Assembly: GCF_005222785.1 (NCBI RefSeq)
Contig: NZ_STGH01000001.1
Location: 744,001-808,000, forward strand
DNA from: Rhodobacter sp. SY28-1
GTDB lineage: Bacteria; Pseudomonadota; Alphaproteobacteria; Rhodobacterales; Rhodobacteraceae
Length of the DNA stretch: 64,000 nucleotides
Reading direction: 5' to 3'
Made by a program: the position numbers and the translations under genes. A model generated the notes under the pieces. It was not told where the DNA came from, ran no database searches, and saw nothing but the letters and a program-made list of their open reading frames with translations. This document shows, in pieces, positions 1-64,000 of the stretch (its first letter is position 1; each line of letters opens with the position of its first letter).

Positions 1-1107
1 CCGCTTCAGGTCGTCCAGCGTCACATCCTCGCCCGCGCCCTGAATCGCGTTGATGAGCCGCAGCCCGTCCGCTGTCATCGGCTGCCGCGTCACCGACCGG
101 TCGATGAAGCCGGCCGAAGCCACCGCCTCGCCCGAGGCCGGTGTCCGCAGGAAAGCGATGAACTCGCGCGTCAGCAGCGGCAGGCGGCGCTTGGCCGCCA
201 GAAGGGTTACCGGCAGCGCCAGTGGGTAATCGCCCGCCTTGATCGCCAATGTCGTCGGCAGAAGCGGGAAGCCGCAGCTGTCGGTCAGCGGCAGGCGTCG
301 GGCCGGAACGATGGCCGACCGCCCGCTGATCGCGATGGCCCAGGGATCCTTGGCCACCGCCTCGGCCAGGGCGGCCAGATCGGGGTGCAGGACATCGGCC
401 GCCGCGACTGCGCCCAGACGGTCCGACAGGGCCTGCTGCAGGTCGGTGTCGGGGGCCAGCGCATGCACGACCAAGGGCACGTCGGGACCGCCGATTTCGG
501 ACCAGTTCCCGATCTCTCCGCCCAGCACACGGGCCAGATCGGTGGTGGAGATTTCCGGCATCGGGTTGTCCTGGGCCACGATGACGACCATCGCATCCAT
601 CGCCACGGAATGCGCGCCAAGGCCCGGCTCGGTGCGGAAGGACAGTTTCAGATCGGCAGCCCCCGCCTCGACCGCCGCCGTCGCCGCCTCGGGGCCCATC
701 GGCTGGAACGAGACATCGGCAAGCTCTTTGCGGGTGGCCGGGTCCAGGATCCGCGCCGCGTAGTCGGCCCCCGCGGCCGGTTCATAGATCAGGCCGCGCG
801 CTGTAGCGAAGGCCTCGACCAGCGGCGGAACCAGGGCGGCGGCATCCGGTGCGCCGACCACGCGGATCACCGCCCTTGGGGCGACGAGTTCAGGGCAGGC
901 CGGGCCTTCGCAGATCACGCCCTGGCCGTCGACGGTCAACAGGCCGTAACTCGTGTCGATCCGGTAGAATTCCCCGTCGTAACCCTGCAGCGTTCCGGTC
1001 AGCACGATGCCACCCTCACGCGCCACCAGAGTCACATCCTGGGCCGCAGCGGAGTCACATACGAATGCCGCAACGCACAGCGCCGCCAGCCCTGCCTTCA
1101 CACCCAT
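1..1107 (-). CDS. Exported substrate-binding (PBP-like) domain protein, 3' end cut by window
   Basis: The frame stays open from the ATG at 1107 to the window edge (369 codons), so the C-terminus is missing. An N-terminal signal peptide ends near an AAAQ site, followed by a short beta-rich segment of about 50 residues with two cysteines (VICEGPACPEL). After that comes a region resembling periplasmic phosphate-binding-type domains (VIRVVGAPDAAALVPPLVEA, later DNPMPEISTTDLARVLGGEI and LPLLTREFIAFL). In Rhodobacterales, proteins of this layout often carry a C-terminal OmpA peptidoglycan-binding domain, which would lie outside the window; this is family knowledge, not seen here. No strong ribosome binding site precedes the start. 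The gene reads in the same direction as the next exported protein and secA. The ligand is unknown. Confidence 0.7.
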   Translation of the reverse strand, partial: MGVKAGLAALCVAAFVCDSAAAQDVTLVAREGGIVLTGTLQGYDGEFYRIDTSYGLLTVDGQGVICEGPACPELVAPRAVIRVVGAPDAAALVPPLVEAFATARGLIYEPAAGADYAARILDPATRKELADVSFQPMGPEAATAAVEAGAADLKLSFRTEPGLGAHSVAMDAMVVIVAQDNPMPEISTTDLARVLGGEIGNWSEIGGPDVPLVVHALAPDTDLQQALSDRLGAVAAADVLHPDLAALAEAVAKDPWAIAISGRSAIVPARRLPLTDSCGFPLLPTTLAIKAGDYPLALPVTLLAAKRRLPLLTREFIAFLRTPASGEAVASAGFIDRSVTRQPMTADGLRLINAIQGAGEDVTLDDLKR

Positions 1108-1125
1108 CTACTGCCAATCCGGAGC

Positions 1126-2037
1126 TTACTTCGGGGTGGCGAGTTTCGGGGCAGCGCCAAGATTCTTCAACAGCAGAATGTCACCCGCCGTGCCGCAGAG
1201 CGGAACCGCGACATCCTGTTCCTGCACCGTGACCTCGCCATGGGCGGAAAAGACAGTGTCGAGCCGCAGGGTCCGGCCACAGGAGGCCGGGGTGATCCGC
1301 ACCTCGCCGGTCAGATCGACCGTGCCAAGGTCGCTGCCCCTGGTGGAATAGACATTGGCCCTGATGGGGGACTGCACATCGGCTGCGCCCAGTGACAGGA
1401 TGCGCTGCGGTTCGTCCGCGAAGGTGGGCACGGTGCCGACCAGCACCTTTTCGCCGTCCGTGGCGCGAAGCTCCAGTTCGGCAGGCCATTCCCACGCGAC
1501 CGCGTAGCGCGTGTAGGACGCCATATCCGGCACGGCGACGTTGCCCAGAACCAGATGCGCGTCGGACAGGTAGACGGCGACCATGGCATCCGCCTTCATC
1601 GCCGGAATGAGGACTCTGGCGCCGCCGCTGTTTTCGGTGCGGGCGGTGAAGGACAGGCCGGAATGGCGGACGATGATCCGTTCGTTCCGGTTGCAGGGCG
1701 CGGAAAGCGACATCAGGATCATCGCACCGGGGGCGGCGGAGAGTTCCATCCGCGGGCTGCAATGGTCTGCACCAGAAGCGGGGGAGGACGCGGCCACTGG
1801 CGTGATGCTGACCAGTTCGCCCAGGCCTCTGGCCGAGGGTCCAGTCAGCGAAGCGGATTTCGGCACGGTGCCGCTGCCCCCCAGCACGACCGTCGACCCG
1901 GTTTCGGCGCGTTCGGTTGCGGCGACCATCAAAGGTTGCGGGGTGGACTGCCCCTTCTGGCTTTCAGCCGTGTGCGCGGCCGCAAAAGCGACAGCAACAG
2001 CGGCTGTTATCCGCAGAACCTTTTTGCCCCAAAGCAT
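1126..2037 (-). CDS. Exported protein of unknown function next to secA
   Basis: This is a 303-residue protein if started at the ATG at 2037 (an in-frame ATG at 2064 would add 9 residues). The N-terminus is MLWGKKVLRITAAVAVAFAA, a basic stretch plus hydrophobic core consistent with a signal peptide, followed by a low-complexity Ala/Thr/Ser/Pro region to about residue 85. The remainder looks beta-rich and holds four cysteines (HCSPRM, APCNRNER, PASCGRTL, VPLCGTAG) that could pair in the periplasm. I do not recognise a characterised family. It lies 159 bp downstream of secA on the same strand and 18 bp upstream of the binding-protein gene, so it may be cotranscribed with the latter. Any link to protein export would be inference from position alone. 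Confidence 0.6.
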   Translation of the reverse strand: MLWGKKVLRITAAVAVAFAAAHTAESQKGQSTPQPLMVAATERAETGSTVVLGGSGTVPKSASLTGPSARGLGELVSITPVAASSPASGADHCSPRMELSAAPGAMILMSLSAPCNRNERIIVRHSGLSFTARTENSGGARVLIPAMKADAMVAVYLSDAHLVLGNVAVPDMASYTRYAVAWEWPAELELRATDGEKVLVGTVPTFADEPQRILSLGAADVQSPIRANVYSTRGSDLGTVDLTGEVRITPASCGRTLRLDTVFSAHGEVTVQEQDVAVPLCGTAGDILLLKNLGAAPKLATPK

Positions 2038-2196
2038 GGCAGTGCCCCGGTACGAGAATCGCACCGTTTACGGCTAGGGGCCAATCGGGGCGGAGACGTG
2101 GCATTAATTGGGTGACCATTGGGTTTGCTTGGAAATCGACATGAAAACGCCGCGTCGAGTGACGCGGCGCCAGATTTTTGTCCTGCCTGACAAGAG

Positions 2197-4920
<2,724 letters not shown>

Positions 4921-4967
4921 GTTTTCTCCGTGGAGCGGCTTCTGACAGCATCGTGTGGCCGTTGGAC

Positions 4968-4996
4968 TTGCCCGCCCGCACTGCCTTCCATAGAAG
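4968..4996 (+). promoter_or_regulatory. Possible sigma-70 promoter for the PPIase gene
   Basis: TTGCCC (4968-4973), a 17-base spacer and TAGAAG (4991-4996) lie on the plus strand upstream of the isomerase gene. If used, its transcript would overlap the secA leader in antisense over the divergent region. Confidence 0.3.
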
Positions 4997-5039
4997 GGCC
5001 AGTGTATGACCGGACGGCCCCGTTCCACGCGACTGTCGC

Positions 5040-5068
5040 GATGTAAGGGGGAAGCCCGGGATAGTCAA
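5040..5068 (-). promoter_or_regulatory. Probable sigma-70 promoter of secA
   Basis: On the minus strand a TTGACT -35 box (5063-5068) is separated by exactly 17 bases from a TACATC -10 box (5040-5045). This predicts transcription from about 5033 and a leader of roughly 110 bases before the secA ATG at 4920. Confidence 0.55.
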
Positions 5069-5107
5069 CTTGGGCGGACGGATTGCCCTGATCAGGAGAT
5101 GGTGAAA

Positions 5108-5950
5108 ATGACGAAACGTTCAGGCTTCTGGTCGGTTCTGGCAGTCGCTGCGGTGCTGGCGGGCCCTGCCATTGCCGAAGGTGAAACCGCCGATACCGTG
5201 GTTGCCACGGTGAACGGCACCAAGATCACCCTTGGCCACATGATCGCGCTTCGCGAAACGCTGCCGCCGGAATACCAGCAGTTGCCGGACGACGTGTTGT
5301 TCAAGGGCATCTACGAACAGCTGATCCAGCAAGAGGTTCTCGCCCAGTCGATCACCGACCTGACGCCCCGCACCTTGGCCACCATCGAGAACGACAAGCG
5401 CGGTCTGGTGTCGGGCATCGCGATCGAAGGCATCGTAAAGGAAGCGGTGACGGACGCCGCCCTGCAGGCCGCCTATGACGCCCGCTTCAAGGATGCGCAG
5501 CCGCAAACGGAATACAACGCCGCGCATATCCTGGTGGACACCGAGGAGGAGGCGAACAAGATCAAGGAAGAGCTGGCCGCCGGGGCGGATTTTGCGGAAA
5601 TCGCCAAGGCCAAGTCGACCGATACGGGCTCGGGCGCCAATGGCGGTGACCTGGGTTGGTTCGGCCTTGGCATGATGGTCAAGCCGTTCGAGGATGCCGT
5701 TGTTGCCGCCAAGGTCGGCGAAGTTTCCGGCCCGGTGCAAAGCGAATTCGGCTATCACCTGATCCTGGTGAAGGAAACGCGGGTGGCTGCGCAGCCGACG
5801 CTGGACCAGATGCGCGACGAACTCGCCGCCGAGGTGGAAAATGCAGCGATCACCGCGAAGATCGACGAGCTGACCAAGGGGGCGACCGTGACGCGCGAAG
5901 GCGAGGGCTTCGATCCCGCGCTGCTGAAGAAAGCCGAGCTGATCGACTGA
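5108..5950 (+). CDS. Periplasmic parvulin-type peptidyl-prolyl cis-trans isomerase
   Basis: This 280-residue exported folding catalyst isomerises prolyl bonds in secreted or outer-membrane proteins. It has a signal peptide (MTKRSGFWSVLAVAAVLAGP, cleavage near AIAEG), a SurA/PrsA-like N-terminal helical region and a parvulin domain at about residues 135-235, with the typical ANGGDLGWF and FGYHLILV motifs. The start at 5108 is preferred over the ATG at 5099 because the AGGAG ribosome binding site (5094-5098) sits 9 bases before it but directly abuts 5099. It is divergent from secA and 23 bases upstream of argJ. This order is common in Rhodobacterales. Confidence 0.9.
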   Translation: MTKRSGFWSVLAVAAVLAGPAIAEGETADTVVATVNGTKITLGHMIALRETLPPEYQQLPDDVLFKGIYEQLIQQEVLAQSITDLTPRTLATIENDKRGLVSGIAIEGIVKEAVTDAALQAAYDARFKDAQPQTEYNAAHILVDTEEEANKIKEELAAGADFAEIAKAKSTDTGSGANGGDLGWFGLGMMVKPFEDAVVAAKVGEVSGPVQSEFGYHLILVKETRVAAQPTLDQMRDELAAEVENAAITAKIDELTKGATVTREGEGFDPALLKKAELID

Positions 5951-5973
5951 AAACCGGAACCCGGGGGACGGAC

Positions 5974-7365
5974 ATGGCAAAGACCGACTGGAAGGCCGAA
6001 GCGAAGGCACTGAAGAAGAAGGTCCGCAAGCTGAAGGACAACCTGACCGCTGCCGCTGGCCCGATGGCCGAGGCGGTGCAAGAGGCGGTCTCGGGCGCGG
6101 TCAGCGATGTGGTGGCGGCGGCGAAAAAGGCGATGAAGCCGGTCTCGCCGCTGGCGCCCGCCAGTTTCCCGGTCCTGCCCGCGATCAAGGGAGCCGAATT
6201 CGCTGCGGTCGAGGCCGGGGTGCGCTACCAGAACCGCAAGGATGTTATGCTGGTGCGCCTTGCCCCCGGCACCACGATGGCCGGGGTGTTCACCCGGTCC
6301 TCCACCCGCTCGGGCTGCGTCCGCGATTGCCAGGCGAAGCTGGCGATGAAGGTCCCTGCCGGTGCTGGCGCGGCGATCATCGTGAACTCGGGCAATTCCA
6401 ACGCCTTCACCGGGAAGGTCGGGGATGAAGCGGTCGCTGCCGTCACTGGCGCCGTGGCCGAAGCGCTTGGCATCCCCGCCAGCCGCGTGTTTTCCTCGTC
6501 GACCGGCGTGATCGGCGAGCCGCTCCCGTTCGAGAAGATCACCGCAAAGGTCCCGGACCTGGTGGCCGCGCTGACCGAAGACGCCGTGGAAATGGCCGCG
6601 CAGGCGATCATGACGACCGACACCTTCCCGAAAGGGGCCGCCGCGACGGTGCAGGGCGAGGGTGGGACGATCCACATCTCGGGCATCGCCAAGGGCTCGG
6701 GCATGATCGCGCCCGACATGGCGACGATGCTGGTCTACATCTTCACCGACGCCAAGATCGGCGCGAACCAGCTGCAGAAGATGGTATCGCGCAACGTGGA
6801 TGCGACGTTCAACTCGATCACGGTGGACAGCGATACCTCGACCTCGGACACCCTCCTCATCGCTGCGACGGGTCAGTCCCCGGCGGCTGAACTGAAGGGT
6901 CCGACGCTGAAAGCCTTCGAGACGGCGCTCGCTGGCGTCATGCGCGACCTTGCCCTGCAAGTGGTGCGGGATGGCGAAGGCGCGACCAAGCTGGTTGAGG
7001 TGCGCGTGACGGGTGCCGCCTCGGACGAAGACGCGGCGAAAGTCGCCTTCGCCATCGCCAACTCGCCGCTGGTCAAGACTGCCGTGGCTGGGCAGGACCC
7101 GAACTGGGGCCGCATCGTCGCCGCAGTTGGCAAATCCGGGGCGCAGGCGGATCGGGACAAGCTGACGATCCGCTTCGGCGACATCCTCGTCGCGCAGAAC
7201 GGTTGGCGGAACCCGGATTATCAGGAAGTCGACGGCGCGGCTTACATGCAAGGCCAGGAGCTCGTCTTCGCCGTTGACCTTGGCCTCGGTAAGTCCAAGC
7301 GGTCGGTCTGGACCTGCGACCTGACCTCTCGCTACATCGAGATCAACGCCGACTACCGCTCATAG
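5974..7365 (+). CDS. argJ: Bifunctional glutamate N-acetyltransferase / ornithine acetyltransferase ArgJ
   Basis: ArgJ recycles the acetyl group in arginine synthesis: it moves acetyl from N-acetylornithine to glutamate, and in bifunctional enzymes also uses acetyl-CoA. The conserved core starts near SPLAPASFPVLPAIKGAEF. The autocleavage site is visible at MATMLVYIFTDAK, where the new N-terminal residue would be the threonine of ATML. The C-terminal block GQDPNWGRIVAAVGKSG is typical. The product is 463 residues. About 53 residues precede the usual start: a Lys/Ala-rich, probably helical extension (MAKTDWKAEAKALKKKVRKL onward). An internal ATG at about 6133, preceded by AAAAAGG, could give a conventional-length enzyme. 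argG lies in the same window, 39 kb away. Confidence 0.93.
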   Translation: MAKTDWKAEAKALKKKVRKLKDNLTAAAGPMAEAVQEAVSGAVSDVVAAAKKAMKPVSPLAPASFPVLPAIKGAEFAAVEAGVRYQNRKDVMLVRLAPGTTMAGVFTRSSTRSGCVRDCQAKLAMKVPAGAGAAIIVNSGNSNAFTGKVGDEAVAAVTGAVAEALGIPASRVFSSSTGVIGEPLPFEKITAKVPDLVAALTEDAVEMAAQAIMTTDTFPKGAAATVQGEGGTIHISGIAKGSGMIAPDMATMLVYIFTDAKIGANQLQKMVSRNVDATFNSITVDSDTSTSDTLLIAATGQSPAAELKGPTLKAFETALAGVMRDLALQVVRDGEGATKLVEVRVTGAASDEDAAKVAFAIANSPLVKTAVAGQDPNWGRIVAAVGKSGAQADRDKLTIRFGDILVAQNGWRNPDYQEVDGAAYMQGQELVFAVDLGLGKSKRSVWTCDLTSRYIEINADYRS

Positions 7366-7396
7366 CATTTTCTGTCCGCAAATATCCCACGGGGGT

Positions 7397-7417
7397 CCGG
7401 GGGTGTGAAACCCCCGG
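7397..7417. repeat. GC-rich hairpin between argJ and mutT
   Basis: CCGGGGGT (7397-7404) and ACCCCCGG (7410-7417) form a perfect 8-bp stem with a 5-base loop. No T-run follows on either strand, so it looks like a REP-type palindrome or an mRNA-stabilising hairpin, not an intrinsic terminator. Confidence 0.5.
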
Positions 7418-7438
7418 GGCGTCCCAAAAGGACCACGC

Positions 7439-7837
7439 ATGAAGATCGTCCTCGTCTCTGCCGTCGCCCTGATCGACCCAGATGGCCGCGTCCTTCTGGC
7501 GCAACGCCCGGAAGGCAAGTCGCTCGCGGGCCTCTGGGAATTCCCCGGCGGAAAGGTCGAACCCGGCGAGACGCCCGAGGCCGCGTTGATCCGCGAGCTG
7601 AAGGAAGAGCTGGACATCGACACCTGGTCCTCCTGCCTCGCGCCGCTGACCTTTGCCAGCCACACTTACGAAGATTTCCATCTTCTGATGCCGCTCTTTG
7701 CCTGCCGTCGCTGGCAGGGAACCGTCCGGTCGCTGGAAGGGCAGCAGCTGGCCTGGGTCAAGCCGAACGCGCTGCGTGACTACCCGATGCCCCCGGCTGA
7801 CCTGCCCCTGATCCCGATCCTGCGCGACTGGCTTTAG
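7439..7837 (+). CDS. mutT: Nudix hydrolase MutT, 8-oxo-dGTP diphosphatase type
   Basis: This 132-residue protein removes oxidised nucleotides such as 8-oxo-dGTP from the pool by cleaving them to the monophosphate, preventing A:T to C:G changes. The Nudix box fits GX5EX7REUXEEXGU at about residues 38-60 (GKVEPGE then RELKEEL), with the glutamates that bind magnesium. The LWEFPGGKVEPGET context and the short single-domain length match MutT, not other Nudix families. It sits 73 bases after argJ across a hairpin and has its own start with AAAAGGACC upstream. Position downstream of secA-argJ is typical of Rhodobacterales. Confidence 0.9.
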   Translation: MKIVLVSAVALIDPDGRVLLAQRPEGKSLAGLWEFPGGKVEPGETPEAALIRELKEELDIDTWSSCLAPLTFASHTYEDFHLLMPLFACRRWQGTVRSLEGQQLAWVKPNALRDYPMPPADLPLIPILRDWL

Positions 7838-7933
7838 GCACCCTCCTGCCCGCGCGAGGCTCTGCCAAAGGCAACTCTTGCCTTTTGCCACATTTACGCC
7901 ACATTCGGCGCAAGGACTCGGGGGGGATCCAAC

Positions 7934-8134
7934 ATGCTTCGCACGATAACGATCGGCAGCACGCTGCAGATTCAAGGGGTGCCGGTTGGTCTGACGCCGG
8001 ATGGCAGGCTGATGGTGCGGGACGGCGAGAAGGTCTTTGCAGGGCGGCCCGTGCCAAGCTGGACCGAAGGCAAGGCGCGGGTCCAGCATGTGCTGGCGCA
8101 GGCGCGGGACTGTGCAATGCTTGACGCTTCGTAA
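7934..8134 (+). CDS. Small orphan protein, 66 residues
   Basis: The ORF starts with ATG after a GGGGGGAT ribosome-binding-like stretch and shows GC-rich third positions like its neighbours, so it is probably a real gene. The protein has no signal peptide or membrane segment. It reads as a small beta-rich unit (TIGSTLQIQGVPVGLTPDG, MVRDGEKVFAGRPV) followed by a helix (KARVQHVLAQARDCAML). I do not recognise the family. The plus-strand gene converges on infB, with a palindrome and a terminator hairpin between them. Confidence 0.5.
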   Translation: MLRTITIGSTLQIQGVPVGLTPDGRLMVRDGEKVFAGRPVPSWTEGKARVQHVLAQARDCAMLDAS

Positions 8135-8175
8135 ACGTCCGCAGGCAAGTTCCTGATTTCATTGCAGTCGAGTTT

Positions 8176-8192
8176 CTGTCCACCGTGGACAG
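8176..8192. repeat. 17-bp palindrome, copy 1 of the TGTCCAC family
   Basis: CTGTCCAC-c-GTGGACAG is a perfect inverted repeat with 8-bp arms. Near-identical palindromes occur just after hemH (27510-27526) and just after argG (46415-46431). This copy lies immediately beyond the infB terminator. Confidence 0.6.
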
Positions 8193-8193
8193 A

Positions 8194-8221
8194 AAAGGCC
8201 GGGTCGCTGGACCCGGCCTTT
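8194..8221 (-). terminator. Intrinsic terminator of the rimP-nusA-infB operon
   Basis: A perfect 12-bp stem (AAAGGCCGGGTC / GACCCGGCCTTT) with loop GCTG is followed on the minus strand by TTTTCTG. It begins 9 bases past the infB stop codon. The symmetric stem may also work for the plus-strand 66-residue gene. Confidence 0.8.
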
Positions 8222-8229
8222 GTTTCTGG

Positions 8230-10806
8230 TCAGTCCAGCGTGCGCTGGACTTCCTCGCGCTCGAAGATCTCGATGACATCGTTCTGACGGATGTCCTCGT
8301 AGTTCTCGAAGGCCATCCCGCATTCCTGGCCCGAGATGACTTCCTTCACCTCGTCCTTGAAGCGCTTCAGGGTCTTCAGCGTGCCTTCGTGGATCACCAC
8401 GTTGTCCCGCAGCAGACGAACCCCAGCCGACCGGCGCGCGACGCCCTCGGTGACGAGGCAACCCGCGACCTTGCCGACGTTCGAGACCTTGAACACTTCC
8501 AGGATCTTCGCGTAGCCGATGAAGGTCTCACGCACCTCGGCCTTGAGCAGGCCCGACGCAGCGGCTTTGATGTCGTCGACCAGATCGTAGATGATCGAGT
8601 AGTAGCGGATCTCGACGCCCTTCTGGGTCGCCGAAGCCCGTGCCGTCGCGTTGGCGCGGACGTTGAAGCCGATGATCGGAGCCTTGGAAGCCTCGGCCAG
8701 CGCCACGTCGGTGTCGGTGATAGCACCCACACCTGAGTGCAGCACGCGGACGCGGACTTCCTCGTTGCCGATCTTTTCCATCGCTTGAACGATGGCTTCG
8801 GCAGAGCCCTGCACGTCGGCCTTGATCAGGATCGGCAGCTCGGCCACCGACTGGTCGGCCTTGGCCTTCGCCATCAGCTGTTCCAGCGTCGTCGCAGCAC
8901 CCGCCGCGGCGCGTTTGTCCTTGGCGGTCTTGATCCGGTAGTCGGCGATCTCACGGGCCTGCGCCTCGGTCTCGACGACGTTCAGAGTATCCCCTGCCGA
9001 CGGCGTACCCGACAGGCCCAGCACCTCGACCGGAACCGACGGACCGGCTTCGGCGATGGTCTCGCCCTTGTCGTTGATCAGCGCGCGGACCTTGCCCCAC
9101 TGCTCGCCGACGACGAAGATGTCGCCCTTGCGCAGGGTGCCGTTCTGGACCAGCACCGTCGCGACCGGACCCCGGCCCACGTCAAGCTTGGCTTCGATCA
9201 CTGCACCCGAGGCCGCCCGGTTCGGGTTGGCCCGCAGTTCCAGCACCTCGGCCTGCAGCGCGATGGCTTCGAGCAGGTCGTCGAGGCCCAGGCCGGTCTT
9301 GGCCGAAACCTCCACGTCCTGCACGTCGCCGGACATGGCTTCGACCACGACTTCGTGCTGCAGCAGGTCGGTGCGGACTTTCTGCGGGTTCGCCTCGTGC
9401 TTGTCGATCTTGTTGATCGCCACGATCATCGGCACCTTGGCGGCCTTGGCGTGGTTGATCGCCTCGATCGTCTGCGGCATCACGGCGTCGTCGGCCGCGA
9501 CCACCAGCACCACGATGTCCGTCACCTGGGCCCCGCGCGAACGCATCGAGGTGAAGGCCGCGTGGCCGGGCGTGTCGAGGAAGGTCACCAGCTGGCCGTT
9601 CGGGGTTCTCACCTGATAGGCGCCGATGTGCTGGGTGATACCGCCCGCTTCGCCGGTGACGACGTTGGTCTTGCGGATTGCGTCCAGAAGCGAGGTCTTG
9701 CCGTGGTCGACGTGACCCATGATCGTGACGATCGGCGGGCGGGTCAACAGGTCCTCGGACTTGTCCTTGACGGTGTCGATCACCTGTTCGACGTCGGCAT
9801 CCGACACGCGGACGGCCTTGTGACCGAATTCCTCAATCACGAGTTCTGCAGTGTCGGCGTCGATGGCCTGGTTCATCGTGACCATCATGCCCATCTTCAT
9901 GAGCGACTTGACCACGTCGGCGGCGCGTTCGGCCATCCGGTTGGCAAGTTCGCTGACCACGATGGTTTCGGGCAGCTGCACGTCGCGCACCTGCTTTTCA
10001 GCCTTGTGACCCAGTCCCAGCGCCTTGGCGCGGGCCTTTTCCTGCTTGCGCTTGATGGCAGCCATGCTGCGCTGGCGACCGCCCTCGTCCGAGATGGCGT
10101 CCGACAGGGTCAGCTTGCCCGAGCGGCGGCCCTCGTCGCCAGCACCGCGCTTGGCGCCACGGTCGGCACGGTCGTCTTTTTCGCGGTCGGTCTTCCGGGG
10201 CGTCGGCAGGCCCGGCTTCGCCGAAGCGGGGCCGCGTGCATCCTCGACCGGGGCCGGAGCGGCACGGTCGGCGGGTTTGGCGGCTGCGGGCGGCGGGGTC
10301 GCAGACCGGGCGCGGGTGCCCAGAACGTCCGCCTTGCGGGCCTCGGCGGCAGCGATCTTGGCTGCAGCTTCGGCCTTGGCGGCGCGTTCCTCTTCCTCGG
10401 CCTTCAGGCGGAGCGCTTCGGCACGTTCGCGATCCTCACGCTCCTTCGCCTCGATCTCGGCGCGGCGGGCGGCGCGGTCTTCCTCGCGGACGCGATCCTC
10501 TTCGGCGCGGCGGGCGGCATCTTCCGCCTCACGCGCCTTGGCGGCACGCAGCGCAGAAAGGCGACGCTCCATCTCGGCGTCGGAAATCCCGGCGGGACGT
10601 TTCGACGGATCGCCGAGGTTGGTCGGAGCCGAAGCCGTGCCAGCGCCAGGCGCCCCCGGTTTCACCGGAGTGGGCACCACAACGCGCTTGCGCTTGGTTT
10701 CGACCACGACGCTCTTGGTCCGGCCATGGCTGAAGCTTTGCTTCACCTGTCCGGGACGGGGGGCGCCCCCAAGGCCAAGAGGTTTCTTGCCGTCAGTATC
10801 GCTCAT
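8230..10806 (-). CDS. infB: Translation initiation factor IF-2
   Basis: IF-2 is the GTPase that brings initiator fMet-tRNA to the 30S subunit and promotes 50S joining. The 858-residue product has a long charged Ala/Glu/Arg-rich N-terminal region to about residue 280, typical of alphaproteobacteria. The G domain follows, with G1 [13 protein letters not shown]3 DTPGHAAF and G4 NKID, then the beta-barrel and C2 domain ending [20 protein letters not shown]. Its ATG overlaps the end of the ylxR-like gene by four bases (10803-10806), implying translational coupling. It is the last gene of the rimP-nusA-ylxR-infB operon. Confidence 0.97.
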
Positions 10807-11459
10807 GCGTTCTTCGTATCCTTCATGGCGGTCTCGCCGCCGTCATCCCCGCCCGCCTGCAATGGCAATAGGCCACGCAGTCCGGCGAGTTTTGCCGCTT
10901 CCTCTACAACACGAGTCCTGAGTCCACCAGCGGCAAGCGCGGCGTGTATCGCACGTTCGCGCCCGAATGCCAAACCGATTTCCCCAGCCGAAAGACAGCC
11001 GATGAAGCCTTTTGCGCCTTCTGGCGCGTGTAGCTTCGTCTTGCCCCGTTCCGACCCGTCGCTGGCCTGGATCAGCGTCACCGCCGTGCCCTTGACCAGC
11101 CAGTCCTTCACCTTCTCGTAGCCGGTGACCGCCTCACCCGCTTTGCGCGCCATCGACAAGAGGTCGACGGTCCGTTGCAGCACCAGAGTCTCGACCAGAT
11201 CGGCCAGCCCCTCGGGCGCTTTCACCGGTTGCCGGGCCGCGCGGGAGAAGAGGTTCTTCTTCACCGCCTTGTCCAGCGCCGCGCGGTCAGCCGAGACATA
11301 GATGCCCCGGCCCGGGAGTTTCCCGAGAATGTCCGGGACGATCTGCCCGTCAGGGCCGGCGCAAAAGCGGATCAGGCCCGCCTTTGGCTGGCTTTCCCCG
11401 GTCGCGATGCACTTGCGTTCCGGTTCGTCCCGTTCTTTTTCCCGGCCGCCGCGCGTCAA
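10803..11459 (-). CDS. ylxR: YlxR (DUF448) / L7Ae-like RNA-binding fusion protein
   Basis: The 218-residue protein has an N-terminal YlxR/DUF448 domain ([38 protein letters not shown], about residues 14-85). A C-terminal L7Ae/L30e-like domain follows ([20 protein letters not shown], residues about 95-190). Both halves are RNA-binding folds, and the fusion is common in alphaproteobacteria. The precise role is unsettled; its fixed place between nusA and infB ties it to transcription-translation functions. It begins 22 bases after nusA and overlaps infB by four bases. Confidence 0.9.
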
Positions 11460-11481
11460 CGCGTGTCCCCGAGGCCTGAAA

Positions 11482-13092
11482 TCAGGCCTCGGCCTCCTCG
11501 TCGTCGGCAGTCTCTTCTTCGGGCTGCTCCAGTTCGGTCGGGTCGACCCAGCCCAGCATCACGCGGGCGGTCATGATCAGGGTCTGCGCTTCCTCAAGCG
11601 ACATGTCGAACTTTTCGAGGACCCCTTCGTCCTTCTTGCGCTGGCCATTTTCGGTCGTCCAGCCGCCAGCCAGTTCCCAGTCGGCGCAGGTGGCGAAGTC
11701 TTCCAGCGTCTTGATGCCGTCCTGGGCCAGCGCTTCCAGCATCTGGGGCGTCAGGCCTTCGAAGTTGACCAGGCTGTCCTCGACCCCCATCGCGCGGGCA
11801 TTTTCCATCGCCTTGGCGTTGGCCGCTTCCAGATAGTCGCGGGCGCGGGCCTGAAGTTCGGCGGCGGTATCCTCGTCGAAGCCGTCGATGGACAGGAGTT
11901 CATCAAGTTCGACGTAGGCGACTTCTTCCAGGTTGGTGAAGCCTTCGGCGACCAGCAGTTGCGCCATCATCTCGTCAACGTCGAGCGCATCCATGAAGAG
12001 CTTGGTGCGTTCGGCGAATTCGGCCTGGCGACGCTGCGATTCTTCGGCTTCGGTCAGGATGTCGATGTCCAGCGCGGTCAGCTGGCTGGCCAGACGGACG
12101 TTCTGGCCGCGACGGCCGATCGCCAGCGACAGCTGCTCATCCGGGACCACGACTTCGATCTTCCCGGCCTCTTCGTCGAACACGACCTTCGAGACTTCGG
12201 CAGGCTGCAGCGCGTTCACAAGGAACGTCGCAGTGTCCTGGTTCCACGGAATGATGTCGATCTTTTCGCCCTGCAGTTCGTTCACGACGGCCTGAACGCG
12301 CGAACCGCGCATACCGACGCAGGCACCGACCGGGTCGATGGAGTTGTCGTAGCTGATGACGGCGATCTTGGCGCGCGAACCCGGGTCACGGGCGACGGCC
12401 TTGATCTCGATGATGCCGTCGTAGATTTCCGGCACTTCCATCTTGAAGAGTTCAGCCATGAACTGCGGGTCGGTCCGCGACAGGAAGACCTGCGGCCCGC
12501 GCGGTTCGCGGCGCACGTCCTTGATGTAGCAGCGGATGCGGTCGCCGATGCGATAGGCTTCGCGGCCGATCTTTTCGTTCCGGCGCAGGATGCCTTCGCC
12601 ACGGCCGATGTCGACGATGACGTTGCCGTATTCCTCGCGCTTGACGGCGCCGTTGATGATGGTGCCCTTGCGATCCTTGAATTCCTCGAACTGGCGGTCA
12701 CGCTCGGCTTCGCGGACCTTCTGCAGGATCACCTGCTTGGCAGACTGCGCGGCGATGCGGCCCAGGTCGACCGGGGGGACCTCGTCCACGATCTCGTCGC
12801 CGATCTGCGGGTCGGCGAGGTAGGATTTCGCCTGCTTGACGGTGATCTGCGCGTGGTGATTCTCGATCAGGTCGTCTTCGGTGACCGTGCGGACGCGGGT
12901 GAAGGAGGCGCGGCCGGTCTTGCGGTCGATCTTGACGCGGATGTCCATCTCGGCGCCGTAGCGCGACTTGGCGGCACGGGCGAGGCTGTCCTCCATCGCC
13001 TGGATCACCAGATCCGGGTCGATCATCTTTTCGCGGGCCACAGCTTCGGCGGTCTGCAGAAGCTCCAGCTGGTTGGCGGAGGTGATTGCCAT
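11482..13092 (-). CDS. nusA: Transcription termination/antitermination factor NusA
   Basis: NusA binds RNA polymerase and nascent RNA, controlling pausing, termination and antitermination. The 536-residue product has the N-terminal polymerase-binding domain (residues 1-130), an S1 domain (about 135-200, containing [18 protein letters not shown]), two KH domains (about 200-345, including [20 protein letters not shown] and [17 protein letters not shown]), and two C-terminal acidic repeats, ending in a Glu-rich tail. It starts 12 bases after the rimP stop. NusA may act on the attenuator-like hairpin at 13721-13748 (inference). Confidence 0.97.
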
Positions 13093-13104
13093 GGGTCCTA
13101 CTCC

Positions 13105-13710
13105 CTAGTGTTTCGTCTCGGGCGCGGGATCTTCATCCTCGTCCCCGTCAATTTCCTCGATCTCGTCGAACTGGCCGTCAGTGGGCTCGGCCACCTTCTT
13201 CTGGCGCAGCATTTCCGAGATCAGTTCGTCCGAAAGGATCAGCTTGGCGTCGGAAAGCCAGTCGAACTGAAGCCCGATGGTGACCTCTTCGCCCGACTCC
13301 TCGATGGTGATCAGAACTTCCTCGCCCTCAACCCCCGCCAGATCGCCCTTGAAACGGCGGCGGCCGTCGATCAGTTCGGTCGTCTCGATCCGGGCCTCCC
13401 AGCCCTTCCACATCTCGAAGTCCTTCAGGCGGGTCAGCGGCCTGTCGATCCCGGGCGAGGAGACTTCAAGGACATAGTTGTCCTCAAGCGGGTCTTCCAC
13501 GTCCAGCACGGCGGAAACCGCAGTAGAGATGTCGCCGCATTCGTCGACGCCGATGCCGCCGTCGGGGCGGTCGGCCATGATCTGCAACACGCGCGTCTTG
13601 CCGCCCATCAGCCGCAAGCGGATGAGTTCAAAGCCCAGCCCTTCGATCACCGGCTGGACGATATCAGCCAGGCGACGGTCGATGGCGGTTTTGGCGACGA
13701 GATCGGTCAT
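13105..13710 (-). CDS. rimP: Ribosome maturation factor RimP
   Basis: RimP assists assembly of the 30S subunit. The 201-residue product shows the family core: [31 protein letters not shown] split across residues about 20-50, and [13 protein letters not shown] in the middle. The N-terminus [20 protein letters not shown] fits the family. The start at 13710 is chosen because longer frames run through the leader hairpin and promoter. The ribosome binding site is weak (CTGGAACCTG). An acidic C-terminal tail of about 35 residues extends past the usual length. It is the first gene of the operon. Confidence 0.93.
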
Positions 13711-13720
13711 CAGGTTCCAG

Positions 13721-13748
13721 AAACAAAAAAGCGGACCCAGCGGCCCGC
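13721..13748 (-). terminator. Attenuator-like hairpin in the rimP leader
   Basis: On the minus strand a 7-bp stem (GCGGGCC / GGTCCGC, one G-U pair) with loop GCTG is followed by TTTTTTGTTT, the layout of an intrinsic terminator. It ends about 10 bases before the rimP ATG and lies downstream of a good promoter (13800-13828). It is therefore placed to attenuate the operon, not only to end the upstream methyltransferase transcript. Confidence 0.7.
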
Positions 13749-13799
13749 CCGTGACTTTCGGTAGCTTCAGGTTTGGACCCCGAAGCAGCTGTTGGCAGC

Positions 13800-13828
13800 G
13801 ATATAGGCCCCTCACCCTGAGTCTGCAA
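13800..13828 (-). promoter_or_regulatory. Probable promoter of the rimP-nusA-ylxR-infB operon
   Basis: TTGCAG (13823-13828), a 17-base spacer and TATATC (13800-13805) lie on the minus strand between the methyltransferase stop and the leader hairpin. The predicted leader is about 80 bases. Confidence 0.5.
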
Positions 13829-13837
13829 GGGAAACTG

Positions 13838-14464
13838 TCAGAGGCGGCGGAACACCATCACCAGCCCCCGGTCGTCCTTATGCGGATGGTCGGCCACTTC
13901 GTAGATCGGAATGTCGCGCCAAGCGACCGGAGTGATCTGCCCCTTTGCCACCAGCCGCGCCAGTTCCGAGCCGAACCCCGCGCCGTCCAGCACCGGGCCG
14001 ATGGTGCCACAGGCAAAGACGGCGCCCGGGCGGGTGATGCGCAGAAGCTCGGGGAAACATTCCGGGCCGACATGGCCATGCGTGAAGGTGCCGCAGCTGA
14101 TGACCGCATCATAGGCCGCGTCGGGGATGTCCAGTGTCTGGGTCAGATCGCCCAGTATGAGGTTGCGGTAGACCCCCTTGGGCCGCGCGACCTCCAGCAT
14201 CTCGGGCGTGATGTCCAGCGCATCGACCAGCCGACCGCGCAGGTGTTCCGCCACAAGACCGGTGCCTGCGCCGATGTCCAGGATTTCCGCCTCCGGCCCG
14301 ACTTCGGCCGCCAGAATCGCGGCAATCTCGCGCGGGGCGATATAGCCCCAGGCCGCGCCGAAGCTTTCGTCATAGGTCGGGGCCCAGTCGCCATACATGC
14401 GCCGTGCGCCATCGGGTCCGTCGATCTGATAGGCCTCGTCCAGATCATAGCCATCGTCGGTCAT
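13838..14464 (-). CDS. Class I SAM-dependent methyltransferase
   Basis: The 208-residue protein shows the Rossmann motif [16 protein letters not shown] (about residues 62-77), motif [11 protein letters not shown] and a post-motif region [20 protein letters not shown]. There is no signal peptide. It resembles Williams-Beuren/UbiE-like small-molecule methyltransferases, but the substrate cannot be told from sequence. The start at 14464 is set by a strong AGGAGG site 6 bases upstream; the in-frame ATG at 14509 lacks one. It lies upstream of the rimP operon on the same strand but is probably separate, since a promoter and hairpin stand between them. Confidence 0.85.
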
Positions 14465-14565
14465 CTGTCGCCTCCTGCTTTGCGGCCATACATGCCGCCT
14501 GCCGATCACAGAAGAATGACGCTAGGGTAACCGGAACCCAACTTCGCCAATCCGGTTTCCCCTGA

Positions 14566-14594
14566 TTGAAGGGGGCGTCACAAGCTGCGATAGT
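14566..14594 (+). promoter_or_regulatory. Possible promoter of tamA-tamB
   Basis: TTGAAG (14566-14571), 17 bases, then GATAGT (14589-14594), 33 bases before the tamA ATG. Confidence 0.4.
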
Positions 14595-14626
14595 CCGCCA
14601 AGGTGCTGCCAATGAGGTGTGTGTGA

Positions 14627-16447
14627 ATGAAGTCCGGTCGCAGCCTGAGGCGCATCCGGATGGCCGTTGCTGCGGCCATGCTGAGCCTTGCGGCAGGGCA
14701 GGCGCAGTCCCTTGACCGGCTGGACTTCACAGTGGCGGGCGGGTCCGAGGCGCTGACCGCGGCGGTCAGAGAGGCGTCGATGCTGCGGTCGCTGCAGGCG
14801 CAGGGGCAGACCGACCCGCAGGACCTGCTTGCGGCGGCACGGTCGGACTATGCGCGGATTCTGGCGGCGCTTTATGCCAAGGGCTATTACTCGGTCGCCA
14901 TCCGCATCCGGGTCGACGGGCGCGAGGCGGCTGACATCCCCGCGCTGGAAGCGCCGAGTGCCGTGTCGGTCATCCGGGTCGATGTCGATCCTGGCCAGCC
15001 CTTCCGCTTTGGTCTGGCCCGTGTCGCGCCGCTGGCTGCGGGCACCGAACTTCCCGAAGGTTTCCAGCGCGATGCCGTCGCCGAAAGCGGCGCGGTTCAA
15101 GCCGCGGTCAGTGCCGCCATCGGTGCCTGGCGCGAGGCGGGCCATACGAAGGCCTTCCCCACGGCGGAAGAGGTTGTGGCCGACCATGCGGCGCGACGTC
15201 TGGATGCCGATGTCCGGCTGGATCCGGGGCCGCGCCTGCGCTTTGGCCGGCTTGAGATCACCGGCGAGGAACGGATGCGCGAGGCGAGGGTCCGCAAGAT
15301 CGCCGGTCTGCCCGAAGGTGAGACCTTCAGCGAGACGGAGTTGCGTCGCGCGGAAGCCCGCTTGCGGCGGACGGGGATCTTCGCTTCGGTCGCGCTGACC
15401 GAAGATGAACAGATCACCGCACCGGACCTTCTGGGCATTACCGCGACGGTAGTGGAGCAGAAGCCGCGCCGCTATTCCTTCGGGGTCGAAGTCGCCAGTC
15501 TGGATGGAGTGTCGCTGTCCGCCTCATGGCTGCACCGCAATCTTCTGGGCGGGGGAGAGCGGCTGGGAATCAAGGGCGATGTCACCAATATCGGATCGGG
15601 GCAAAGCGGCATCGACTACGGGCTGGAGGTCACGCTTGACCGACCGGCGACGCTGACCCCGGATACGACGGCCGGGTTGATCCTGGGATTTTCGCACAAG
15701 GATGAGATCGACTACAAGCTGGACGCGCTCAGCTTCGGTTTGCGGTTCAGCCATGTCTTTTCCGAACAGCTGACCGCGCGGGCAGGGTTGACCTACGACA
15801 TGCTTGAGGGGCGCGATCCGGGCGGGCGGTTCGATTTCCGCAACCTCTCCCTGCCGGTCGGCATAACCTGGGATCGCCGGGACGTCGCCAACAATCCGAC
15901 GGCGGGTTTCTATCTGGATGCAACCGCCAAGCCGTTCCTTGGGTTCGGAACCACGGGATCGGGCCTGCGGACCACGGTCGATGGTCGCGTCTATCGCAGC
16001 CTGGGCGAGCCCGGTCGGCTGGTCGTTGCCGCGCGGGTGCAGGCAGGGGCTATCCTGGGCTCGGACCTGTTGGAGACGCCGCGGGATGATCTGTTCTTTT
16101 CCGGGGGCGGCGGCACGGTGCGCGGCCAGCCCTACCGGTCGCTGGGGGTTGCGGTGACGCGGGGTTTCGGGCCGCAGTTCCTGATCGGCGGCAAGTACTT
16201 CCTGGCCGGATCGCTGGAGCTTCGTGCCAAGGTCAGCGACCGGATCGGGGTCGTGGGTTTTGTCGACTGGGGCAGCATCGGGATTGATGGATTCAGCGGC
16301 AGTCTGGCCGATTCGCATGCCGGGGCGGGCCTGGGTGTGCGCTATGACACGGGCCTTGGTCCGATCCGCCTGGACGTGGCCGCGCCGATCAGCGGGACGA
16401 CCGGGGACGGGGTGCAGTTCTACGTCGGCCTGGGGCAGTCCTTCTGA
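14627..16447 (+). CDS. tamA: TamA-like Omp85-family outer-membrane assembly protein
   Basis: The 606-residue protein has a signal peptide (RMAVAAAMLSLAAGQAQS), three POTRA-like repeats to about residue 270 (including LRFGRLEITGEERMREARVR and LRRAEARLRRTGIF), and a C-terminal 16-strand Omp85 barrel. The barrel has the typical FFSGGGGTVRGQPYRSLG motif and ends in GVQFYVGLGQSF with a terminal aromatic residue. TamA works with the inner-membrane-anchored TamB in moving lipid or outer-membrane proteins across the periplasm. Its stop codon overlaps the tamB start by one base (TGATG), so the two are coupled. Confidence 0.92.
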   Translation: MKSGRSLRRIRMAVAAAMLSLAAGQAQSLDRLDFTVAGGSEALTAAVREASMLRSLQAQGQTDPQDLLAAARSDYARILAALYAKGYYSVAIRIRVDGREAADIPALEAPSAVSVIRVDVDPGQPFRFGLARVAPLAAGTELPEGFQRDAVAESGAVQAAVSAAIGAWREAGHTKAFPTAEEVVADHAARRLDADVRLDPGPRLRFGRLEITGEERMREARVRKIAGLPEGETFSETELRRAEARLRRTGIFASVALTEDEQITAPDLLGITATVVEQKPRRYSFGVEVASLDGVSLSASWLHRNLLGGGERLGIKGDVTNIGSGQSGIDYGLEVTLDRPATLTPDTTAGLILGFSHKDEIDYKLDALSFGLRFSHVFSEQLTARAGLTYDMLEGRDPGGRFDFRNLSLPVGITWDRRDVANNPTAGFYLDATAKPFLGFGTTGSGLRTTVDGRVYRSLGEPGRLVVAARVQAGAILGSDLLETPRDDLFFSGGGGTVRGQPYRSLGVAVTRGFGPQFLIGGKYFLAGSLELRAKVSDRIGVVGFVDWGSIGIDGFSGSLADSHAGAGLGVRYDTGLGPIRLDVAAPISGTTGDGVQFYVGLGQSF

Positions 16448-19400
16448 TGTGGCGCGCGCTGGCACTCATCGGCTGTCTGACTGGCGGGGCTGCCTGGGGG
16501 CAGACCGATGACCGCGACTATCTGACTGCTTTTCTGGAGGACACTCTGTCCGGGGCCGGGCGGAAAGTGACCGTGACCGGCTTTGCTGGGGCGCTGTCGG
16601 CGCAGGCAACCATCGAACAGCTGACCATCGCCGATGACCAAGGTGTCTGGATCACGCTGAACGGGGTCGTCCTGGATTGGAGCCGATCAGCCCTTTTCTC
16701 TGGCGAGGTCGAGGTCAGCGAGCTGTCGGCGAAGGAAATCATCGTCGAGCGTGTGCCAGAGGCCGGGGAGGACGCGGCCCCGTCGCCGGAGGCGAGCGGC
16801 TTCAGCCTGCCTGAACTGCCGGTGTCGATCAGTATCGACCGGGTCGCGGCTGAGCGTATCGAACTCGCGCCCGGAGTGCTTGGGCAGGATGTGACGGGGA
16901 CGCTGGAGGCGTCGCTGCAACTTGCGGGGGGCGAGGGGCACGCCATCCTTAACTTGATCCGCACCGGGGATGGCCCGGCCGGGGAGATCCGGCTGGATGC
17001 GTCCTATTCCAATGCCACGCGGGACCTGAACCTGTCGCTGCTGGCGGAAGAGGCGGCTGGCGGACTTGTCGTCGAGGCGCTGGGCGTCCCGGGCAGGCCA
17101 TCGGCCCGGCTGGATGTCGCAGGGCAAGGCCAGCTTGATGATTTCAAAGCTGACATCGGTCTGGCGACCGACGGGGCCGAGCGCCTGACAGGGCAGGTCA
17201 CCATCACGGGAGAGGACGGCGGCTACCGCCTGGGCGCGGACCTGTCCGGCGATCTTGCCCCAGTGCTGGCCCCGGATCTGGTCGACTTTTTCGGAACCGA
17301 GGTGGGTCTGAAGCTGGATGCCTGGCGCAGTGTGGCGGGCCGGGTGATCATCGATCATTTCGATCTGACGGCGCGTTCGTTGGCGGTCTCGGGATCGGGT
17401 GAGGTCGCAGCGGATGGCCTGCCAGAGCGGGTGGACATCACCGGCACGCTGGCCGCGCCGGACGGCCAGCCGATAGCGCTGCCCTTCACCGACGGCACTC
17501 GCGTCTCCCGCGCCGATTTCCGCCTAGCCACTGCCGAGAAGGGCGCGGACAGTTGGTCGGGGTCGGTGGCGATCACCGGGCTGGACCGGGAAGACATGCA
17601 GATTGCTTCCGTCACATTGGAAGGGTCGGGCCGGATCGGCCGCAGTGCCGCGGGCAGGAGTTTCGGTGGGACAGTAAGCGCGAAGGCTTCTGGACTGGCC
17701 CAGGCAGATCAGGGCCTTGCCGAAGCGCTGGGCAAGGACCTGACTGCGTCGTTGCGGCTGTTCATGCTGGAAGGGTCGGGTGCGCTGCAGTTGTCGGACA
17801 TCCGGTTCGCCGGGGCGGGCATGACCGGGACCGGCGCGCTGAAGATCGAAGGGCTGGACAAGGCCTTGTTGACCAGCGGCAGGCTGGAGGTCGAGGCGTC
17901 TGACTTCGCCCGCTTTTCGCGGCTGCTGGGACGGCAGCTGGGCGGGGCGGGAAGGATGGAGATCGCCGGATCGGCCAGCCGCCTGTCGGGGTTCTTCGAT
18001 GTCGAGGTCATGCTGGACGGTCGCGGTCTGGCGGTGGGTCAGGCCGAGGTGGACCGGCTTCTGGCGGGTGCATCCCGGCTGCAGGCCTCGGTCAGGCGTG
18101 ATGAAAGCGGGATGGCGCTGCGCAGTCTTGATCTGACGGCAGGCCAACTGACTGCGCAGGCGAGCGGGCAGATTTCCTCGCAGGGATCGGACCTGGCCGG
18201 GACCGTCGCCCTGGGTGACCTGTCGGTCCTTGGGAATGGCTACAGGGGCGGGGTGGCGTTGGAGGGCAGGTTCACCGGCACGCCGGAGGATGGCTCTCTC
18301 ACGCTGACCGGACGCGGCCAGTCGCTGCGGATCGGCAACCGCGAGGCTGATCGGCTCTTGGCCGGGCAAAGCCTGTTGGACCTGGACCTCGGCCTGAAGG
18401 ATGGGGTCATCCAGATCCGGTCGGCCAGGGTGCAGAACCCGCAGCTGACCGCCTCCGCCAACGGGCAGATCACGGGCGAGACCCGGTCGATCAAGCTTGA
18501 TGCCCGGCTCTCGAACCTGGGCCTGATCGTGCCGGAAGTATCGGGGCCGCTGACCGTCGCGGGCACCGCGGTGCAGAACGGAGGGGGCTACCGGCTGGAC
18601 CTGCGCGCCACGGGGCCGGGGCAGATTGCCGCCAGCGTCAACGGGACGGTTGCGAACGACTTCCGGCGTGCCGATCTTGCAATAACGGGGGCAGGCGAGG
18701 CGGGGCTGGCCAACCTGTTCGTTTCACCTCGGTCGGTGTCGGGACGAGTGGGCTATGACCTGCGGCTGTCCGGCCCCTTCGTGCTGCGGTCGCTGTCGGG
18801 CCGGGTCACCCTGTCAGATGGTCGGATCGCCGACCCCGACCTGGGCCTGTCCCTGCAGGACGTGCAGGCCATTGGCCAGCTGAACGACGGCAGCTTGCAG
18901 CTTTCTGCCACTTCGGGCCTGTCGTCGGGTGGCAGGCTGCGGGTGGACGGGCCGATCCGGCTGGACGGCGGCCAGAACGCGGACCTTGCGATCACGCTGG
19001 ATGACCTGCGGCTTTACGACCCCGAACTGTACGAAACGCGGGTCAGCGGTGCCTTGGCCCTGCGCGGGCCGCTTGCAGGAGGGGCGCTTTTGTCCGGGGC
19101 GCTGCAACTGGGCGAGACGGAAGTGCGGGTTCCGGCCTCGGGCTTCAGCTCGGCCGATGCGCTTCTGGACATCCGGCATATCCGCGACAGCGCAATCGTG
19201 CGGGATACGCGGCGCAAGGCGGGGCTTCTGGCGGCGCTTGCCGGGTCTGGCGGGGCGTCCGGGTCGGGGCGCGCCATCGGCCTGGACGTGACGATCTCGG
19301 CGCCTGCCCGGGTCTTTGTCCGCGGTCGCGGGATCGACGCCGAACTGGGCGGCGAACTTCGGCTGCTTGGCACCACAGCGGATGTCCGACCTTCGGGCGG

Positions 19401-19968
19401 CTTCACCCTTATCCGGGGGCGGATCGACATTCTGGGGCGGCGGCTGGTCCTGTCTCGCGCCGATCTGGTGCTGGAGGGTAGCCTGGTCCCGCAGATCAGC
19501 ATCGCGGCGGATACCGAAAGCGACGGGATCGTCAGCACAGTCCGGGTGGACGGCCCGGCCGACAATCCGGTGGTGACCTTCACCTCCTCGCCCGAGCTGC
19601 CGCAGGAAGAGGTTCTGGCGCGGCTGTTGTTCGGGCGGGGTCTGGACAAGATTTCGGCGCTGCAGGCCGCGCAGCTTGCCAACGCGGTTGCGGTTCTGGC
19701 CGGACGCAGCGGGTTGGGACTGGTCGGCAACCTGCGCAAGAACTTCGGGCTGGACGATCTGGACATCACGACGGCCGAGGACGGCACGGCAGCGCTGAAG
19801 GCCGGCAAGTACATCTCGGACAACGTCTATACCGAGATCGAGATCGACCAGGAGGGCAAGAGCCGCATCAACCTTAACCTGGACCTGCGCGAAGGCCTGA
19901 CGGTCAAGGGCAGAGTGGGTGCGGACGGCCAGACCGGGATCGGCGTCTACCTGCAGCGGGACTACTAG
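16447..19968 (+). CDS. tamB: TamB (DUF490) translocation/assembly module protein
   Basis: The 1173-residue product has an N-terminal hydrophobic segment (MWRALALIGCLTGGAAWG), a very long repetitive beta-rich central part rich in G/A/D/L (the extended beta-taco groove of AsmA/TamB-like proteins), and the conserved DUF490 C-terminus. The last includes GGFTLIRGRIDILGRRLVL, FTSSPELPQEEVLARLLFGR and GIGVYLQRDY. It spans the periplasm and probably shuttles phospholipid, docking on TamA. It starts within the tamA stop codon. The length is moderately shorter than the E. coli protein. Confidence 0.93.
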   Translation: MWRALALIGCLTGGAAWGQTDDRDYLTAFLEDTLSGAGRKVTVTGFAGALSAQATIEQLTIADDQGVWITLNGVVLDWSRSALFSGEVEVSELSAKEIIVERVPEAGEDAAPSPEASGFSLPELPVSISIDRVAAERIELAPGVLGQDVTGTLEASLQLAGGEGHAILNLIRTGDGPAGEIRLDASYSNATRDLNLSLLAEEAAGGLVVEALGVPGRPSARLDVAGQGQLDDFKADIGLATDGAERLTGQVTITGEDGGYRLGADLSGDLAPVLAPDLVDFFGTEVGLKLDAWRSVAGRVIIDHFDLTARSLAVSGSGEVAADGLPERVDITGTLAAPDGQPIALPFTDGTRVSRADFRLATAEKGADSWSGSVAITGLDREDMQIASVTLEGSGRIGRSAAGRSFGGTVSAKASGLAQADQGLAEALGKDLTASLRLFMLEGSGALQLSDIRFAGAGMTGTGALKIEGLDKALLTSGRLEVEASDFARFSRLLGRQLGGAGRMEIAGSASRLSGFFDVEVMLDGRGLAVGQAEVDRLLAGASRLQASVRRDESGMALRSLDLTAGQLTAQASGQISSQGSDLAGTVALGDLSVLGNGYRGGVALEGRFTGTPEDGSLTLTGRGQSLRIGNREADRLLAGQSLLDLDLGLKDGVIQIRSARVQNPQLTASANGQITGETRSIKLDARLSNLGLIVPEVSGPLTVAGTAVQNGGGYRLDLRATGPGQIAASVNGTVANDFRRADLAITGAGEAGLANLFVSPRSVSGRVGYDLRLSGPFVLRSLSGRVTLSDGRIADPDLGLSLQDVQAIGQLNDGSLQLSATSGLSSGGRLRVDGPIRLDGGQNADLAITLDDLRLYDPELYETRVSGALALRGPLAGGALLSGALQLGETEVRVPASGFSSADALLDIRHIRDSAIVRDTRRKAGLLAALAGSGGASGSGRAIGLDVTISAPARVFVRGRGIDAELGGELRLLGTTADVRPSGGFTLIRGRIDILGRRLVLSRADLVLEGSLVPQISIAADTESDGIVSTVRVDGPADNPVVTFTSSPELPQEEVLARLLFGRGLDKISALQAAQLANAVAVLAGRSGLGLVGNLRKNFGLDDLDITTAEDGTAALKAGKYISDNVYTEIEIDQEGKSRINLNLDLREGLTVKGRVGADGQTGIGVYLQRDY

Positions 19969-19980
19969 CCAGGTCGGGGG

Positions 19981-20175
19981 TCATTCCTCGTCCGGGCCGC
20001 ACATCACCAGACAGACGAAGAGTGGCACGACAAGCCAGGGCAGCCATCCCCTGCTGGAGGGAGCTTCCTCGGTGACTTCGGGTTCGGGCTCTTCGACAAC
20101 CACGATCGGGCCCCCGGCCTGCGCCGAAGACGCAAGACAGGCTGCACAGAGCAACGTGGCGACAAAGCGGTTCAC
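19981..20175 (-). CDS. Small exported/membrane protein, 64 residues
   Basis: Starting at the GTG at 20175 (GAGGGTGCC just upstream), the protein has a signal peptide (NRFVATLLCAACLASSAQAG) and an acidic proline stretch (VVVEEPEPEVTEEAP). One C-terminal hydrophobic segment follows (GWLPWLVVPLFVCLVMCG), ending PDEE. A longer frame from 20238 lacks a signal at its N-terminus. Similar short proteins with an EEPE motif and a C-terminal membrane segment are familiar in Rhodobacterales, but I know no function. It converges with tamB, 12 bases from its stop. Confidence 0.55.
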   Translation of the reverse strand: MNRFVATLLCAACLASSAQAGGPIVVVEEPEPEVTEEAPSSRGWLPWLVVPLFVCLVMCGPDEE

Positions 20176-20302
20176 GGCACCCTCTTGCGGGGAACGACTG
20201 ACGCTTAGCCTAGGCCAAAGGCTACCGAATCGCAGCAATTGTAGGATTGGTGCAAACAGTTTGCCAGAAACTGCGCGGATTCTGCATCACGCACTGCGCG
20301 GG

Positions 20303-20977
20303 TCAGTCGATGACCTTCTCGAACTCAAGATAGCCGACCGTATTGCTGGCCCACTGCCGCGATTTCCGGACCGTAGTGCCTTCGATCCAGTAATCGTTGG
20401 TCACCTTGCCGTTCTGCCGGGTGCAGGTCTCGGTCACACGGGTGGTGGCGTGGCTCTTGCCCACGACTTCGATCGTCTCGCGCCCGACGGTTGCCGTCGT
20501 GCAGTCATAGGTCCGGCGGGTTCCGACGTCGTCGGGGCCGAGGAAGTAGTAAATCCGCTCATAGTTCGCCCCGCCCCTGAGCTGGGCAAGCGAAGGCACC
20601 TGCGCCGACATCAGGTCGGCCCCGAGGCCGCGGGTCTGGATAAGGACGCCATCGCGGAGGGAAAAGTTCGCCTGGCCCTGGGCGGTCCAGGTCACCACGT
20701 TTTCCTTCGCATCGGCGATGGTCAGGAACGCATCCTGGCCCAGAGCCTTGGACTGGATCCGCAGGATCGGCTTGCCAAAGGCGGCCAGTTCCGCACGCCC
20801 GACGGGTGCTGCGGCCTTGGGCGCGGCTGCGGCGTCTTTCTTGCCCTTCGCAAGGGTCGACTTGGCCATCTGGCCGACGGCAGCGGCCATCGGATTGCTT
20901 GCGGTGGTGTCGTTGCCGCAGGCTGACAGAAACGCAAGAGCAGCCGCGACGGCGACCAGCCGGGAAGATGCTCTCAC
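20303..20977 (-). CDS. YjbF/GfcB-family lipoprotein
   Basis: The 224-residue protein has a lipobox LSAC with the lipidated cysteine at residue 20, then a Lys/Ala-rich linker and a beta-rich domain ending VGYLEFEKVID. It matches YjbF (GfcB) lipoproteins of exopolysaccharide and group-4-capsule-like clusters. It lies downstream of a yjbH-like gene with a 4-base start/stop overlap (20974-20977), so the two form an operon. Role: periplasmic or outer-membrane-anchored partner in exopolysaccharide export or modification (family inference). Confidence 0.82.
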   Translation of the reverse strand: MRASSRLVAVAAALAFLSACGNDTTASNPMAAAVGQMAKSTLAKGKKDAAAAPKAAAPVGRAELAAFGKPILRIQSKALGQDAFLTIADAKENVVTWTAQGQANFSLRDGVLIQTRGLGADLMSAQVPSLAQLRGGANYERIYYFLGPDDVGTRRTYDCTTATVGRETIEVVGKSHATTRVTETCTRQNGKVTNDYWIEGTTVRKSRQWASNTVGYLEFEKVID

Positions 20978-23076
20978 CGCCAGACCCTTCCCCAGTCGGG
21001 ATCAAGGCCATCAGTGTGGTAATCCCGGATCGATTCGTAGAGGCGACCGCCAACATCGACGCGCGCACCGCCATCGCCCGAACCCGGCCGCAGGGTCATG
21101 CTGAAGCCCTTGCGGGTTTCGGTCCCAAGCGCCCAGTTGAACGGAATGGTGAAGCGGATGCCCTTGTCAAAGCCGGATTCGCCGAAGTCGGCGGCGCTGA
21201 CGTCTGTCACCGTGGCAAAGGCCCCGACCTTCCAGCCGTTTGCAAAGACGCGGTCGACCGAGAGTGTCGCACCGACATCGCCAGCCAGATACCTGCCGAC
21301 ATCAAGCTGGCCTAGGAAGCCGTTGCCGAAGTCGTAGTAGGCCGAGACATGGCCTGTCACCACGTCATAGTCGTATTCGCCAAAGCCGAGGCCGCCGTCG
21401 GTGTCGCGCTGCATCGTGTAGTTAAGCTCGGCCCCGAGGGCGAGTTGGCTGTCGACGGGCTTCCACAGCACTTCGCCGGAAATGCCGCCATGCATCCGCT
21501 CCAGATAGCCCAGGGTCACGCGCGAATAGACATCCGGCGCGGGGCGGGCATACCAGGCGAGGGTCAGACGTTCCAACGCGGGGTCGCCGAATTCGGTATA
21601 GCGCGAGCCGTCGGTCCGGACGTGCTGCAACGGAGAGGTCGACGGGCTGCCCGGGTCAACGTTGCTGGCAACCTGCTTGTAGACCGAGCCCGTCAGCACC
21701 CAGCCGGGGGCAAGGTCATATGTCGCGGAAAGCCGCAGGCCGATGTCGCCCTTTGCCGGTTCGGACAGGCGCAGCGTCGGACGCAGGCTCCAGCTGAACT
21801 TCGGGTAAAGTCCTTCGTCGCCAAGCGAATAGGCCGGCGTCGGACCGGCGTCAGTCACCGTGATCCGTTCCCGCAGCAATGAGGCGTTGTCGGCGGAATA
21901 TTCCAGCCCCTCAAGGTCGCTGCGGCGGACGGTGATCTTCGACGCACCGATGCCATTGACCACGGGCACGATCTCGAACACTTCGACCGAGGCGGGCATC
22001 ACATGGCTCAGCGCGCGGGCGGTGCGGCCGATGGCTTGCGCCCCGGCATCGATCCGGCCGTTGCGGATGCGGACCTGCACGGTCGTGGCGGTATAGGCCA
22101 GGTCTTCCACGGCAATGCCGTCGGCGGCCAGCCGTTTGGCCAGGTTCTTGCGCAGGATCGGCCCGGCATCGGCTTGCGTCACCCAGCCGCCGTCATAGGC
22201 CTCGGGGTCGGCCGCACGCGCCGGACGCGCCTTGACCGGCGCCGGGGCCGGGCCCGCCACTCCGCCGGTCAGCCGGTTCTTCGGATCGAGGATCAGATGG
22301 AAGGTCAGGCCGACTTCAGAGCCATAGAGCGAATAGACCCCGAATCGCATGTTGGGGTTGCGCTGGTATTCGAAACCGAAGTTGAACGGGCTGTCACGCT
22401 CGATCAGGCCGCGGGTGTCGTCTTCCAGAAGGTAGGCATCGGACGAATACTCGCCCTTGAAGGTCCAGGTGTCGCTGATCTTGTATTCGACCCCGGCGAA
22501 GGGGGCCGCATCGCCGCGGAACCACTGGTCCGCGTTGGGCGTGCCGGTCGGATCAACCGCCGGGCGGCTGCCAAAGGGCGAGCCGATGCTGCCATAGCTG
22601 CCAAGCCTGCCCCAGCCGAGGCCCGCGGTCACCTTCAGCTTGTCGCCAAAGTTCTTGGTGGCCGCCACATATTCCGCCGCGAACAGGCCCTTGCTGGTCA
22701 TGTCCTGCAGGCCGATGGTCAGGGCCGGACGGTACTTCCCTTCCTTCAGAACCTGATAGCGCAGGTCGATGCTGCGGTCGGTTTCCTTTTCGTCGCCTGG
22801 AATGAGCGTGTCCCAGTCGCGCCAGGTCTGGAACCGATAGGACCCCGAAAGCCGCTCACTGAACTGGAAGCTGATCGTGGTCCGCGAGACGGAACCCACG
22901 ACCGAAGTGCTGAAGGAAAACGTCGCGTCCTTCTGCGCCTCGCCCGAGGGCATGTCGATCAGGCCGGTCGCGCCGTTGATGTTCAGCGTGCCCGGGCTTT
23001 CGGCCAAGGCCGGCGCTGCGGACAGGGCGGTGCTGGCCGCAAGGAAAGCGAGCAGAAAACGAGGCGATTTGCGCAT
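20974..23076 (-). CDS. YjbH-family exopolysaccharide outer-membrane protein
   Basis: The 700-residue protein starts at 23076 with a signal peptide (MRKSPRFLLAFLAASTALSA, cleavage near ALAES). It continues with the conserved GTLNINGATGLIDMPSGEAQ of YjbH and is rich in amphipathic beta-strands and aromatic residues, consistent with an outer-membrane barrel. YjbH-type proteins (also called GfcD) accompany YjbF lipoproteins in making or exporting an extracellular polysaccharide. No yjbE or yjbG homologue was seen beside it. Upstream frames to 23301 cross the promoter region and are not conserved-looking. Confidence 0.85.
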   Translation of the reverse strand: MRKSPRFLLAFLAASTALSAAPALAESPGTLNINGATGLIDMPSGEAQKDATFSFSTSVVGSVSRTTISFQFSERLSGSYRFQTWRDWDTLIPGDEKETDRSIDLRYQVLKEGKYRPALTIGLQDMTSKGLFAAEYVAATKNFGDKLKVTAGLGWGRLGSYGSIGSPFGSRPAVDPTGTPNADQWFRGDAAPFAGVEYKISDTWTFKGEYSSDAYLLEDDTRGLIERDSPFNFGFEYQRNPNMRFGVYSLYGSEVGLTFHLILDPKNRLTGGVAGPAPAPVKARPARAADPEAYDGGWVTQADAGPILRKNLAKRLAADGIAVEDLAYTATTVQVRIRNGRIDAGAQAIGRTARALSHVMPASVEVFEIVPVVNGIGASKITVRRSDLEGLEYSADNASLLRERITVTDAGPTPAYSLGDEGLYPKFSWSLRPTLRLSEPAKGDIGLRLSATYDLAPGWVLTGSVYKQVASNVDPGSPSTSPLQHVRTDGSRYTEFGDPALERLTLAWYARPAPDVYSRVTLGYLERMHGGISGEVLWKPVDSQLALGAELNYTMQRDTDGGLGFGEYDYDVVTGHVSAYYDFGNGFLGQLDVGRYLAGDVGATLSVDRVFANGWKVGAFATVTDVSAADFGESGFDKGIRFTIPFNWALGTETRKGFSMTLRPGSGDGGARVDVGGRLYESIRDYHTDGLDPDWGRVWR

Positions 23077-23203
23077 GGTGACCGGACCCGAACTATCACC
23101 ACAGTCTATGCGGAGATAAACCGGACAGGGCAAGGGGCTTTGGGCGCGGAAGGTCAGGTATCCACAGCTTGTGGCCGCAAGGACCACATCGACAACAGCT
23201 GTA

Positions 23204-23653
23204 TCAGGGACCGTCGGCTTCCAGGCTGACCCGCAGTTCCCGCAGCACCGACAAAAGCGCGCGCACCCTTTCCTGCCCGATGGACTGGACCACATCGGCA
23301 ATCAGCGGCACCACGCTGGCGACCGCCCCGTCCCGCGCCGCGCGGCCCGAGGGGCTGATCGCCACGAACTTCTGCCGCGCGTCTTCCCAGTCGGGGCGGA
23401 TGTGCACATGCCCGGCCCATTCCAGCTTGGTCAGCGTGTTGGTCATCGCGCCGCGCGTGACGTGGAACGATTTCGCCAGCTGCGCCGGAGTGCGTTCGTC
23501 GTTGATCCGCGCCAGGTGGTTCAGGACGGAGAAATGCGACAGCTCCATCCCCTTGGGCAGGACCTTCGAGATGCGGTTGCGCGCCAGTTGGTCGGCCATG
23601 AACAGCTCGCCAAACAGCGCAACCGCGATGTCATCCGCCTTCTCGCCGCTCAT
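23204..23653 (-). CDS. MarR-family transcriptional regulator
   Basis: The 149-residue protein has the winged-helix MarR layout: N-terminal dimer helix, LSHFSVLNHLARI, then the recognition helix-turn-helix TPAQLAKSFHVTRGAMTNTLTKLE and wing HIRPDWEDARQKFVAISPSG. Its ATG overlaps the stop of the amidase gene upstream (ATGA), so it is coupled with it and probably with grxC. Target genes and ligand are unknown; autoregulation of this operon would be typical. Confidence 0.9.
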   Translation of the reverse strand: MSGEKADDIAVALFGELFMADQLARNRISKVLPKGMELSHFSVLNHLARINDERTPAQLAKSFHVTRGAMTNTLTKLEWAGHVHIRPDWEDARQKFVAISPSGRAARDGAVASVVPLIADVVQSIGQERVRALLSVLRELRVSLEADGP

Positions 23654-24480
23654 GGCCCGTCGAAGTCCCGGTCGTGGCTCAGCGATGGCACCCGGCCCCG
23701 CGCCTTGTCCACTTCGGTCAGGTCCAGATCGACCAGCGTCACCCCTGGTTCCGTCCCCGCATCGGCCAGGATTTCGCCCCAGGGCGCGATGGCCAGCGAG
23801 TGGCCGTGGGTCTTGCGCCCCTTGCCGTTCGTCTCGGGGTGAAAACCAGTCTGCGCGGGGGCCAGGACAAAGCACCCGGTCTCGATGGCGCGGGCGCGGA
23901 GGAGCGTCTCCCAATGCGCCGCACCCGTGATGTGGTTGAAGGCTGCCGGGACCGTGATGATCTGCGCCCCGCCCTGCGCCAGACGGCGATAAAGCGCCGC
24001 GAAGCGGACGTCATAGCAGACCGTCATCCCCAGTTTCGCAAAGGGCGTCTGAGCCACCACGGCGCGGTTGCCGGGCCGATAGCCCTCGCTTTCGCGGTAG
24101 ACTTCGGTGGCCGAGACGTTGACGTCAAACATGTGGATCTTGTCATAGCGCGCGGCCACCGAGCCGTCGGGGGCGATCAGGAAGCTGCGGTTGGCAAACC
24201 GCCCGTCCGCGTCATGGGTCAGGATGCCCAGAGAGCCGACCAGCAGCCAGGTCCCGGCGGCCTTCGCCTCATCCCGCAGGGCGGCGAGGGTCGGATCGTC
24301 CTCCTCATGCCGGAAGACGTTGCGCTGATGCGCGCGGCTGGAGGAGAGGCCGTTGGTCAGTTCCGGGGTCAGGACGAACTCTGCCCCCTGCGCGACCGCC
24401 TGCCGGATATGGCCGACCGTCACGGGCAGGTTCGCTACCGGATCATCCGATACGGTCAGCTGAACCAGCGCCGCCCGCAT
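23650..24480 (-). CDS. Carbon-nitrogen hydrolase (nitrilase superfamily, Nit-like amidase)
   Basis: The 276-residue enzyme has the Glu-Lys-Cys triad in context: FVLTPELTNG (Glu), ARYDKIHMFDV (Lys) and GMTVCYDVRFAALYR (Cys). The YDKIHMFDV and CYDVRF motifs match the Nit1/Nit2 branch, whose members hydrolyse deaminated glutathione or omega-amides. A glutathione-related role is supported by coupling to grxC: the grxC stop and this ATG overlap (TGATG). The MarR gene follows with a 4-base overlap. Confidence 0.9.
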   Translation of the reverse strand: MRAALVQLTVSDDPVANLPVTVGHIRQAVAQGAEFVLTPELTNGLSSSRAHQRNVFRHEEDDPTLAALRDEAKAAGTWLLVGSLGILTHDADGRFANRSFLIAPDGSVAARYDKIHMFDVNVSATEVYRESEGYRPGNRAVVAQTPFAKLGMTVCYDVRFAALYRRLAQGGAQIITVPAAFNHITGAAHWETLLRARAIETGCFVLAPAQTGFHPETNGKGRKTHGHSLAIAPWGEILADAGTEPGVTLVDLDLTEVDKARGRVPSLSHDRDFDGP

Positions 24481-24737
24481 CACGCCGCCAGAAGCGGGTC
24501 AAGCTTGCCCGCATCCTCCAGCGCGTACAGGTCGTCGCAGCCGCCGACATGGGTCTCGCCGACAAAGATCTGCGGCACGGTCCGGCGGCCCATGGCGCGC
24601 TGGACCATCGCCTCGCGCAAGGCGGGGTCGCGGCTGACGTCGATCTCGGTGAAGGCTGCGCCCTTCTTCTGCAGCAGGCGCTTGGCCGCGTGGCAATAGG
24701 GGCAGATCGGCGTGGTGTAGATTTCGACGGGACGCAT
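24480..24737 (-). CDS. grxC: Glutaredoxin 3
   Basis: The 85-residue protein is a standard single-domain glutaredoxin with the dithiol site ICPYCHAAK near the N-terminus, the cis-proline region RRTVPQIFVGETHVGG and CDDLYALEDAGKLDPLL. It reduces disulfides and glutathione mixed disulfides in the cytoplasm. It is the first gene of a coupled grxC-amidase-marR operon, with AAAGAGGTGCC before its start. Confidence 0.95.
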   Translation of the reverse strand: MRPVEIYTTPICPYCHAAKRLLQKKGAAFTEIDVSRDPALREAMVQRAMGRRTVPQIFVGETHVGGCDDLYALEDAGKLDPLLAA

Positions 24738-24770
24738 CAGGGCACCTCTTTCGCGCCCGAATATAAGGAT

Positions 24771-25493
24771 TCAGCCGTCCTTCGCAACGCGCGCCAGCGC
24801 AAGGACGTTGACGGACCGTGCGCCTGCCGAAATAAGCGCCTCGGTTGCTGCGGCAAAGGTCGCGCCCGAGGTCATCACGTCATCGACCAGCAGGATGTCA
24901 CGGTCGCGGATGCGGGCTTCGCGGTTCGTTGGCACGGTAAAGGCGCCCACCAGGTTGGCAAACCGCGCGTCGCGGGTCTTGCCGTCCTGATTGCCGGTCG
25001 ATCTCTTGCGCAGGATCGCGTCAGGGCAATGTTCCAGCCCGGCCAGGCCCGCGACGGCGCGCGACAGCAGCGCCGCCTGATTGTAGCGCCTGCGAAACAG
25101 CCGCATCCAGTGCAGTGGAACCGGCACCACAAGCATCCCAGGCGTCAGGATCGGGCGCGCGACCTTCGTCATCCAGGCCGCCGCCGGACGCGCCAGATCC
25201 ATCCGGTCGCCATGCTTGAGCGCCAGCACAAGGTTGCGGCCGTTGCCCGCATACATCAGCGCCGAACGTCCCCGGCCCCAGGGGCGCGCAATGGTCATGC
25301 AATCATCGCAGATCGCCCGTTCGTCCCGGTCGGGCCCAGGCAGGGGAACCCCGCATTGATCGCATGCCATGCCAGAGACGAAGGGCGTGTCGCGCCAGCA
25401 GTCGGCGCAAAGGCCGAAGTCCGACTGCACCGGGGCCGCGCAGGAAATGCACTGCGGCGGATAAAGCAGTTGCAGCGCGCCTTGCAATCCCAT
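24771..25493 (-). CDS. comF: ComF-family phosphoribosyltransferase-like protein
   Basis: The 240-residue protein has an N-terminal zinc-ribbon region with paired cysteines (CISCAAPV, LCADCW, CDQCGVPL, CDDC). A type I phosphoribosyltransferase fold follows, with the PRPP loop ILLVDDVMTSGATFAAAT near the C-terminus. ComF is needed for DNA uptake in naturally competent bacteria, where it is proposed to act with PriA on incoming single strands. It ends 33 bases before grxC, and its ATG is only 23 bases from the divergent methyltransferase start. Confidence 0.92.
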   Translation of the reverse strand: MGLQGALQLLYPPQCISCAAPVQSDFGLCADCWRDTPFVSGMACDQCGVPLPGPDRDERAICDDCMTIARPWGRGRSALMYAGNGRNLVLALKHGDRMDLARPAAAWMTKVARPILTPGMLVVPVPLHWMRLFRRRYNQAALLSRAVAGLAGLEHCPDAILRKRSTGNQDGKTRDARFANLVGAFTVPTNREARIRDRDILLVDDVMTSGATFAAATEALISAGARSVNVLALARVAKDG

Positions 25494-25516
25494 GTCCTGC
25501 TCCTAAAGTCCCGCCG

Positions 25517-26356
25517 ATGACCGAAGCCCCGACCTTGACCGACCGCGAGGCACTTGCCCGCCACCGCGCCCGCGCCTGCACTTTGCCCGACCACGACGCG
25601 GCGATGTTCCTGCACCGTCTTGCCCTGACCGACATTCAGGAAAGACTCACCCTGGTTAACAGAGTGTTTACCGCGCCCGCCGTGGTGAGCGCTTTTCCCG
25701 AAATCTGGCAGAATCTGCGACTTGATGCGCTGCAGGTGACAGATGACGAGGTGCTGGCCCTGTCACCCGGGGCGCATGACCTTGTGATTCATGCGATGAC
25801 GCTGCATTGGTCGAACGATCCGCTCGGCCAACTGGTGCAATGCCGCCGGGCCCTGCGTCCGGATGGGCTGTTCATCGCTGTTCTTCCGGGGGGACGCAGC
25901 TTGCATGAGTTGCGGTCGGCGCTGGCCGAGGCTGAAGCGCGGGTGACGGGCGGCCTTTCACCCCGTGTCGTCCCGATGGGCGAAATCCGCGATCTGGGAG
26001 GGCTGATGCAACGCGCTGGCTTTGCGCTGCCGGTGGCGGACAGCCTGCAGCAGGTCGTGGAGTATGGCAGCTTCCCCGCCCTCCTTGCCGACCTCCGCGC
26101 CTCGGGCGAGACGAACGCCCTCGCCGGTCGGCTGCGCCGGTTTTCCGGGAGGTCAGTTCTGGCGGAAGCAGGTGCGATCTATGCCGAAAGCTTTGCCACC
26201 GATACCGGCCGTCTGCCTGCCACGGTAGAACTGGTGTTCCTGACCGGATGGGCCCCGCATGACAGCCAGCAGCAGCCCCTGCGACCGGGATCGGCCAAGT
26301 CGCGGCTGGCGGATGCTCTGGGTGTTCCCGAGGCGCCCTTGCCCAAAGACGGTTGA
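25517..26356 (+). CDS. BioC/NDUFAF5-like SAM methyltransferase-fold protein
   Basis: The 279-residue protein resembles the NDUFAF5/BioC group: MFLHRLALTDIQERLTLVNR, then ALSPGAHDLVIHAMTLHWSNDP and LRPDGLFIAVLPGGRSLHEL. The typical glycine-rich motif I is poorly preserved (the region after NRVFTAPAVVSAF is short), so SAM binding is uncertain. The family includes a complex I assembly hydroxylase/methyltransferase and malonyl-ACP methyltransferases. It starts at 25517, next to divergent comF, and ends 51 bases before hemH. Confidence 0.75.
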   Translation: MTEAPTLTDREALARHRARACTLPDHDAAMFLHRLALTDIQERLTLVNRVFTAPAVVSAFPEIWQNLRLDALQVTDDEVLALSPGAHDLVIHAMTLHWSNDPLGQLVQCRRALRPDGLFIAVLPGGRSLHELRSALAEAEARVTGGLSPRVVPMGEIRDLGGLMQRAGFALPVADSLQQVVEYGSFPALLADLRASGETNALAGRLRRFSGRSVLAEAGAIYAESFATDTGRLPATVELVFLTGWAPHDSQQQPLRPGSAKSRLADALGVPEAPLPKDG

Positions 26357-26380
26357 CCCCGCCGACCAACCCCTTATGTC
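26353..26380 (+). promoter_or_regulatory. Possible promoter of hemH
   Basis: TTGACC (26353-26358) overlaps the stop codon of the upstream gene; after a 16-base spacer comes TATGTC (26375-26380), 28 bases before the hemH ATG. Confidence 0.4.
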
Positions 26381-26407
26381 CCGTCCTGAACCATTGGGAA
26401 GAACACC

Positions 26408-27508
26408 ATGCTGGATGCCCGGAGCACTGCCGTGACGGGGACCGACGTCACCCCGGGAGAGGGCCGCCTTTCCCATGCGCCCGCCGACCATCCCCCCGTC
26501 CGTCGCGCCAGGATCGGGGTGCTTCTGGCCAACCTCGGGACCCCGGACGCCTACGACTACTGGTCGATGCGGCGCTATCTGAACGAATTCCTGTCGGACA
26601 AGCGGGTCGTCGACATCCCGGACTGGAAGTGGCAGCCGCTACTTCAACTCATCATTCTGTCGAGGCGGCCCTTCACCTCGGGGGCGAACTACAAGCTGAT
26701 CTGGAACGAGGAGCTGAACGAAAGTCCGCTGCTGACGATCACCAAGGCCCAGACCGCGGCGATTGCCAAGATGATGGCCGAGAAGCACGGGGCGGAAGTG
26801 ATGGTCGACTTCTGCATGCGCTACGGCAACCCCTCGACCGAGGCGAAGGTCCGGGCGATGGTGGATGCAGGCTGCGAGAAGGTGCTGTTCTTCCCGCTTT
26901 ACCCCCACTACGCCGGGGCGACCTCGGCCACGGCGAACGACCAGTTCTTCCGCGCGCTGATGAAGGAGAAGCGGCAGCCGGCGGTGCGGACCGTGGCGGA
27001 GTATTTCGACCACCCCCTCTACATCGACGCGCTGGCGAAGTCGGTCGAGACGGCCTATGCGGGGCTCGATCATCGGCCCGACGTGCTGGTCGCCAGCTAC
27101 CACGGGATGCCAAAACGCTACCTGATGGAGGGCGACCCCTATCACTGCCAGTGTGCCAAGACCTCGCGTCTGCTGCGGGAGCGGCTGGGGTGGGAGAAGG
27201 GGGCGATCGACACGACCTTCCAGTCGGTCTTCGGGCGTGAGGAGTGGCTGAAACCCTACACGGTCGAGCATGTGGCGGAGCTGGCGAAGGCGGGGAAAAA
27301 GCGGATCGCGGTGATGGCCCCGGCCTTCAGTGCCGACTGCATCGAGACGCTGGAGGAGATCAACGGGGAGATCCGGGAGGCTTTCGAGCATGCGGGGGGC
27401 GAGGAGTTCACCTATATTCCCTGTCTGAACGACGAAGCGGCCCATATCGAGGCGCTGGTGGCAGTGATCGAGGAGAACCTGGGCGGCTGGCTGCCCCGGA
27501 AGGGGTGA
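26408..27508 (+). CDS. hemH: Ferrochelatase
   Basis: HemH inserts ferrous iron into protoporphyrin IX, the last step of haem synthesis. The 366-residue product has IGVLLANLGTPDAYDYWSMR, the catalytic histidine in ASYHGMPKRYL, FPLYPHYAGATSAT, and the conserved glutamate in SADCIETLEEI. A polar 35-residue N-terminal extension precedes the core. Cysteines in DPYHCQCAKTS are typical of alphaproteobacterial enzymes. A 17-bp palindrome starts two bases past the stop. Confidence 0.96.
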   Translation: MLDARSTAVTGTDVTPGEGRLSHAPADHPPVRRARIGVLLANLGTPDAYDYWSMRRYLNEFLSDKRVVDIPDWKWQPLLQLIILSRRPFTSGANYKLIWNEELNESPLLTITKAQTAAIAKMMAEKHGAEVMVDFCMRYGNPSTEAKVRAMVDAGCEKVLFFPLYPHYAGATSATANDQFFRALMKEKRQPAVRTVAEYFDHPLYIDALAKSVETAYAGLDHRPDVLVASYHGMPKRYLMEGDPYHCQCAKTSRLLRERLGWEKGAIDTTFQSVFGREEWLKPYTVEHVAELAKAGKKRIAVMAPAFSADCIETLEEINGEIREAFEHAGGEEFTYIPCLNDEAAHIEALVAVIEENLGGWLPRKG

Positions 27509-27509
27509 T

Positions 27510-27526
27510 GTGTCCACGGTGGACAC
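27510..27526. repeat. 17-bp palindrome, copy 2 of the TGTCCAC family
   Basis: GTGTCCAC-g-GTGGACAC is a perfect inverted repeat starting two bases after the hemH stop codon. No T-run follows. Confidence 0.6.
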
Positions 27527-27622
27527 TTCCCGTTTTCATTAGCATTTTCTGATACTTGCAGATTTTCGTTAGGGTGGTCTTAACCTTTTCGGGACGGCCC
27601 GAGAAAATAATCCCGTGGCTGG

Positions 27623-27650
27623 TGTCGAAATCGCCGACCCTCGCGGGTCA
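27623..27650 (+). promoter_or_regulatory. Candidate ECF42-type promoter
   Basis: TGTCGA (27623-27628) is followed after about 15 bases by CGGGTCA, 44-50 bases before the first gene of the ECF module. A TGTCGA -35 element is, from memory, the motif reported for ECF42 group promoters. The -10 match is loose. Confidence 0.35.
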
Positions 27651-27693
27651 CTCCTATGCCCGGCATTGGACCGGCCCAACAAAGGAGTTGACC

Positions 27694-28140
27694 ATGACCG
27701 CGTTCCCCCTTCCCCAAACCACGAAACGGCCGCTGTGGCTGACCCTTCCGGCGGGCGCTGCCCTTGCCTGGAATGTGTTCGGCCTCTGGCAGTTCGGCAA
27801 GTTCCTGAACCAGACGCCCACCAGTCTGATGGCCGAAGGCATGACCGAGGCGCAGGCCGCAGCCTATACCTCGCTGCCCGGCTGGATGACGCTGGTCTTT
27901 GCGGTGGGCGTGCTCGGCGGCACGCTGGGGACAGCCCTGCTGTTGATGCAACGGCGCAGTGCGGTGCCGGTGCTGGTCGTGTCGCTGGTGGGCTATGTGG
28001 CGCTTTTCGCGGGCGACTGGGCGCATGGGCTGTTCGACATCCTGCCGATGCAGCTGGCGATCCTGTCCACGGTTGTCGCCATCGCTGCGGCGAGTCTTGG
28101 GCTGGCGCTTTTCGCCTTTAAACGTGACATTCTTCGCTGA
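27694..28140 (+). CDS. Small integral membrane protein of the ECF module
   Basis: The 148-residue protein has about four hydrophobic segments (PLWLTLPAGAALAWNVFGLW, WMTLVFAVGVLGGTLGTALL, VPVLVVSLVGYVALFAGDWA, QLAILSTVVAIAAASLGLAL) and little soluble part. It starts at 27694 behind a clear AAAGGAG site. No enzyme motif was seen. It is the first gene of a run with a DGPF/YciI protein and an ECF sigma factor, 18 bases apart from the next. It may be a regulated output of the sigma factor or a sensor; neither is proven. Confidence 0.75.
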   Translation: MTAFPLPQTTKRPLWLTLPAGAALAWNVFGLWQFGKFLNQTPTSLMAEGMTEAQAAAYTSLPGWMTLVFAVGVLGGTLGTALLLMQRRSAVPVLVVSLVGYVALFAGDWAHGLFDILPMQLAILSTVVAIAAASLGLALFAFKRDILR

Positions 28141-28158
28141 GCTCCGGGGAGAGAACCG

Positions 28159-28515
28159 ATGCAATACATGCTGATGCTGAACGAGACCGCTGCCGAATTC
28201 GCGCGCCGGACCGATCCCGAGGAGACGCAGGCCTATTGGGGCGGCTGGAACGCCTTTATCGGCGCGATGGCACAGGCCGGGGTGATCGTGAAGGGCGACG
28301 GTCTGCAGGGGCCGATGCTGGCGACGACGGTGCGCGTGGTGGATGGCAAGCGGCATGTGCAGGACGGCCCCTTCGCCGACACCAAGGAGCAGTTGGGCGG
28401 CTATTTCGTGATCGAGGTGCCAGACCTGGACGCGGCGCTGGACTGGGCGGCGCAGGCCCCTTGTGCCCTGGCCGGGTCGGTCGAAGTGCGGCCGGTCCTG
28501 CCGCCGATGAGCTGA
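28159..28515 (+). CDS. DGPF/YciI-family protein
   Basis: The 118-residue protein is a dimeric ferredoxin-like alpha-beta fold of the YCII/DGPF family. It shows MQYMLMLNETAAEF at the start, the signature QDGPFADTKEQLGGYFVIEV, and a C-terminal EVRPVLPPM. DGPF proteins are the usual genomic companions and presumed targets of ECF42 sigma factors. A GGGGAGAG site precedes the start, and the stop overlaps the sigma-factor ATG (TGATG). Confidence 0.9.
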   Translation: MQYMLMLNETAAEFARRTDPEETQAYWGGWNAFIGAMAQAGVIVKGDGLQGPMLATTVRVVDGKRHVQDGPFADTKEQLGGYFVIEVPDLDAALDWAAQAPCALAGSVEVRPVLPPMS

Positions 28516-29708
28516 TGGGCGCGCCGTCGGCCAGGCATGTCGCCGAGCGGACGGCGCGGCTGTCCTTTGGGCGGCTGCTGGCGATTCTGGCGGCCGGGAC
28601 GCACGATCTGCCGCTGGCCGAGGAGGCGCTGGCCGAAGCCTTTGCCCGGGCGCTGGAGGTCTGGCCCCGGCAAGGCGTGCCCGGACACCCGGAGGGCTGG
28701 CTTCTGAGCGTGGCGCGGAATCGGGTGTCGAACCTGCATCGGCATGACCGGACCCGTGCGGCGGCGACCGAGGAGTTGATCCTTCGGGCCGAGGAGCGGG
28801 CCGACCTTGCCGTGCAGGCCGATGAGCGGCTGGCGCTGATGTTCGTCTGCGCCCATCCGGCAATTGATCCAGCGGCGCGAGCCCCGCTGATGTTGCAGAC
28901 GGTGCTGGGGCTGGATGCGGCGCGGATCGCGGCGGCGTTTCTGGTGCCGCCCTCGACGATGGGCCAGCGGCTGGTGCGCGCCAAGGCCCGGATCAAGGAG
29001 TTGCGGCTGCGGTTTGCCCTGCCCGATGCGGACGATCTGCCGGACCGGCTGGCCGATGTGCTGGAGGCGATCTACGGTGCGTTCGGGGCGGATTGGGACG
29101 GCTCGGCGGGGCTGGGGCTGCCCGAGGAGGCGATCCATCTGGCGCGGGTGTTGATGGGGCTGATGCCCCAGGCGCCGGAGGTGAAGGGCCTTCTGGCACT
29201 GATGCTGTATGTCCATGCGCGGCGGGCGGCACGGGACGGGCAGGTCTTCGTGCCCTTGTCCGAGCAGGATGCGGCTCTGTGGGACCGCGATCAGGTGATC
29301 GAGGCGGAGGGGCTTCTAACGCAGGCCGCGCGCGCCGGGCAGTTCGGGCGGTTTCAGTGTGAGGCGGCGATCCAGTCGGTCCATGCGCAGCGGGCGATCA
29401 CGGGGCAGCTGAACCTTGCGGCGCTCGACACTCTGCATGAGCTTCTGCTGCGGTTTCACCCCACCGTGGGCGGGAAGGTGGCGCATGCGGCGGTCCGGCG
29501 TCTGCAGGGGGATGCGGCAGGGGCGCTGGCGATGCTGGAGGCCTTGCCCGATGCGGCGCGAACCTACCAGCCGGCGCTGGTGCTGCGGGCCCATTGCCTG
29601 CGTGATCTGGGTGCTGCCGAGTTTTCCGGGGCGGCGGAAGCGGCCCTTGCTGTCACGACGGACGCCCGCCTGAAATCCCATCTGCGGCGGGAGTTCGGGT
29701 TGGCTTAA
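28515..29708 (+). CDS. ECF42-type RNA polymerase sigma factor with long C-terminal extension
   Basis: The 397-residue protein has an ECF sigma-2 region (residues about 15-80, RLLAILAAGTHDLPLAEEAL, GHPEGWLLSVARNRVSNLHR), a sigma-4 helix-turn-helix (about 110-165, TVLGLDAARIAAAF, STMGQRLVRAKARIK), and some 220 further helical residues resembling TPR repeats. That architecture, together with a coupled DGPF gene, defines the ECF42 group, which has no classical anti-sigma factor. The extension is thought to control activity itself. The start at 28515 overlaps the DGPF stop; a longer frame upstream is only the shadow of that gene. Confidence 0.9.
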   Translation: MGAPSARHVAERTARLSFGRLLAILAAGTHDLPLAEEALAEAFARALEVWPRQGVPGHPEGWLLSVARNRVSNLHRHDRTRAAATEELILRAEERADLAVQADERLALMFVCAHPAIDPAARAPLMLQTVLGLDAARIAAAFLVPPSTMGQRLVRAKARIKELRLRFALPDADDLPDRLADVLEAIYGAFGADWDGSAGLGLPEEAIHLARVLMGLMPQAPEVKGLLALMLYVHARRAARDGQVFVPLSEQDAALWDRDQVIEAEGLLTQAARAGQFGRFQCEAAIQSVHAQRAITGQLNLAALDTLHELLLRFHPTVGGKVAHAAVRRLQGDAAGALAMLEALPDAARTYQPALVLRAHCLRDLGAAEFSGAAEAALAVTTDARLKSHLRREFGLA

Positions 29709-29762
29709 CCTTTGGCAAGTCGCCGTGCTAGCCTGCCCGAAGGCACGGGACGAGGGGATATG

Positions 29763-31493
29763 ATGGCGATTTCAGCCCTGCGGGGAAAGGCTCTGATCGC
29801 GGGTCAGGCGAGTGGCGCGGTGCTGCATGCGGACACGGGCCTAAGCTTCATGGGCGGGGTCGATGCGGCGACGGGGCGGATCATCGACGTGCATCATCCT
29901 TTGTGCGGACAATCGGTCGCCGGGAAGGTCCTGTGCCTCCCCAGCGGGCGGGGGTCGTGTTCGGGCAGTCTGGTGATCTTCGAGTTGCTGATGAACGGCC
30001 ATGCGCCCTCGGCTTTGGTGTTCCGGCACAAGGAGACGATCCTGACTTTGGGGGTGCTGATCGCCGCAGAGCTGTTCCAGCGCGGGACACCGGTGCTTCA
30101 ACTGGACGAGGCGGGGTTTGCGGCGCTGGCGGGGGCGCGGTTTGCGCGGATCGAGGGGGACAGCATTCGGGCTACAGAGGCACTGACCGACCTGCCGACA
30201 AGCTTTGTGTTGCCGCAGCCCGATCCGGCCGAATTCAGGTTGAGCGACCTCGACCGCCGGTTCCTTGCGGGGGAGTTCGGCGAGGCGGCAAGGATCGCGA
30301 TGCGCATCGTGTTGCAGACGGCGCGGATCGAGGGGGCGACGGAGTTGGTTGATGTCGAGATGGCGCATCTGGACGGGGTTTTTTACCAGGGACCAGCGGG
30401 GCTGACGTTTGCGCGGAAGCTGTGCGATCTGGGTGCGCGCGTCAGGGTGCCGACGACGATGAACGCGGTCTGCGTCGACCGGCGGCAGTGGCGGGCGCAG
30501 GGGGTGGACAAGGTGCTGGGCGAGGCGACGGATGCGCTGGCCGAGGCCTATGTCGAGATGGGTGCGAAGCCCACCTATACCTGTGCGCCCTATCTGCTGG
30601 AGGGGGCGCCGAGGCCTGGGCAGAACATCGCCTGGGGCGAGTCGAACGCGGTGGTCTTTGCGAATTCGGTCCTGGGCGCGCGGACACTGAAATACCCGGA
30701 TTATCTGGATATCCTGGTCGCGCTTGCGGGCCGGGCGCCGGCGGCGGATTGTTATCTGGACGCCGGGCGGAAGGCCTCGATCCGGCTGGACTTGCCCCCC
30801 TTGGGCGATCTGGACGACCTGTTCTTTCCGTTGCTGGGCTATCACCTGGGCAAGATCGCAACGAACGACATCCCGCTGATCTGCGGGCTTGAAGGGCGGG
30901 CGGTGAGCCACGACGATCTGAAGGCCTTTGGGGCGGCCTTTGCCACGACCTCGGCCGCGCCGATGTTCCATATCCTTGGGGTGACGCCGGAAGCCACGAC
31001 CGCGGAGGCTGTGCTGGCGGTGGGTGTCCGGGTGGTGCAGGTCTCGCTGGAGGACCTGGCCGAGACCTGGGCAGAGCTGAACATCGCGCCCGAGCCGCAT
31101 GTGGACATGGTGAGCCTCGGCAATCCGCATTTCTCGCTGACCGAGATGGCGGCGCTGGCCCGGTTGTGTGACGGGCGGCGGAAGGCGGAGGGGGTCCGGC
31201 TGATCGTCACCTGCGGTCGGGATGTCCACGCGAAGGCCCAGGCTGCGGGTCTGATCGACAGGGTCCGGGCCTTTGGTGGCGAGCTGCTGAACGACACCTG
31301 CTGGTGCTTCATCGCCGAGCCAGTGGTGCCGAAGTCGGTGCGAAACATCGCCACCAACTCTGGCAAGTATGCGCATTACGGGCCACCTGCGACAGGCAAG
31401 GGCTTTCACTTTGCCAGCCTCGCCGTCTGCGTCGAAGCTGCCTGCAGCGGCCGGATCGACAGGACACCGCCTGGTTGGCTGCGCGGGGGTTGA
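29763..31493 (+). CDS. Aconitase X, fused small and large domains (probable cis-3-hydroxy-L-proline dehydratase type)
   Basis: The 576-residue protein fuses an N-terminal DUF126 swivelling domain (residues 1-135, DVHHPLCGQSVAGKVLCLPS, GRGSCSGS with the presumed catalytic serine) to the DUF521 large domain. The latter carries conserved cysteines for an iron-sulfur cluster and substrate binding (AVCVDRRQW, YTCAPYL, LICGLEGRAVSH, VTCGRDVH, NDTCWC, ATNSGKYAHYGP). Characterised bacterial members dehydrate cis-3-hydroxy-L-proline; others act in mevalonate metabolism in archaea. The start at 29763 is preferred over 29760 for ribosome-site spacing (GAGGGG). There are no proline-catabolism neighbours. 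Confidence 0.85.
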   Translation: MAISALRGKALIAGQASGAVLHADTGLSFMGGVDAATGRIIDVHHPLCGQSVAGKVLCLPSGRGSCSGSLVIFELLMNGHAPSALVFRHKETILTLGVLIAAELFQRGTPVLQLDEAGFAALAGARFARIEGDSIRATEALTDLPTSFVLPQPDPAEFRLSDLDRRFLAGEFGEAARIAMRIVLQTARIEGATELVDVEMAHLDGVFYQGPAGLTFARKLCDLGARVRVPTTMNAVCVDRRQWRAQGVDKVLGEATDALAEAYVEMGAKPTYTCAPYLLEGAPRPGQNIAWGESNAVVFANSVLGARTLKYPDYLDILVALAGRAPAADCYLDAGRKASIRLDLPPLGDLDDLFFPLLGYHLGKIATNDIPLICGLEGRAVSHDDLKAFGAAFATTSAAPMFHILGVTPEATTAEAVLAVGVRVVQVSLEDLAETWAELNIAPEPHVDMVSLGNPHFSLTEMAALARLCDGRRKAEGVRLIVTCGRDVHAKAQAAGLIDRVRAFGGELLNDTCWCFIAEPVVPKSVRNIATNSGKYAHYGPPATGKGFHFASLAVCVEAACSGRIDRTPPGWLRGG

Positions 31494-31531
31494 GCCAAAG
31501 AAAAGACCGCGGGCCTTGCGGCGCCGCGGTC
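31494..31531 (-). terminator. Terminator of the L,D-transpeptidase gene
   Basis: On the minus strand the stem GACCGCGG / CCGCGGTC (31505-31512 and 31524-31531) is followed by TTTTCTTTGG, 25 bases past the stop of the transpeptidase gene. Confidence 0.65.
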
Positions 31532-31556
31532 CTGTCTTGCGTCTGTGAGGGTCGGA

Positions 31557-32147
31557 TCAGATCAGGCGGACCTGAGTGCCGACCTTGGCAAACTCGAACA
31601 ACTCTTCGATGTGTTCGTTGTAGAGGCCGATGCAGCCCGAGGACGAGCGGCGGCCGATCTTGCGGGTGTCATGGGTGCCGTGGACGCGGTAGGCGGGCCA
31701 GCCCAGATAGAGGGCACGGGTGCCCAGCGGGTTGTCCGGGGCACCGCCCTCGACGACCGGGGGCCATTCCGGGTTGCGCTGCAGCATGTTGGCAGTCGGG
31801 CGCCAGGTCGGGTTGACGACCTTCTGGACGACCGAGGTCAGGCCGCGCCGGGTCAATTCTTCGTTCAGCGGCACCGAGGTCGGGTAGAGACGGTAGATCG
31901 ACTGATCCTCGGACCAGTAATGCAGCGCGCGCGAGGTGGTGTCGGCAAGGATCACACCGTTGCGGGTGTTGTCGAAGTAGTCCTGCCAGTTGAGCATTCG
32001 GAAGCTGGAGATGTTGTTGCGCACCGAAGAGGCGGGTTCCGCAAATTCCGTGCTTCCTTCCTGAGCAAAGGCAGGAAGCGCCGCAAGTCCGGCAACACCC
32101 ACTGCCCCACCCAGAACCGCGCGGCGGTTCACCTTGCCGTCCGTCAT
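31557..32147 (-). CDS. Exported L,D-transpeptidase (YkuD family)
   Basis: The 196-residue enzyme has a Tat-like signal (NRRAVLGGAVGVAGLAALPA) and the YkuD catalytic block HGTHDTRKIGRRSSSGCIGL with the nucleophile cysteine. The block GAPDNPLGTRALYLGWPAYR is typical of ErfK/YbiS-like enzymes. It would form 3-3 peptidoglycan crosslinks or attach proteins to the wall. The start at 32147 is set by TAGGAG upstream; longer frames show no signal. It is divergent from a CAP lipoprotein gene, with a second L,D-transpeptidase beyond it. Confidence 0.92.
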   Translation of the reverse strand: MTDGKVNRRAVLGGAVGVAGLAALPAFAQEGSTEFAEPASSVRNNISSFRMLNWQDYFDNTRNGVILADTTSRALHYWSEDQSIYRLYPTSVPLNEELTRRGLTSVVQKVVNPTWRPTANMLQRNPEWPPVVEGGAPDNPLGTRALYLGWPAYRVHGTHDTRKIGRRSSSGCIGLYNEHIEELFEFAKVGTQVRLI

Positions 32148-32322
32148 GGCCGAAACTCCTAAAGACCGTATTTGGGCGCCGTATAGCCGCTTTGACGGAA
32201 AGTCGCAAATCAAAGACCTGTCAGCATCCGCCGATGGGCAGAAGCCTGTTTGAACCTGCTGCAAGCTTCCGCTAAGAGGGGCCGGACAGCCGCTTTGAGG
32301 CGGCTTTGATCTGGTGGACGGA

Positions 32323-32829
32323 ATGGATAGACGCCTTTTTCTGGCCCAGGGGATGTTCCTGGCCCTTGCAGCCTGTGGCACGACAAGCGAGCCGGTCGTC
32401 GGCGCGGACGGCAGGCCCCTGCCGCGGGTCTACAAGATCAATGACGCGCGCGAAGTCTCGTTCCGCTTTCTTGATTCGATGAACACTCTGCGGTCCGCCA
32501 AGGGCCTGCCGCAGGTGAGCTTTGATGCCAGCCTGAACGCGGCGGCCGAGACGCATGCGCGCGACATGTCGGTGCAGAACCGGCCCTGGCACTTCGGGTC
32601 CGATGGCTCGTCGCCGCTGGTGCGCGTCCAGCGCAGCGGGTTCACCGGGCGGTTCCTGGGCGAGAACATCTCGGAGACCTACGAGACCGAGCTGGAGACG
32701 CTGTCGTCCTGGATGGCGCAGCCGGATACGCGGGTGGTGATCATGGACCCGATGGCGACGCGGCTGGGTTTTGCCTGGTATCAGGAGCCGGGCGGCAAGA
32801 TCTGGTGGACAATGCTGACGGGCGCCTGA
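32323..32829 (+). CDS. CAP/SCP-domain lipoprotein
   Basis: The 168-residue protein has a lipobox (LALAAC, Cys18 from the ATG at 32323; a GTG at 32314 is possible) and a CAP domain. The domain shows NTLRSAKGLPQVSFDASLNA, AAETHARDMS, RVQRSGFTGRFLGENISETY and GFAWYQEPGGKIWWTMLTG. Bacterial CAP proteins are secreted or wall-associated; the biochemical role is uncertain. Its place between two peptidoglycan L,D-transpeptidases suggests a cell-envelope job. Confidence 0.88.
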   Translation: MDRRLFLAQGMFLALAACGTTSEPVVGADGRPLPRVYKINDAREVSFRFLDSMNTLRSAKGLPQVSFDASLNAAAETHARDMSVQNRPWHFGSDGSSPLVRVQRSGFTGRFLGENISETYETELETLSSWMAQPDTRVVIMDPMATRLGFAWYQEPGGKIWWTMLTGA

Positions 32830-32852
32830 GGCCCGGAGAGATCGGTGTAATC

Positions 32853-32876
32853 GGGGGCCTGCGGGCCCCCTTCTTC
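32853..32876 (+). terminator. Terminator after the CAP lipoprotein gene
   Basis: A 7-bp stem GGGGGCC / GGCCCCC with loop TGCG is followed by TTCTTC, 23 bases past the stop and at the junction with the converging transpeptidase gene. Confidence 0.55.
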
Positions 32877-33381
32877 ATGGCAGGATGATGATCGGCGTGC
32901 CGGGTTTCACCATCGAGTAGACCCGTTCCATTTCCTTGTCGGTGAGCGCGATGCAGCCCCAGGTCCAGTCGCGTTTCGAGACCGGGTTGTTCGGGCCGCC
33001 ATGGATGAAGATGTCCCCGCCGGGCGTCTTGCCCTGGGATTCGGCAAAGGCGATGTCGGCCGCGTTCGGGTAAGAGATGCCGAGCGACAGATGATACTGC
33101 GAATCCGGGTTCTTGTGGCTGATGAAGTACTGACCCTCCGGCGTCTTGCCGTCGCCTTCGAATTGCTTGTGCCCCTCGGGCGCGAAGCCAAGGGCGATGT
33201 CGTAGGTCTTCAGGATCCTGTCGTTGTGGAAAAGGTACATCTTGCGGTCGGCCTTGTGGACCTGGACCTGCGTGACCTCTGGCCCGTTGTAGCGCTTGAA
33301 CTTCGAGCCGCAGCCTGAAAGGCCGATCACGGCCACCAGGATCGCCAACCAACCGAGAAACCGCATGCCCTTGCCCGCCAT
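32875..33381 (-). CDS. L,D-transpeptidase lipoprotein (YkuD family)
   Basis: The 168-residue protein has a lipobox (VIGLSGC, Cys24 from the first ATG) and a compact YkuD domain, with FIHGGPNNPVSKRDWTWGC containing the histidine and the nucleophile cysteine followed by IALTDKEM. It lacks the twin-arginine signal of its neighbour at 31557 and is not closely similar outside the active site. An internal ATG at 33366 is an alternative start; ribosome binding sites for both are weak. Confidence 0.9.
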   Translation of the reverse strand: MAGKGMRFLGWLAILVAVIGLSGCGSKFKRYNGPEVTQVQVHKADRKMYLFHNDRILKTYDIALGFAPEGHKQFEGDGKTPEGQYFISHKNPDSQYHLSLGISYPNAADIAFAESQGKTPGGDIFIHGGPNNPVSKRDWTWGCIALTDKEMERVYSMVKPGTPIIILP

Positions 33382-33456
33382 TATTTTTTTCCAACCGATA
33401 CAGGAATCCGGGTGATTTGCCTAGTGCGGCAAAGGGCGCTGGGCTTCACGGATATG

Positions 33457-34683
33457 TCAGGGGCGGGAGAAGCGGGCGACAAGCTCGATATGGGTGGACC
33501 AGCGGAACTGGTCGATGACCTGGACCCAGTCGAGCCGGTAGCCTTTGGCGGTGAGGGCCTTGGCGTCCCGCGCGAAGGTGACGGGGTTGCAGGAGACGGC
33601 GGCGAGCACGGGGATAGTCGAAGCGGCCAGGGTGGCAGTCTGGGCCTCGGCCCCGGCGCGCGGGGGGTCGATGACGGCGCCAGTAAAGGGGCGAAGCTCG
33701 TCGGGTTCGAGCGGGCGGCGGAAGAGGTCGCGGGTTTCCACGCTGATGCGGTGAAGGTTCGGCGTGTTGCGGGCGGCGAGGTCGAGCGCCTTGGTCATCG
33801 CGGCGTCGCCTTCGACGGCGTGGATTTCCATGGTTTCGGCCAAAGGCAGGGTAAAGGTGCCGACGCCGGAGAACAGGTCGACGATGCGCTTCTGGGGGCC
33901 GAGGGCTTGGCGGACGGCGGACAGAAGGGCGGCTTCGCCTTCTTGCGTCGCCTGAAGGAACGCCCCGGCGGGGGGGACGACAGTGGCGGCGCCCATCGTC
34001 AGGGCAGGGCGGTCGCGCAGGGCTACCGTCTCGCCGTCCCAGGTGAGGCGGGAGAAGGCGTGCGTCTCGACCAGGCGGGCGAGGTCGAGGCGGAGGCTGG
34101 CGTCAAGCGGTTTGCCGCCGGTGACCATGACATCGGGGCCGCCGCGGGTGAGGGTGACTTGCAGGGAAAGCTCGGTCGTGCGCGATCCTCCGGCCATCAC
34201 CAGGGCTTGCAGGCCGGGGAAGGCGGCGAGGATGCCGGGGTGGAGAAGCTGGCAGTCGGGGATTTCGGCGATGGTGTCCGAGGCGCGGCCGTGGAAGCCG
34301 ATCAGGACGCCGGATTTGGTGCGGCGGGCGGAGAGCGTGGCGCGGCGGCGGCTGCGGGCCGGGGAAGTCACCAAAGGTAGGAAATCGGCGGTGAGGCCCT
34401 GACCGGCGAGAGCGTTCTGGACCACCTCTTGCTTCCAACCCGCCACGAAGGCGTCGGACGCATGTTGCAACTGGCAGCCGCCGCAGGCGCGGGCGTGGCG
34501 GCAGGGCGGTTTGACGCGGTCGGTCGAGGGGGTGGTGATTTTTGCATCGATCAGCTTGTCGCCATCAGGCGTGCCCTCGACCACCTCACCCGGCAGGGTG
34601 CCGGGGACGTAGATTGGTCGCAAATCTTGGTCGCGTGCGATGCCGTGGCCAAGGTGGCCCAGCCGTTCGATGGTGACGATCAC
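33457..34683 (-). CDS. RumA/TrmA-family class I RNA m5U methyltransferase
   Basis: The 408-residue enzyme has an N-terminal TRAM-like domain (IERLGHLGHGIARDQDLRPI, VPGTLPGEVVEG) and an iron-sulfur cysteine cluster CRHARACGGCQLQH. The methyltransferase motif is RIVDLFSGVGTFTLPLAE. DPPRAGAE and the nucleophile loop SCNPVTFARDAKAL then follow. It would methylate uridine at C5 in 23S rRNA or tRNA; the exact site cannot be decided from the sequence. It overlaps the start side of the ABC transporter gene by four bases (34680-34683), so it is coupled downstream of it. Confidence 0.92.
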   Translation of the reverse strand: MIVTIERLGHLGHGIARDQDLRPIYVPGTLPGEVVEGTPDGDKLIDAKITTPSTDRVKPPCRHARACGGCQLQHASDAFVAGWKQEVVQNALAGQGLTADFLPLVTSPARSRRRATLSARRTKSGVLIGFHGRASDTIAEIPDCQLLHPGILAAFPGLQALVMAGGSRTTELSLQVTLTRGGPDVMVTGGKPLDASLRLDLARLVETHAFSRLTWDGETVALRDRPALTMGAATVVPPAGAFLQATQEGEAALLSAVRQALGPQKRIVDLFSGVGTFTLPLAETMEIHAVEGDAAMTKALDLAARNTPNLHRISVETRDLFRRPLEPDELRPFTGAVIDPPRAGAEAQTATLAASTIPVLAAVSCNPVTFARDAKALTAKGYRLDWVQVIDQFRWSTHIELVARFSRP

Positions 34684-36536
34684 TCTGCCGCTTCCGCTTC
34701 TTCGTCTTCGGTGCCGATGAAGCCGCCTGATTGCCGTTTCCAGTAGCGCGCGTAAAGCCCGTCTTTGGCCAGTAGTTCGTCATGGCTGCCGACTTCGACG
34801 ATCCGGCCCCGGTCCAGGACGATGATCCGGTCCATCGCGGCGATGGTGGACAGGCGGTGGGCGATGGCGAGGACGGTCTTGCCCTGCATGACGCGGCCAA
34901 GGGCTTCCTGGATGCTGGCTTCGACCTCGGAGTCGAGGGCGGAGGTTGCTTCGTCCAGCACAAGAATCGGGGCGTCCTTGAGGAAGGCGCGGGCAAGGGC
35001 GATGCGCTGGCGCTGGCCACCGGAGAGCTTGACCCCGCGTTCGCCGAGGAAGGCGTCATAACCCTTGCGGCCCTGGTGGTCGAGCATGCCGCTGATGAAC
35101 TCATCGGCTTCGGCAGCCTTGGCGGCGGCGATGATTTCGGCCTCCGACGCCTCGGGGCGGCCGTAGGCGATGTTGTCGCGGGCCGACCGGTTGAACATCG
35201 CGGTTTCCTGCGTGACCATGCCGATCTGCTTGCGCAAGCTTTCCTGGGTAACCTTGCGCAGGTCGAAGCCGTCCACCGTGATGCGGCCCTGTTCGGGGTC
35301 GTAGAGGCGCAGAAGAAGCGAGACGAGCGAGGATTTTCCTGCCCCCGAGGCGCCCACGATGCCCAGCTTTTCCCCGGCGCGGATGGTCAGGTCGATGTCA
35401 CGGACACCGCCCCGTTCGCGGCCATAGGCGAAGGTGACGTTGTCGAAATGGACCTCGCCCTTGATGCGGGGCAGTGTTTCGGCGTCAGGCGCATCGGCAA
35501 GGGTGTGGGGGACGGAGAGGGTGCGCATGCCGTCTTCGACTTCGCCTACGCTCGTGTAGATCGACATCAGGGTGAAGCTGACCCAGCCCGACATCTGGGC
35601 GATCCGCAGGGCGATGGCGCCCGCGGCGGCTATGTCGCCTGCGGTGGCCGCGCCCTGCTGCCAGAGAAGGACGGTGCCGCCGATCAGGAGGACGGGGAGG
35701 ACCCCGGCCAGGAGCATCAGGGCAAAGCGGAACCAGGTGGAAATGACGCCGAATTCGAGGGAGCGGTCACGAAAGACCTCCATCGCGTCGATGGCGACGC
35801 GGTCCTCGAAGGCGGCATGGGCGAAAAGCTTGACGGTCTTGATGTTGGTGATCGTGTCGACGACCTGGCCGGAGACCATCGCGCGGGAGGAGGCGCGGGC
35901 AGCAGAGTTGACCCGGATCATCGGCATGAAGAAGCGGATCAGGAAGATGTAGGCGACCAGCCAGATGGCCAGCGCGATGGCGGCCTTCCAGTCGACGGCG
36001 ATCAGGAAGGCGACGGAGCCGATGACGGAGGCGAGGGCGAAGCAGACGGTGTTGATGACTTCGGTCGCGACATCGGTGACGGCGCGGGCGGCCTGCATCT
36101 GCTTTTGCGCGATGCGGCCCGCGAAGTCGTTGTCGAAGAAGGTGACCGCCTGGCCCAGCGTCCAGCGGTGGAGGCGGCTGAGGACCAGGGGCATCACGTT
36201 CGGGCCGATGATGATGCTATTCGAGGCCGAGGATACGGCGAAGGCGAGGGGGCGCAGGATCAGGTAGAAGGCGAGGAACCAGATGACGAGGCTCCAGTGG
36301 GCGGCGAAGAAATCGGTCGGGCCGGAATTGACGGCAGCGTCGATCACCCAGCCGAGGATGAGGGCGGAGACGACCTCGGTGACCCCTGCGAGAGACGACA
36401 GGATGCCCGCGATGACGAGCATCGGCCAGGAGCCGGCCAGCGACCAGCGCATGAACGGGCCCAGCCGTTGCGGCGGGGGGCCGTCGGCGGGGCGGAAGGC
36501 GTCGATGAGGGAGCCGAGGCTTTGAAGCGCGCTCAT
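34680..36536 (-). CDS. ABC exporter half-transporter (MsbA-like), copy 1
   Basis: The 618-residue protein has a six-helix ABC exporter membrane domain (residues about 30-330) and a nucleotide-binding domain. The latter carries Walker A GIVGASGAGKSSL, signature LSGGQRQRIAL, Walker B ILVLDEATSALD and the H-loop AIAHRLSTI. The substrate is unknown; lipid or drug export is typical. It lies directly downstream of a second, clearly paralogous half-transporter on the same strand, so a heterodimer is possible. The 142-bp gap between them holds a long hairpin. The RNA methyltransferase follows with a 4-base overlap. Confidence 0.93.
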   Translation of the reverse strand: MSALQSLGSLIDAFRPADGPPPQRLGPFMRWSLAGSWPMLVIAGILSSLAGVTEVVSALILGWVIDAAVNSGPTDFFAAHWSLVIWFLAFYLILRPLAFAVSSASNSIIIGPNVMPLVLSRLHRWTLGQAVTFFDNDFAGRIAQKQMQAARAVTDVATEVINTVCFALASVIGSVAFLIAVDWKAAIALAIWLVAYIFLIRFFMPMIRVNSAARASSRAMVSGQVVDTITNIKTVKLFAHAAFEDRVAIDAMEVFRDRSLEFGVISTWFRFALMLLAGVLPVLLIGGTVLLWQQGAATAGDIAAAGAIALRIAQMSGWVSFTLMSIYTSVGEVEDGMRTLSVPHTLADAPDAETLPRIKGEVHFDNVTFAYGRERGGVRDIDLTIRAGEKLGIVGASGAGKSSLVSLLLRLYDPEQGRITVDGFDLRKVTQESLRKQIGMVTQETAMFNRSARDNIAYGRPEASEAEIIAAAKAAEADEFISGMLDHQGRKGYDAFLGERGVKLSGGQRQRIALARAFLKDAPILVLDEATSALDSEVEASIQEALGRVMQGKTVLAIAHRLSTIAAMDRIIVLDRGRIVEVGSHDELLAKDGLYARYWKRQSGGFIGTEDEEAEAAE

Positions 36537-36612
36537 GGGGGAGAGGTAGGCCGGTCCTTGGGGCGAAGCAAGGGTTTACGCTGTGCGCCTGTGGTCAGTT
36601 CCCTGTGTAGTG

Positions 36613-36675
36613 GCTCGTCGGGGACTTCGTTCCTCCTCGCGGGTGGGCCGAGGAGGAGACGAAGTCGAACGACGA
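36613..36675. repeat. Long imperfect inverted repeat between the two ABC genes; contains 28-nt dispersed repeat copy 1
   Basis: Arms 36615-36639 and 36649-36675 pair with few mismatches around a 9-base loop. The left part (36613-36640) is 25/28 identical to 43746-43773, so it is a dispersed intergenic element, here with both arms present. Confidence 0.65.
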
Positions 36676-36678
36676 GGG

Positions 36679-38526
36679 TTACTCGGCGGCTTCCTCTTCC
36701 AGACCGATGAAGCCGCCCGACTGCCGCGCCCAGAAGCGGGCGTAGAGGCCGCCCTTCCGCAGGAGTTCGGCGTGGGGGCCGTCCTCGACGACTTCGCCGT
36801 CCTCCAGCACCACGATCCGGTCCATCGCGGCGATGGTGGACAGGCGGTGAGCGATGGCGATGACCGTTTTCCCCTCCATTACGCCGTAAAGGGCGCCCTG
36901 GATGGCGGCTTCGGCCTCGCTGTCCAAAGCGCTGGTCGCCTCGTCCAGGATCAGGATCGGGGCATCCTTCAGGATCACCCGGGCGATGGCGACGCGCTGG
37001 CGCTGGCCACCGGACAGCTTCACCCCGCGTTCGCCGACGTGAGCGTCGTAGCCCCTGCGGCCCTGGGGGTCTTCCAGTGTCAGGATGAAGTCATGCGCCT
37101 CGGCCTTCTTCGCGGCGGCGATCATGTCGGCTTCAGATGCCTCGGGGCGGCCGTAGAGGATGTTGTCGCGGACCGAGCGGTGGAGGAGGCTGCTGTCCTG
37201 CTGGACCATGCCGATCTTCTGGCGCAAGGACTCTTGCGTCACGTCGCCGATGTTCTGCCCGTCGATCAGGATCGCCCCGCTTTCGGTGTCGTAAAAGCGC
37301 AGGATCAGCTTGACCAGCGTGGATTTGCCCGCGCCAGAGCGACCGACGACACCGATCTTCTCGCCGGGGCGGATGGTCAGGCTGACGTTCTTCAGGCCGC
37401 CGAAGCCGCGGCCGTAGTGGTGCGAGACGTTCTTCAGCTCCAGGAGGCCCTGACGGAAATCCAGGGGCTTCGCGCCGGGTTTGTCCACCAGCGTCACGGG
37501 TTGGGCGATTGTCTCCATCCCTTCGGCAAGCGTGCCGAGGTTCTGGACGAGCTGGGTCGAGGCCCACATGATCCAGTAGGTCATGGAATGCAGCCGCAGG
37601 ACCAGCGCCACGGCCCCGGCGACGACGCCGACGGTGGCTAGGTCGTGGGTCCAGAGCCACATCGCAAGTGCGGAGACCCCCAGGATCATTAAGCCGTTGA
37701 TGAAGGTCAGGGCCACGTCCATCTTGGTGACGATCCGCATTTCGTTCTGGAAGGTCGTGCGGGCGTTCTCGATGGCTTCCTTGGCGTAGTTCTCTTCGCT
37801 GGACTGGTGAGCGAACAGCTTGACCGAGTGGATGTTGGTGTAGCTGTCCACGACGCGGCCCGTGACGGCTGACCGCGCGTCAGAGGAGGCCGTCGCGGCG
37901 GGACCCGCGCGGCGGATCGTCCAGCGCATGAGGGCGAGGTAGGCCACAAGCCAGAGGAGCAAAGGCACCATCAGGCGGGGGTCGGAGTTGGCCAGCATGA
38001 GAAGCGCGCCAAGGAAGGTCGCGGCGGCGAAGGCTGCCATGTCGAAGACCTGGAACACCGCGTCCCCGGCAGCAGGCGGGGCCTGCATGATGCGGTTGGC
38101 GATGCGGCCCGCGAAGTCGCTTTCGAACCAGCCGACGGGCTGGCGCAGGACATGCCGGTGCGCCCGCCAGCGCATCATCGTGCCGAAGTTCGTGAGGATC
38201 GTGTTGTGGAGAAGGCCTACCGAGCCGCCTGCCACCAGGGGGCGGATGACCAGGATCACGAAAGCGGCGATCATGATCTCGGTCCAGTGGTTTTCCAGGA
38301 AGGCCTGGGGGGTCTGGCCGGTCATCAGGTCCACAAGGCGGCTGAGATACCAGATCATGCCGACGTCCAGCACCGCGTTGCCGACCGAGAAGAGGGCGGT
38401 GATCGCGAAGATGCCTTTGAACGGGCGGATGTAGTCCTTCAGGAAGGGCCAGAGCTTGCGGGGCGGGGCGTCCTGTTCAGCATAGGGCTGATAGGGATCG
38501 ACGAGGTTTTCGAGGAAACGAAACAT
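36679..38526 (-). CDS. ABC exporter half-transporter (MsbA-like), copy 2
   Basis: The 615-residue protein starts at 38526 (MFRFLENLVDPYQPYAEQDA). It has an exporter-type membrane domain and an intact nucleotide-binding domain: Walker A GVVGRSGAGKSTL, signature LSGGQRQRVAI, Walker B ILILDEATSALD, H-loop AIAHRLSTI. Both ATP sites look consensus in both paralogs, so degeneration into an asymmetric heterodimer is not evident. The proteins share the C-terminal phrase ARxWxRQSGGFIG, supporting recent duplication. The ribosome binding site is poor. A possible 10-codon leader ORF lies about 80 bases upstream. Confidence 0.92.
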   Translation of the reverse strand: MFRFLENLVDPYQPYAEQDAPPRKLWPFLKDYIRPFKGIFAITALFSVGNAVLDVGMIWYLSRLVDLMTGQTPQAFLENHWTEIMIAAFVILVIRPLVAGGSVGLLHNTILTNFGTMMRWRAHRHVLRQPVGWFESDFAGRIANRIMQAPPAAGDAVFQVFDMAAFAAATFLGALLMLANSDPRLMVPLLLWLVAYLALMRWTIRRAGPAATASSDARSAVTGRVVDSYTNIHSVKLFAHQSSEENYAKEAIENARTTFQNEMRIVTKMDVALTFINGLMILGVSALAMWLWTHDLATVGVVAGAVALVLRLHSMTYWIMWASTQLVQNLGTLAEGMETIAQPVTLVDKPGAKPLDFRQGLLELKNVSHHYGRGFGGLKNVSLTIRPGEKIGVVGRSGAGKSTLVKLILRFYDTESGAILIDGQNIGDVTQESLRQKIGMVQQDSSLLHRSVRDNILYGRPEASEADMIAAAKKAEAHDFILTLEDPQGRRGYDAHVGERGVKLSGGQRQRVAIARVILKDAPILILDEATSALDSEAEAAIQGALYGVMEGKTVIAIAHRLSTIAAMDRIVVLEDGEVVEDGPHAELLRKGGLYARFWARQSGGFIGLEEEAAE

Positions 38527-38605
38527 TGGGGGGAGACCCTGAACGAAGTGCAGCGATGGGGTGAAGCGGTGCCTGCAGGCGGCCGCCACGACGGGATCGG
38601 CCAAC

Positions 38606-38638
38606 TCAGGCGAGTCTTGGCGAAATCCCGTTTTCCAT
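38606..38638 (-). CDS. Possible 10-codon leader ORF upstream of ABC copy 2
   Basis: ATG at 38638 with a strong AAGGAG site (38645-38650) six bases away opens a frame MENGISPRLA ending at 38606. The good ribosome site contrasts with the poor one of the transporter gene at 38526. It may be a leader peptide or chance. Confidence 0.25.
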   Translation of the reverse strand: MENGISPRLA

Positions 38639-38688
38639 GCTGGTCTCCTTCTTGAGTTCGCCGTGCTTAGCCGAATCGCGGCGGATTG

Positions 38689-39837
38689 TCACGCCCCTTT
38701 CAGCAGGTCCTCACGGGTGAGGGTGAGGTCAGAGGCGAGCCAGCTTTCGTGCAGTTCCTTGAGTTTCGCTCCAAGCGCTTCGCCTTGCAGAGCGGGCATC
38801 AGGTCGAATGCCGTTACGGGAAAGGGAGTGTAGGAGCCGCGCTCGATGTCCTTTTCCCAGTCATTTGGCAATGCTGTCCCGAGAGACGCAGCCCGCACCA
38901 GGGCCGCATCCAGGCCAAGCCGGAAGCCATGGACTGAACCCAAAGCAGCCATCGTGTGAACGCTGGACGCTGCCTGCCGAAGCGTGTCGACCCTGCGTTC
39001 TTCGGCACGCGACAGGCGAAGGGCCTCGCCGATGCCGGTGCCACCAAGGATTGCGAGACGCCGTTCCCAGCGCGGCTCTTGGCTGCCTTCCAAGTGGACA
39101 AGGGGTGCAAGGGCCCGGGGGTCCGCGCCGGGGAGGATGCGGGTCAGGATTCCAGCGTGGGACATGGCGGCGACCGCGGGCGCGGGATCGCGGGCGGCAA
39201 GAAGTTTGCGCAGTTCGGCGGTGATGCGTTCCCTGGAAATGCCGTCGAGGCCTTCTTGCAGCGCGGCGCAGGCGGCGAGGCCTTCGGGGTCGAGGCCTTC
39301 GGCCGGGTCGCCGTAGGCGGCGTGGAAGCGGAAGAAACGCAGGATGCGGAGGTAGTCCTCGCGGATGCGGGTTTCGGGGTCGCCCACAAAGCGGACGCGG
39401 CGGGAGAGGAGGTCGGGGAGGCCGTTCAGCGGGTCGATGACGGTGCCCTGCCGGTCGGCGTAAAGCGCGTTCATCGTGAAGTCGCGGCGTTGGGCGTCTT
39501 CCTCGATCTTGTCGGAGAAGGCCACCACGGCGCGGCGGCCGTCGGTTTCGACGTCGCGGCGGAAGGTGGTGACTTCGTGCGGTTTGCCCTCGGCCACGAC
39601 GGTGACAGTGCCGTGGTCGATGCCGGTGGGGACGGGTTTGAAGCCTGACGTTTCGGCAATGTCAGAGACTGCTTCGGGCGGCGCATCGGTGGAGATGTCG
39701 ATATCCGAGACCGGGACGCCCATCAGCGCATTGCGGACACAGCCGCCCACGAACAGGGCCTTGTGGCCCGCAGTTTCCAGCGCCTGCACCAGGGCTTGCG
39801 TGCCCGGATGGTCCAGCCAGTCGCCTGCTACTTTCAT
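38689..39837 (-). CDS. cca: CCA tRNA nucleotidyltransferase / poly(A) polymerase family
   Basis: The 382-residue enzyme adds or repairs the 3' CCA of tRNAs. It has the class II nucleotidyltransferase head LFVGGCVRNALMGVPVSDIDIST (GG then DxD), the RRDFTMNALYAD motif, and the region DPETRIREDYLRILRFFRFHAAYG. A helical C-terminal domain follows. The start at 39837 overlaps the stop of the CoA pyrophosphatase gene (ATGA), so hslO, the Nudix gene and cca form one coupled operon. Poly(A) polymerase activity cannot be excluded by sequence. Confidence 0.93.
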   Translation of the reverse strand: MKVAGDWLDHPGTQALVQALETAGHKALFVGGCVRNALMGVPVSDIDISTDAPPEAVSDIAETSGFKPVPTGIDHGTVTVVAEGKPHEVTTFRRDVETDGRRAVVAFSDKIEEDAQRRDFTMNALYADRQGTVIDPLNGLPDLLSRRVRFVGDPETRIREDYLRILRFFRFHAAYGDPAEGLDPEGLAACAALQEGLDGISRERITAELRKLLAARDPAPAVAAMSHAGILTRILPGADPRALAPLVHLEGSQEPRWERRLAILGGTGIGEALRLSRAEERRVDTLRQAASSVHTMAALGSVHGFRLGLDAALVRAASLGTALPNDWEKDIERGSYTPFPVTAFDLMPALQGEALGAKLKELHESWLASDLTLTREDLLKGA

Positions 39838-40430
39838 TGCCCTACCCGGTCCGCCAACCCCCGCAGGATACGCGCGGTGGCGCCCCAGATGTAATAGGGG
39901 CCGTAGGGGACGGCATAGTAGCGGCGCCAGACGCCCATCCATTGCCTGCGTTCGATGGCGAAGCGGGCGGGGGTGAGAACGTGGGTCAGGGGGACGGTGA
40001 AGACCTCCTCGACCTCTCCTGCCTCAGGGGTAGGGTCGAAGGGGCCGCGGATCAGGCCGACGAAGGGGGTGACGGCGAAGCCGGTGACGGTTTCGTGGAT
40101 GGGGAGGGTGCCGAGGATTTCGACGCGGGTCTCGGGAAGGCCGATTTCCTCGCGGGTTTCCCGCAGGGCGGCGGCTTCGGGGCTGGCGTCGGTGGGGTCG
40201 ACCTTGCCGCCGGGAAAGGCGATCTGGCCGGGGTGGTGCTTGAGGTGCGAGGAGCGTTTGGTCAGGATCAGGCGCGGGCCGTCATGGCGCAGCCAGACCG
40301 GGACCAGCACGGCGGCGGGGCGCAGGAGCTTGTCTGCGGGGGGCCGGATGCCCGGGTTCAGGTCGAAATCCGAGGACGGCCCGGCGGGGCGGGCTAGCGC
40401 CTGGCGCAGGGCGTCCTCGGGGTCGGTCAC
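39834..40430 (-). CDS. Nudix CoA pyrophosphatase
   Basis: The 198-residue protein carries the NuCoA/UPF0035 signature LTKRSSHLKHHPGQIAFPGG followed by the Nudix box GKVDPTDASPEAAALRETREEIGL (one residue longer than the common spacing). It hydrolyses CoA and derivatives to 3',5'-ADP and 4'-phosphopantetheine. It overlaps hslO upstream by four bases (40427-40430) and cca downstream by four. Confidence 0.9.
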   Translation of the reverse strand: MTDPEDALRQALARPAGPSSDFDLNPGIRPPADKLLRPAAVLVPVWLRHDGPRLILTKRSSHLKHHPGQIAFPGGKVDPTDASPEAAALRETREEIGLPETRVEILGTLPIHETVTGFAVTPFVGLIRGPFDPTPEAGEVEEVFTVPLTHVLTPARFAIERRQWMGVWRRYYAVPYGPYYIWGATARILRGLADRVGQ

Positions 40431-41410
40431 GGTTTCACGGCCTCGAACCCCAGGGTCTTGGGGTCAAGCTCGTAATGCGCGCCGCAGAACTGGCAGTCAG
40501 CGGTGACGACCCCGGCCTCGGTCGTCATCTTGGAGATGTCCTTCTGGCTGTAGATCGACATGGTGTTGCGCACCTTGTCTTCCGAACAGGAGCACCCGAA
40601 ACGCACCGGCTGGGCGTCGAAGACGCGGGGGCCTTCCTCGTGGAAGAGGCGGACAAGGAGGTCGGTCGGCGGGACCGAGGGGCCGATCATCTCCAGCGTC
40701 TCGACGGTGTCGAGAAGGAGGTTCGCGCGGTTCCAGTCATCCGATTCCGCGCCGCCGAGGATGTCGGCATGGGTCAGGAGGCCGCCCTCGCCGCTGCCCT
40801 GTTCGGCGGCGACCCCGCCAACGGAGGGCATGTGCTGCAGCATGATGCCGCCCGCGCGCCAGTGCAGCGGGCGGCCGGGTTCGGCGCTTTCGCCATAAGC
40901 CAGCTGGAAGCGGGTCGGGATCTGTTCGGACTGGGCGAAGTAGGTCTGGGCGCAATCGGACAGGCTTTTCCCGGCGATCGGGGTGAAGCCCTGGTAGGGG
41001 ACCATGCCTTCACCCTGGTCGATCATCACGGCGAAGTAGCCCTCGCCGATCTGGGAGAAGGGATCGGCCTTCAGGTCCAGCCGGTCGGCATCGTAGCTGG
41101 CATAGGCGCGGATGCGGGCGGGTTCGCCGTCTTTGGTCGGGCCGTAGTAGTCGGTTGCGATCAGCCGGGCAGGACCCTTGCCGCGCACCTGCAGCGAAAG
41201 CTTCCAGCGCAGCTTGATGGTCTGGCCGATCAGCGCGGTGAGCAGGGCAGTTTCGGCGACGAGGGCCTCGATCACGGACGGATAGGCATGCTGCTTCAGG
41301 ACCTGGTCAAGGACGCCATCAAGGCGTGCGACGCGGCCGCGGATGCCCGAGGCGTCAAGCTGGAATGGCAGGACGGTATCGTCCCAGGCGATTTGCGAAC
41401 CGATGGTCAT
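40427..41410 (-). CDS. hslO: Redox-activated chaperone Hsp33
   Basis: The 327-residue protein has the Hsp33 fold and the C-terminal redox switch CSC (FGCSCSEDKV) and CxxC (CQFCGAHYEL). The cysteines bind zinc when reduced and form disulfides to activate the holdase under oxidative and heat stress. It is the first gene of the hslO-Nudix-cca group and is divergent from a second Nudix gene. Confidence 0.95.
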   Translation of the reverse strand: MTIGSQIAWDDTVLPFQLDASGIRGRVARLDGVLDQVLKQHAYPSVIEALVAETALLTALIGQTIKLRWKLSLQVRGKGPARLIATDYYGPTKDGEPARIRAYASYDADRLDLKADPFSQIGEGYFAVMIDQGEGMVPYQGFTPIAGKSLSDCAQTYFAQSEQIPTRFQLAYGESAEPGRPLHWRAGGIMLQHMPSVGGVAAEQGSGEGGLLTHADILGGAESDDWNRANLLLDTVETLEMIGPSVPPTDLLVRLFHEEGPRVFDAQPVRFGCSCSEDKVRNTMSIYSQKDISKMTTEAGVVTADCQFCGAHYELDPKTLGFEAVKP

Positions 41411-41490
41411 GGGGATTTCCTGATGGTGCCAATTGCTGGCATACCGCGCCTATATAGGCAGGGCAACCGAAGGTCCAAGGGGGTTAGGCG

Positions 41491-41928
41491 ATGATCCGGC
41501 GCTATGGCGAGGCGGTGAAGGCAGGGCAACGCTATATCCGGCGGCCGGGGGTCTATGCGGTTCTGTTGCAGGGGGACCACATCCTGGCCACGCATCAGGC
41601 CGAGCCTGTCCCCGAGTTCCAGCTGCCGGGCGGGGGGATAGACAAGGGTGAGCAGCCGATCGCGGCGCTGCACCGCGAAGTGTTTGAAGAAACAGGCTGG
41701 AAGATCGCGGTGACCCGGCGGCTGGGGGCGTTCCGACGGTTCACCTACATGCCGGAATACGATCTTTGGGCCGAGAAGGTCTGCGCGGTCTATCTGGCGC
41801 GGCCCGTGCGGCGGCTGGGTCCGCCCAGCGAGGTGGGGCATACGGCGGTCTGGCTACCCGTCGAAGAGGGGCTGACGCTCCTCGGCAATGACGGGGACCG
41901 GGCGATGCTGGCCCGTGTCTTGCTTTAG
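41491..41928 (+). CDS. Nudix hydrolase
   Basis: The 145-residue protein has a full Nudix box: FQLPGGGIDKGEQPIAALHR then EVFEETGW. It begins MIRRYGEAVKAGQRYIRRPG, a start shared by a Rhodobacterales Nudix family of unassigned substrate. Its last 75 bases overlap, tail to tail, the end of the PP2C/response-regulator gene on the other strand; both frames look coding. Confidence 0.85.
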   Translation: MIRRYGEAVKAGQRYIRRPGVYAVLLQGDHILATHQAEPVPEFQLPGGGIDKGEQPIAALHREVFEETGWKIAVTRRLGAFRRFTYMPEYDLWAEKVCAVYLARPVRRLGPPSEVGHTAVWLPVEEGLTLLGNDGDRAMLARVLL

Positions 41929-43200
41929 AAGGTCGACCACGACACCGGAAACGTCGTCGGGAAACGAATCGCTGCCGGCCTGCTGCGCAAGGTCCCAGAC
42001 CAGCGCCTCCAACAATTCCGACCCTGACAGGTGGGCGGACCGGCGCAGGCTTTCGGTCAGGCCGTCCTGCCCGAAGTCCCGGCCCGAGGGCAGGGGACAT
42101 TCGGTGAAGCCGTCCGAAAAGAGGACCAGCCGGTCGCCGGGGCCGATGGGCAGATCCTGCCGTTCGAAAGTGGCATCGGGCAGAAGGCCGACGGGAAGGC
42201 CACCACGACCCAACTCCTCGATCCGGCCATCGGCGCGGATCAGGATGGGGTGGGGGTGCCCGGCCTGCACCAGACCAAGCCGACCCCTGTCACGGTCGAC
42301 CACCGCGAAGGCCATGGTAAAGTACTGTTCGGCCTGGATTTCATCCAGCATGAGGCGGTTGAACCGTTCAACCACCACTTCGGGGGGCAGGAGGACGTGA
42401 GAGCCGTCCGGACCCTTGCCATAGGCGAGATTCTGGTCGGGCGAGGACCCGGTCAAGAAGCCTGCAAGCCGTGCCGTCATCATCGCCGAGGCGACGCCAT
42501 GGCCCGATACGTCGATCGAATAGGCGACAAAGCGGCTGGCGTCGACCGGGAAGCTGCCAACCAGATCGCCCCCGACGCGGCCCGAGTTGCGCAACAGAAG
42601 CGAGACCCTGGCCCAGCCATAATCACGCACCCGGTCGCGGACGAGGGTCTGCTGCAGCTTTCGCGCCTCGATCAGGTCGCGGTCGAGCGAATCGTATAGC
42701 TTCTGCAGTTCGACGAGCGTCGAGACGATGACCTTGTTCTTGGCCAGCACCTCGGCCTGCATCGCAAGCATGCGTTCCCCGGCCCGCAGTCGCGCGCGCA
42801 ACTCGTTCGACGCGACAGGCTTGGTCAGGAAGTCGTCGGCCCCGGCTTCAAGCCCGTCGGCGATTTCGGTCTTTTCGGATTTCGAGGTCAGGAGGATGAA
42901 GTAGCCATAGGACTCTCGCCCCAAGGCCCTGAATTCGCGACAGAAATCAATCCCGGTCATTCCTGGCATCATCCAGTCGCTGAGGATGATGTCGACGTCC
43001 CGCGTGCGACAGAGCGCCAGCGCCGACTGGCCCGAATCGCATTCGCTGACCTGGTAGCCCCAGCGTTTGAGTTGCATCGTCAGCATATGGCGCTGCGCCC
43101 GGCTGTCATCGACAACCAGGACATGCCGTGCCGTGTCGCCGGCCTGCATTTCCGATTTGAACCCCACCACGGTGGCCAACACGTCAACCTCTTCAACCAT
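41854..43200 (-). CDS. Response regulator with SpoIIE/PP2C-type serine phosphatase output (RbaY/RsbU-like)
   Basis: The 448-residue protein has a receiver domain at about residues 24-145 (VLVVDDS acidic pocket, phosphoacceptor Asp75 in DIILSDWMMPGM, switch Lys in LTKPV). A coiled linker follows, then a PP2C/SpoIIE domain (GGDLVGSF, YSIDVSGHGVASAMM, RLVLFSDGFTE, DDVSGVVV). Such proteins dephosphorylate STAS anti-anti-sigma factors in partner-switching pathways; RbaY of Rhodobacter capsulatus has this layout. It is divergent from an Hpt gene 138 bp away that could phosphorylate the receiver (inference). No STAS or HATPase gene lies nearby. Confidence 0.92.
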   Translation of the reverse strand: MVEEVDVLATVVGFKSEMQAGDTARHVLVVDDSRAQRHMLTMQLKRWGYQVSECDSGQSALALCRTRDVDIILSDWMMPGMTGIDFCREFRALGRESYGYFILLTSKSEKTEIADGLEAGADDFLTKPVASNELRARLRAGERMLAMQAEVLAKNKVIVSTLVELQKLYDSLDRDLIEARKLQQTLVRDRVRDYGWARVSLLLRNSGRVGGDLVGSFPVDASRFVAYSIDVSGHGVASAMMTARLAGFLTGSSPDQNLAYGKGPDGSHVLLPPEVVVERFNRLMLDEIQAEQYFTMAFAVVDRDRGRLGLVQAGHPHPILIRADGRIEELGRGGLPVGLLPDATFERQDLPIGPGDRLVLFSDGFTECPLPSGRDFGQDGLTESLRRSAHLSGSELLEALVWDLAQQAGSDSFPDDVSGVVVDLLKQDTGQHRPVPVIAEERQPLFDG

Positions 43201-43338
43201 GTCAGGCCAACCTGCGCGGCAGGGCTTAACGCCAGGTGAATGCTAAAATGCGGTGTGTTTCGCCTGCGCCCGGCGACCATTTGTTAACACTCCAGGTGCC
43301 AGATTTTCCCCTTGGGTCAGGCTTGCGGGTGATGTGTG

Positions 43339-43677
43339 ATGATCGACTGGAAACGGGTTGACGAATTGCGGGACGAGATCGGCGCCGACGGCTTTGCCGA
43401 GGTGGCAGACATGTTCCTGGAAGAGGCGGACGGCGCCGTGCGGGCGTTGTTGCGCGGAATCACGGCGGAGGAGGTCGAGGGGCAGCTGCATTTCCTGAAG
43501 GGCAGCGCGCTGAACCTGGGCCTGTCGGACCTGGCGGCCATCTGCCAGGACGGGGAACGTCGTGCCGCGGTCGGGGAAGGGGCGCTGGTCGATGTGTCGC
43601 TTGTCGCCTCCGTCTACCGCGCCTCGCGCGCGGCGCTACTGGGCGGGTTGTCGGTTGGCGAGGCGGGGGCGGCCTGA
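43339..43677 (+). CDS. Histidine phosphotransfer (Hpt) domain protein
   Basis: The 112-residue single-domain protein (GTG at 43336 is an alternative start) is a four-helix Hpt unit with the phosphoacceptor His51 in QLHFLKGSALNLGL. It would relay phosphate between a histidine kinase and a receiver domain, most simply that of the divergent PP2C response regulator. No kinase is encoded in the window. Confidence 0.9.
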   Translation: MIDWKRVDELRDEIGADGFAEVADMFLEEADGAVRALLRGITAEEVEGQLHFLKGSALNLGLSDLAAICQDGERRAAVGEGALVDVSLVASVYRASRAALLGGLSVGEAGAA

Positions 43678-43745
43678 TCGGTTGCCTGGCGCCCGACGGG
43701 GCGGTCTGGGCGTCAGGACTGTGAAGCGGAACGCCGTATGGGTCC

Positions 43746-43773
43746 GCTCGTCGTGGACTTTGTCCCTCCTCGC
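43746..43773. repeat. 28-nt dispersed repeat, copy 2
   Basis: 25 of 28 bases match 36613-36640. Here only one arm of the longer inverted repeat is recognisable. It lies between the Hpt gene and the converging ilvA. Confidence 0.6.
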
Positions 43774-43798
43774 TTGCGGCGCACCGGGTGGTGGTGGA

Positions 43799-45046
43799 TC
43801 AGATCAGGAATTCGGACAGCGTTTCGTCTGCGGTGATGTCGCGGAAGGCCAGCCCCGCGGCGTCCATCCGGGCGGTGAAGCCGGAGAACCCTTCGGCCGA
43901 GCGGGTTTCGATGCCGATCAGGACGGACCCGAAGTTGCGCGCCGATTTCTTCAGGTATTCGAACCGCGTGATATCGTCATCCGGGCCAAGGAGGTTCAGG
44001 AATTCCCGCAAGGCGCCGGGGCGCTGCGGCATGCGAAGGATGAAATACTTTTTCAAGCCCGCATAGCGCTGGGCGCGTTCCTTCACCTCGGGCAGGCGTT
44101 CGAAGTCGAAGTTCCCGCCTGACGTCACGCAGACCACGGTCTTGCCGCGGATTTCCTCGGCCAGTTCGGGCAGGACATCGACCGACAGGGCGCCGGCGGG
44201 TTCCAGCACGATGCCTTCATGGTTCAGCATCTCCAGCATGGTGACGCAGATGCGGTCTTCGGGGGCAAGGAGGACGTCGGACTGGTCGACCCAGGACAGC
44301 CTGCGGAAGGTGTGGTCCCCGACCCGCGCCACGGCGGCCCCGTCGACAAAGCTGTTCACGCGCGAAAGCTTGGCCGGTGCGCCTTCCATCAGCGCGGCGG
44401 TCAGGCTGGCCCCGCCAAGCGGTTCCACGAACCGGAACCCGGTTTCGGGCGCGACCTCGCGCAGGTAGCTGGTGACGCCCGAGGCCAGACCGCCACCGCC
44501 GACCGGCAGCACGACAAGGTCGGGCGCGCGGCCAAGCTGTTCAAGCAGTTCGACGCCGACCGATGCCTGGCCCTCGATCACGTCGGGGTCGTCGAAGGGC
44601 GACAGGAAATGTGCTTGCGCTTCGGCGCACCAGGCCTGGGCGGCGGCCAGGGTCTGGTCGAAATAGTCGCCGGTCAGCACGATTTCGACATTCGAGGCCC
44701 CGAAGACGCGGGTCTTGTCGATCTTCTGCTGCGGCGTCGTCACTGGCATGAAGATCGTGCCCTTCACGTCGAAATGGCGGCAGGCATAGGCCATGCCCTG
44801 CGCATGGTTGCCGGCGCTGGCGCAGACGAACTGGTGCTGGTCGGGCCGTGTGGCGCGCACCTTGCGCATCGCGTTGAAGGCCCCGCGCAGCTTGTAGCTG
44901 CGGACGGGGGACAGATCCTCGCGCTTGAGCCAGATCTCGGCATCGTAGCGTGCGGAGAGGAAGTCGTTCCGCTGCAGCGGCGTCTCGGGGAAGAGGTCGC
45001 GGAGGGCGGCCGTGGCGGCGCGGGCGAGGGCGGGAAAGGCGGTCAT
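43799..45046 (-). CDS. ilvA: Threonine dehydratase (threonine ammonia-lyase)
   Basis: IlvA converts threonine to 2-oxobutyrate, the first step towards isoleucine. The 415-residue product has the PLP lysine in SYKLRGAFNAM, the tetraglycine phosphate-binding loop VLPVGGGGLASG, and CASAGNHAQGMAYAC. A single C-terminal ACT-like regulatory domain (KKYFILRMPQRPGALREFLN onward) allows feedback control. The start is placed at 45046; the ATG at 45076 is possible. It is divergent from argG. Confidence 0.93.
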   Translation of the reverse strand: MTAFPALARAATAALRDLFPETPLQRNDFLSARYDAEIWLKREDLSPVRSYKLRGAFNAMRKVRATRPDQHQFVCASAGNHAQGMAYACRHFDVKGTIFMPVTTPQQKIDKTRVFGASNVEIVLTGDYFDQTLAAAQAWCAEAQAHFLSPFDDPDVIEGQASVGVELLEQLGRAPDLVVLPVGGGGLASGVTSYLREVAPETGFRFVEPLGGASLTAALMEGAPAKLSRVNSFVDGAAVARVGDHTFRRLSWVDQSDVLLAPEDRICVTMLEMLNHEGIVLEPAGALSVDVLPELAEEIRGKTVVCVTSGGNFDFERLPEVKERAQRYAGLKKYFILRMPQRPGALREFLNLLGPDDDITRFEYLKKSARNFGSVLIGIETRSAEGFSGFTARMDAAGLAFRDITADETLSEFLI

Positions 45047-45184
45047 CTGCCCCCAATGCCGGAAGGCCGGGCGCATGGCAAGGAATGCCTTTGCATGCCG
45101 AATTGTGTCCGGCACAGCGCTGTCCTTGCCCTTGCGGAGTTTTCGTTCTAAGCGCCAGCGAAACCGCGATATGGAGCCTTCCCG

Positions 45185-46414
45185 ATGCTGAAGCCCAAGA
45201 AAGTCGTCCTTGCCTATTCGGGCGGTCTCGACACCTCGATCATCCTGAAGTGGCTGCAGACCGAATACGGCTGCGAAGTGGTGACCTTCACTGCCGACCT
45301 GGGCCAGGGCGAGGAACTGGAACCGGCACGGGCGAAGGCGGTGCTGCTGGGGATCAAGCCCGAGAACATCCATATCGTCGACGTGCGCGAAGAGTTCGTG
45401 CGGGACTTCGTGTTCCCGATGTTCCGGGCGAACGCGCTGTATGAGGGGCTGTACCTCTTGGGCACCTCGATCGCCCGGCCGCTGATTTCGCAGCATCTGG
45501 TGCGGATCGCGCATGAGACGGGCGCGGATGCGGTGGCGCATGGGGCGACGGGCAAGGGCAACGACCAGGTCCGGTTCGAGCTGTCGGCGGCGGCGTTGGA
45601 CCCGGCGATCAAGGTGATTGCTCCCTGGCGGCTGTGGGACCTGACGTCCCGCACGAAGCTTCTCGAATTTGCCGAGGCGAACCAGATTCCGATTGCGAAG
45701 GACAAGCGCGGGGAGGCTCCGTTCAGCGTGGACGCGAACCTGCTGCATACCTCGTCCGAGGGGCGGGTGCTGGAGAACCCGGCGGAGGAATTCCCGAACT
45801 ATGTGCTCCAGCGCGTGGTGCCGGTGGAAGAGGCCCCCGATCAGGCCGAGATGGTCGAGATCGGTTTCGAGCGCGGGGATGCGGTGTCGATCAACGGCGA
45901 GCGGCTGTCGCCAGCCACGATCCTGACCCGGCTGAACGAGATCGGCGGCAAGCATGGCGTGGGCGTGCTGGATCTGGTGGAGAACCGGTTCGTTGGGATG
46001 AAGTCGCGGGGGGTCTATGAGACGCCGGGCGGGACGATCCTGCTGGAAGCGCACCGGGGGATCGAGCAGATCACGCTGGACGCGGGGGCGGGGCATCTGA
46101 AGGACTCGATCATGCCGCGCTATGCGGAGCTGATCTACAACGGGTTCTGGTTCTCGCCCGAGCGGGAGGCGCTGCAGGCGCTGATCGACAAGACGCAGGA
46201 ACACGTGACCGGGACGGTGCGGGTGAAGCTGTACAAGGGCTCGGCCCGGACGGTGGCGCGGTGGTCGGAGCATTCGCTGTATTCCGAAAAGCACGTCACG
46301 TTCGAAGAGGATGCGGGGGCCTACGATCAGAAGGATGCCGAGGGCTTCATCCGGCTGAACGCGCTGCGGCTGCGGTTGATCGCAAGCCGGAACGCGCGGG
46401 TGGGCAAGAAGTAG
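45185..46414 (+). CDS. argG: Argininosuccinate synthase
   Basis: ArgG joins citrulline and aspartate using ATP in arginine synthesis. The 409-residue product has the PP-loop [49 protein letters not shown] and [15 protein letters not shown] in the usual order and length. Arginine synthesis is also represented by argJ far upstream. A 17-bp palindrome and then an intrinsic terminator follow the stop. Confidence 0.97.
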
Positions 46415-46431
46415 CTGTCCACGGTGGACGG
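46415..46431. repeat. 17-bp palindrome, copy 3 of the TGTCCAC family
   Basis: CTGTCCAC-g-GTGGACGG, one mismatch between arms, begins at the base after the argG stop codon. Confidence 0.55.
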
Positions 46432-46461
46432 GCTTTCTGACTGAGTAAAATCAAGGGGTTG

Positions 46462-46491
46462 AGGGCGCGAGTTTACGCGCCCTTTACTTTT
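46462..46491 (+). terminator. Intrinsic terminator of argG
   Basis: AGGGCGCG (46462-46469) pairs with CGCGCCCT (46476-46483), loop AGTTTA, followed by TTACTTTTTG. Confidence 0.8.
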
Positions 46492-46508
46492 TGCGGTGTC
46501 ACGTCCCC

Positions 46509-46556
46509 AAATTCCTTAAGAAAGGAATTTGTCAAAATCCTTGCTCAAGGATTTTG
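46509..46556. repeat. Tandem AT-rich hairpins (REP-like)
   Basis: Two adjacent palindromes: AAATTCCTT / AAGGAATTT (46509-46517, 46522-46530) and an 11-bp perfect stem CAAAATCCTTG / CAAGGATTTTG (46533-46543, 46546-46556). They sit between converging argG and the M28 gene and resemble the hairpin at 63131-63159. Confidence 0.6.
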
Positions 46557-46568
46557 GGCCTTCGTCCT

Positions 46569-48659
46569 TCAAAGTGCCAGCTGGGTGACAGCGCGCGCGA
46601 CGGCGCATACGATGTCGCGGGCATAGGCCGGATCGGTCGTCTGGTCGGCGGCGCGGTGGTAGTTCGGGTTGCCGTCAGGGGCGGGCTCGGTGGGCAGGTT
46701 CGCGAAGAAATCCTCGCTGGCCAGCACCGCACCCCAGCCCTGCTGGTGGAAGGCCGCGTGGTCGGAGCGGTTGATCGCGCCGTCATAGACGTTGCGGTCA
46801 GGCCCGCCGAAGGTCGAGGTGCCCTTGTAGATCTGCGCCGGGGCCAGTTGGCCAAGCTGGGCGGCGGCGGTCGCCACGCGGTCGGCCAAGGGCACGCTCA
46901 GGTCGCGGATCGCGGGGTCGGTGTAGCCAGCGTGCAGTTCGAAGATGCGGTTGGCGTCGGAGTTGTAGCCGATCATGTCCATGCAGATCACGGCGCGGAC
47001 CGGGGCCTTTGCGGCCTTGAGCGAGGCGGCATAGGCCTTTGATCCGACGAGGCCCGATTCCTCGGCGTTGAAGAAGCAGAAGCGGAGGGTATGGGTCAGC
47101 CGTCCGGCATAGGCGCGGAAGTGGCGGGCAAGCGAGAGGACCCCGGCGAGGCCCGAGCCGTTGTCGTCGCGGCCGGGTGCGGGCGAGGTAGGGGCCTGAT
47201 AGCCCGGCTCGAACCCGGCGGTGCTGTCCATATGCGCGCCGACCACCACAAGGCCCGCGCCGAAGCCCGGCAGGGGGCAGCGGCCTTTCCACCAGGCGAA
47301 CCAGGGCTGCAACTTGAGGACCCGCTCGATCTCGGTCCGGATGGTGGCGTCCGGAAGGTCATCGAAGCCGTCGGACCAGCTGTCGGGGGCGAGGGTGTCG
47401 AGACCGGGCAGCCATTGGTCCGGCGGGGGCAGGGGGCCTGCGTCGCGCAGGATGCGGAGGTACCGGTCCAGGATGTCGGGCTTGATCCGCAGGCGGCCAA
47501 GGCCGGGCAGGTCGGCGATGATGTTGGAATGCGTCGCTCCGGCGTGGACGAAGTTGTGCCGCCAGGGGCAGTAGCCCATCGCGCGGAGGTCGGCGATCAG
47601 AGCGGTCTCGGCACGCTTGTTGTCGGGGTGGGCCGAGTGGCGCGAGACGATGGGCCCGGCTGCGTCCAAGGGGGCGACCCCGGTGTAGCGGTCGAGGTCG
47701 GCGGTGTAGTTCGCGGTGATGACGGAACAACGCGGGCGGATGTTGGCGAGGATCTTGCGGATTTCGGGGTCGAGTTCGACGGCCTCCAGGATCTCGGGCA
47801 GCTTGCCCACGTCGGGGACGTCGAAATCGGCGGCTTCGCTGATGGCGGGTTGGAGGAGACCGGGGTCGGGAGCCAGGAATTCGGCATGGCCGTGGCCGCC
47901 GTGAAGGTGGAACGCCTCGGCCGATTCGCCGGGTTTTAGGGCGATGAGGATCTGGCCTGGTTCGCTGTAAATGATCGGACGGCCGACAAGGACGGTGGCG
48001 AGGTCGTCGTGGTCCTGGTCGTGGCCATCGTGGCCAGCGGGGTCGCCGTCGATGCGCGCCCAGACGAGGTCTTCGGTTGCGGGGTCGTAGTTCAGCGGGA
48101 AGACCGAAAGGCCCAGCGTCGCGGCATCTGCCAACGCGGAGGGGGGAAGGAGGGCGATCAGCGCCCAGCCTTCGCCAGCAGTTTCCGGCGCGGGCTGGAA
48201 CTGCATCGGGATCGCGCCTGTCGCAAGGGCAAAGCGGTGCAGCACGTCGCGCGGGCCGGCGATGCGGGCGGCCACCGGGGCTGTGCCCTTCGCGAGCATG
48301 GGGATGAGTGCGGGATGGGCGGCAGGGGTGAAGCCTGCGGCCTTTGCCTCGCCCCTTAGGCGACGGTCGGCGGAGACGAGGGCGGTGGCGGGGTCGCCGC
48401 CGGAGAGACCTTGCAGACCGTAGGTCAGGGGGCCGAGAGGCAGGATGCGCAGGCCGGTCGGGGCGAAGCCGGACAGCATGTCGGCCCCCGGCATCTCGTC
48501 AGCCCCGGGGATGGCGAGGAGGATTTCGACGCCGGAGAGGGAGGTCGCTGGGTCCTGCAGGGAGGGCGCGAGGTCGAGGCCGAGAAGGCGACCGTCGTCT
48601 TCGCGCAAGCTGCCGCTGGTCTGGTCAAGGACGATGATGGCGCGGGTGATGGGGGTCAT
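46569..48659 (-). CDS. M28-family zinc peptidase with long novel N-terminal half
   Basis: The 696-residue protein has an M28 aminopeptidase-like domain in its C-terminal part. Zinc-ligand motifs appear in order: VVGAHMDST (His476), APGRDDNGSGLAG (bridging Asp), FNAEESGLVGS (catalytic and ligand Glu), CMDMIGYNSD and NPNYHRAADQ. The first 290 or so residues match no family I recognise and contain two His/Asp-rich stretches (GHDGHDQDHDDL near residue 207, HLHGGHGH near 250) that could bind metal. No signal peptide is evident, unusual for M28 enzymes. AGGAGA lies 6 bases before the start. It is the third gene of a minus-strand set after the HEFGH protease and histidine phosphatase. Confidence 0.85.
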   Translation of the reverse strand: MTPITRAIIVLDQTSGSLREDDGRLLGLDLAPSLQDPATSLSGVEILLAIPGADEMPGADMLSGFAPTGLRILPLGPLTYGLQGLSGGDPATALVSADRRLRGEAKAAGFTPAAHPALIPMLAKGTAPVAARIAGPRDVLHRFALATGAIPMQFQPAPETAGEGWALIALLPPSALADAATLGLSVFPLNYDPATEDLVWARIDGDPAGHDGHDQDHDDLATVLVGRPIIYSEPGQILIALKPGESAEAFHLHGGHGHAEFLAPDPGLLQPAISEAADFDVPDVGKLPEILEAVELDPEIRKILANIRPRCSVITANYTADLDRYTGVAPLDAAGPIVSRHSAHPDNKRAETALIADLRAMGYCPWRHNFVHAGATHSNIIADLPGLGRLRIKPDILDRYLRILRDAGPLPPPDQWLPGLDTLAPDSWSDGFDDLPDATIRTEIERVLKLQPWFAWWKGRCPLPGFGAGLVVVGAHMDSTAGFEPGYQAPTSPAPGRDDNGSGLAGVLSLARHFRAYAGRLTHTLRFCFFNAEESGLVGSKAYAASLKAAKAPVRAVICMDMIGYNSDANRIFELHAGYTDPAIRDLSVPLADRVATAAAQLGQLAPAQIYKGTSTFGGPDRNVYDGAINRSDHAAFHQQGWGAVLASEDFFANLPTEPAPDGNPNYHRAADQTTDPAYARDIVCAVARAVTQLAL

Positions 48660-48674
48660 GGGGGTCTCCTGAGG

Positions 48675-49211
48675 TCAGGGCGTGGGGGCGCCGTAGCGCA
48701 GGCGGAGAAGGCGGGTGCCGCACCAGCTGCGGGAGAGGATGAACATGCGGTCGAACTGGGTGTCGGTCAGCTCGGTCACTCCGGCAGAGCCGAGGGCGGC
48801 GGCGATGTCGTCCACCGTGTTGGAATGGGCGACGACGAGGACGGTGCGGCCGGGGTGGCTGGCGCGGATCGTCGCGGCAAGGGCGGCGGCGTCGTTGGCG
48901 TTGTAAAGGGTCGGTTGCAGGCCCGCGGCTTGCGCGGCGGGGGTGCCGGTCTGGCGCGAGCGGAGCGTGTCGGTGACGAAGACGGCACCGAGGTTCGCGT
49001 CCTGCAGCATTCCGGCAAGAAGCGCGGCGCGGGCCTGACCGGCGGGGGTGAGCGCCGGGTCGGCCCCGGCCCCGCGTTCGGCATGGCGGATCAGGATGAC
49101 GGTGGAGGTCCAGAGGAACAGCGCGAACTTGCGCTTGATCGTCGCTGTGGGCGGGATGTCGTGGACCCTGATGAGCCCGGCCTCCGGCGGCCCGGGTGGT
49201 GGCTTTGCCAT
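48675..49211 (-). CDS. Histidine phosphatase superfamily protein
   Basis: The 178-residue protein has the catalytic RHAE motif (ILIRHAER, His43) and the second histidine in VLVVAHSNTVDDIAAALG, defining the phosphoglycerate-mutase/SixA-like fold. Substrates range from small metabolites to phosphohistidine proteins and cannot be assigned. The first 30 residues are poorly conserved-looking, so the true start may be further in. It ends 15 bases before the M28 gene and begins 73 bases after the HEFGH protease gene, so a common transcript is likely. Confidence 0.85.
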   Translation of the reverse strand: MAKPPPGPPEAGLIRVHDIPPTATIKRKFALFLWTSTVILIRHAERGAGADPALTPAGQARAALLAGMLQDANLGAVFVTDTLRSRQTGTPAAQAAGLQPTLYNANDAAALAATIRASHPGRTVLVVAHSNTVDDIAAALGSAGVTELTDTQFDRMFILSRSWCGTRLLRLRYGAPTP

Positions 49212-49284
49212 GGAAAATGCCCTTGTGAAATCATCGGTGCGAGAGGGCCGGGACCTTGCTGGCCCCGGCCCGGTCCTGCTACGG

Positions 49285-52119
49285 TCAGTCGTCGGAGAAG
49301 TCGATTTCCAGCCGCATCGTCTTGATCCCGCGCGCGCCGCTGTCGGTGTCCTCGCCCCGAAGGATCTTCAGGATTTCCTCCATCGTGGGCTTGCGGGTGC
49401 GGATCGGGCGGTCGGGCAGTTTCGGCGGCCAGTCCTTCGGGCCGTCGTGCGGGCCGTCCTTCGGATCGTCGTCATCCGGTTCTCCGGGGTCGTCGTCGTG
49501 TTTTCCGGTGCCGAAGTCGAGCTTGTAGCTCATCCCGCCCGAAACCTCGCCGTCGATCAGGGTCTGGATCCGGATCTCGTCATCCTTGCGCGAGATCGAC
49601 TGCTTGAGGAGGTCGGCGTCGAACTCTTTCCCCGGGGTCAGCACGAAGAGGACCTTGCGCTGTTCGCGGGGGCCGAGTTCGAACTTTCCGGCACCGGCCG
49701 ACTTGATTGCCAGTTTCCAGCCGAGTTTCTGCAGGAACTTGGGCAGGGTGACCTGGACCTGGACCTTGACCGCCTTCTTGAACGGGTTGCGGATCCAGAT
49801 CCAGTGCTTGCCGAGGAGCTTGAGGATGTCGAGCAGCGTCGGCCGGACGGGCGAGATGTTGCGCTGGCCGATGTTGTTGTCGAAGGGCACGAAGCGGTGT
49901 TCGGGGATCGTGCCCTGGATCGTGGTGTCGTTGCCGGGGTCGCCGTCGGCGTGGGAGATGGCCATCAGGCATTCGTGGCCGACAACGGTGGGGACAAAGC
50001 GGAACGGGCCGAGGATGACGCTGGCGCCGGGGGCGAGGGGGCCGGGGGCGGAAAGCGTGGGCGTGTCCATCGCCGCCCAGTCGTCGGGGAAGGCAAGGCC
50101 GGTTCCGGGCAGGGCATGGTAGGCGTCGACGCGGACGTTCTGGGCGGGGAGAAGGCCGCGGTTCTTGACCCGGACGTACATGTAGCTTTTGAAGCCGACG
50201 AGCGGGTTCTGGTGTGTGAGGCCTCCGTCAGGGCGGCGGCGGACCCACATGTCCTGGCAGGACCAGTGGTTCGGCTGGTAGGTGTATTCGCCGTTGCGGC
50301 CGTCATTGATGTAGACGTCGACATCGGGCGGGTTGCCCTCGCGGTTCACCGTCTGCGGCTGGCCGGGGGCGGCACCGGGCTGGAACAGGCCCTGCTTCTC
50401 AAACGCCCAGCGGATCACCTTGTGCAGCGCGCCGCCGGGGATGCCCTTGAACGCAGTCGTGGTTCTGTCGGCGGTCTGGAGCTGTCCGACGAAGACCTCG
50501 GGGAAGGCGGTGGTCGAGGCGAGGAGACCAATGGCCTTGAAGATCAGGAAGGCCGTGGTCTGGGCCGCGCGCCGCTGGGTGGCGATCTGGGCTGCGTCCC
50601 CGCCGATTGACCGGTAGAAGCGGAAGAGCGTGGTGGAGAGCACCTGCTCGCCGCCGTACTGGGTGTTCCAGCGCGGGCCGAACCAGGCCCAGCCATCGGC
50701 GATGCTGCGGTCGTGGCGGCGGTCGATGTTCAGGCCCGCCGCCGTCCAGGGGAAGGTCATGAAACGGTCTGGGGCCTGTGAGCCGGGGTCGTTCAGGACG
50801 GCGGCAAGGGTGTCGCCCGCGGAATGGGCGAAGCCAAAGTTGGGGCTGTTGACGTGGTCCCACAACAGTGCATGGCCGAATTCATGCCAGACGACGCGGT
50901 TGTCGGTGGCGATGCCGATGGTCTGGCCTGCGATCATCTTGCCGTAACGGAACTCCAGGAGGCCGTTCCCCATCGCATTGCCGGGGGCCTGGGCGTTGAT
51001 CGCGTCTCCCAAGGCGCGGAAATCGCAGGGCACCGGGAAGGTGGTTCCATTGAAGTAGGAGGCGACATTGAAGCCGTAATCCTCCATCGTGCGGAACAGC
51101 CGGTCGTTGTTGTGATAGCAGTTCGTCGCGTTGAACTCTTCGGTCTGGGCGTTAAAATTGAAGGCGCCCGCGTTGTTTGGCACCGTCGGCGCGGCCTGCA
51201 CCGGGGCCTGGGTTTCGGCGATCCGGACGTAATTGCCAGTCAACGTCTGGGGCGCGGCCGGGGTGATCCCGGCAAGCGTCACCGAGTTCCGGAACGGGTT
51301 CAGGACGGCGTTTGTCGAGGCGGCAGAGACTGCAGCCCCGGTCTGGGTCTGCGGGTCGCGGTCAAAGACGAGGCCCGTGGCGCAGGCCACCAGCGCGCGA
51401 AGATAGAGGACCTCGCCCGACTTCGGTTCCACCAGCGCACGCCAGTTGACCTGGGCCTGCCCCTTTCCCATCGCGGCCTGGAAAAGGACCTCGTCGCAGA
51501 TGTAATGCTTGCCCTTGGCCAGCCCCTTCAGCTTGGGCGCGGGCAGATGCGGCAGGTCAACACCCGGACCGCCGATGCAGCCTTCGTGGTCGTGGGCTTC
51601 CTCGCGCTGGTCGGGCTCATAGCGCAGGACGACCTGGCGCTCGATCCTGGCGTTGTCCATGTCGGGAAGCTCGAAACCCAGCATCTTGGCCAGTGCGGTG
51701 CGGCTGACCTTGCGGGTGCCGCCATCGGACTTGGCGCCGGGATTTTCCACCTTGATCTCGGCATGCATCGAGGACTGGACGGATTCCAGCGCCAGGCTGT
51801 CACCGTCCATCTGCATGCCAAGCCGGGCGCCGAAGATATCAAGGCCCATCACGGTCTGCTGGTAGACGACGACCTTGGTGCCGACGATGTCCTTTTCAGA
51901 GTCGAATTCGGCTACGGGCATGTCGCCTGCGCCTTCCAGCGCGGGGTCACCTGCCATCCGGGTTCCTTCAAGGCCAAGCATGCCTTGCATGGATTTCATG
52001 TAGTGTTCAGCCGCAAGCTGCGGCGTGGACAGAGTCGTGGCGCTTTCGAGTGTCGAGGCTTCGGTGCCTTGCACAAAGACGACTTCGCCATACTCGTTGC
52101 GAACAACGGTCTCGGCCAT
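49285..52119 (-). CDS. Large HEFGH-motif zinc metalloprotease without signal peptide
   Basis: The 944-residue protein carries the zinc-protease signature VVWHEFGHALLWDH (His412, Glu413, His416). The first 260 residues resemble a thermolysin/fungalysin-type propeptide (VVYQQTVMGLDIFGARLGMQ, VEPKSGEVLYLRALVA). About 220 residues follow the active site. Next is a CARDB-like beta domain (DVDVYINDGRNGEYTYQPNH, YVRVKNRGLLPAQNVRVDAY), a second beta domain, and an Asp/Pro-rich linker (HDDDPGEPDDDDPKDGPHDG) near residue 875. It starts MAETVVRNEYGEVVFVQGTE with no export signal; AAGGAA precedes the ATG. It is divergent from the subtilase operon. The exact peptidase family (M36-like or other gluzincin) is uncertain. 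Confidence 0.82.
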   Translation of the reverse strand: MAETVVRNEYGEVVFVQGTEASTLESATTLSTPQLAAEHYMKSMQGMLGLEGTRMAGDPALEGAGDMPVAEFDSEKDIVGTKVVVYQQTVMGLDIFGARLGMQMDGDSLALESVQSSMHAEIKVENPGAKSDGGTRKVSRTALAKMLGFELPDMDNARIERQVVLRYEPDQREEAHDHEGCIGGPGVDLPHLPAPKLKGLAKGKHYICDEVLFQAAMGKGQAQVNWRALVEPKSGEVLYLRALVACATGLVFDRDPQTQTGAAVSAASTNAVLNPFRNSVTLAGITPAAPQTLTGNYVRIAETQAPVQAAPTVPNNAGAFNFNAQTEEFNATNCYHNNDRLFRTMEDYGFNVASYFNGTTFPVPCDFRALGDAINAQAPGNAMGNGLLEFRYGKMIAGQTIGIATDNRVVWHEFGHALLWDHVNSPNFGFAHSAGDTLAAVLNDPGSQAPDRFMTFPWTAAGLNIDRRHDRSIADGWAWFGPRWNTQYGGEQVLSTTLFRFYRSIGGDAAQIATQRRAAQTTAFLIFKAIGLLASTTAFPEVFVGQLQTADRTTTAFKGIPGGALHKVIRWAFEKQGLFQPGAAPGQPQTVNREGNPPDVDVYINDGRNGEYTYQPNHWSCQDMWVRRRPDGGLTHQNPLVGFKSYMYVRVKNRGLLPAQNVRVDAYHALPGTGLAFPDDWAAMDTPTLSAPGPLAPGASVILGPFRFVPTVVGHECLMAISHADGDPGNDTTIQGTIPEHRFVPFDNNIGQRNISPVRPTLLDILKLLGKHWIWIRNPFKKAVKVQVQVTLPKFLQKLGWKLAIKSAGAGKFELGPREQRKVLFVLTPGKEFDADLLKQSISRKDDEIRIQTLIDGEVSGGMSYKLDFGTGKHDDDPGEPDDDDPKDGPHDGPKDWPPKLPDRPIRTRKPTMEEILKILRGEDTDSGARGIKTMRLEIDFSDD

Positions 52120-52489
52120 CGTGTTTCCTTCCTGAATATGTTGGCCAGCAATAGCGGCCTGAATGAATAGGCGCGGGTCCGGAGAAATCCGGGGGAAGCT
52201 AAGGTTTTGGTGACTTAAAGCAGGGCGCGGACAATCCGGAAGCGCCTGTCCCCGACATTACTGCAAATGGCCGAGTCGGCCAAATCCTCATTCAACCTGC
52301 GGCGGAACCTGACGCATTATTCACGCAATCCGGCGCGCGAATACGTTATGATACGGTGTATTGTTGAACACATGATATTCTTCGACCGCTGCGCTGCCGG
52401 TCCAAAGGGCAAGGGATTTCGTCCGCCGCCCCAGCGCAACGGTCCTGTCCTGACGACGCATGTACCGCTTGCAATTTGGAGGCTGGCCG
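52120..52489. promoter_or_regulatory. 370-bp divergent control region of the protease/NTPase locus
   Basis: The region between the metalloprotease and subtilase start codons is visibly richer in A+T than its surroundings and has no convincing ORF. It contains a perfect palindrome TGGCCGA-g-TCGGCCA (52268-52282), an inverted pair AATAC...GTATT around TATGAT near 52340-52365, and a GGAGG ribosome binding site (52480-52484) for the subtilase. I could not fix unambiguous -35/-10 pairs. Confidence 0.5.
52268..52282. repeat. Perfect 15-bp palindrome, possible operator
   Basis: Arms TGGCCGA and TCGGCCA flank a single G in the middle of the divergent intergenic region, a plausible binding site for a dimeric regulator. 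Confidence 0.4.
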
Positions 52490-55297
52490 ATGTCGCACTT
52501 TTATGGATTGCCGTTTCTTCGCACCCTGATGGCCGAGGCCACCAAGTCCGATGCGCGATCGGTCTATGATCCGGACCGGCTGCGCTTTGCCCTGACGGTT
52601 CTGCCGGGGGCGGGTGACCTGAAGGCACTGCGGGCGCGTCTGGCGACGGTGCTGGGCTCGGACCGATTCGGGCTGGAGCCGATGTTCGACACGGTCGAGC
52701 CGGGCGAGCCGGTGACCTACACCTTCACGCCGAACGGTCTGGACCGGACCCTGCCCGAAGACGTGCTGTTCAGCATTGCGGGTGATCTGCGGGTCGAGCT
52801 GGGACTGATCGCCTGTGACCCCGACCTGGGGGCCACGGCCTATGCCGAGCCGGTGAAGGACGTGCCGTCGGCCACCGAAGGCGTGGTGATGGATGCGGTC
52901 TGCTGGGTGAAGGGCGATGCGCCCGAACCGAAAACCTGGGCGCTGGACAAGGCGCGGGTGTTGCAGGCCTGGGCGAAGTCGCCGGGCAAGGGCAAGGGGA
53001 TCGTGGTCGCGCAGCCCGATACCGGGATCACCGACCATACCGAGTTCGCCGACACCACCATTGATTTTACCAAGACGTTGAACCTTGTCGAGGGTGGGAC
53101 CAAGCCGACCGATCCGCTGTCATCGTCGATGTCGAACCCCGGGCATGGGACGGGGACCGGGTCGGTCGTCGCCTCGGGCGAAGGCGGCAAGATGAAGGGC
53201 TCGGCGCCCAAGGCGACGCTGGTGCCGATCCGCTGCATCAATGACGTGAAGATCTTCAACGCAGCCCCGGTGGCGAAGGCCATCGACCATGCCGTCCAGA
53301 AAGGGGCGCATGTGATCTCGATGAGCCTGGGGGGCATCCCGTCCTTTGCGCTGCGGCAGGCGATCAAGCGGGCGATTGCGAAGGATGTGATCCTGTTGGC
53401 GGCGGCGGGAAACTGCGTGGGGCTGGTGGTCTGGCCCGCGGCCTATCCCGAGATGATCGCGGTGGGGGGGACCAACATCCACGACAAGAAATGGAAGGGG
53501 TCGTCGCATGGGCCTGCGGTCGATTTCTCGGCCCCGGCAGAGCATGTCTGGAAGGCGGTGGCGACCGATCCGGCGGCGCCCAAGACCAAGATCGAGGGCG
53601 GGCAGGGGACGTCGTTTGCCACGGCGCTGAGCGCGGGGGTGGCGGCCCTGTGGCTGGGCCATCATGGCCGGGCCAAGGTGATCCAGGCGGCGCGGGCGCG
53701 GGGGGCCAGCGTGCAGGCGCTGTTCCGGACGGCGGTGCAGCAGACGGCGCGGCGGCCGGCGGGGTTCCCCTCGGGGCTTGGCGCGGGGGTGGTCAATGCC
53801 GAGGCTCTTCTGGGGCTGGCCTTGGGTGACATCGCCTCGGCCGTGGTGGAATCGGCGTTTGAGGACCCGAGCGGCGGAATCGACGAGGCGCTGACGCGGC
53901 TTCTGGGACCGGGCAAGGCGGACCCGGAGTTCGACTGGGACGCGCTGGGGCCCGAGGTGGCGGCGCTGGCGATTGCCGACTCGCGGGCCGGGCGCGACGC
54001 ACGGGGGCCGGGGCGCGAGACGCGGGCGTTCCGGCGGGCCTCGGCCGAGCTGATCGAGGCGGCGGCGGGCAGCCGCGACCCGCGTCTGGCGCAACTGGCC
54101 CTGCGCGGCAGCCCGCCCGCGCCCGCGATCATCATGCCCGCGCCGGTGGACGGGGCGCGGTTGGCCAAGGTCCTGTCGGGCTTGGGTGCGGCGGCGCAGC
54201 CGGGGCTGTCGGTGGAATCGGCATCAGGCGTGGACCCGAAGGAGGGTCAGGCGCGGCTGAATGCGACGGGGCGCAAGGCGGCGCTGGCTCCGTTGCAGCG
54301 GCGGCTGGAGAAGAGCGAGAAGACGGTCGACCTGAACCGGCTGGACCGGGGCCTTGCGACGCTGCACCGCGAGGGGACCTCGGCCCGGCTGGGTGAGACC
54401 ACGCTGATGCAGCTTGAGGCACTGGTGTCGCTGACCGAACGGCCTGCGCTGGCGGTAAGCTATCGCACGACGCCCGAGGGCAAGGAGCTGCAGACCATCG
54501 ACACGACGGACCCCGAGCTGGGCCGCTTTGCCGGGCTGATCGAGCTGGCGCGGCCGGACCTGGAGGCGGGGCCGCTGCAGGCGGTGGGGCGGATCGACGG
54601 GGATGGCATCCATCTGGGCACGGGCTTTGTGGTGGGGCCGGGGCTCGTGATGACCAACCGGCATGTGCTGGAGGAATTCGCAAGCCCCCTGCCGCGCGCC
54701 GACAAGCCGAAGCGCTGGCAGATGGTGCGGACGACGACGATCGACTTCTCGCCCTCGGGCAACGATCCGGCGCAGAAGTTCGCGGTCGAGGCGGTGGCCT
54801 TCGCGGGGCCGCAGCAGATCCAGCGGCTGCCGATCAGCTTTGCCAAGCTGGACATGGCGCTGCTCAAGGTCCAGACGGTGAATGCGGCGGGAATGGCGCT
54901 GCCGAAGGCGTTCACGGTGAACCAGGACGCGGGTTGGCGCGGGGCGGATGCGAACCTGTTCGTCGTGGGCTTCCCGGCCCCTCCGGGCGCGGTGCCGCGC
55001 GACGAGAGGGGGGCGCTGCGCCACGACGTCATCGAACGGCTGCGCGAGATCTTCGGCCTGAACTACCGGCGCAAGTACTTCAGCCCCGGCCTGGCGCAGG
55101 CAGGAACGCAGCCCTGGGTCTTCAACCACGATGCGACGACGCTGGGCGGCAATTCCGGATCGGTCATCGGCGCGCTGAGCGGGGACCTTCCGGCAGTGGG
55201 TCTGCATTTCGCGGGTGACTGGCTACGGGCGAACCACGCGCATGACCTGGCGGTGGTGCGGGCGAAGGCGCCGGCATTTGCGGCGCTGTTCCCATGA
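52490..55297 (+). CDS. Dual serine protease: subtilisin (S8) plus trypsin-like (S1) domains
   Basis: The 935-residue protein has an unknown N-terminal domain (residues 1-150). A complete subtilase domain follows with Asp177 (VVAQPDTGITD), His219 (NPGHGTGTGSVVA), oxyanion Asn (LLAAAGNCVG) and Ser375 (GQGTSFATALSAG). After a helical, Arg/Ala-rich linker (about 440-690) comes a trypsin-like domain with His725 (GTGFVVGPGLVMTNRHVLEE), Asp788 (KLDMALLKV) and Ser889 (LGGNSGSV). Both triads look intact. There is no signal peptide. GGAGG at 52480-52484 supports the start at 52490. Its stop overlaps the next ATG (ATGA at 55294-55297). Cytoplasmic action is inferred. Confidence 0.88.
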   Translation: MSHFYGLPFLRTLMAEATKSDARSVYDPDRLRFALTVLPGAGDLKALRARLATVLGSDRFGLEPMFDTVEPGEPVTYTFTPNGLDRTLPEDVLFSIAGDLRVELGLIACDPDLGATAYAEPVKDVPSATEGVVMDAVCWVKGDAPEPKTWALDKARVLQAWAKSPGKGKGIVVAQPDTGITDHTEFADTTIDFTKTLNLVEGGTKPTDPLSSSMSNPGHGTGTGSVVASGEGGKMKGSAPKATLVPIRCINDVKIFNAAPVAKAIDHAVQKGAHVISMSLGGIPSFALRQAIKRAIAKDVILLAAAGNCVGLVVWPAAYPEMIAVGGTNIHDKKWKGSSHGPAVDFSAPAEHVWKAVATDPAAPKTKIEGGQGTSFATALSAGVAALWLGHHGRAKVIQAARARGASVQALFRTAVQQTARRPAGFPSGLGAGVVNAEALLGLALGDIASAVVESAFEDPSGGIDEALTRLLGPGKADPEFDWDALGPEVAALAIADSRAGRDARGPGRETRAFRRASAELIEAAAGSRDPRLAQLALRGSPPAPAIIMPAPVDGARLAKVLSGLGAAAQPGLSVESASGVDPKEGQARLNATGRKAALAPLQRRLEKSEKTVDLNRLDRGLATLHREGTSARLGETTLMQLEALVSLTERPALAVSYRTTPEGKELQTIDTTDPELGRFAGLIELARPDLEAGPLQAVGRIDGDGIHLGTGFVVGPGLVMTNRHVLEEFASPLPRADKPKRWQMVRTTTIDFSPSGNDPAQKFAVEAVAFAGPQQIQRLPISFAKLDMALLKVQTVNAAGMALPKAFTVNQDAGWRGADANLFVVGFPAPPGAVPRDERGALRHDVIERLREIFGLNYRRKYFSPGLAQAGTQPWVFNHDATTLGGNSGSVIGALSGDLPAVGLHFAGDWLRANHAHDLAVVRAKAPAFAALFP

Positions 55298-57165
55298 CCG
55301 AGGCGGCCCTGACCCCCACGCAGGCTGAAGCCCTGGCGAAAGGGATCACGGGCAGCCGGCTGGCCTTTGCGGCGGTCTATGACGAGACCGCCGCGCGGAT
55401 GGGGCGCGACCTGCCCGACTTCAAGACGGTGGCGCTGGGCATCCACGATCCGCGCGCGGCCTTCGAGGCGGCGCTGATAGAGACGGGAAAGACGGACCCG
55501 CCCTGGCACCGGGTGCTGCTGGCCGAATTGGCCACGCAGGGGATGATCGACCTGACCGAGGCGCTGGATGCCCCGGGCAGCGCCGCGGGCGGGTTGTCGA
55601 TCCTGCCGCAGAATGCGGATGGCTCGGCCCTGAATGCGGCGGACTTCAGCAAGGTGATCGCCCCCGCCCTGCGCATGGCCGATCTGTTGCACGCCTTCAG
55701 CCTTGCAGCGCGCAGGCTGTGCCTGATCACGGTTGCAGGCGAGACTTCACCCAGCAAGGGAACGGGGTTTCTGGTCGGTCCGCAGACGGTGCTGACCAAC
55801 CATCATGTGGTCGCGGACCTTATCGACCCGATCACCGGCAAGGCCAAGGACGGGAGCGCCGCCAAGATCTCGTGCAAGTTCGAGACGCTGACCGAGATCA
55901 CCGGACGCAGCTATGCCGTGGCCGACGACTGGCTGATCGACTTCAGCCCGGTCGACCTGAACCCCGTCGCCAATCCAGCGCCAGCCGCGGGGCCAAAGCG
56001 GCTGGACTACTGCGCGATCCGCCTGAAAGGCGCGCCGGGGCGAGAGCGCGGCTGGTATGACCTGACCCAGACCGGCGCGCTGGACAAGGATACCGACGCT
56101 TTCTTCGTGTTCCAGCATCCGCATGGCGTGCCGCAAAGGGCGGCCTTCGCGACCCACACCGCCGTCGAGCCCAACAAGGATTTCCTGCGGCACAATGTCT
56201 GGACCTCTCCCGGATCGTCGGGCGGCCTGTGCTTGGACAACCGGCTGCGGCCCATCGCCATGCACCAAGGGTCAGTTCTCGGGGGCGGGGCGGAGCCGCG
56301 CAGGCGGGCGATCCGGCTGGAGGCGATCAGGCAGGCGGCCAAGGACCTTGAGCGTGTCGATCCGAAGCTGGACCGGATCTCGCAACTGTCGGACGGCTCG
56401 GCCGCGGTGATCGGCCGGGATGCAACGCAGTCGACCTTGCGGATGATGGCCGAGGGGAGAGGCACCTATATCCTGGTCATCCGGGGCGCGGCGCAAAGCG
56501 GAAAGACCTTTTCCTCGCTGCTGCTGCGCGATTCGATCCCGGGGGAGCAGCGGGTCATCATCAGCCTGACCGCGGGCCGCCTGCCTGCCGATGCCCGGGA
56601 CCTTGCGAGGGCTATCCTGCGGCAGGCGGGGCTGTCAGAGGCCGAGATCAAGCGGCTTTTTGCGCCGCTGGCGACGCTGACGACCTCGGCCGCGACCGTT
56701 GCCGATGTCTTCGCGATCCTAAAGCGGGCCTTGCAGGGGATCGCGGGGTCCGGCACGCCGCCGGGCAAGCTTGTGTGGCTGCTGATTGACGATCTGGACA
56801 AGGTAAAGCTGCCGCAGATCGGGTCGCGGACCCTGCTGGATCACATCTACAGCGATGGCGAGCTGGAACAGATCATGCGCATCGTCCTGATCGGTCTGTC
56901 GGATACGCTGGTCAACGTGGGGCCGGACAAGATTTCGACCGAGGTGCTGGCCGATCCGGGGAAGGTGGACCCGAAGGAGATCGAGGAGTGCCTGGGACGG
57001 CTTCTACAAGAGGCGGGCAAGGTGACCTTGGCCGAGACGGCAAGCCTGCAGGCGCGGCTGGTGGCCTATTCGGCCACTGAACTGAAGAACTGGATGAGGA
57101 ATACCAGCCCGTTGGCCCGGATGTCCGGCTTTGTCTCGCGCGTCTACATGAAGGCGATCCGGTGA
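55294..57165 (+). CDS. Trypsin-like protease fused to a P-loop NTPase domain
   Basis: The 623-residue protein starts with a helical segment of about 95 residues (FAAVYDETAARMGRDLPDFK, HRVLLAELATQGMIDLTEAL) that resembles effector-associated adaptor domains. A trypsin-like domain follows with His171 (GTGFLVGPQTVLTNHHVVAD), Asp238 (RLDYCAIRL) and Ser309 (TSPGSSGGLCLDN). Then comes a P-loop NTPase with Walker A GAAQSGKT (398-405) and Walker B VWLLIDDLDKV (Asp499, Asp500). It has no signal peptide or membrane segment. It is coupled to both neighbours: ATGA with the subtilase gene and GTGATG with the STAND-like gene. This suggests a nucleotide-gated protease working with them. Confidence 0.87.
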   Translation: MTEAALTPTQAEALAKGITGSRLAFAAVYDETAARMGRDLPDFKTVALGIHDPRAAFEAALIETGKTDPPWHRVLLAELATQGMIDLTEALDAPGSAAGGLSILPQNADGSALNAADFSKVIAPALRMADLLHAFSLAARRLCLITVAGETSPSKGTGFLVGPQTVLTNHHVVADLIDPITGKAKDGSAAKISCKFETLTEITGRSYAVADDWLIDFSPVDLNPVANPAPAAGPKRLDYCAIRLKGAPGRERGWYDLTQTGALDKDTDAFFVFQHPHGVPQRAAFATHTAVEPNKDFLRHNVWTSPGSSGGLCLDNRLRPIAMHQGSVLGGGAEPRRRAIRLEAIRQAAKDLERVDPKLDRISQLSDGSAAVIGRDATQSTLRMMAEGRGTYILVIRGAAQSGKTFSSLLLRDSIPGEQRVIISLTAGRLPADARDLARAILRQAGLSEAEIKRLFAPLATLTTSAATVADVFAILKRALQGIAGSGTPPGKLVWLLIDDLDKVKLPQIGSRTLLDHIYSDGELEQIMRIVLIGLSDTLVNVGPDKISTEVLADPGKVDPKEIEECLGRLLQEAGKVTLAETASLQARLVAYSATELKNWMRNTSPLARMSGFVSRVYMKAIR

Positions 57166-60100
57166 TGGCAGACAATGCCGCAAGCGACGACCTGCCCTGT
57201 GCTGCCCTGTTGGGCGTGTTCGATCCGAACAGGCTGATCGACAGCAATGCCCCGGACCGGGATGCGCGTCTGCGGGCGCAGGCGGCGGTGGCGATCGAAG
57301 TGCCGTCCACGGTCCCGACTCCGTTCTCGGCGGATGCGCCGGTTGAGGTGCGCTGGTTGTGGCGGCTGACGCCGGACGGACAGCGGATGGGGCTGGCACA
57401 GCTGCCTGAGGGCGCGGCGCGGGCGCGGCTTCTGAAGAAGGTGAGAGCGATCGGCGGCGACGCGATGACCGCGGCGTTTCTTCTGTTGCTGGAGGGCGGG
57501 GAGCGCGCGCCAAACTTTGTCAGGCCGCGTGGCAAGGTGCCCAAGTCCGAGGACTTGCCGCAGCTGTTGCGGCTGATGCAGGCGCTGGAGCTTCTGAACA
57601 GCGTGCAGGTGCCGCTCGAGGGCTGGGCCGCGGATGCCGACCTGTCCCGGTCGCTGGCGCAGTCAACAGTCAAGGCCGACAAGCGGGCGGCGAGTGCGCA
57701 GATCCTGCCGTGGACGCTGCAGGGGCGGCGGGCCGAGCTTGCGGCGCTGAAACGGTTTGCGACGCTGGGACAGGTCTCGACCCCGCCCTTCGTGCCGGGT
57801 GACATGAACCAGACGCCCTTGCCGGGGGCCACGCCGACGGTGATCCTGTCCGGTCTGGGGGGCAGCGGGAAATCGGCGCTGCTGGAGGCGTTGCGGCGGC
57901 GGCTGGCCGAGACGGCGTCGATCCTGCAGGTGACCTTCGACCTTGACCAGCCCGCGTTGCGGGCGGGGCATCGGGTGGCGCTGACGCAAGAGCTTATGCG
58001 GCAGATCGGTCAGGCGCGGCCCGCGCTGGATGCCAGGCTGTCCGAGATCCGGCAGACCCTGCGCGGCGGGGTGGCGATGACGACGGAAGGCATCGACCCC
58101 AGCCGCGAGGCGAGTGCGGTCTATGCCAGCCTGACCGACCTGAACACGCTTCTGTCGGCGGATGGCAAGGACGAGGCGATCCGTCTGGTCCTGATCTTCG
58201 ACACGTTCGAGGAGGCGCTGATCCTGGGGCCCGACCGGGTGCGGCTGATCGCGGACTGGATCGGGCTGGTGGGCCAGCATCGGCTGAGCCCGCGCGTGAT
58301 CCTGTCGGGGCGCGAGGCGAGCAGCCTGGTACAGATGTCGCTGCCGGGTCTGGCGGTGGAGGGGACGCTGCTTCTGGGCGAGCTGACGGTGGCGGGCGGG
58401 CGCGCGCTGCTCCGCGATCAGTTCGACCGCCGCGGGATCGCGGCTGGGGCGCTGGTGCCGAAGCTGGTCGAGGTCTTCGGTGCGGACCCGCTGACCCTGA
58501 TGATGCTGGCGCGGTTTGCCGAGGGCATAGAGAAGGCGGGCGGCGACAGCCTTGGCGCGCTGACCGATCTTGCCAGGGGCGGGGCGTCCGAGGCGCGGGA
58601 GCAGCTGGACGGCGAGATGCGACAGACGTTCCTGATGTCGCGCATCCTGAACCGGCTGCCCACCAGGGAGCTGGTGGCGCTGGCCAGCCCGGGGCTGGTG
58701 CTGCGGCAAGTGACCCCGGAGCTGATCCGCGAGGTGCTGGCGGGGCCGTGCAAGCTGAAGGACGGGCTGACGCTGGCCGAGGCGGAGGAGCTGTTCGACA
58801 AGCTGGACGACATGGTCTGGCTGGTGCAGCGGCCGTCCGGCGAGGAACGGGTGGTCGTCCATGTCCCGGCACTGCGGCGGCGGATGCTGCCGCAGCTCTT
58901 GAAGCACGAGACAGCGCAGGCGGTGATCGCGGCGGCGGTCGGCTGGTACGAGGCGCGGGCCGCCGAAGGCGAGCCGGGGGCGGAGTACGAGGCGATGTAC
59001 TATCGCGCGCTGGGCGATCCGGAGAGCCTGCCCGAGGACCCGGCGGTGCTGCGGGCGCTGGCCGATCACCTGGGCGCGGCCGTGGCGGACCTGGACTTTG
59101 CCGAGGAGCGCTTCCGCAACGCGCTGGGCCGGGTAGTGAGCCGCGCGACGGTGGAAACCCTGGCGCCCGGGGCGGCGCGGAAGGGCGCGCGCGATCGGCG
59201 GCGGAAGTTCCAGTTGTCGGAGGGGCTGGAAAGCTCGGTCGTCGAAGAGGCGGTCGCGGCGGGCGAGATCGGCGAGTCCGGGGCGCCTGCCGGGGCCACG
59301 GCGGCAGGCGGGCCGATGCCGGCGGATCTGGTCGCGGCGCGCTTTGCGGCGCTGGACCTGGCGCCGGTCGCCGCCGAAGCCCCGCGGCTGGCGCGGAGCC
59401 TTCTGGACGGGATCATCGCCTCGGCCACCGCGTCGGCACCCGGCGAGATGACGTCCGAGAACTTGCAGGACCTGTCCGTCGCGGCCTTGCAGGCGGCCAC
59501 GGCCTGTCTGGAGCCCGAGGTGGGTCCGGGGTCGCGGGCCGAGTTGACCGGGGCGGTGCAGGAGTGGCTGCAGAACGGGCAACAGCGCGCCCTGCTGATG
59601 GAAAGCTATGGCGGTGTCCTGCAACAGTCACCCCAGCTTTGGCCTGCCTGGATGGGCGGGGTGCTGGTTCTGTCACTGGCCGGGGGCGGGGCGCTGGCCC
59701 GTCTGGGCGAGGCCGTACCGCAGGCGGTGCGCGGGATGGCGCGAAGTGCGCACAGTCCCTACGCCTGGCGTGCCTTGCGCACTGCCGGGCCGTTGCGCGA
59801 GGGCGATGCGGTCAAGGGCATGGCGTTGGCCTATCTTGCGACCGAAGTGCTGCCGCTGGTGGCGGCCAGTGTGATCCGGCCCGTCGATCCCGACAAGGGC
59901 GCTGAGGAGGGCGACGTTTCGCAGGCATTCCGGTCGATGCTGAGTGCGCAAGGGCAGGTGTCGATCAGCGATCACAACCGGATCGAGACGATCCTCTACC
60001 GGCAAGAGGTGACGCTGCAGGACAGGTTGCCGCTTCTGGCCGGGCTGCCCGGTGCGGTGCCGGGGCGGTTGCCCGAATTTCATGGCGCGTTCCGGCTTGT

Positions 60101-60395
60101 GCTGGGCAAGGAGGACATGCCGGTGTCCGCCGTGCAGTCGGCCGTCTCGACCGTGGCGCGGTATGTGCCCTGGTGGCCGAAGGAGCTGCGGGCCGAGGCC
60201 TTCTCCCAGGTGCCGTTCAGCCCGACGCTGATTTCGTCGCTGATCGACACGGCGGACCGCTGCGGGCGGTTGCCGGATCTGGCGGCGGAACTGGCCCGAC
60301 CGGAGGACAGCCCGACAGCCTGCAAGCGGTTGTCGGCGCTGATCGGCGCGACCGTCGCGCAGTACCGCACGGCGGCGGGGGTGCCACCGGGCTAA
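57165..60395 (+). CDS. Large STAND-like P-loop NTPase
   Basis: The 1076-residue protein has an N-terminal region of about 200 residues of unknown fold. An NTPase core follows with Walker A GLGGSGKS (230-237), Walker B RLVLIFDTFEEAL (Asp346) and a sensor-like RVILSGREASSL, followed by winged-helix-like and helical segments. The C-terminal half (650-1076) is almost wholly helical and Ala/Leu-rich, like the sensor repeats of STAND/AP-ATPases. There is no signal peptide. It starts inside the stop of the trypsin-NTPase gene (TGATG). Its TAA overlaps the TAG of the converging hydrolase gene. Role inferred: signal-sensing switch for the upstream proteases. Confidence 0.82.
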   Translation: MADNAASDDLPCAALLGVFDPNRLIDSNAPDRDARLRAQAAVAIEVPSTVPTPFSADAPVEVRWLWRLTPDGQRMGLAQLPEGAARARLLKKVRAIGGDAMTAAFLLLLEGGERAPNFVRPRGKVPKSEDLPQLLRLMQALELLNSVQVPLEGWAADADLSRSLAQSTVKADKRAASAQILPWTLQGRRAELAALKRFATLGQVSTPPFVPGDMNQTPLPGATPTVILSGLGGSGKSALLEALRRRLAETASILQVTFDLDQPALRAGHRVALTQELMRQIGQARPALDARLSEIRQTLRGGVAMTTEGIDPSREASAVYASLTDLNTLLSADGKDEAIRLVLIFDTFEEALILGPDRVRLIADWIGLVGQHRLSPRVILSGREASSLVQMSLPGLAVEGTLLLGELTVAGGRALLRDQFDRRGIAAGALVPKLVEVFGADPLTLMMLARFAEGIEKAGGDSLGALTDLARGGASEAREQLDGEMRQTFLMSRILNRLPTRELVALASPGLVLRQVTPELIREVLAGPCKLKDGLTLAEAEELFDKLDDMVWLVQRPSGEERVVVHVPALRRRMLPQLLKHETAQAVIAAAVGWYEARAAEGEPGAEYEAMYYRALGDPESLPEDPAVLRALADHLGAAVADLDFAEERFRNALGRVVSRATVETLAPGAARKGARDRRRKFQLSEGLESSVVEEAVAAGEIGESGAPAGATAAGGPMPADLVAARFAALDLAPVAAEAPRLARSLLDGIIASATASAPGEMTSENLQDLSVAALQAATACLEPEVGPGSRAELTGAVQEWLQNGQQRALLMESYGGVLQQSPQLWPAWMGGVLVLSLAGGGALARLGEAVPQAVRGMARSAHSPYAWRALRTAGPLREGDAVKGMALAYLATEVLPLVAASVIRPVDPDKGAEEGDVSQAFRSMLSAQGQVSISDHNRIETILYRQEVTLQDRLPLLAGLPGAVPGRLPEFHGAFRLVLGKEDMPVSAVQSAVSTVARYVPWWPKELRAEAFSQVPFSPTLISSLIDTADRCGRLPDLAAELARPEDSPTACKRLSALIGATVAQYRTAAGVPPG

Positions 60396-62302
60396 AGCGG
60401 GCTGCGGGGCAGGTTGGCCGGTTGGCCGTTCCAGGTTCCCGACAGGCTGACAGCCTCGTCCGCGCGGTTGTTGTGGTAGGTCAGCTGCCCGGTTTGCGCC
60501 CCGGAGATGCCAAGGTCGAGGGTCAGCCAACCCGTCCCATCCTCGGTCGACACCTCGGTTCCGCGGCCATCCACGGCCAGTTTGGGCCAGAAGCTGCAAG
60601 CGTCGAAACGGTAGTCGGAGCCCTCTTCCCCTGGCTGGGCGAACACCGTGCCGCCGAAGGGGCAGCCATAGGTTGCCGGGTGCTGGCCATCCCACCCGGC
60701 CAGAGGAATGAGGCTGGTCAGTTCGGTTTCCACCGCCCGGGCGACCGACAGCGGCTCGGCCATCTGGGCGGGATCGGTCAGCGTCAGCGGCTGGTAGGGG
60801 CTCATCGCATCCTGTTCGCACAGCTGTTCCTGCGCGGCAGGCAGGGTGCCGTCGTACAGAAGCGCCTGAACGATGGTATCCGGACAGGCGAAGCCCCGGC
60901 CCCAGATCACGTGCGGGCCGCCGCGCATGAAGACGCCGTAGGCGTTGGCGGCGTTGTCGAGGACGGAATAGGCCATGCTGATCGGCGTGATCGGATCGTG
61001 GTCGCCGTTCAGGACCAGCGTCGGCCAGTCGCCCCCGGCATAGGGCGCGGGTCGCGTGCTCTGCCCCTGATGCGGCCAGAGCGCGCAGGCAACCCGTTCC
61101 ATGTAATAGGCCCGAAGGAGGCGCGGGGCCTGCGGTGCGAAGGCGCGGGCTTCGTCCAGGATGCGGCGGGCGCGGGTTTCCGGCAGGCCTTCACCGCTGT
61201 CGTAATCGGTGCAGGTGATCGCGTAATAGGCGGCGCCATACCAGCCGGCGTCCTCGATCCCGATCTCGGTTTCGGGGTCGATGTAGGTGTTCACATAGCC
61301 CAGCTGCAAGATTGGGACGAGATTGCCCTGCCGGGCCGCGGCCAGAGTGCGCAGGAACTCGGCCCGGCCTTCGGGCGAATAGAGCGCGTAGAAGGCATTC
61401 GCTTCCAGTAGCCCGGTGGTCAGGAGGCGGGAGGCCTTGGTCCCGTCGGCCAGCGGATAGGGCACCGGCACCGGGGCCTGTGCCACCCGGGCGGCCAGAT
61501 CGTCATAGGCCGCCGCCGCGCCGCCGGGGAAATCCTGCGCGCAGGCGGGCAGCGCGTCGCACAGGGTGAAGGTTTCCGCCAGAAGCGCCTCGGCTGCCAG
61601 CGTGTAGCGGCGGTAGAAGCCTTCGGCCGACAGCGTCAGGTCGACCACCCCGTCGAGGATCACCCCGCGCACGGCGCCGGGAACCTGGGTGGCATAGGCC
61701 TGGACCAGCTGGGTGCCGTAGCTTTCGCCGTAAAGCCAGACCTTCGGCGCGCCGAGGGACTGGCGGAACAGTTCGGAATCACGGATCGCCGCGTCGGTGG
61801 AGACATGGGCGAGCAGGGCGTCGGCGTCGAGTTCCGCGGTGCAGTCGGTGACATAGGCCTGGGCCATCGCAAGGATCGCATCGGGATCGTCGAGCGAGGC
61901 CGGGGCGGTGTCGAACCGGGCCTGGGCGGCGGGGCAGGACAGGCCATGTATCGGCCCGGTGCCGCGCTGGTCGACAAAGACGATGTCCATGTTCTCGACC
62001 AGGCTGGGGTCGAACGAGGACAGATAGGAATCCGCCGAGGCCAGACCCGAACCGCCCGGCCCGCCGACGAAATAGAACAGGATGCCCCGGCTTTCGTTGG
62101 TGGCGAAGGAGAGGGCGAAGGTGATCTCCAGCGTGTTCGACGGGTCGTTGGCGCTGTGGTCCAAGGGCACGGTCAGCGTGGTGCAGGACAGGGAGCCGCC
62201 GTCGCAGGGGAAGAGGTCGAGGCCCGAGGCGGCATCCTGCAGCGAGATTTCGGCGAAGGCGGGTCCGGCAAGCAGCCCCAGGGCAAGTACGGCGTGACGC
62301 AT
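60392..62302 (-). CDS. Secreted alpha/beta hydrolase with TAP-like C-terminal domain
   Basis: The 636-residue protein has a signal peptide (MRHAVLALGLLAGPAFAE) and a proline-iminopeptidase/tripeptidyl-aminopeptidase-like fold. Motifs are FVGGPGGSGLASADS (oxyanion region), IVFVDQRGTGPI, nucleophile WLYGESYGTQLVQ, acid VLNGDHDPITP and His in RGGPHVIWGRG. Many cysteines suggest a disulfide-bonded periplasmic or secreted enzyme. A C-terminal beta domain of about 110 residues follows. Start at 62302; longer frames lack a signal. The stop codon overlaps that of the converging STAND-like gene. Confidence 0.88.
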   Translation of the reverse strand: MRHAVLALGLLAGPAFAEISLQDAASGLDLFPCDGGSLSCTTLTVPLDHSANDPSNTLEITFALSFATNESRGILFYFVGGPGGSGLASADSYLSSFDPSLVENMDIVFVDQRGTGPIHGLSCPAAQARFDTAPASLDDPDAILAMAQAYVTDCTAELDADALLAHVSTDAAIRDSELFRQSLGAPKVWLYGESYGTQLVQAYATQVPGAVRGVILDGVVDLTLSAEGFYRRYTLAAEALLAETFTLCDALPACAQDFPGGAAAAYDDLAARVAQAPVPVPYPLADGTKASRLLTTGLLEANAFYALYSPEGRAEFLRTLAAARQGNLVPILQLGYVNTYIDPETEIGIEDAGWYGAAYYAITCTDYDSGEGLPETRARRILDEARAFAPQAPRLLRAYYMERVACALWPHQGQSTRPAPYAGGDWPTLVLNGDHDPITPISMAYSVLDNAANAYGVFMRGGPHVIWGRGFACPDTIVQALLYDGTLPAAQEQLCEQDAMSPYQPLTLTDPAQMAEPLSVARAVETELTSLIPLAGWDGQHPATYGCPFGGTVFAQPGEEGSDYRFDACSFWPKLAVDGRGTEVSTEDGTGWLTLDLGISGAQTGQLTYHNNRADEAVSLSGTWNGQPANLPRSPL

Positions 62303-62490
62303 CGGGGCCTTTCGGGATTCGGCGGCAGGTGCAGCCGGTGGAAAGCGCAGGCTAGTGCGGAGGGCGGGTTTGGCCAAGGGGTCGCGGTGGCAGGCGGTGC
62401 GTTCACCATGCGGTGATGCACGGATCGGTGATTGGACCGGACCTGGCGGTGCGCCCAAGCCTGATCGGGCAAAGGGGCGGGAGGTCCGGG

Positions 62491-63093
62491 ATGCTGAGGT
62501 TGGTGCTGATGCTGGTGGCGGGGCTTGCGGGCGTGGCGCGGGCCGAGACGGCCATCGTCGCGGGGGGCTGTTTCTGGTGCGTCGAATCGGATTTCGAGAA
62601 GGTCAAAGGGGTCAGCGAGGTCGTCTCGGGCTATACCGGGGGCGATCTGCGCAACCCGACCTACCGCAACCATGAGGGTCATTACGAAGCGGTGGAGATC
62701 ACCTTTGACCCGAAGGTCATCAGCTATGATGAGCTGATCGCCAAGTTCCTGCGGTCGGTCGATGTGCTGGATGCGGGCGGGCAATTCTGCGACCGGGGCG
62801 ACGCCTATCGGACGGCGATCTTCGTCAAGGACAAGGCGCAGAAGGCGGCGGCGGAGGCGGCCGTGGCCGAGGCCGAGGCGGTGCTGGGTCGGAAGATCGT
62901 GACGCCGGTCCTGCCTGCCGGGACCTTCTGGATCGCGGAGGACCACCACCAGGACTACTACAAGGGCACCGACATCGTCCTGACGCGCGCCGGGCCAAAG
63001 AAGCAGTCGAACGCTTATGCCTTCTACCGCAAGTCCTGCGGCCGGGATGCAAGGGTGCGCGAGCTTTGGGGCGCGCAGGCCCTGACGCACTAG
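62491..63093 (+). CDS. msrA: Peptide-methionine (S)-S-oxide reductase MsrA, exported
   Basis: MsrA repairs oxidised methionine in proteins. The 200-residue product has a signal peptide ([19 protein letters not shown]) followed directly by the catalytic [17 protein letters not shown] motif, [23 protein letters not shown], and a late cysteine in KSCGRDARV. The signal places it in the periplasm. A GGAGGT site five bases before 62491 fixes the start. It is divergent from the secreted hydrolase gene. Confidence 0.95.
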
Positions 63094-63130
63094 GGCAGCG
63101 ACCCGGTTCCAGTGCAATTGACCGGAGCGA

Positions 63131-63159
63131 CCCAAGAATTTTCGTCGAAAACTCTTGGG
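63131..63159. repeat. REP-like hairpin downstream of msrA
   Basis: CCCAAGAATTTTCG and CGAAAACTCTTGGG (63131-63144 and 63146-63159) are near-perfect inverted arms. A partial copy TTTCGACTCTTGG follows at about 63168. The element resembles the hairpins at 46509-46556 and sits at a convergent junction. Confidence 0.6.
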
Positions 63160-63207
63160 TTCACCGTTTCGACTCTTGGATTGGAGTGAGGAACGACGGC
63201 CAGAACC

Positions 63208-63951
63208 TCATCCAAGCGGCGGCAGGCCCACGGCGGCGCGAAGGTCGGGGGCGCGGATGTCGAGTTCCTGGCCCACCAGCGCGTCTGCCGCCGGAGTGCA
63301 GAGCCAGGCGATGGCTCGGGCGGGCTCGTCGGCGGGAGCAAGGCTTGCGCGGGGGAGTTTGGAGACCGGGTTGATCCCCGAGGCGCGGATGGCGCCCTGC
63401 ATGTCGGTGTCCACCACGCCGGGTGCGAAGCCGAAGACGCGGATGCCCTGCTCGGCATATTCCATGTGGACGGATCGGGTCAGCATGGCCAGCCCCGCCT
63501 TTCCGGCGCAGTAGGCCGACCAGCCCTCTTGCGGCCGATGCGCGGCGCCCGAGGAAATGTTGACGATTGTGCCGCCGCCCTTTGCGACCATTCCGGCCAA
63601 GGCGCGTTGTGTCGCGTGGAACGCCGAGGTCAGGTTGATGTCGATGTTTGCGGCCCAGTCCTCGACCTGGACATCCAGGATGCGCCCGATTGGGCCGATC
63701 ACGGCGGCGTTGTTCACCAGGATGTCGAAGCCATGCTCCAGCAGTGTCGCCATCGCGATGCGGTCAGTCATGTTGGCCAGATGTCCGGTGGCCGGAGTTT
63801 CCCCCAGATCGCGGCGGGCCGCGGCCAGGTTCGCGGAACTGCGGGCGGTGAAATGCACCTCGGCCCCGGCCTGCGCCAAGGCGCGGACGGTGGCAAGGCC
63901 GATGCCGCGGTTGCCGCCGGTGACGAGGGCGGTCTTGCCGGTGAGTTTCAT
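63208..63951 (-). CDS. Short-chain dehydrogenase/reductase (SDR)
   Basis: The 247-residue protein is a classical SDR: cofactor motif TALVTGGNRGIGLA, NNAAVIG, catalytic Ser in IVNISSGAAH, and YxxxK in SAYCAGKAGL. The lack of a clear acidic residue after the second strand (HFTARSS) hints at NADPH preference. The substrate is unknown. AAAGGAG lies six bases before the ATG. It converges with msrA. Confidence 0.92.
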   Translation of the reverse strand: MKLTGKTALVTGGNRGIGLATVRALAQAGAEVHFTARSSANLAAARRDLGETPATGHLANMTDRIAMATLLEHGFDILVNNAAVIGPIGRILDVQVEDWAANIDINLTSAFHATQRALAGMVAKGGGTIVNISSGAAHRPQEGWSAYCAGKAGLAMLTRSVHMEYAEQGIRVFGFAPGVVDTDMQGAIRASGINPVSKLPRASLAPADEPARAIAWLCTPAADALVGQELDIRAPDLRAAVGLPPLG

Positions 63952-64000
63952 TCCGGGCTCCTTTCGTGATCCGCAAAGGGTAGCGGTGGCGACGGTCCGC

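Follow-up and report, generated by a model that had tools for sequence, protein, structure and literature searches.

The window, a 64,000-nucleotide stretch of the genome of Rhodobacter sp. SY28-1, contains three genes in one forward-strand run, ordered by our reading of its open reading frames as MEM, YCII and a sigma factor gene. MEM (27694–28140) encodes a four-helix, probably membrane protein of 148 amino acids without a Pfam family; YCII (28159–28515) a YCII/DGPF protein of 118 amino acids (PF03795, E 5e-18); and the third gene (28515–29708) an ECF42-type sigma factor of 397 amino acids with a DUF6596 C-terminal extension. The last two genes are coupled by TGATG, the TGA at 28513–28515 overlapping the ATG at 28515–28517. 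The gene before MEM (26408–27508) we take to be hemH, and a scan of 27300–29900 returned zero sigma-70-like promoters and zero terminators. The palindrome TGTCCAC[C/G]GTGGACA occurs at 27511–27525 and again at 8177–8191 and 46416–46430 of the window; the whole genome holds it at 83 places with at most one mismatch (reversed control, 0), and all eight places inspected were intergenic according to the gene caller.

The assignment of the sigma factor to ECF42 is supported by its domains, its extension and the adjoining YCII gene. The DUF6596 match is strong (Pfam, residues 178–272, E 7.8e-23), and this domain we regard as a marker of ECF42. The Pfam matches to region 2 (21.2 bits against a gathering cut-off of 24) and to Sigma70_r4_2 (24.4 against 25.7) fall slightly below their thresholds, both of which an ECF42 paralog in the same genome passes. 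Residue 73 is an asparagine (N73, codon 28731–28733, forward strand) and lies in the helix reading the –10 element. C-terminal of the region 4 match there are 237 residues; in the structure model the extension is all-helical, and its top Foldseek matches were mostly TPR proteins, weak throughout (best E 0.01). A sequence-only reading of this DNA had proposed a sigma/DGPF pair coupled by TGATG in the manner of ECF42, which the domains, the overlap and the neighbouring gene confirmed, and a long helical extension of the sigma factor, with which the DUF6596 match, the model and the length of the tail agree. A figure given in PMC11119718 places 97% of DUF6596 domains in sigma70 proteins.

The AlphaFold model of MEM (mean pLDDT 92.8) has helices at residues 14–38, 63–84, 90–110 and 118–143 and a longest soluble stretch of ~24 residues. 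From their make-up the helices probably span the membrane. MEM had no Pfam match near the cut-off, including none to a cytoplasmic sigma-binding domain, and no NCBIfam match, and Foldseek returned nothing for the model at E 0.001 or better. The matches listed by VIA-align were mostly helical bundles (best Z 11.4), a likeness that may reflect common arrangement alone.

MEM-first loci were gathered from genus and family searches and from named genomes, the latter contributing 15 loci, four of them identical to the loci of G021, G023, G010 and G049. That a four-helix protein opens the operon, as had been read from the letters, is upheld by the model and by the 19 distinct loci so obtained, with the membrane location judged from the helices. 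The MEM–YCII–sigma run is intact in 15 of the 19. A stop codon interrupts the sigma gene in G005, the contig of L102 stops at MEM, and G065 (L086:3894–4706) has a MEM–YCII pair and a TGTCA promoter with no adjoining sigma gene; a search of the latter genome found two sigmas with D73 and none with N73. At L113:3477–4421, the first ~50–57 residues of MEM are joined in frame to the sigma factor from about residue 144 with the promoter kept, either by deletion or by misassembly of the metagenome-assembled genome. Visual inspection placed the 19 loci in 10 or more different neighbourhoods, and promoter and cassette thus seem to move together. Fuscovulum ytuae carries the cassette on a 169-kb plasmid typed as non-mobilizable, and the out-of-family matches of the named-genome search include records labelled Rhizobium albus, Nitratireductor and Methylobrevis.

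Upstream of MEM, on the same strand, we found a –35 element TGTCGA (27623–27628) separated by 17 nt from a –10 element GGTCA (27646–27650), with an A/T-rich stretch at 27604–27611 that may act as an UP element. The TGTCGA hexamer alone was dropped as promoter evidence, being common in the genome: the window has 80 copies and its shuffles 31. The two boxes together, TGTCGA-N17-[TG]GTCA, stand 70–91 nt upstream of the used MEM start in 18 of 19 distinct loci (with N18 in G005), whereas TGTCGA-N16..18-[TG]GTCA turned up in 4 of 9500 shuffled 250-nt upstream sequences, and it is this comparison that bears out the proposed placement of TGTCGA at promoter distance from MEM. The –35, shared with other ECF42 operons, is kept in all loci except L105, where AGTCGA is one base off; the –10 is TGTCA at every MEM-first locus bar that of the window. 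Across 18 aligned loci, A/T information peaks 10–18 nt upstream of the –35. By eye from the S. meliloti RpoE10 promoter as given in part of PMC6180224, transcription would be expected to start near 27656–27658. An inverted repeat with paired changes lies just past the –10 in 12 MEM loci (e.g., L103:3456–3500 and L107:3453–3500); its consensus fold scores –8.75, whereas shuffles average –0.14 and none of 500 is as low, for loci picked after viewing the sequences. The consensus fold of all 19 leaders had no structure, and the window leader folds no better than its shuffles.

The genome scan for TGTCGA-type promoters that the sequence-only reading had proposed was run on eight MEM-carrying genomes with the strict pattern TGTCGAAA-N15-[TG]GTCA. 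Six of them, including G010, which is 59% complete, had a single match, always before the MEM operon, and the reversed control had none. In G023 the TT after the –35 rules out a strict match; G005, whose own promoter has N18, had two, both within genes. A looser pattern gave 24 matches in the window's genome against 12 in the control; for three of them a called gene start is no more than 130 nt away, and of these three one belongs to the MEM operon and two lie elsewhere. The regulon is thus likely to be one operon, as far as motif matches can tell. With 19 loci, one sigma clade and the single strict match in six of eight genomes, the suggested autoregulated promoter holds up as a candidate, and it looks as if the MEM operon is switched on by its own sigma factor. 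The –10 box, its contrast with sister ECF42 promoters and the sigma residue that goes with it are additions to the sequence-only reading.

The promoters of sister operons share the first box and differ in the second. Besides the MEM loci, 25 ECF42 loci were inspected, most of them from the genus and one entered twice (L012 and L117); TGTCGA-N17-CGTC precedes an operon gene in 16, and further loci add more. Throughout the ECF42 operons the –35 is common and the –10 varies, being CGTC or CGAC in most non-MEM operons and GCTC or GCAC in the nearest relatives of the MEM clade. The usual partner gene is YCII and not MEM: the sister operons of the mostly-genus set open with YCII or MAPEG (both genes tested matched PF01124), and CGTC boxes also occur in a group within the family whose operons start with a polyketide-cyclase-like gene (PF10604 in L137 and L152). 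In a tree of 63 sigma factors, the 15 linked to MEM form one clade (support 100/95; 100% of 200 bootstrap trees). The second ECF42-type gene of the window's genome (L098, G000:C3:301168), 42% identical to the window sigma, resembles it in being a DUF6596 sigma behind YCII genes with the TGTCGAAAT –35, but it has two YCII genes, no MEM, a CGTCC –10 and D73. Four genomes (G000, G021, G023 and G135) combine an intact MEM-type sigma with a further ECF42 whose promoter is assigned; in each, the two types have distinct –10 boxes, and the ECF42 paralogs of G023 have three different ones.

The –10 class follows residue 73 of the linked sigma factor. In our initial sample, 53 of 63 sigma rows had an assigned –10, where the filter kept only CGTC or TGTC if a locus offered several (this affects L140). 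N73 occurred with TG or GG in 15 of 15 cases and D73 with CG in 31 of 31, while the seven GC boxes, all among the nine assigned by eye, went with H, A, Q or R (7/7); the ten rows without a –10 had D (9) or K (1). A later set of 58 loci came from class and phylum searches and had its –10 assigned by rule, and, four loci having no sigma call above 330 amino acids, 32 of the other 54 received one. There D73 occurred with CG in 25 of 25 rows (13 CGTC, 10 CGAC and 2 CGTT), H73 with GC in six of six, three of them near-identical (L193–L195), and Q with CC in the one case; the –10 of L229, the same gene as L146, was set by hand, and L186 and L187 (D, CGTC) are outside the count. The 22 later rows without a –10 had D (21) or Q (1).

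Ranked by information on the –10 class, residue 73 came first among 171 positions over all 85 rows (0.98 of the maximum), with residue 72 second (0.88), and it is also top in the 32 later rows alone (1.00). In the first set, residues 159 and 165 distinguish MEM-clade sigmas from the CG class no less sharply than residue 73, but in the later rows their link to the –10 is lost. Aligning W62 with W81 of Mycobacterium tuberculosis SigH equates residues 73 and 72 with SigH N92 and I91; in the crystal structure, as described in PMC6411747, both make contact with the –11 base pair. On the tree, the –10 label changes about three times, against 26 in shuffles, so that few independent changes appear to underlie the link. 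N with TG is confined to the MEM clade, and L188 combines D and CG within the GC/H group, at a weakly supported position.

What the comparison of loci shows is an operon whose flanks differ, a promoter of two boxes and a single clade of MEM-linked sigmas. We consider it likely, on these sequence patterns, that they form a self-contained ECF42 unit whose sigma factor would read the promoter at 27623–27650 and transcribe MEM, YCII and its own gene. N73 would accept TGTC or GGTC and the D73 paralogs would take CG-type boxes, and ECF42 paralogs within one genome would therefore avoid cross-firing; one or two bases of difference from the –10 boxes of sister sigma factors may suffice to keep them apart. 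More tentatively, MEM may be an output in an interchangeable first slot, filled elsewhere by MAPEG, polyketide-cyclase-like or second YCII genes, and YCII and the TPR-like extension may control sigma activity. Extended to the whole group, the idea would be that ECF42 paralogs share one –35 and gain insulation from coupled changes in sigma residue 73 and in the two leading bases of the –10 (D with CG, N with TG, H with GC), with residue 72 contributing. In every subclade the driven first gene would be interchangeable, the MEM cassette being one such orthogonal unit. Toward this wider scheme we lean slightly, the 171-position ranking having tipped what had been an even balance. The findings define an ECF42 subgroup with a candidate output protein and a regulon of apparently one operon. 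They also yield a one-residue, two-base prediction of how cross-talk is avoided between sister sigmas in a cell.

ECF42 sigma factors are common, and in the part of the literature familiar to us we know of no anti-sigma genes or identified interaction partner for them. MEM could nevertheless be a membrane anti-sigma factor or signal receptor that holds the sigma factor through the TPR-like extension: it is co-encoded in the operon and tied to one sigma clade, and PMC8999054 and PMC9023288, in the sections that treat it, suppose that ECF42 activity is governed by the extension together with a protein bound there, YCII being suspected. We find this quite improbable. The model has no soluble stretch beyond ~24 residues, although a new kind of binding is conceivable, the usual partner in ECF42 operons is YCII rather than MEM, and G065 keeps MEM without a linked sigma. 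MEM also exists apart from ECF42. In a class-level search it matched in 18 of 385 genomes, and a family survey gave 44 genomes with a match; in the 30 loci viewed within ~1.5 kb, YCII lay near MEM in 3 of 29 besides the window's own, accompanied by the sigma gene in two of those three. In G410, G175 and G190 (L087, L088 and L089), from three genera, a lone MEM without YCII or sigma stands divergent to a TetR gene (PF00440), with a palindrome-like sequence, noted by eye, between them; a search of these genomes, of which G190 is 89% complete, found no full-length ECF42. Because MEM stands beside two unrelated switches, we infer that it is more likely an output gene than an anti-sigma factor.

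Observations against the proposed self-reading by the sigma factor include the TGTCA promoter that G065 retains without an N73 sigma, the departure of the window's GGTCA from the TGTCA of its clade, and the S. meliloti ECF42 that leaves its own operon unraised in the results we drew on from PMC6180224. The first and the last would suit another regulator or sigma factor reading the motif, with the MEM operon not autoregulated. This we hold highly improbable: the motif agrees with ECF42 promoters in spacing and sequence, the scan of 27300–29900 gave no sigma-70-like promoter, and the –10 changes in step with what the linked sigma has at positions 73 and 72. A different objection takes the –10 and residue 73 differences for clade markers without a causal link, the paralogs then cross-talking: the independent changes are few, and residues 159, 165 and 166 mark the MEM clade too. 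Yet over all rows the top two of the 171 positions are residues 73 and 72, in that order, 159 and 165 fail in the later ones, the two leading residues fall where SigH contacts the –10 in the structure described in PMC6411747, and L188, despite its weak support, has D and CG together among GC/H relatives. The ranking turned this objection from doubtful to unlikely in our estimate.

Title and abstract searches, with partial coverage of the ECF42 literature, found no publication on the MEM operon or this –10 pattern, and the literature search found no paper treating ECF42 together with MAPEG. Among known systems, as far as the sources consulted describe them, Streptomyces venezuelae Sven_0747 and its relatives, Pseudomonas putida ECF-10 and S. 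meliloti RpoE10 share with the window sigma the ECF core and, as members of the same ECF42 group, the long C-terminal extension and a YCII gene alongside. Set against the ECF42 promoter (–35 TGTCG, –10 CGTC), the window has the –35, but its –10 is GGTCA and that of its clade TGTCA, and its operon is unlike theirs in opening with MEM. The S. meliloti promoters read TGTCGG-N17-CGTC (the spacing is our count by eye on the table of PMC6180224), and overexpression of RpoE10, in the results of the same paper that we used, raised other operons and not its own, unlike what is proposed for the sigma factor of the MEM operon. The pairing of residue and box follows a principle already described, that few sigma residues set the bases of ECF promoters, a rule that the relevant passages of PMC11588781 and PMC10880074 credit to Todor et al. 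(2020), whose amino-acid/nucleotide pairs are consistent with crystal structures.
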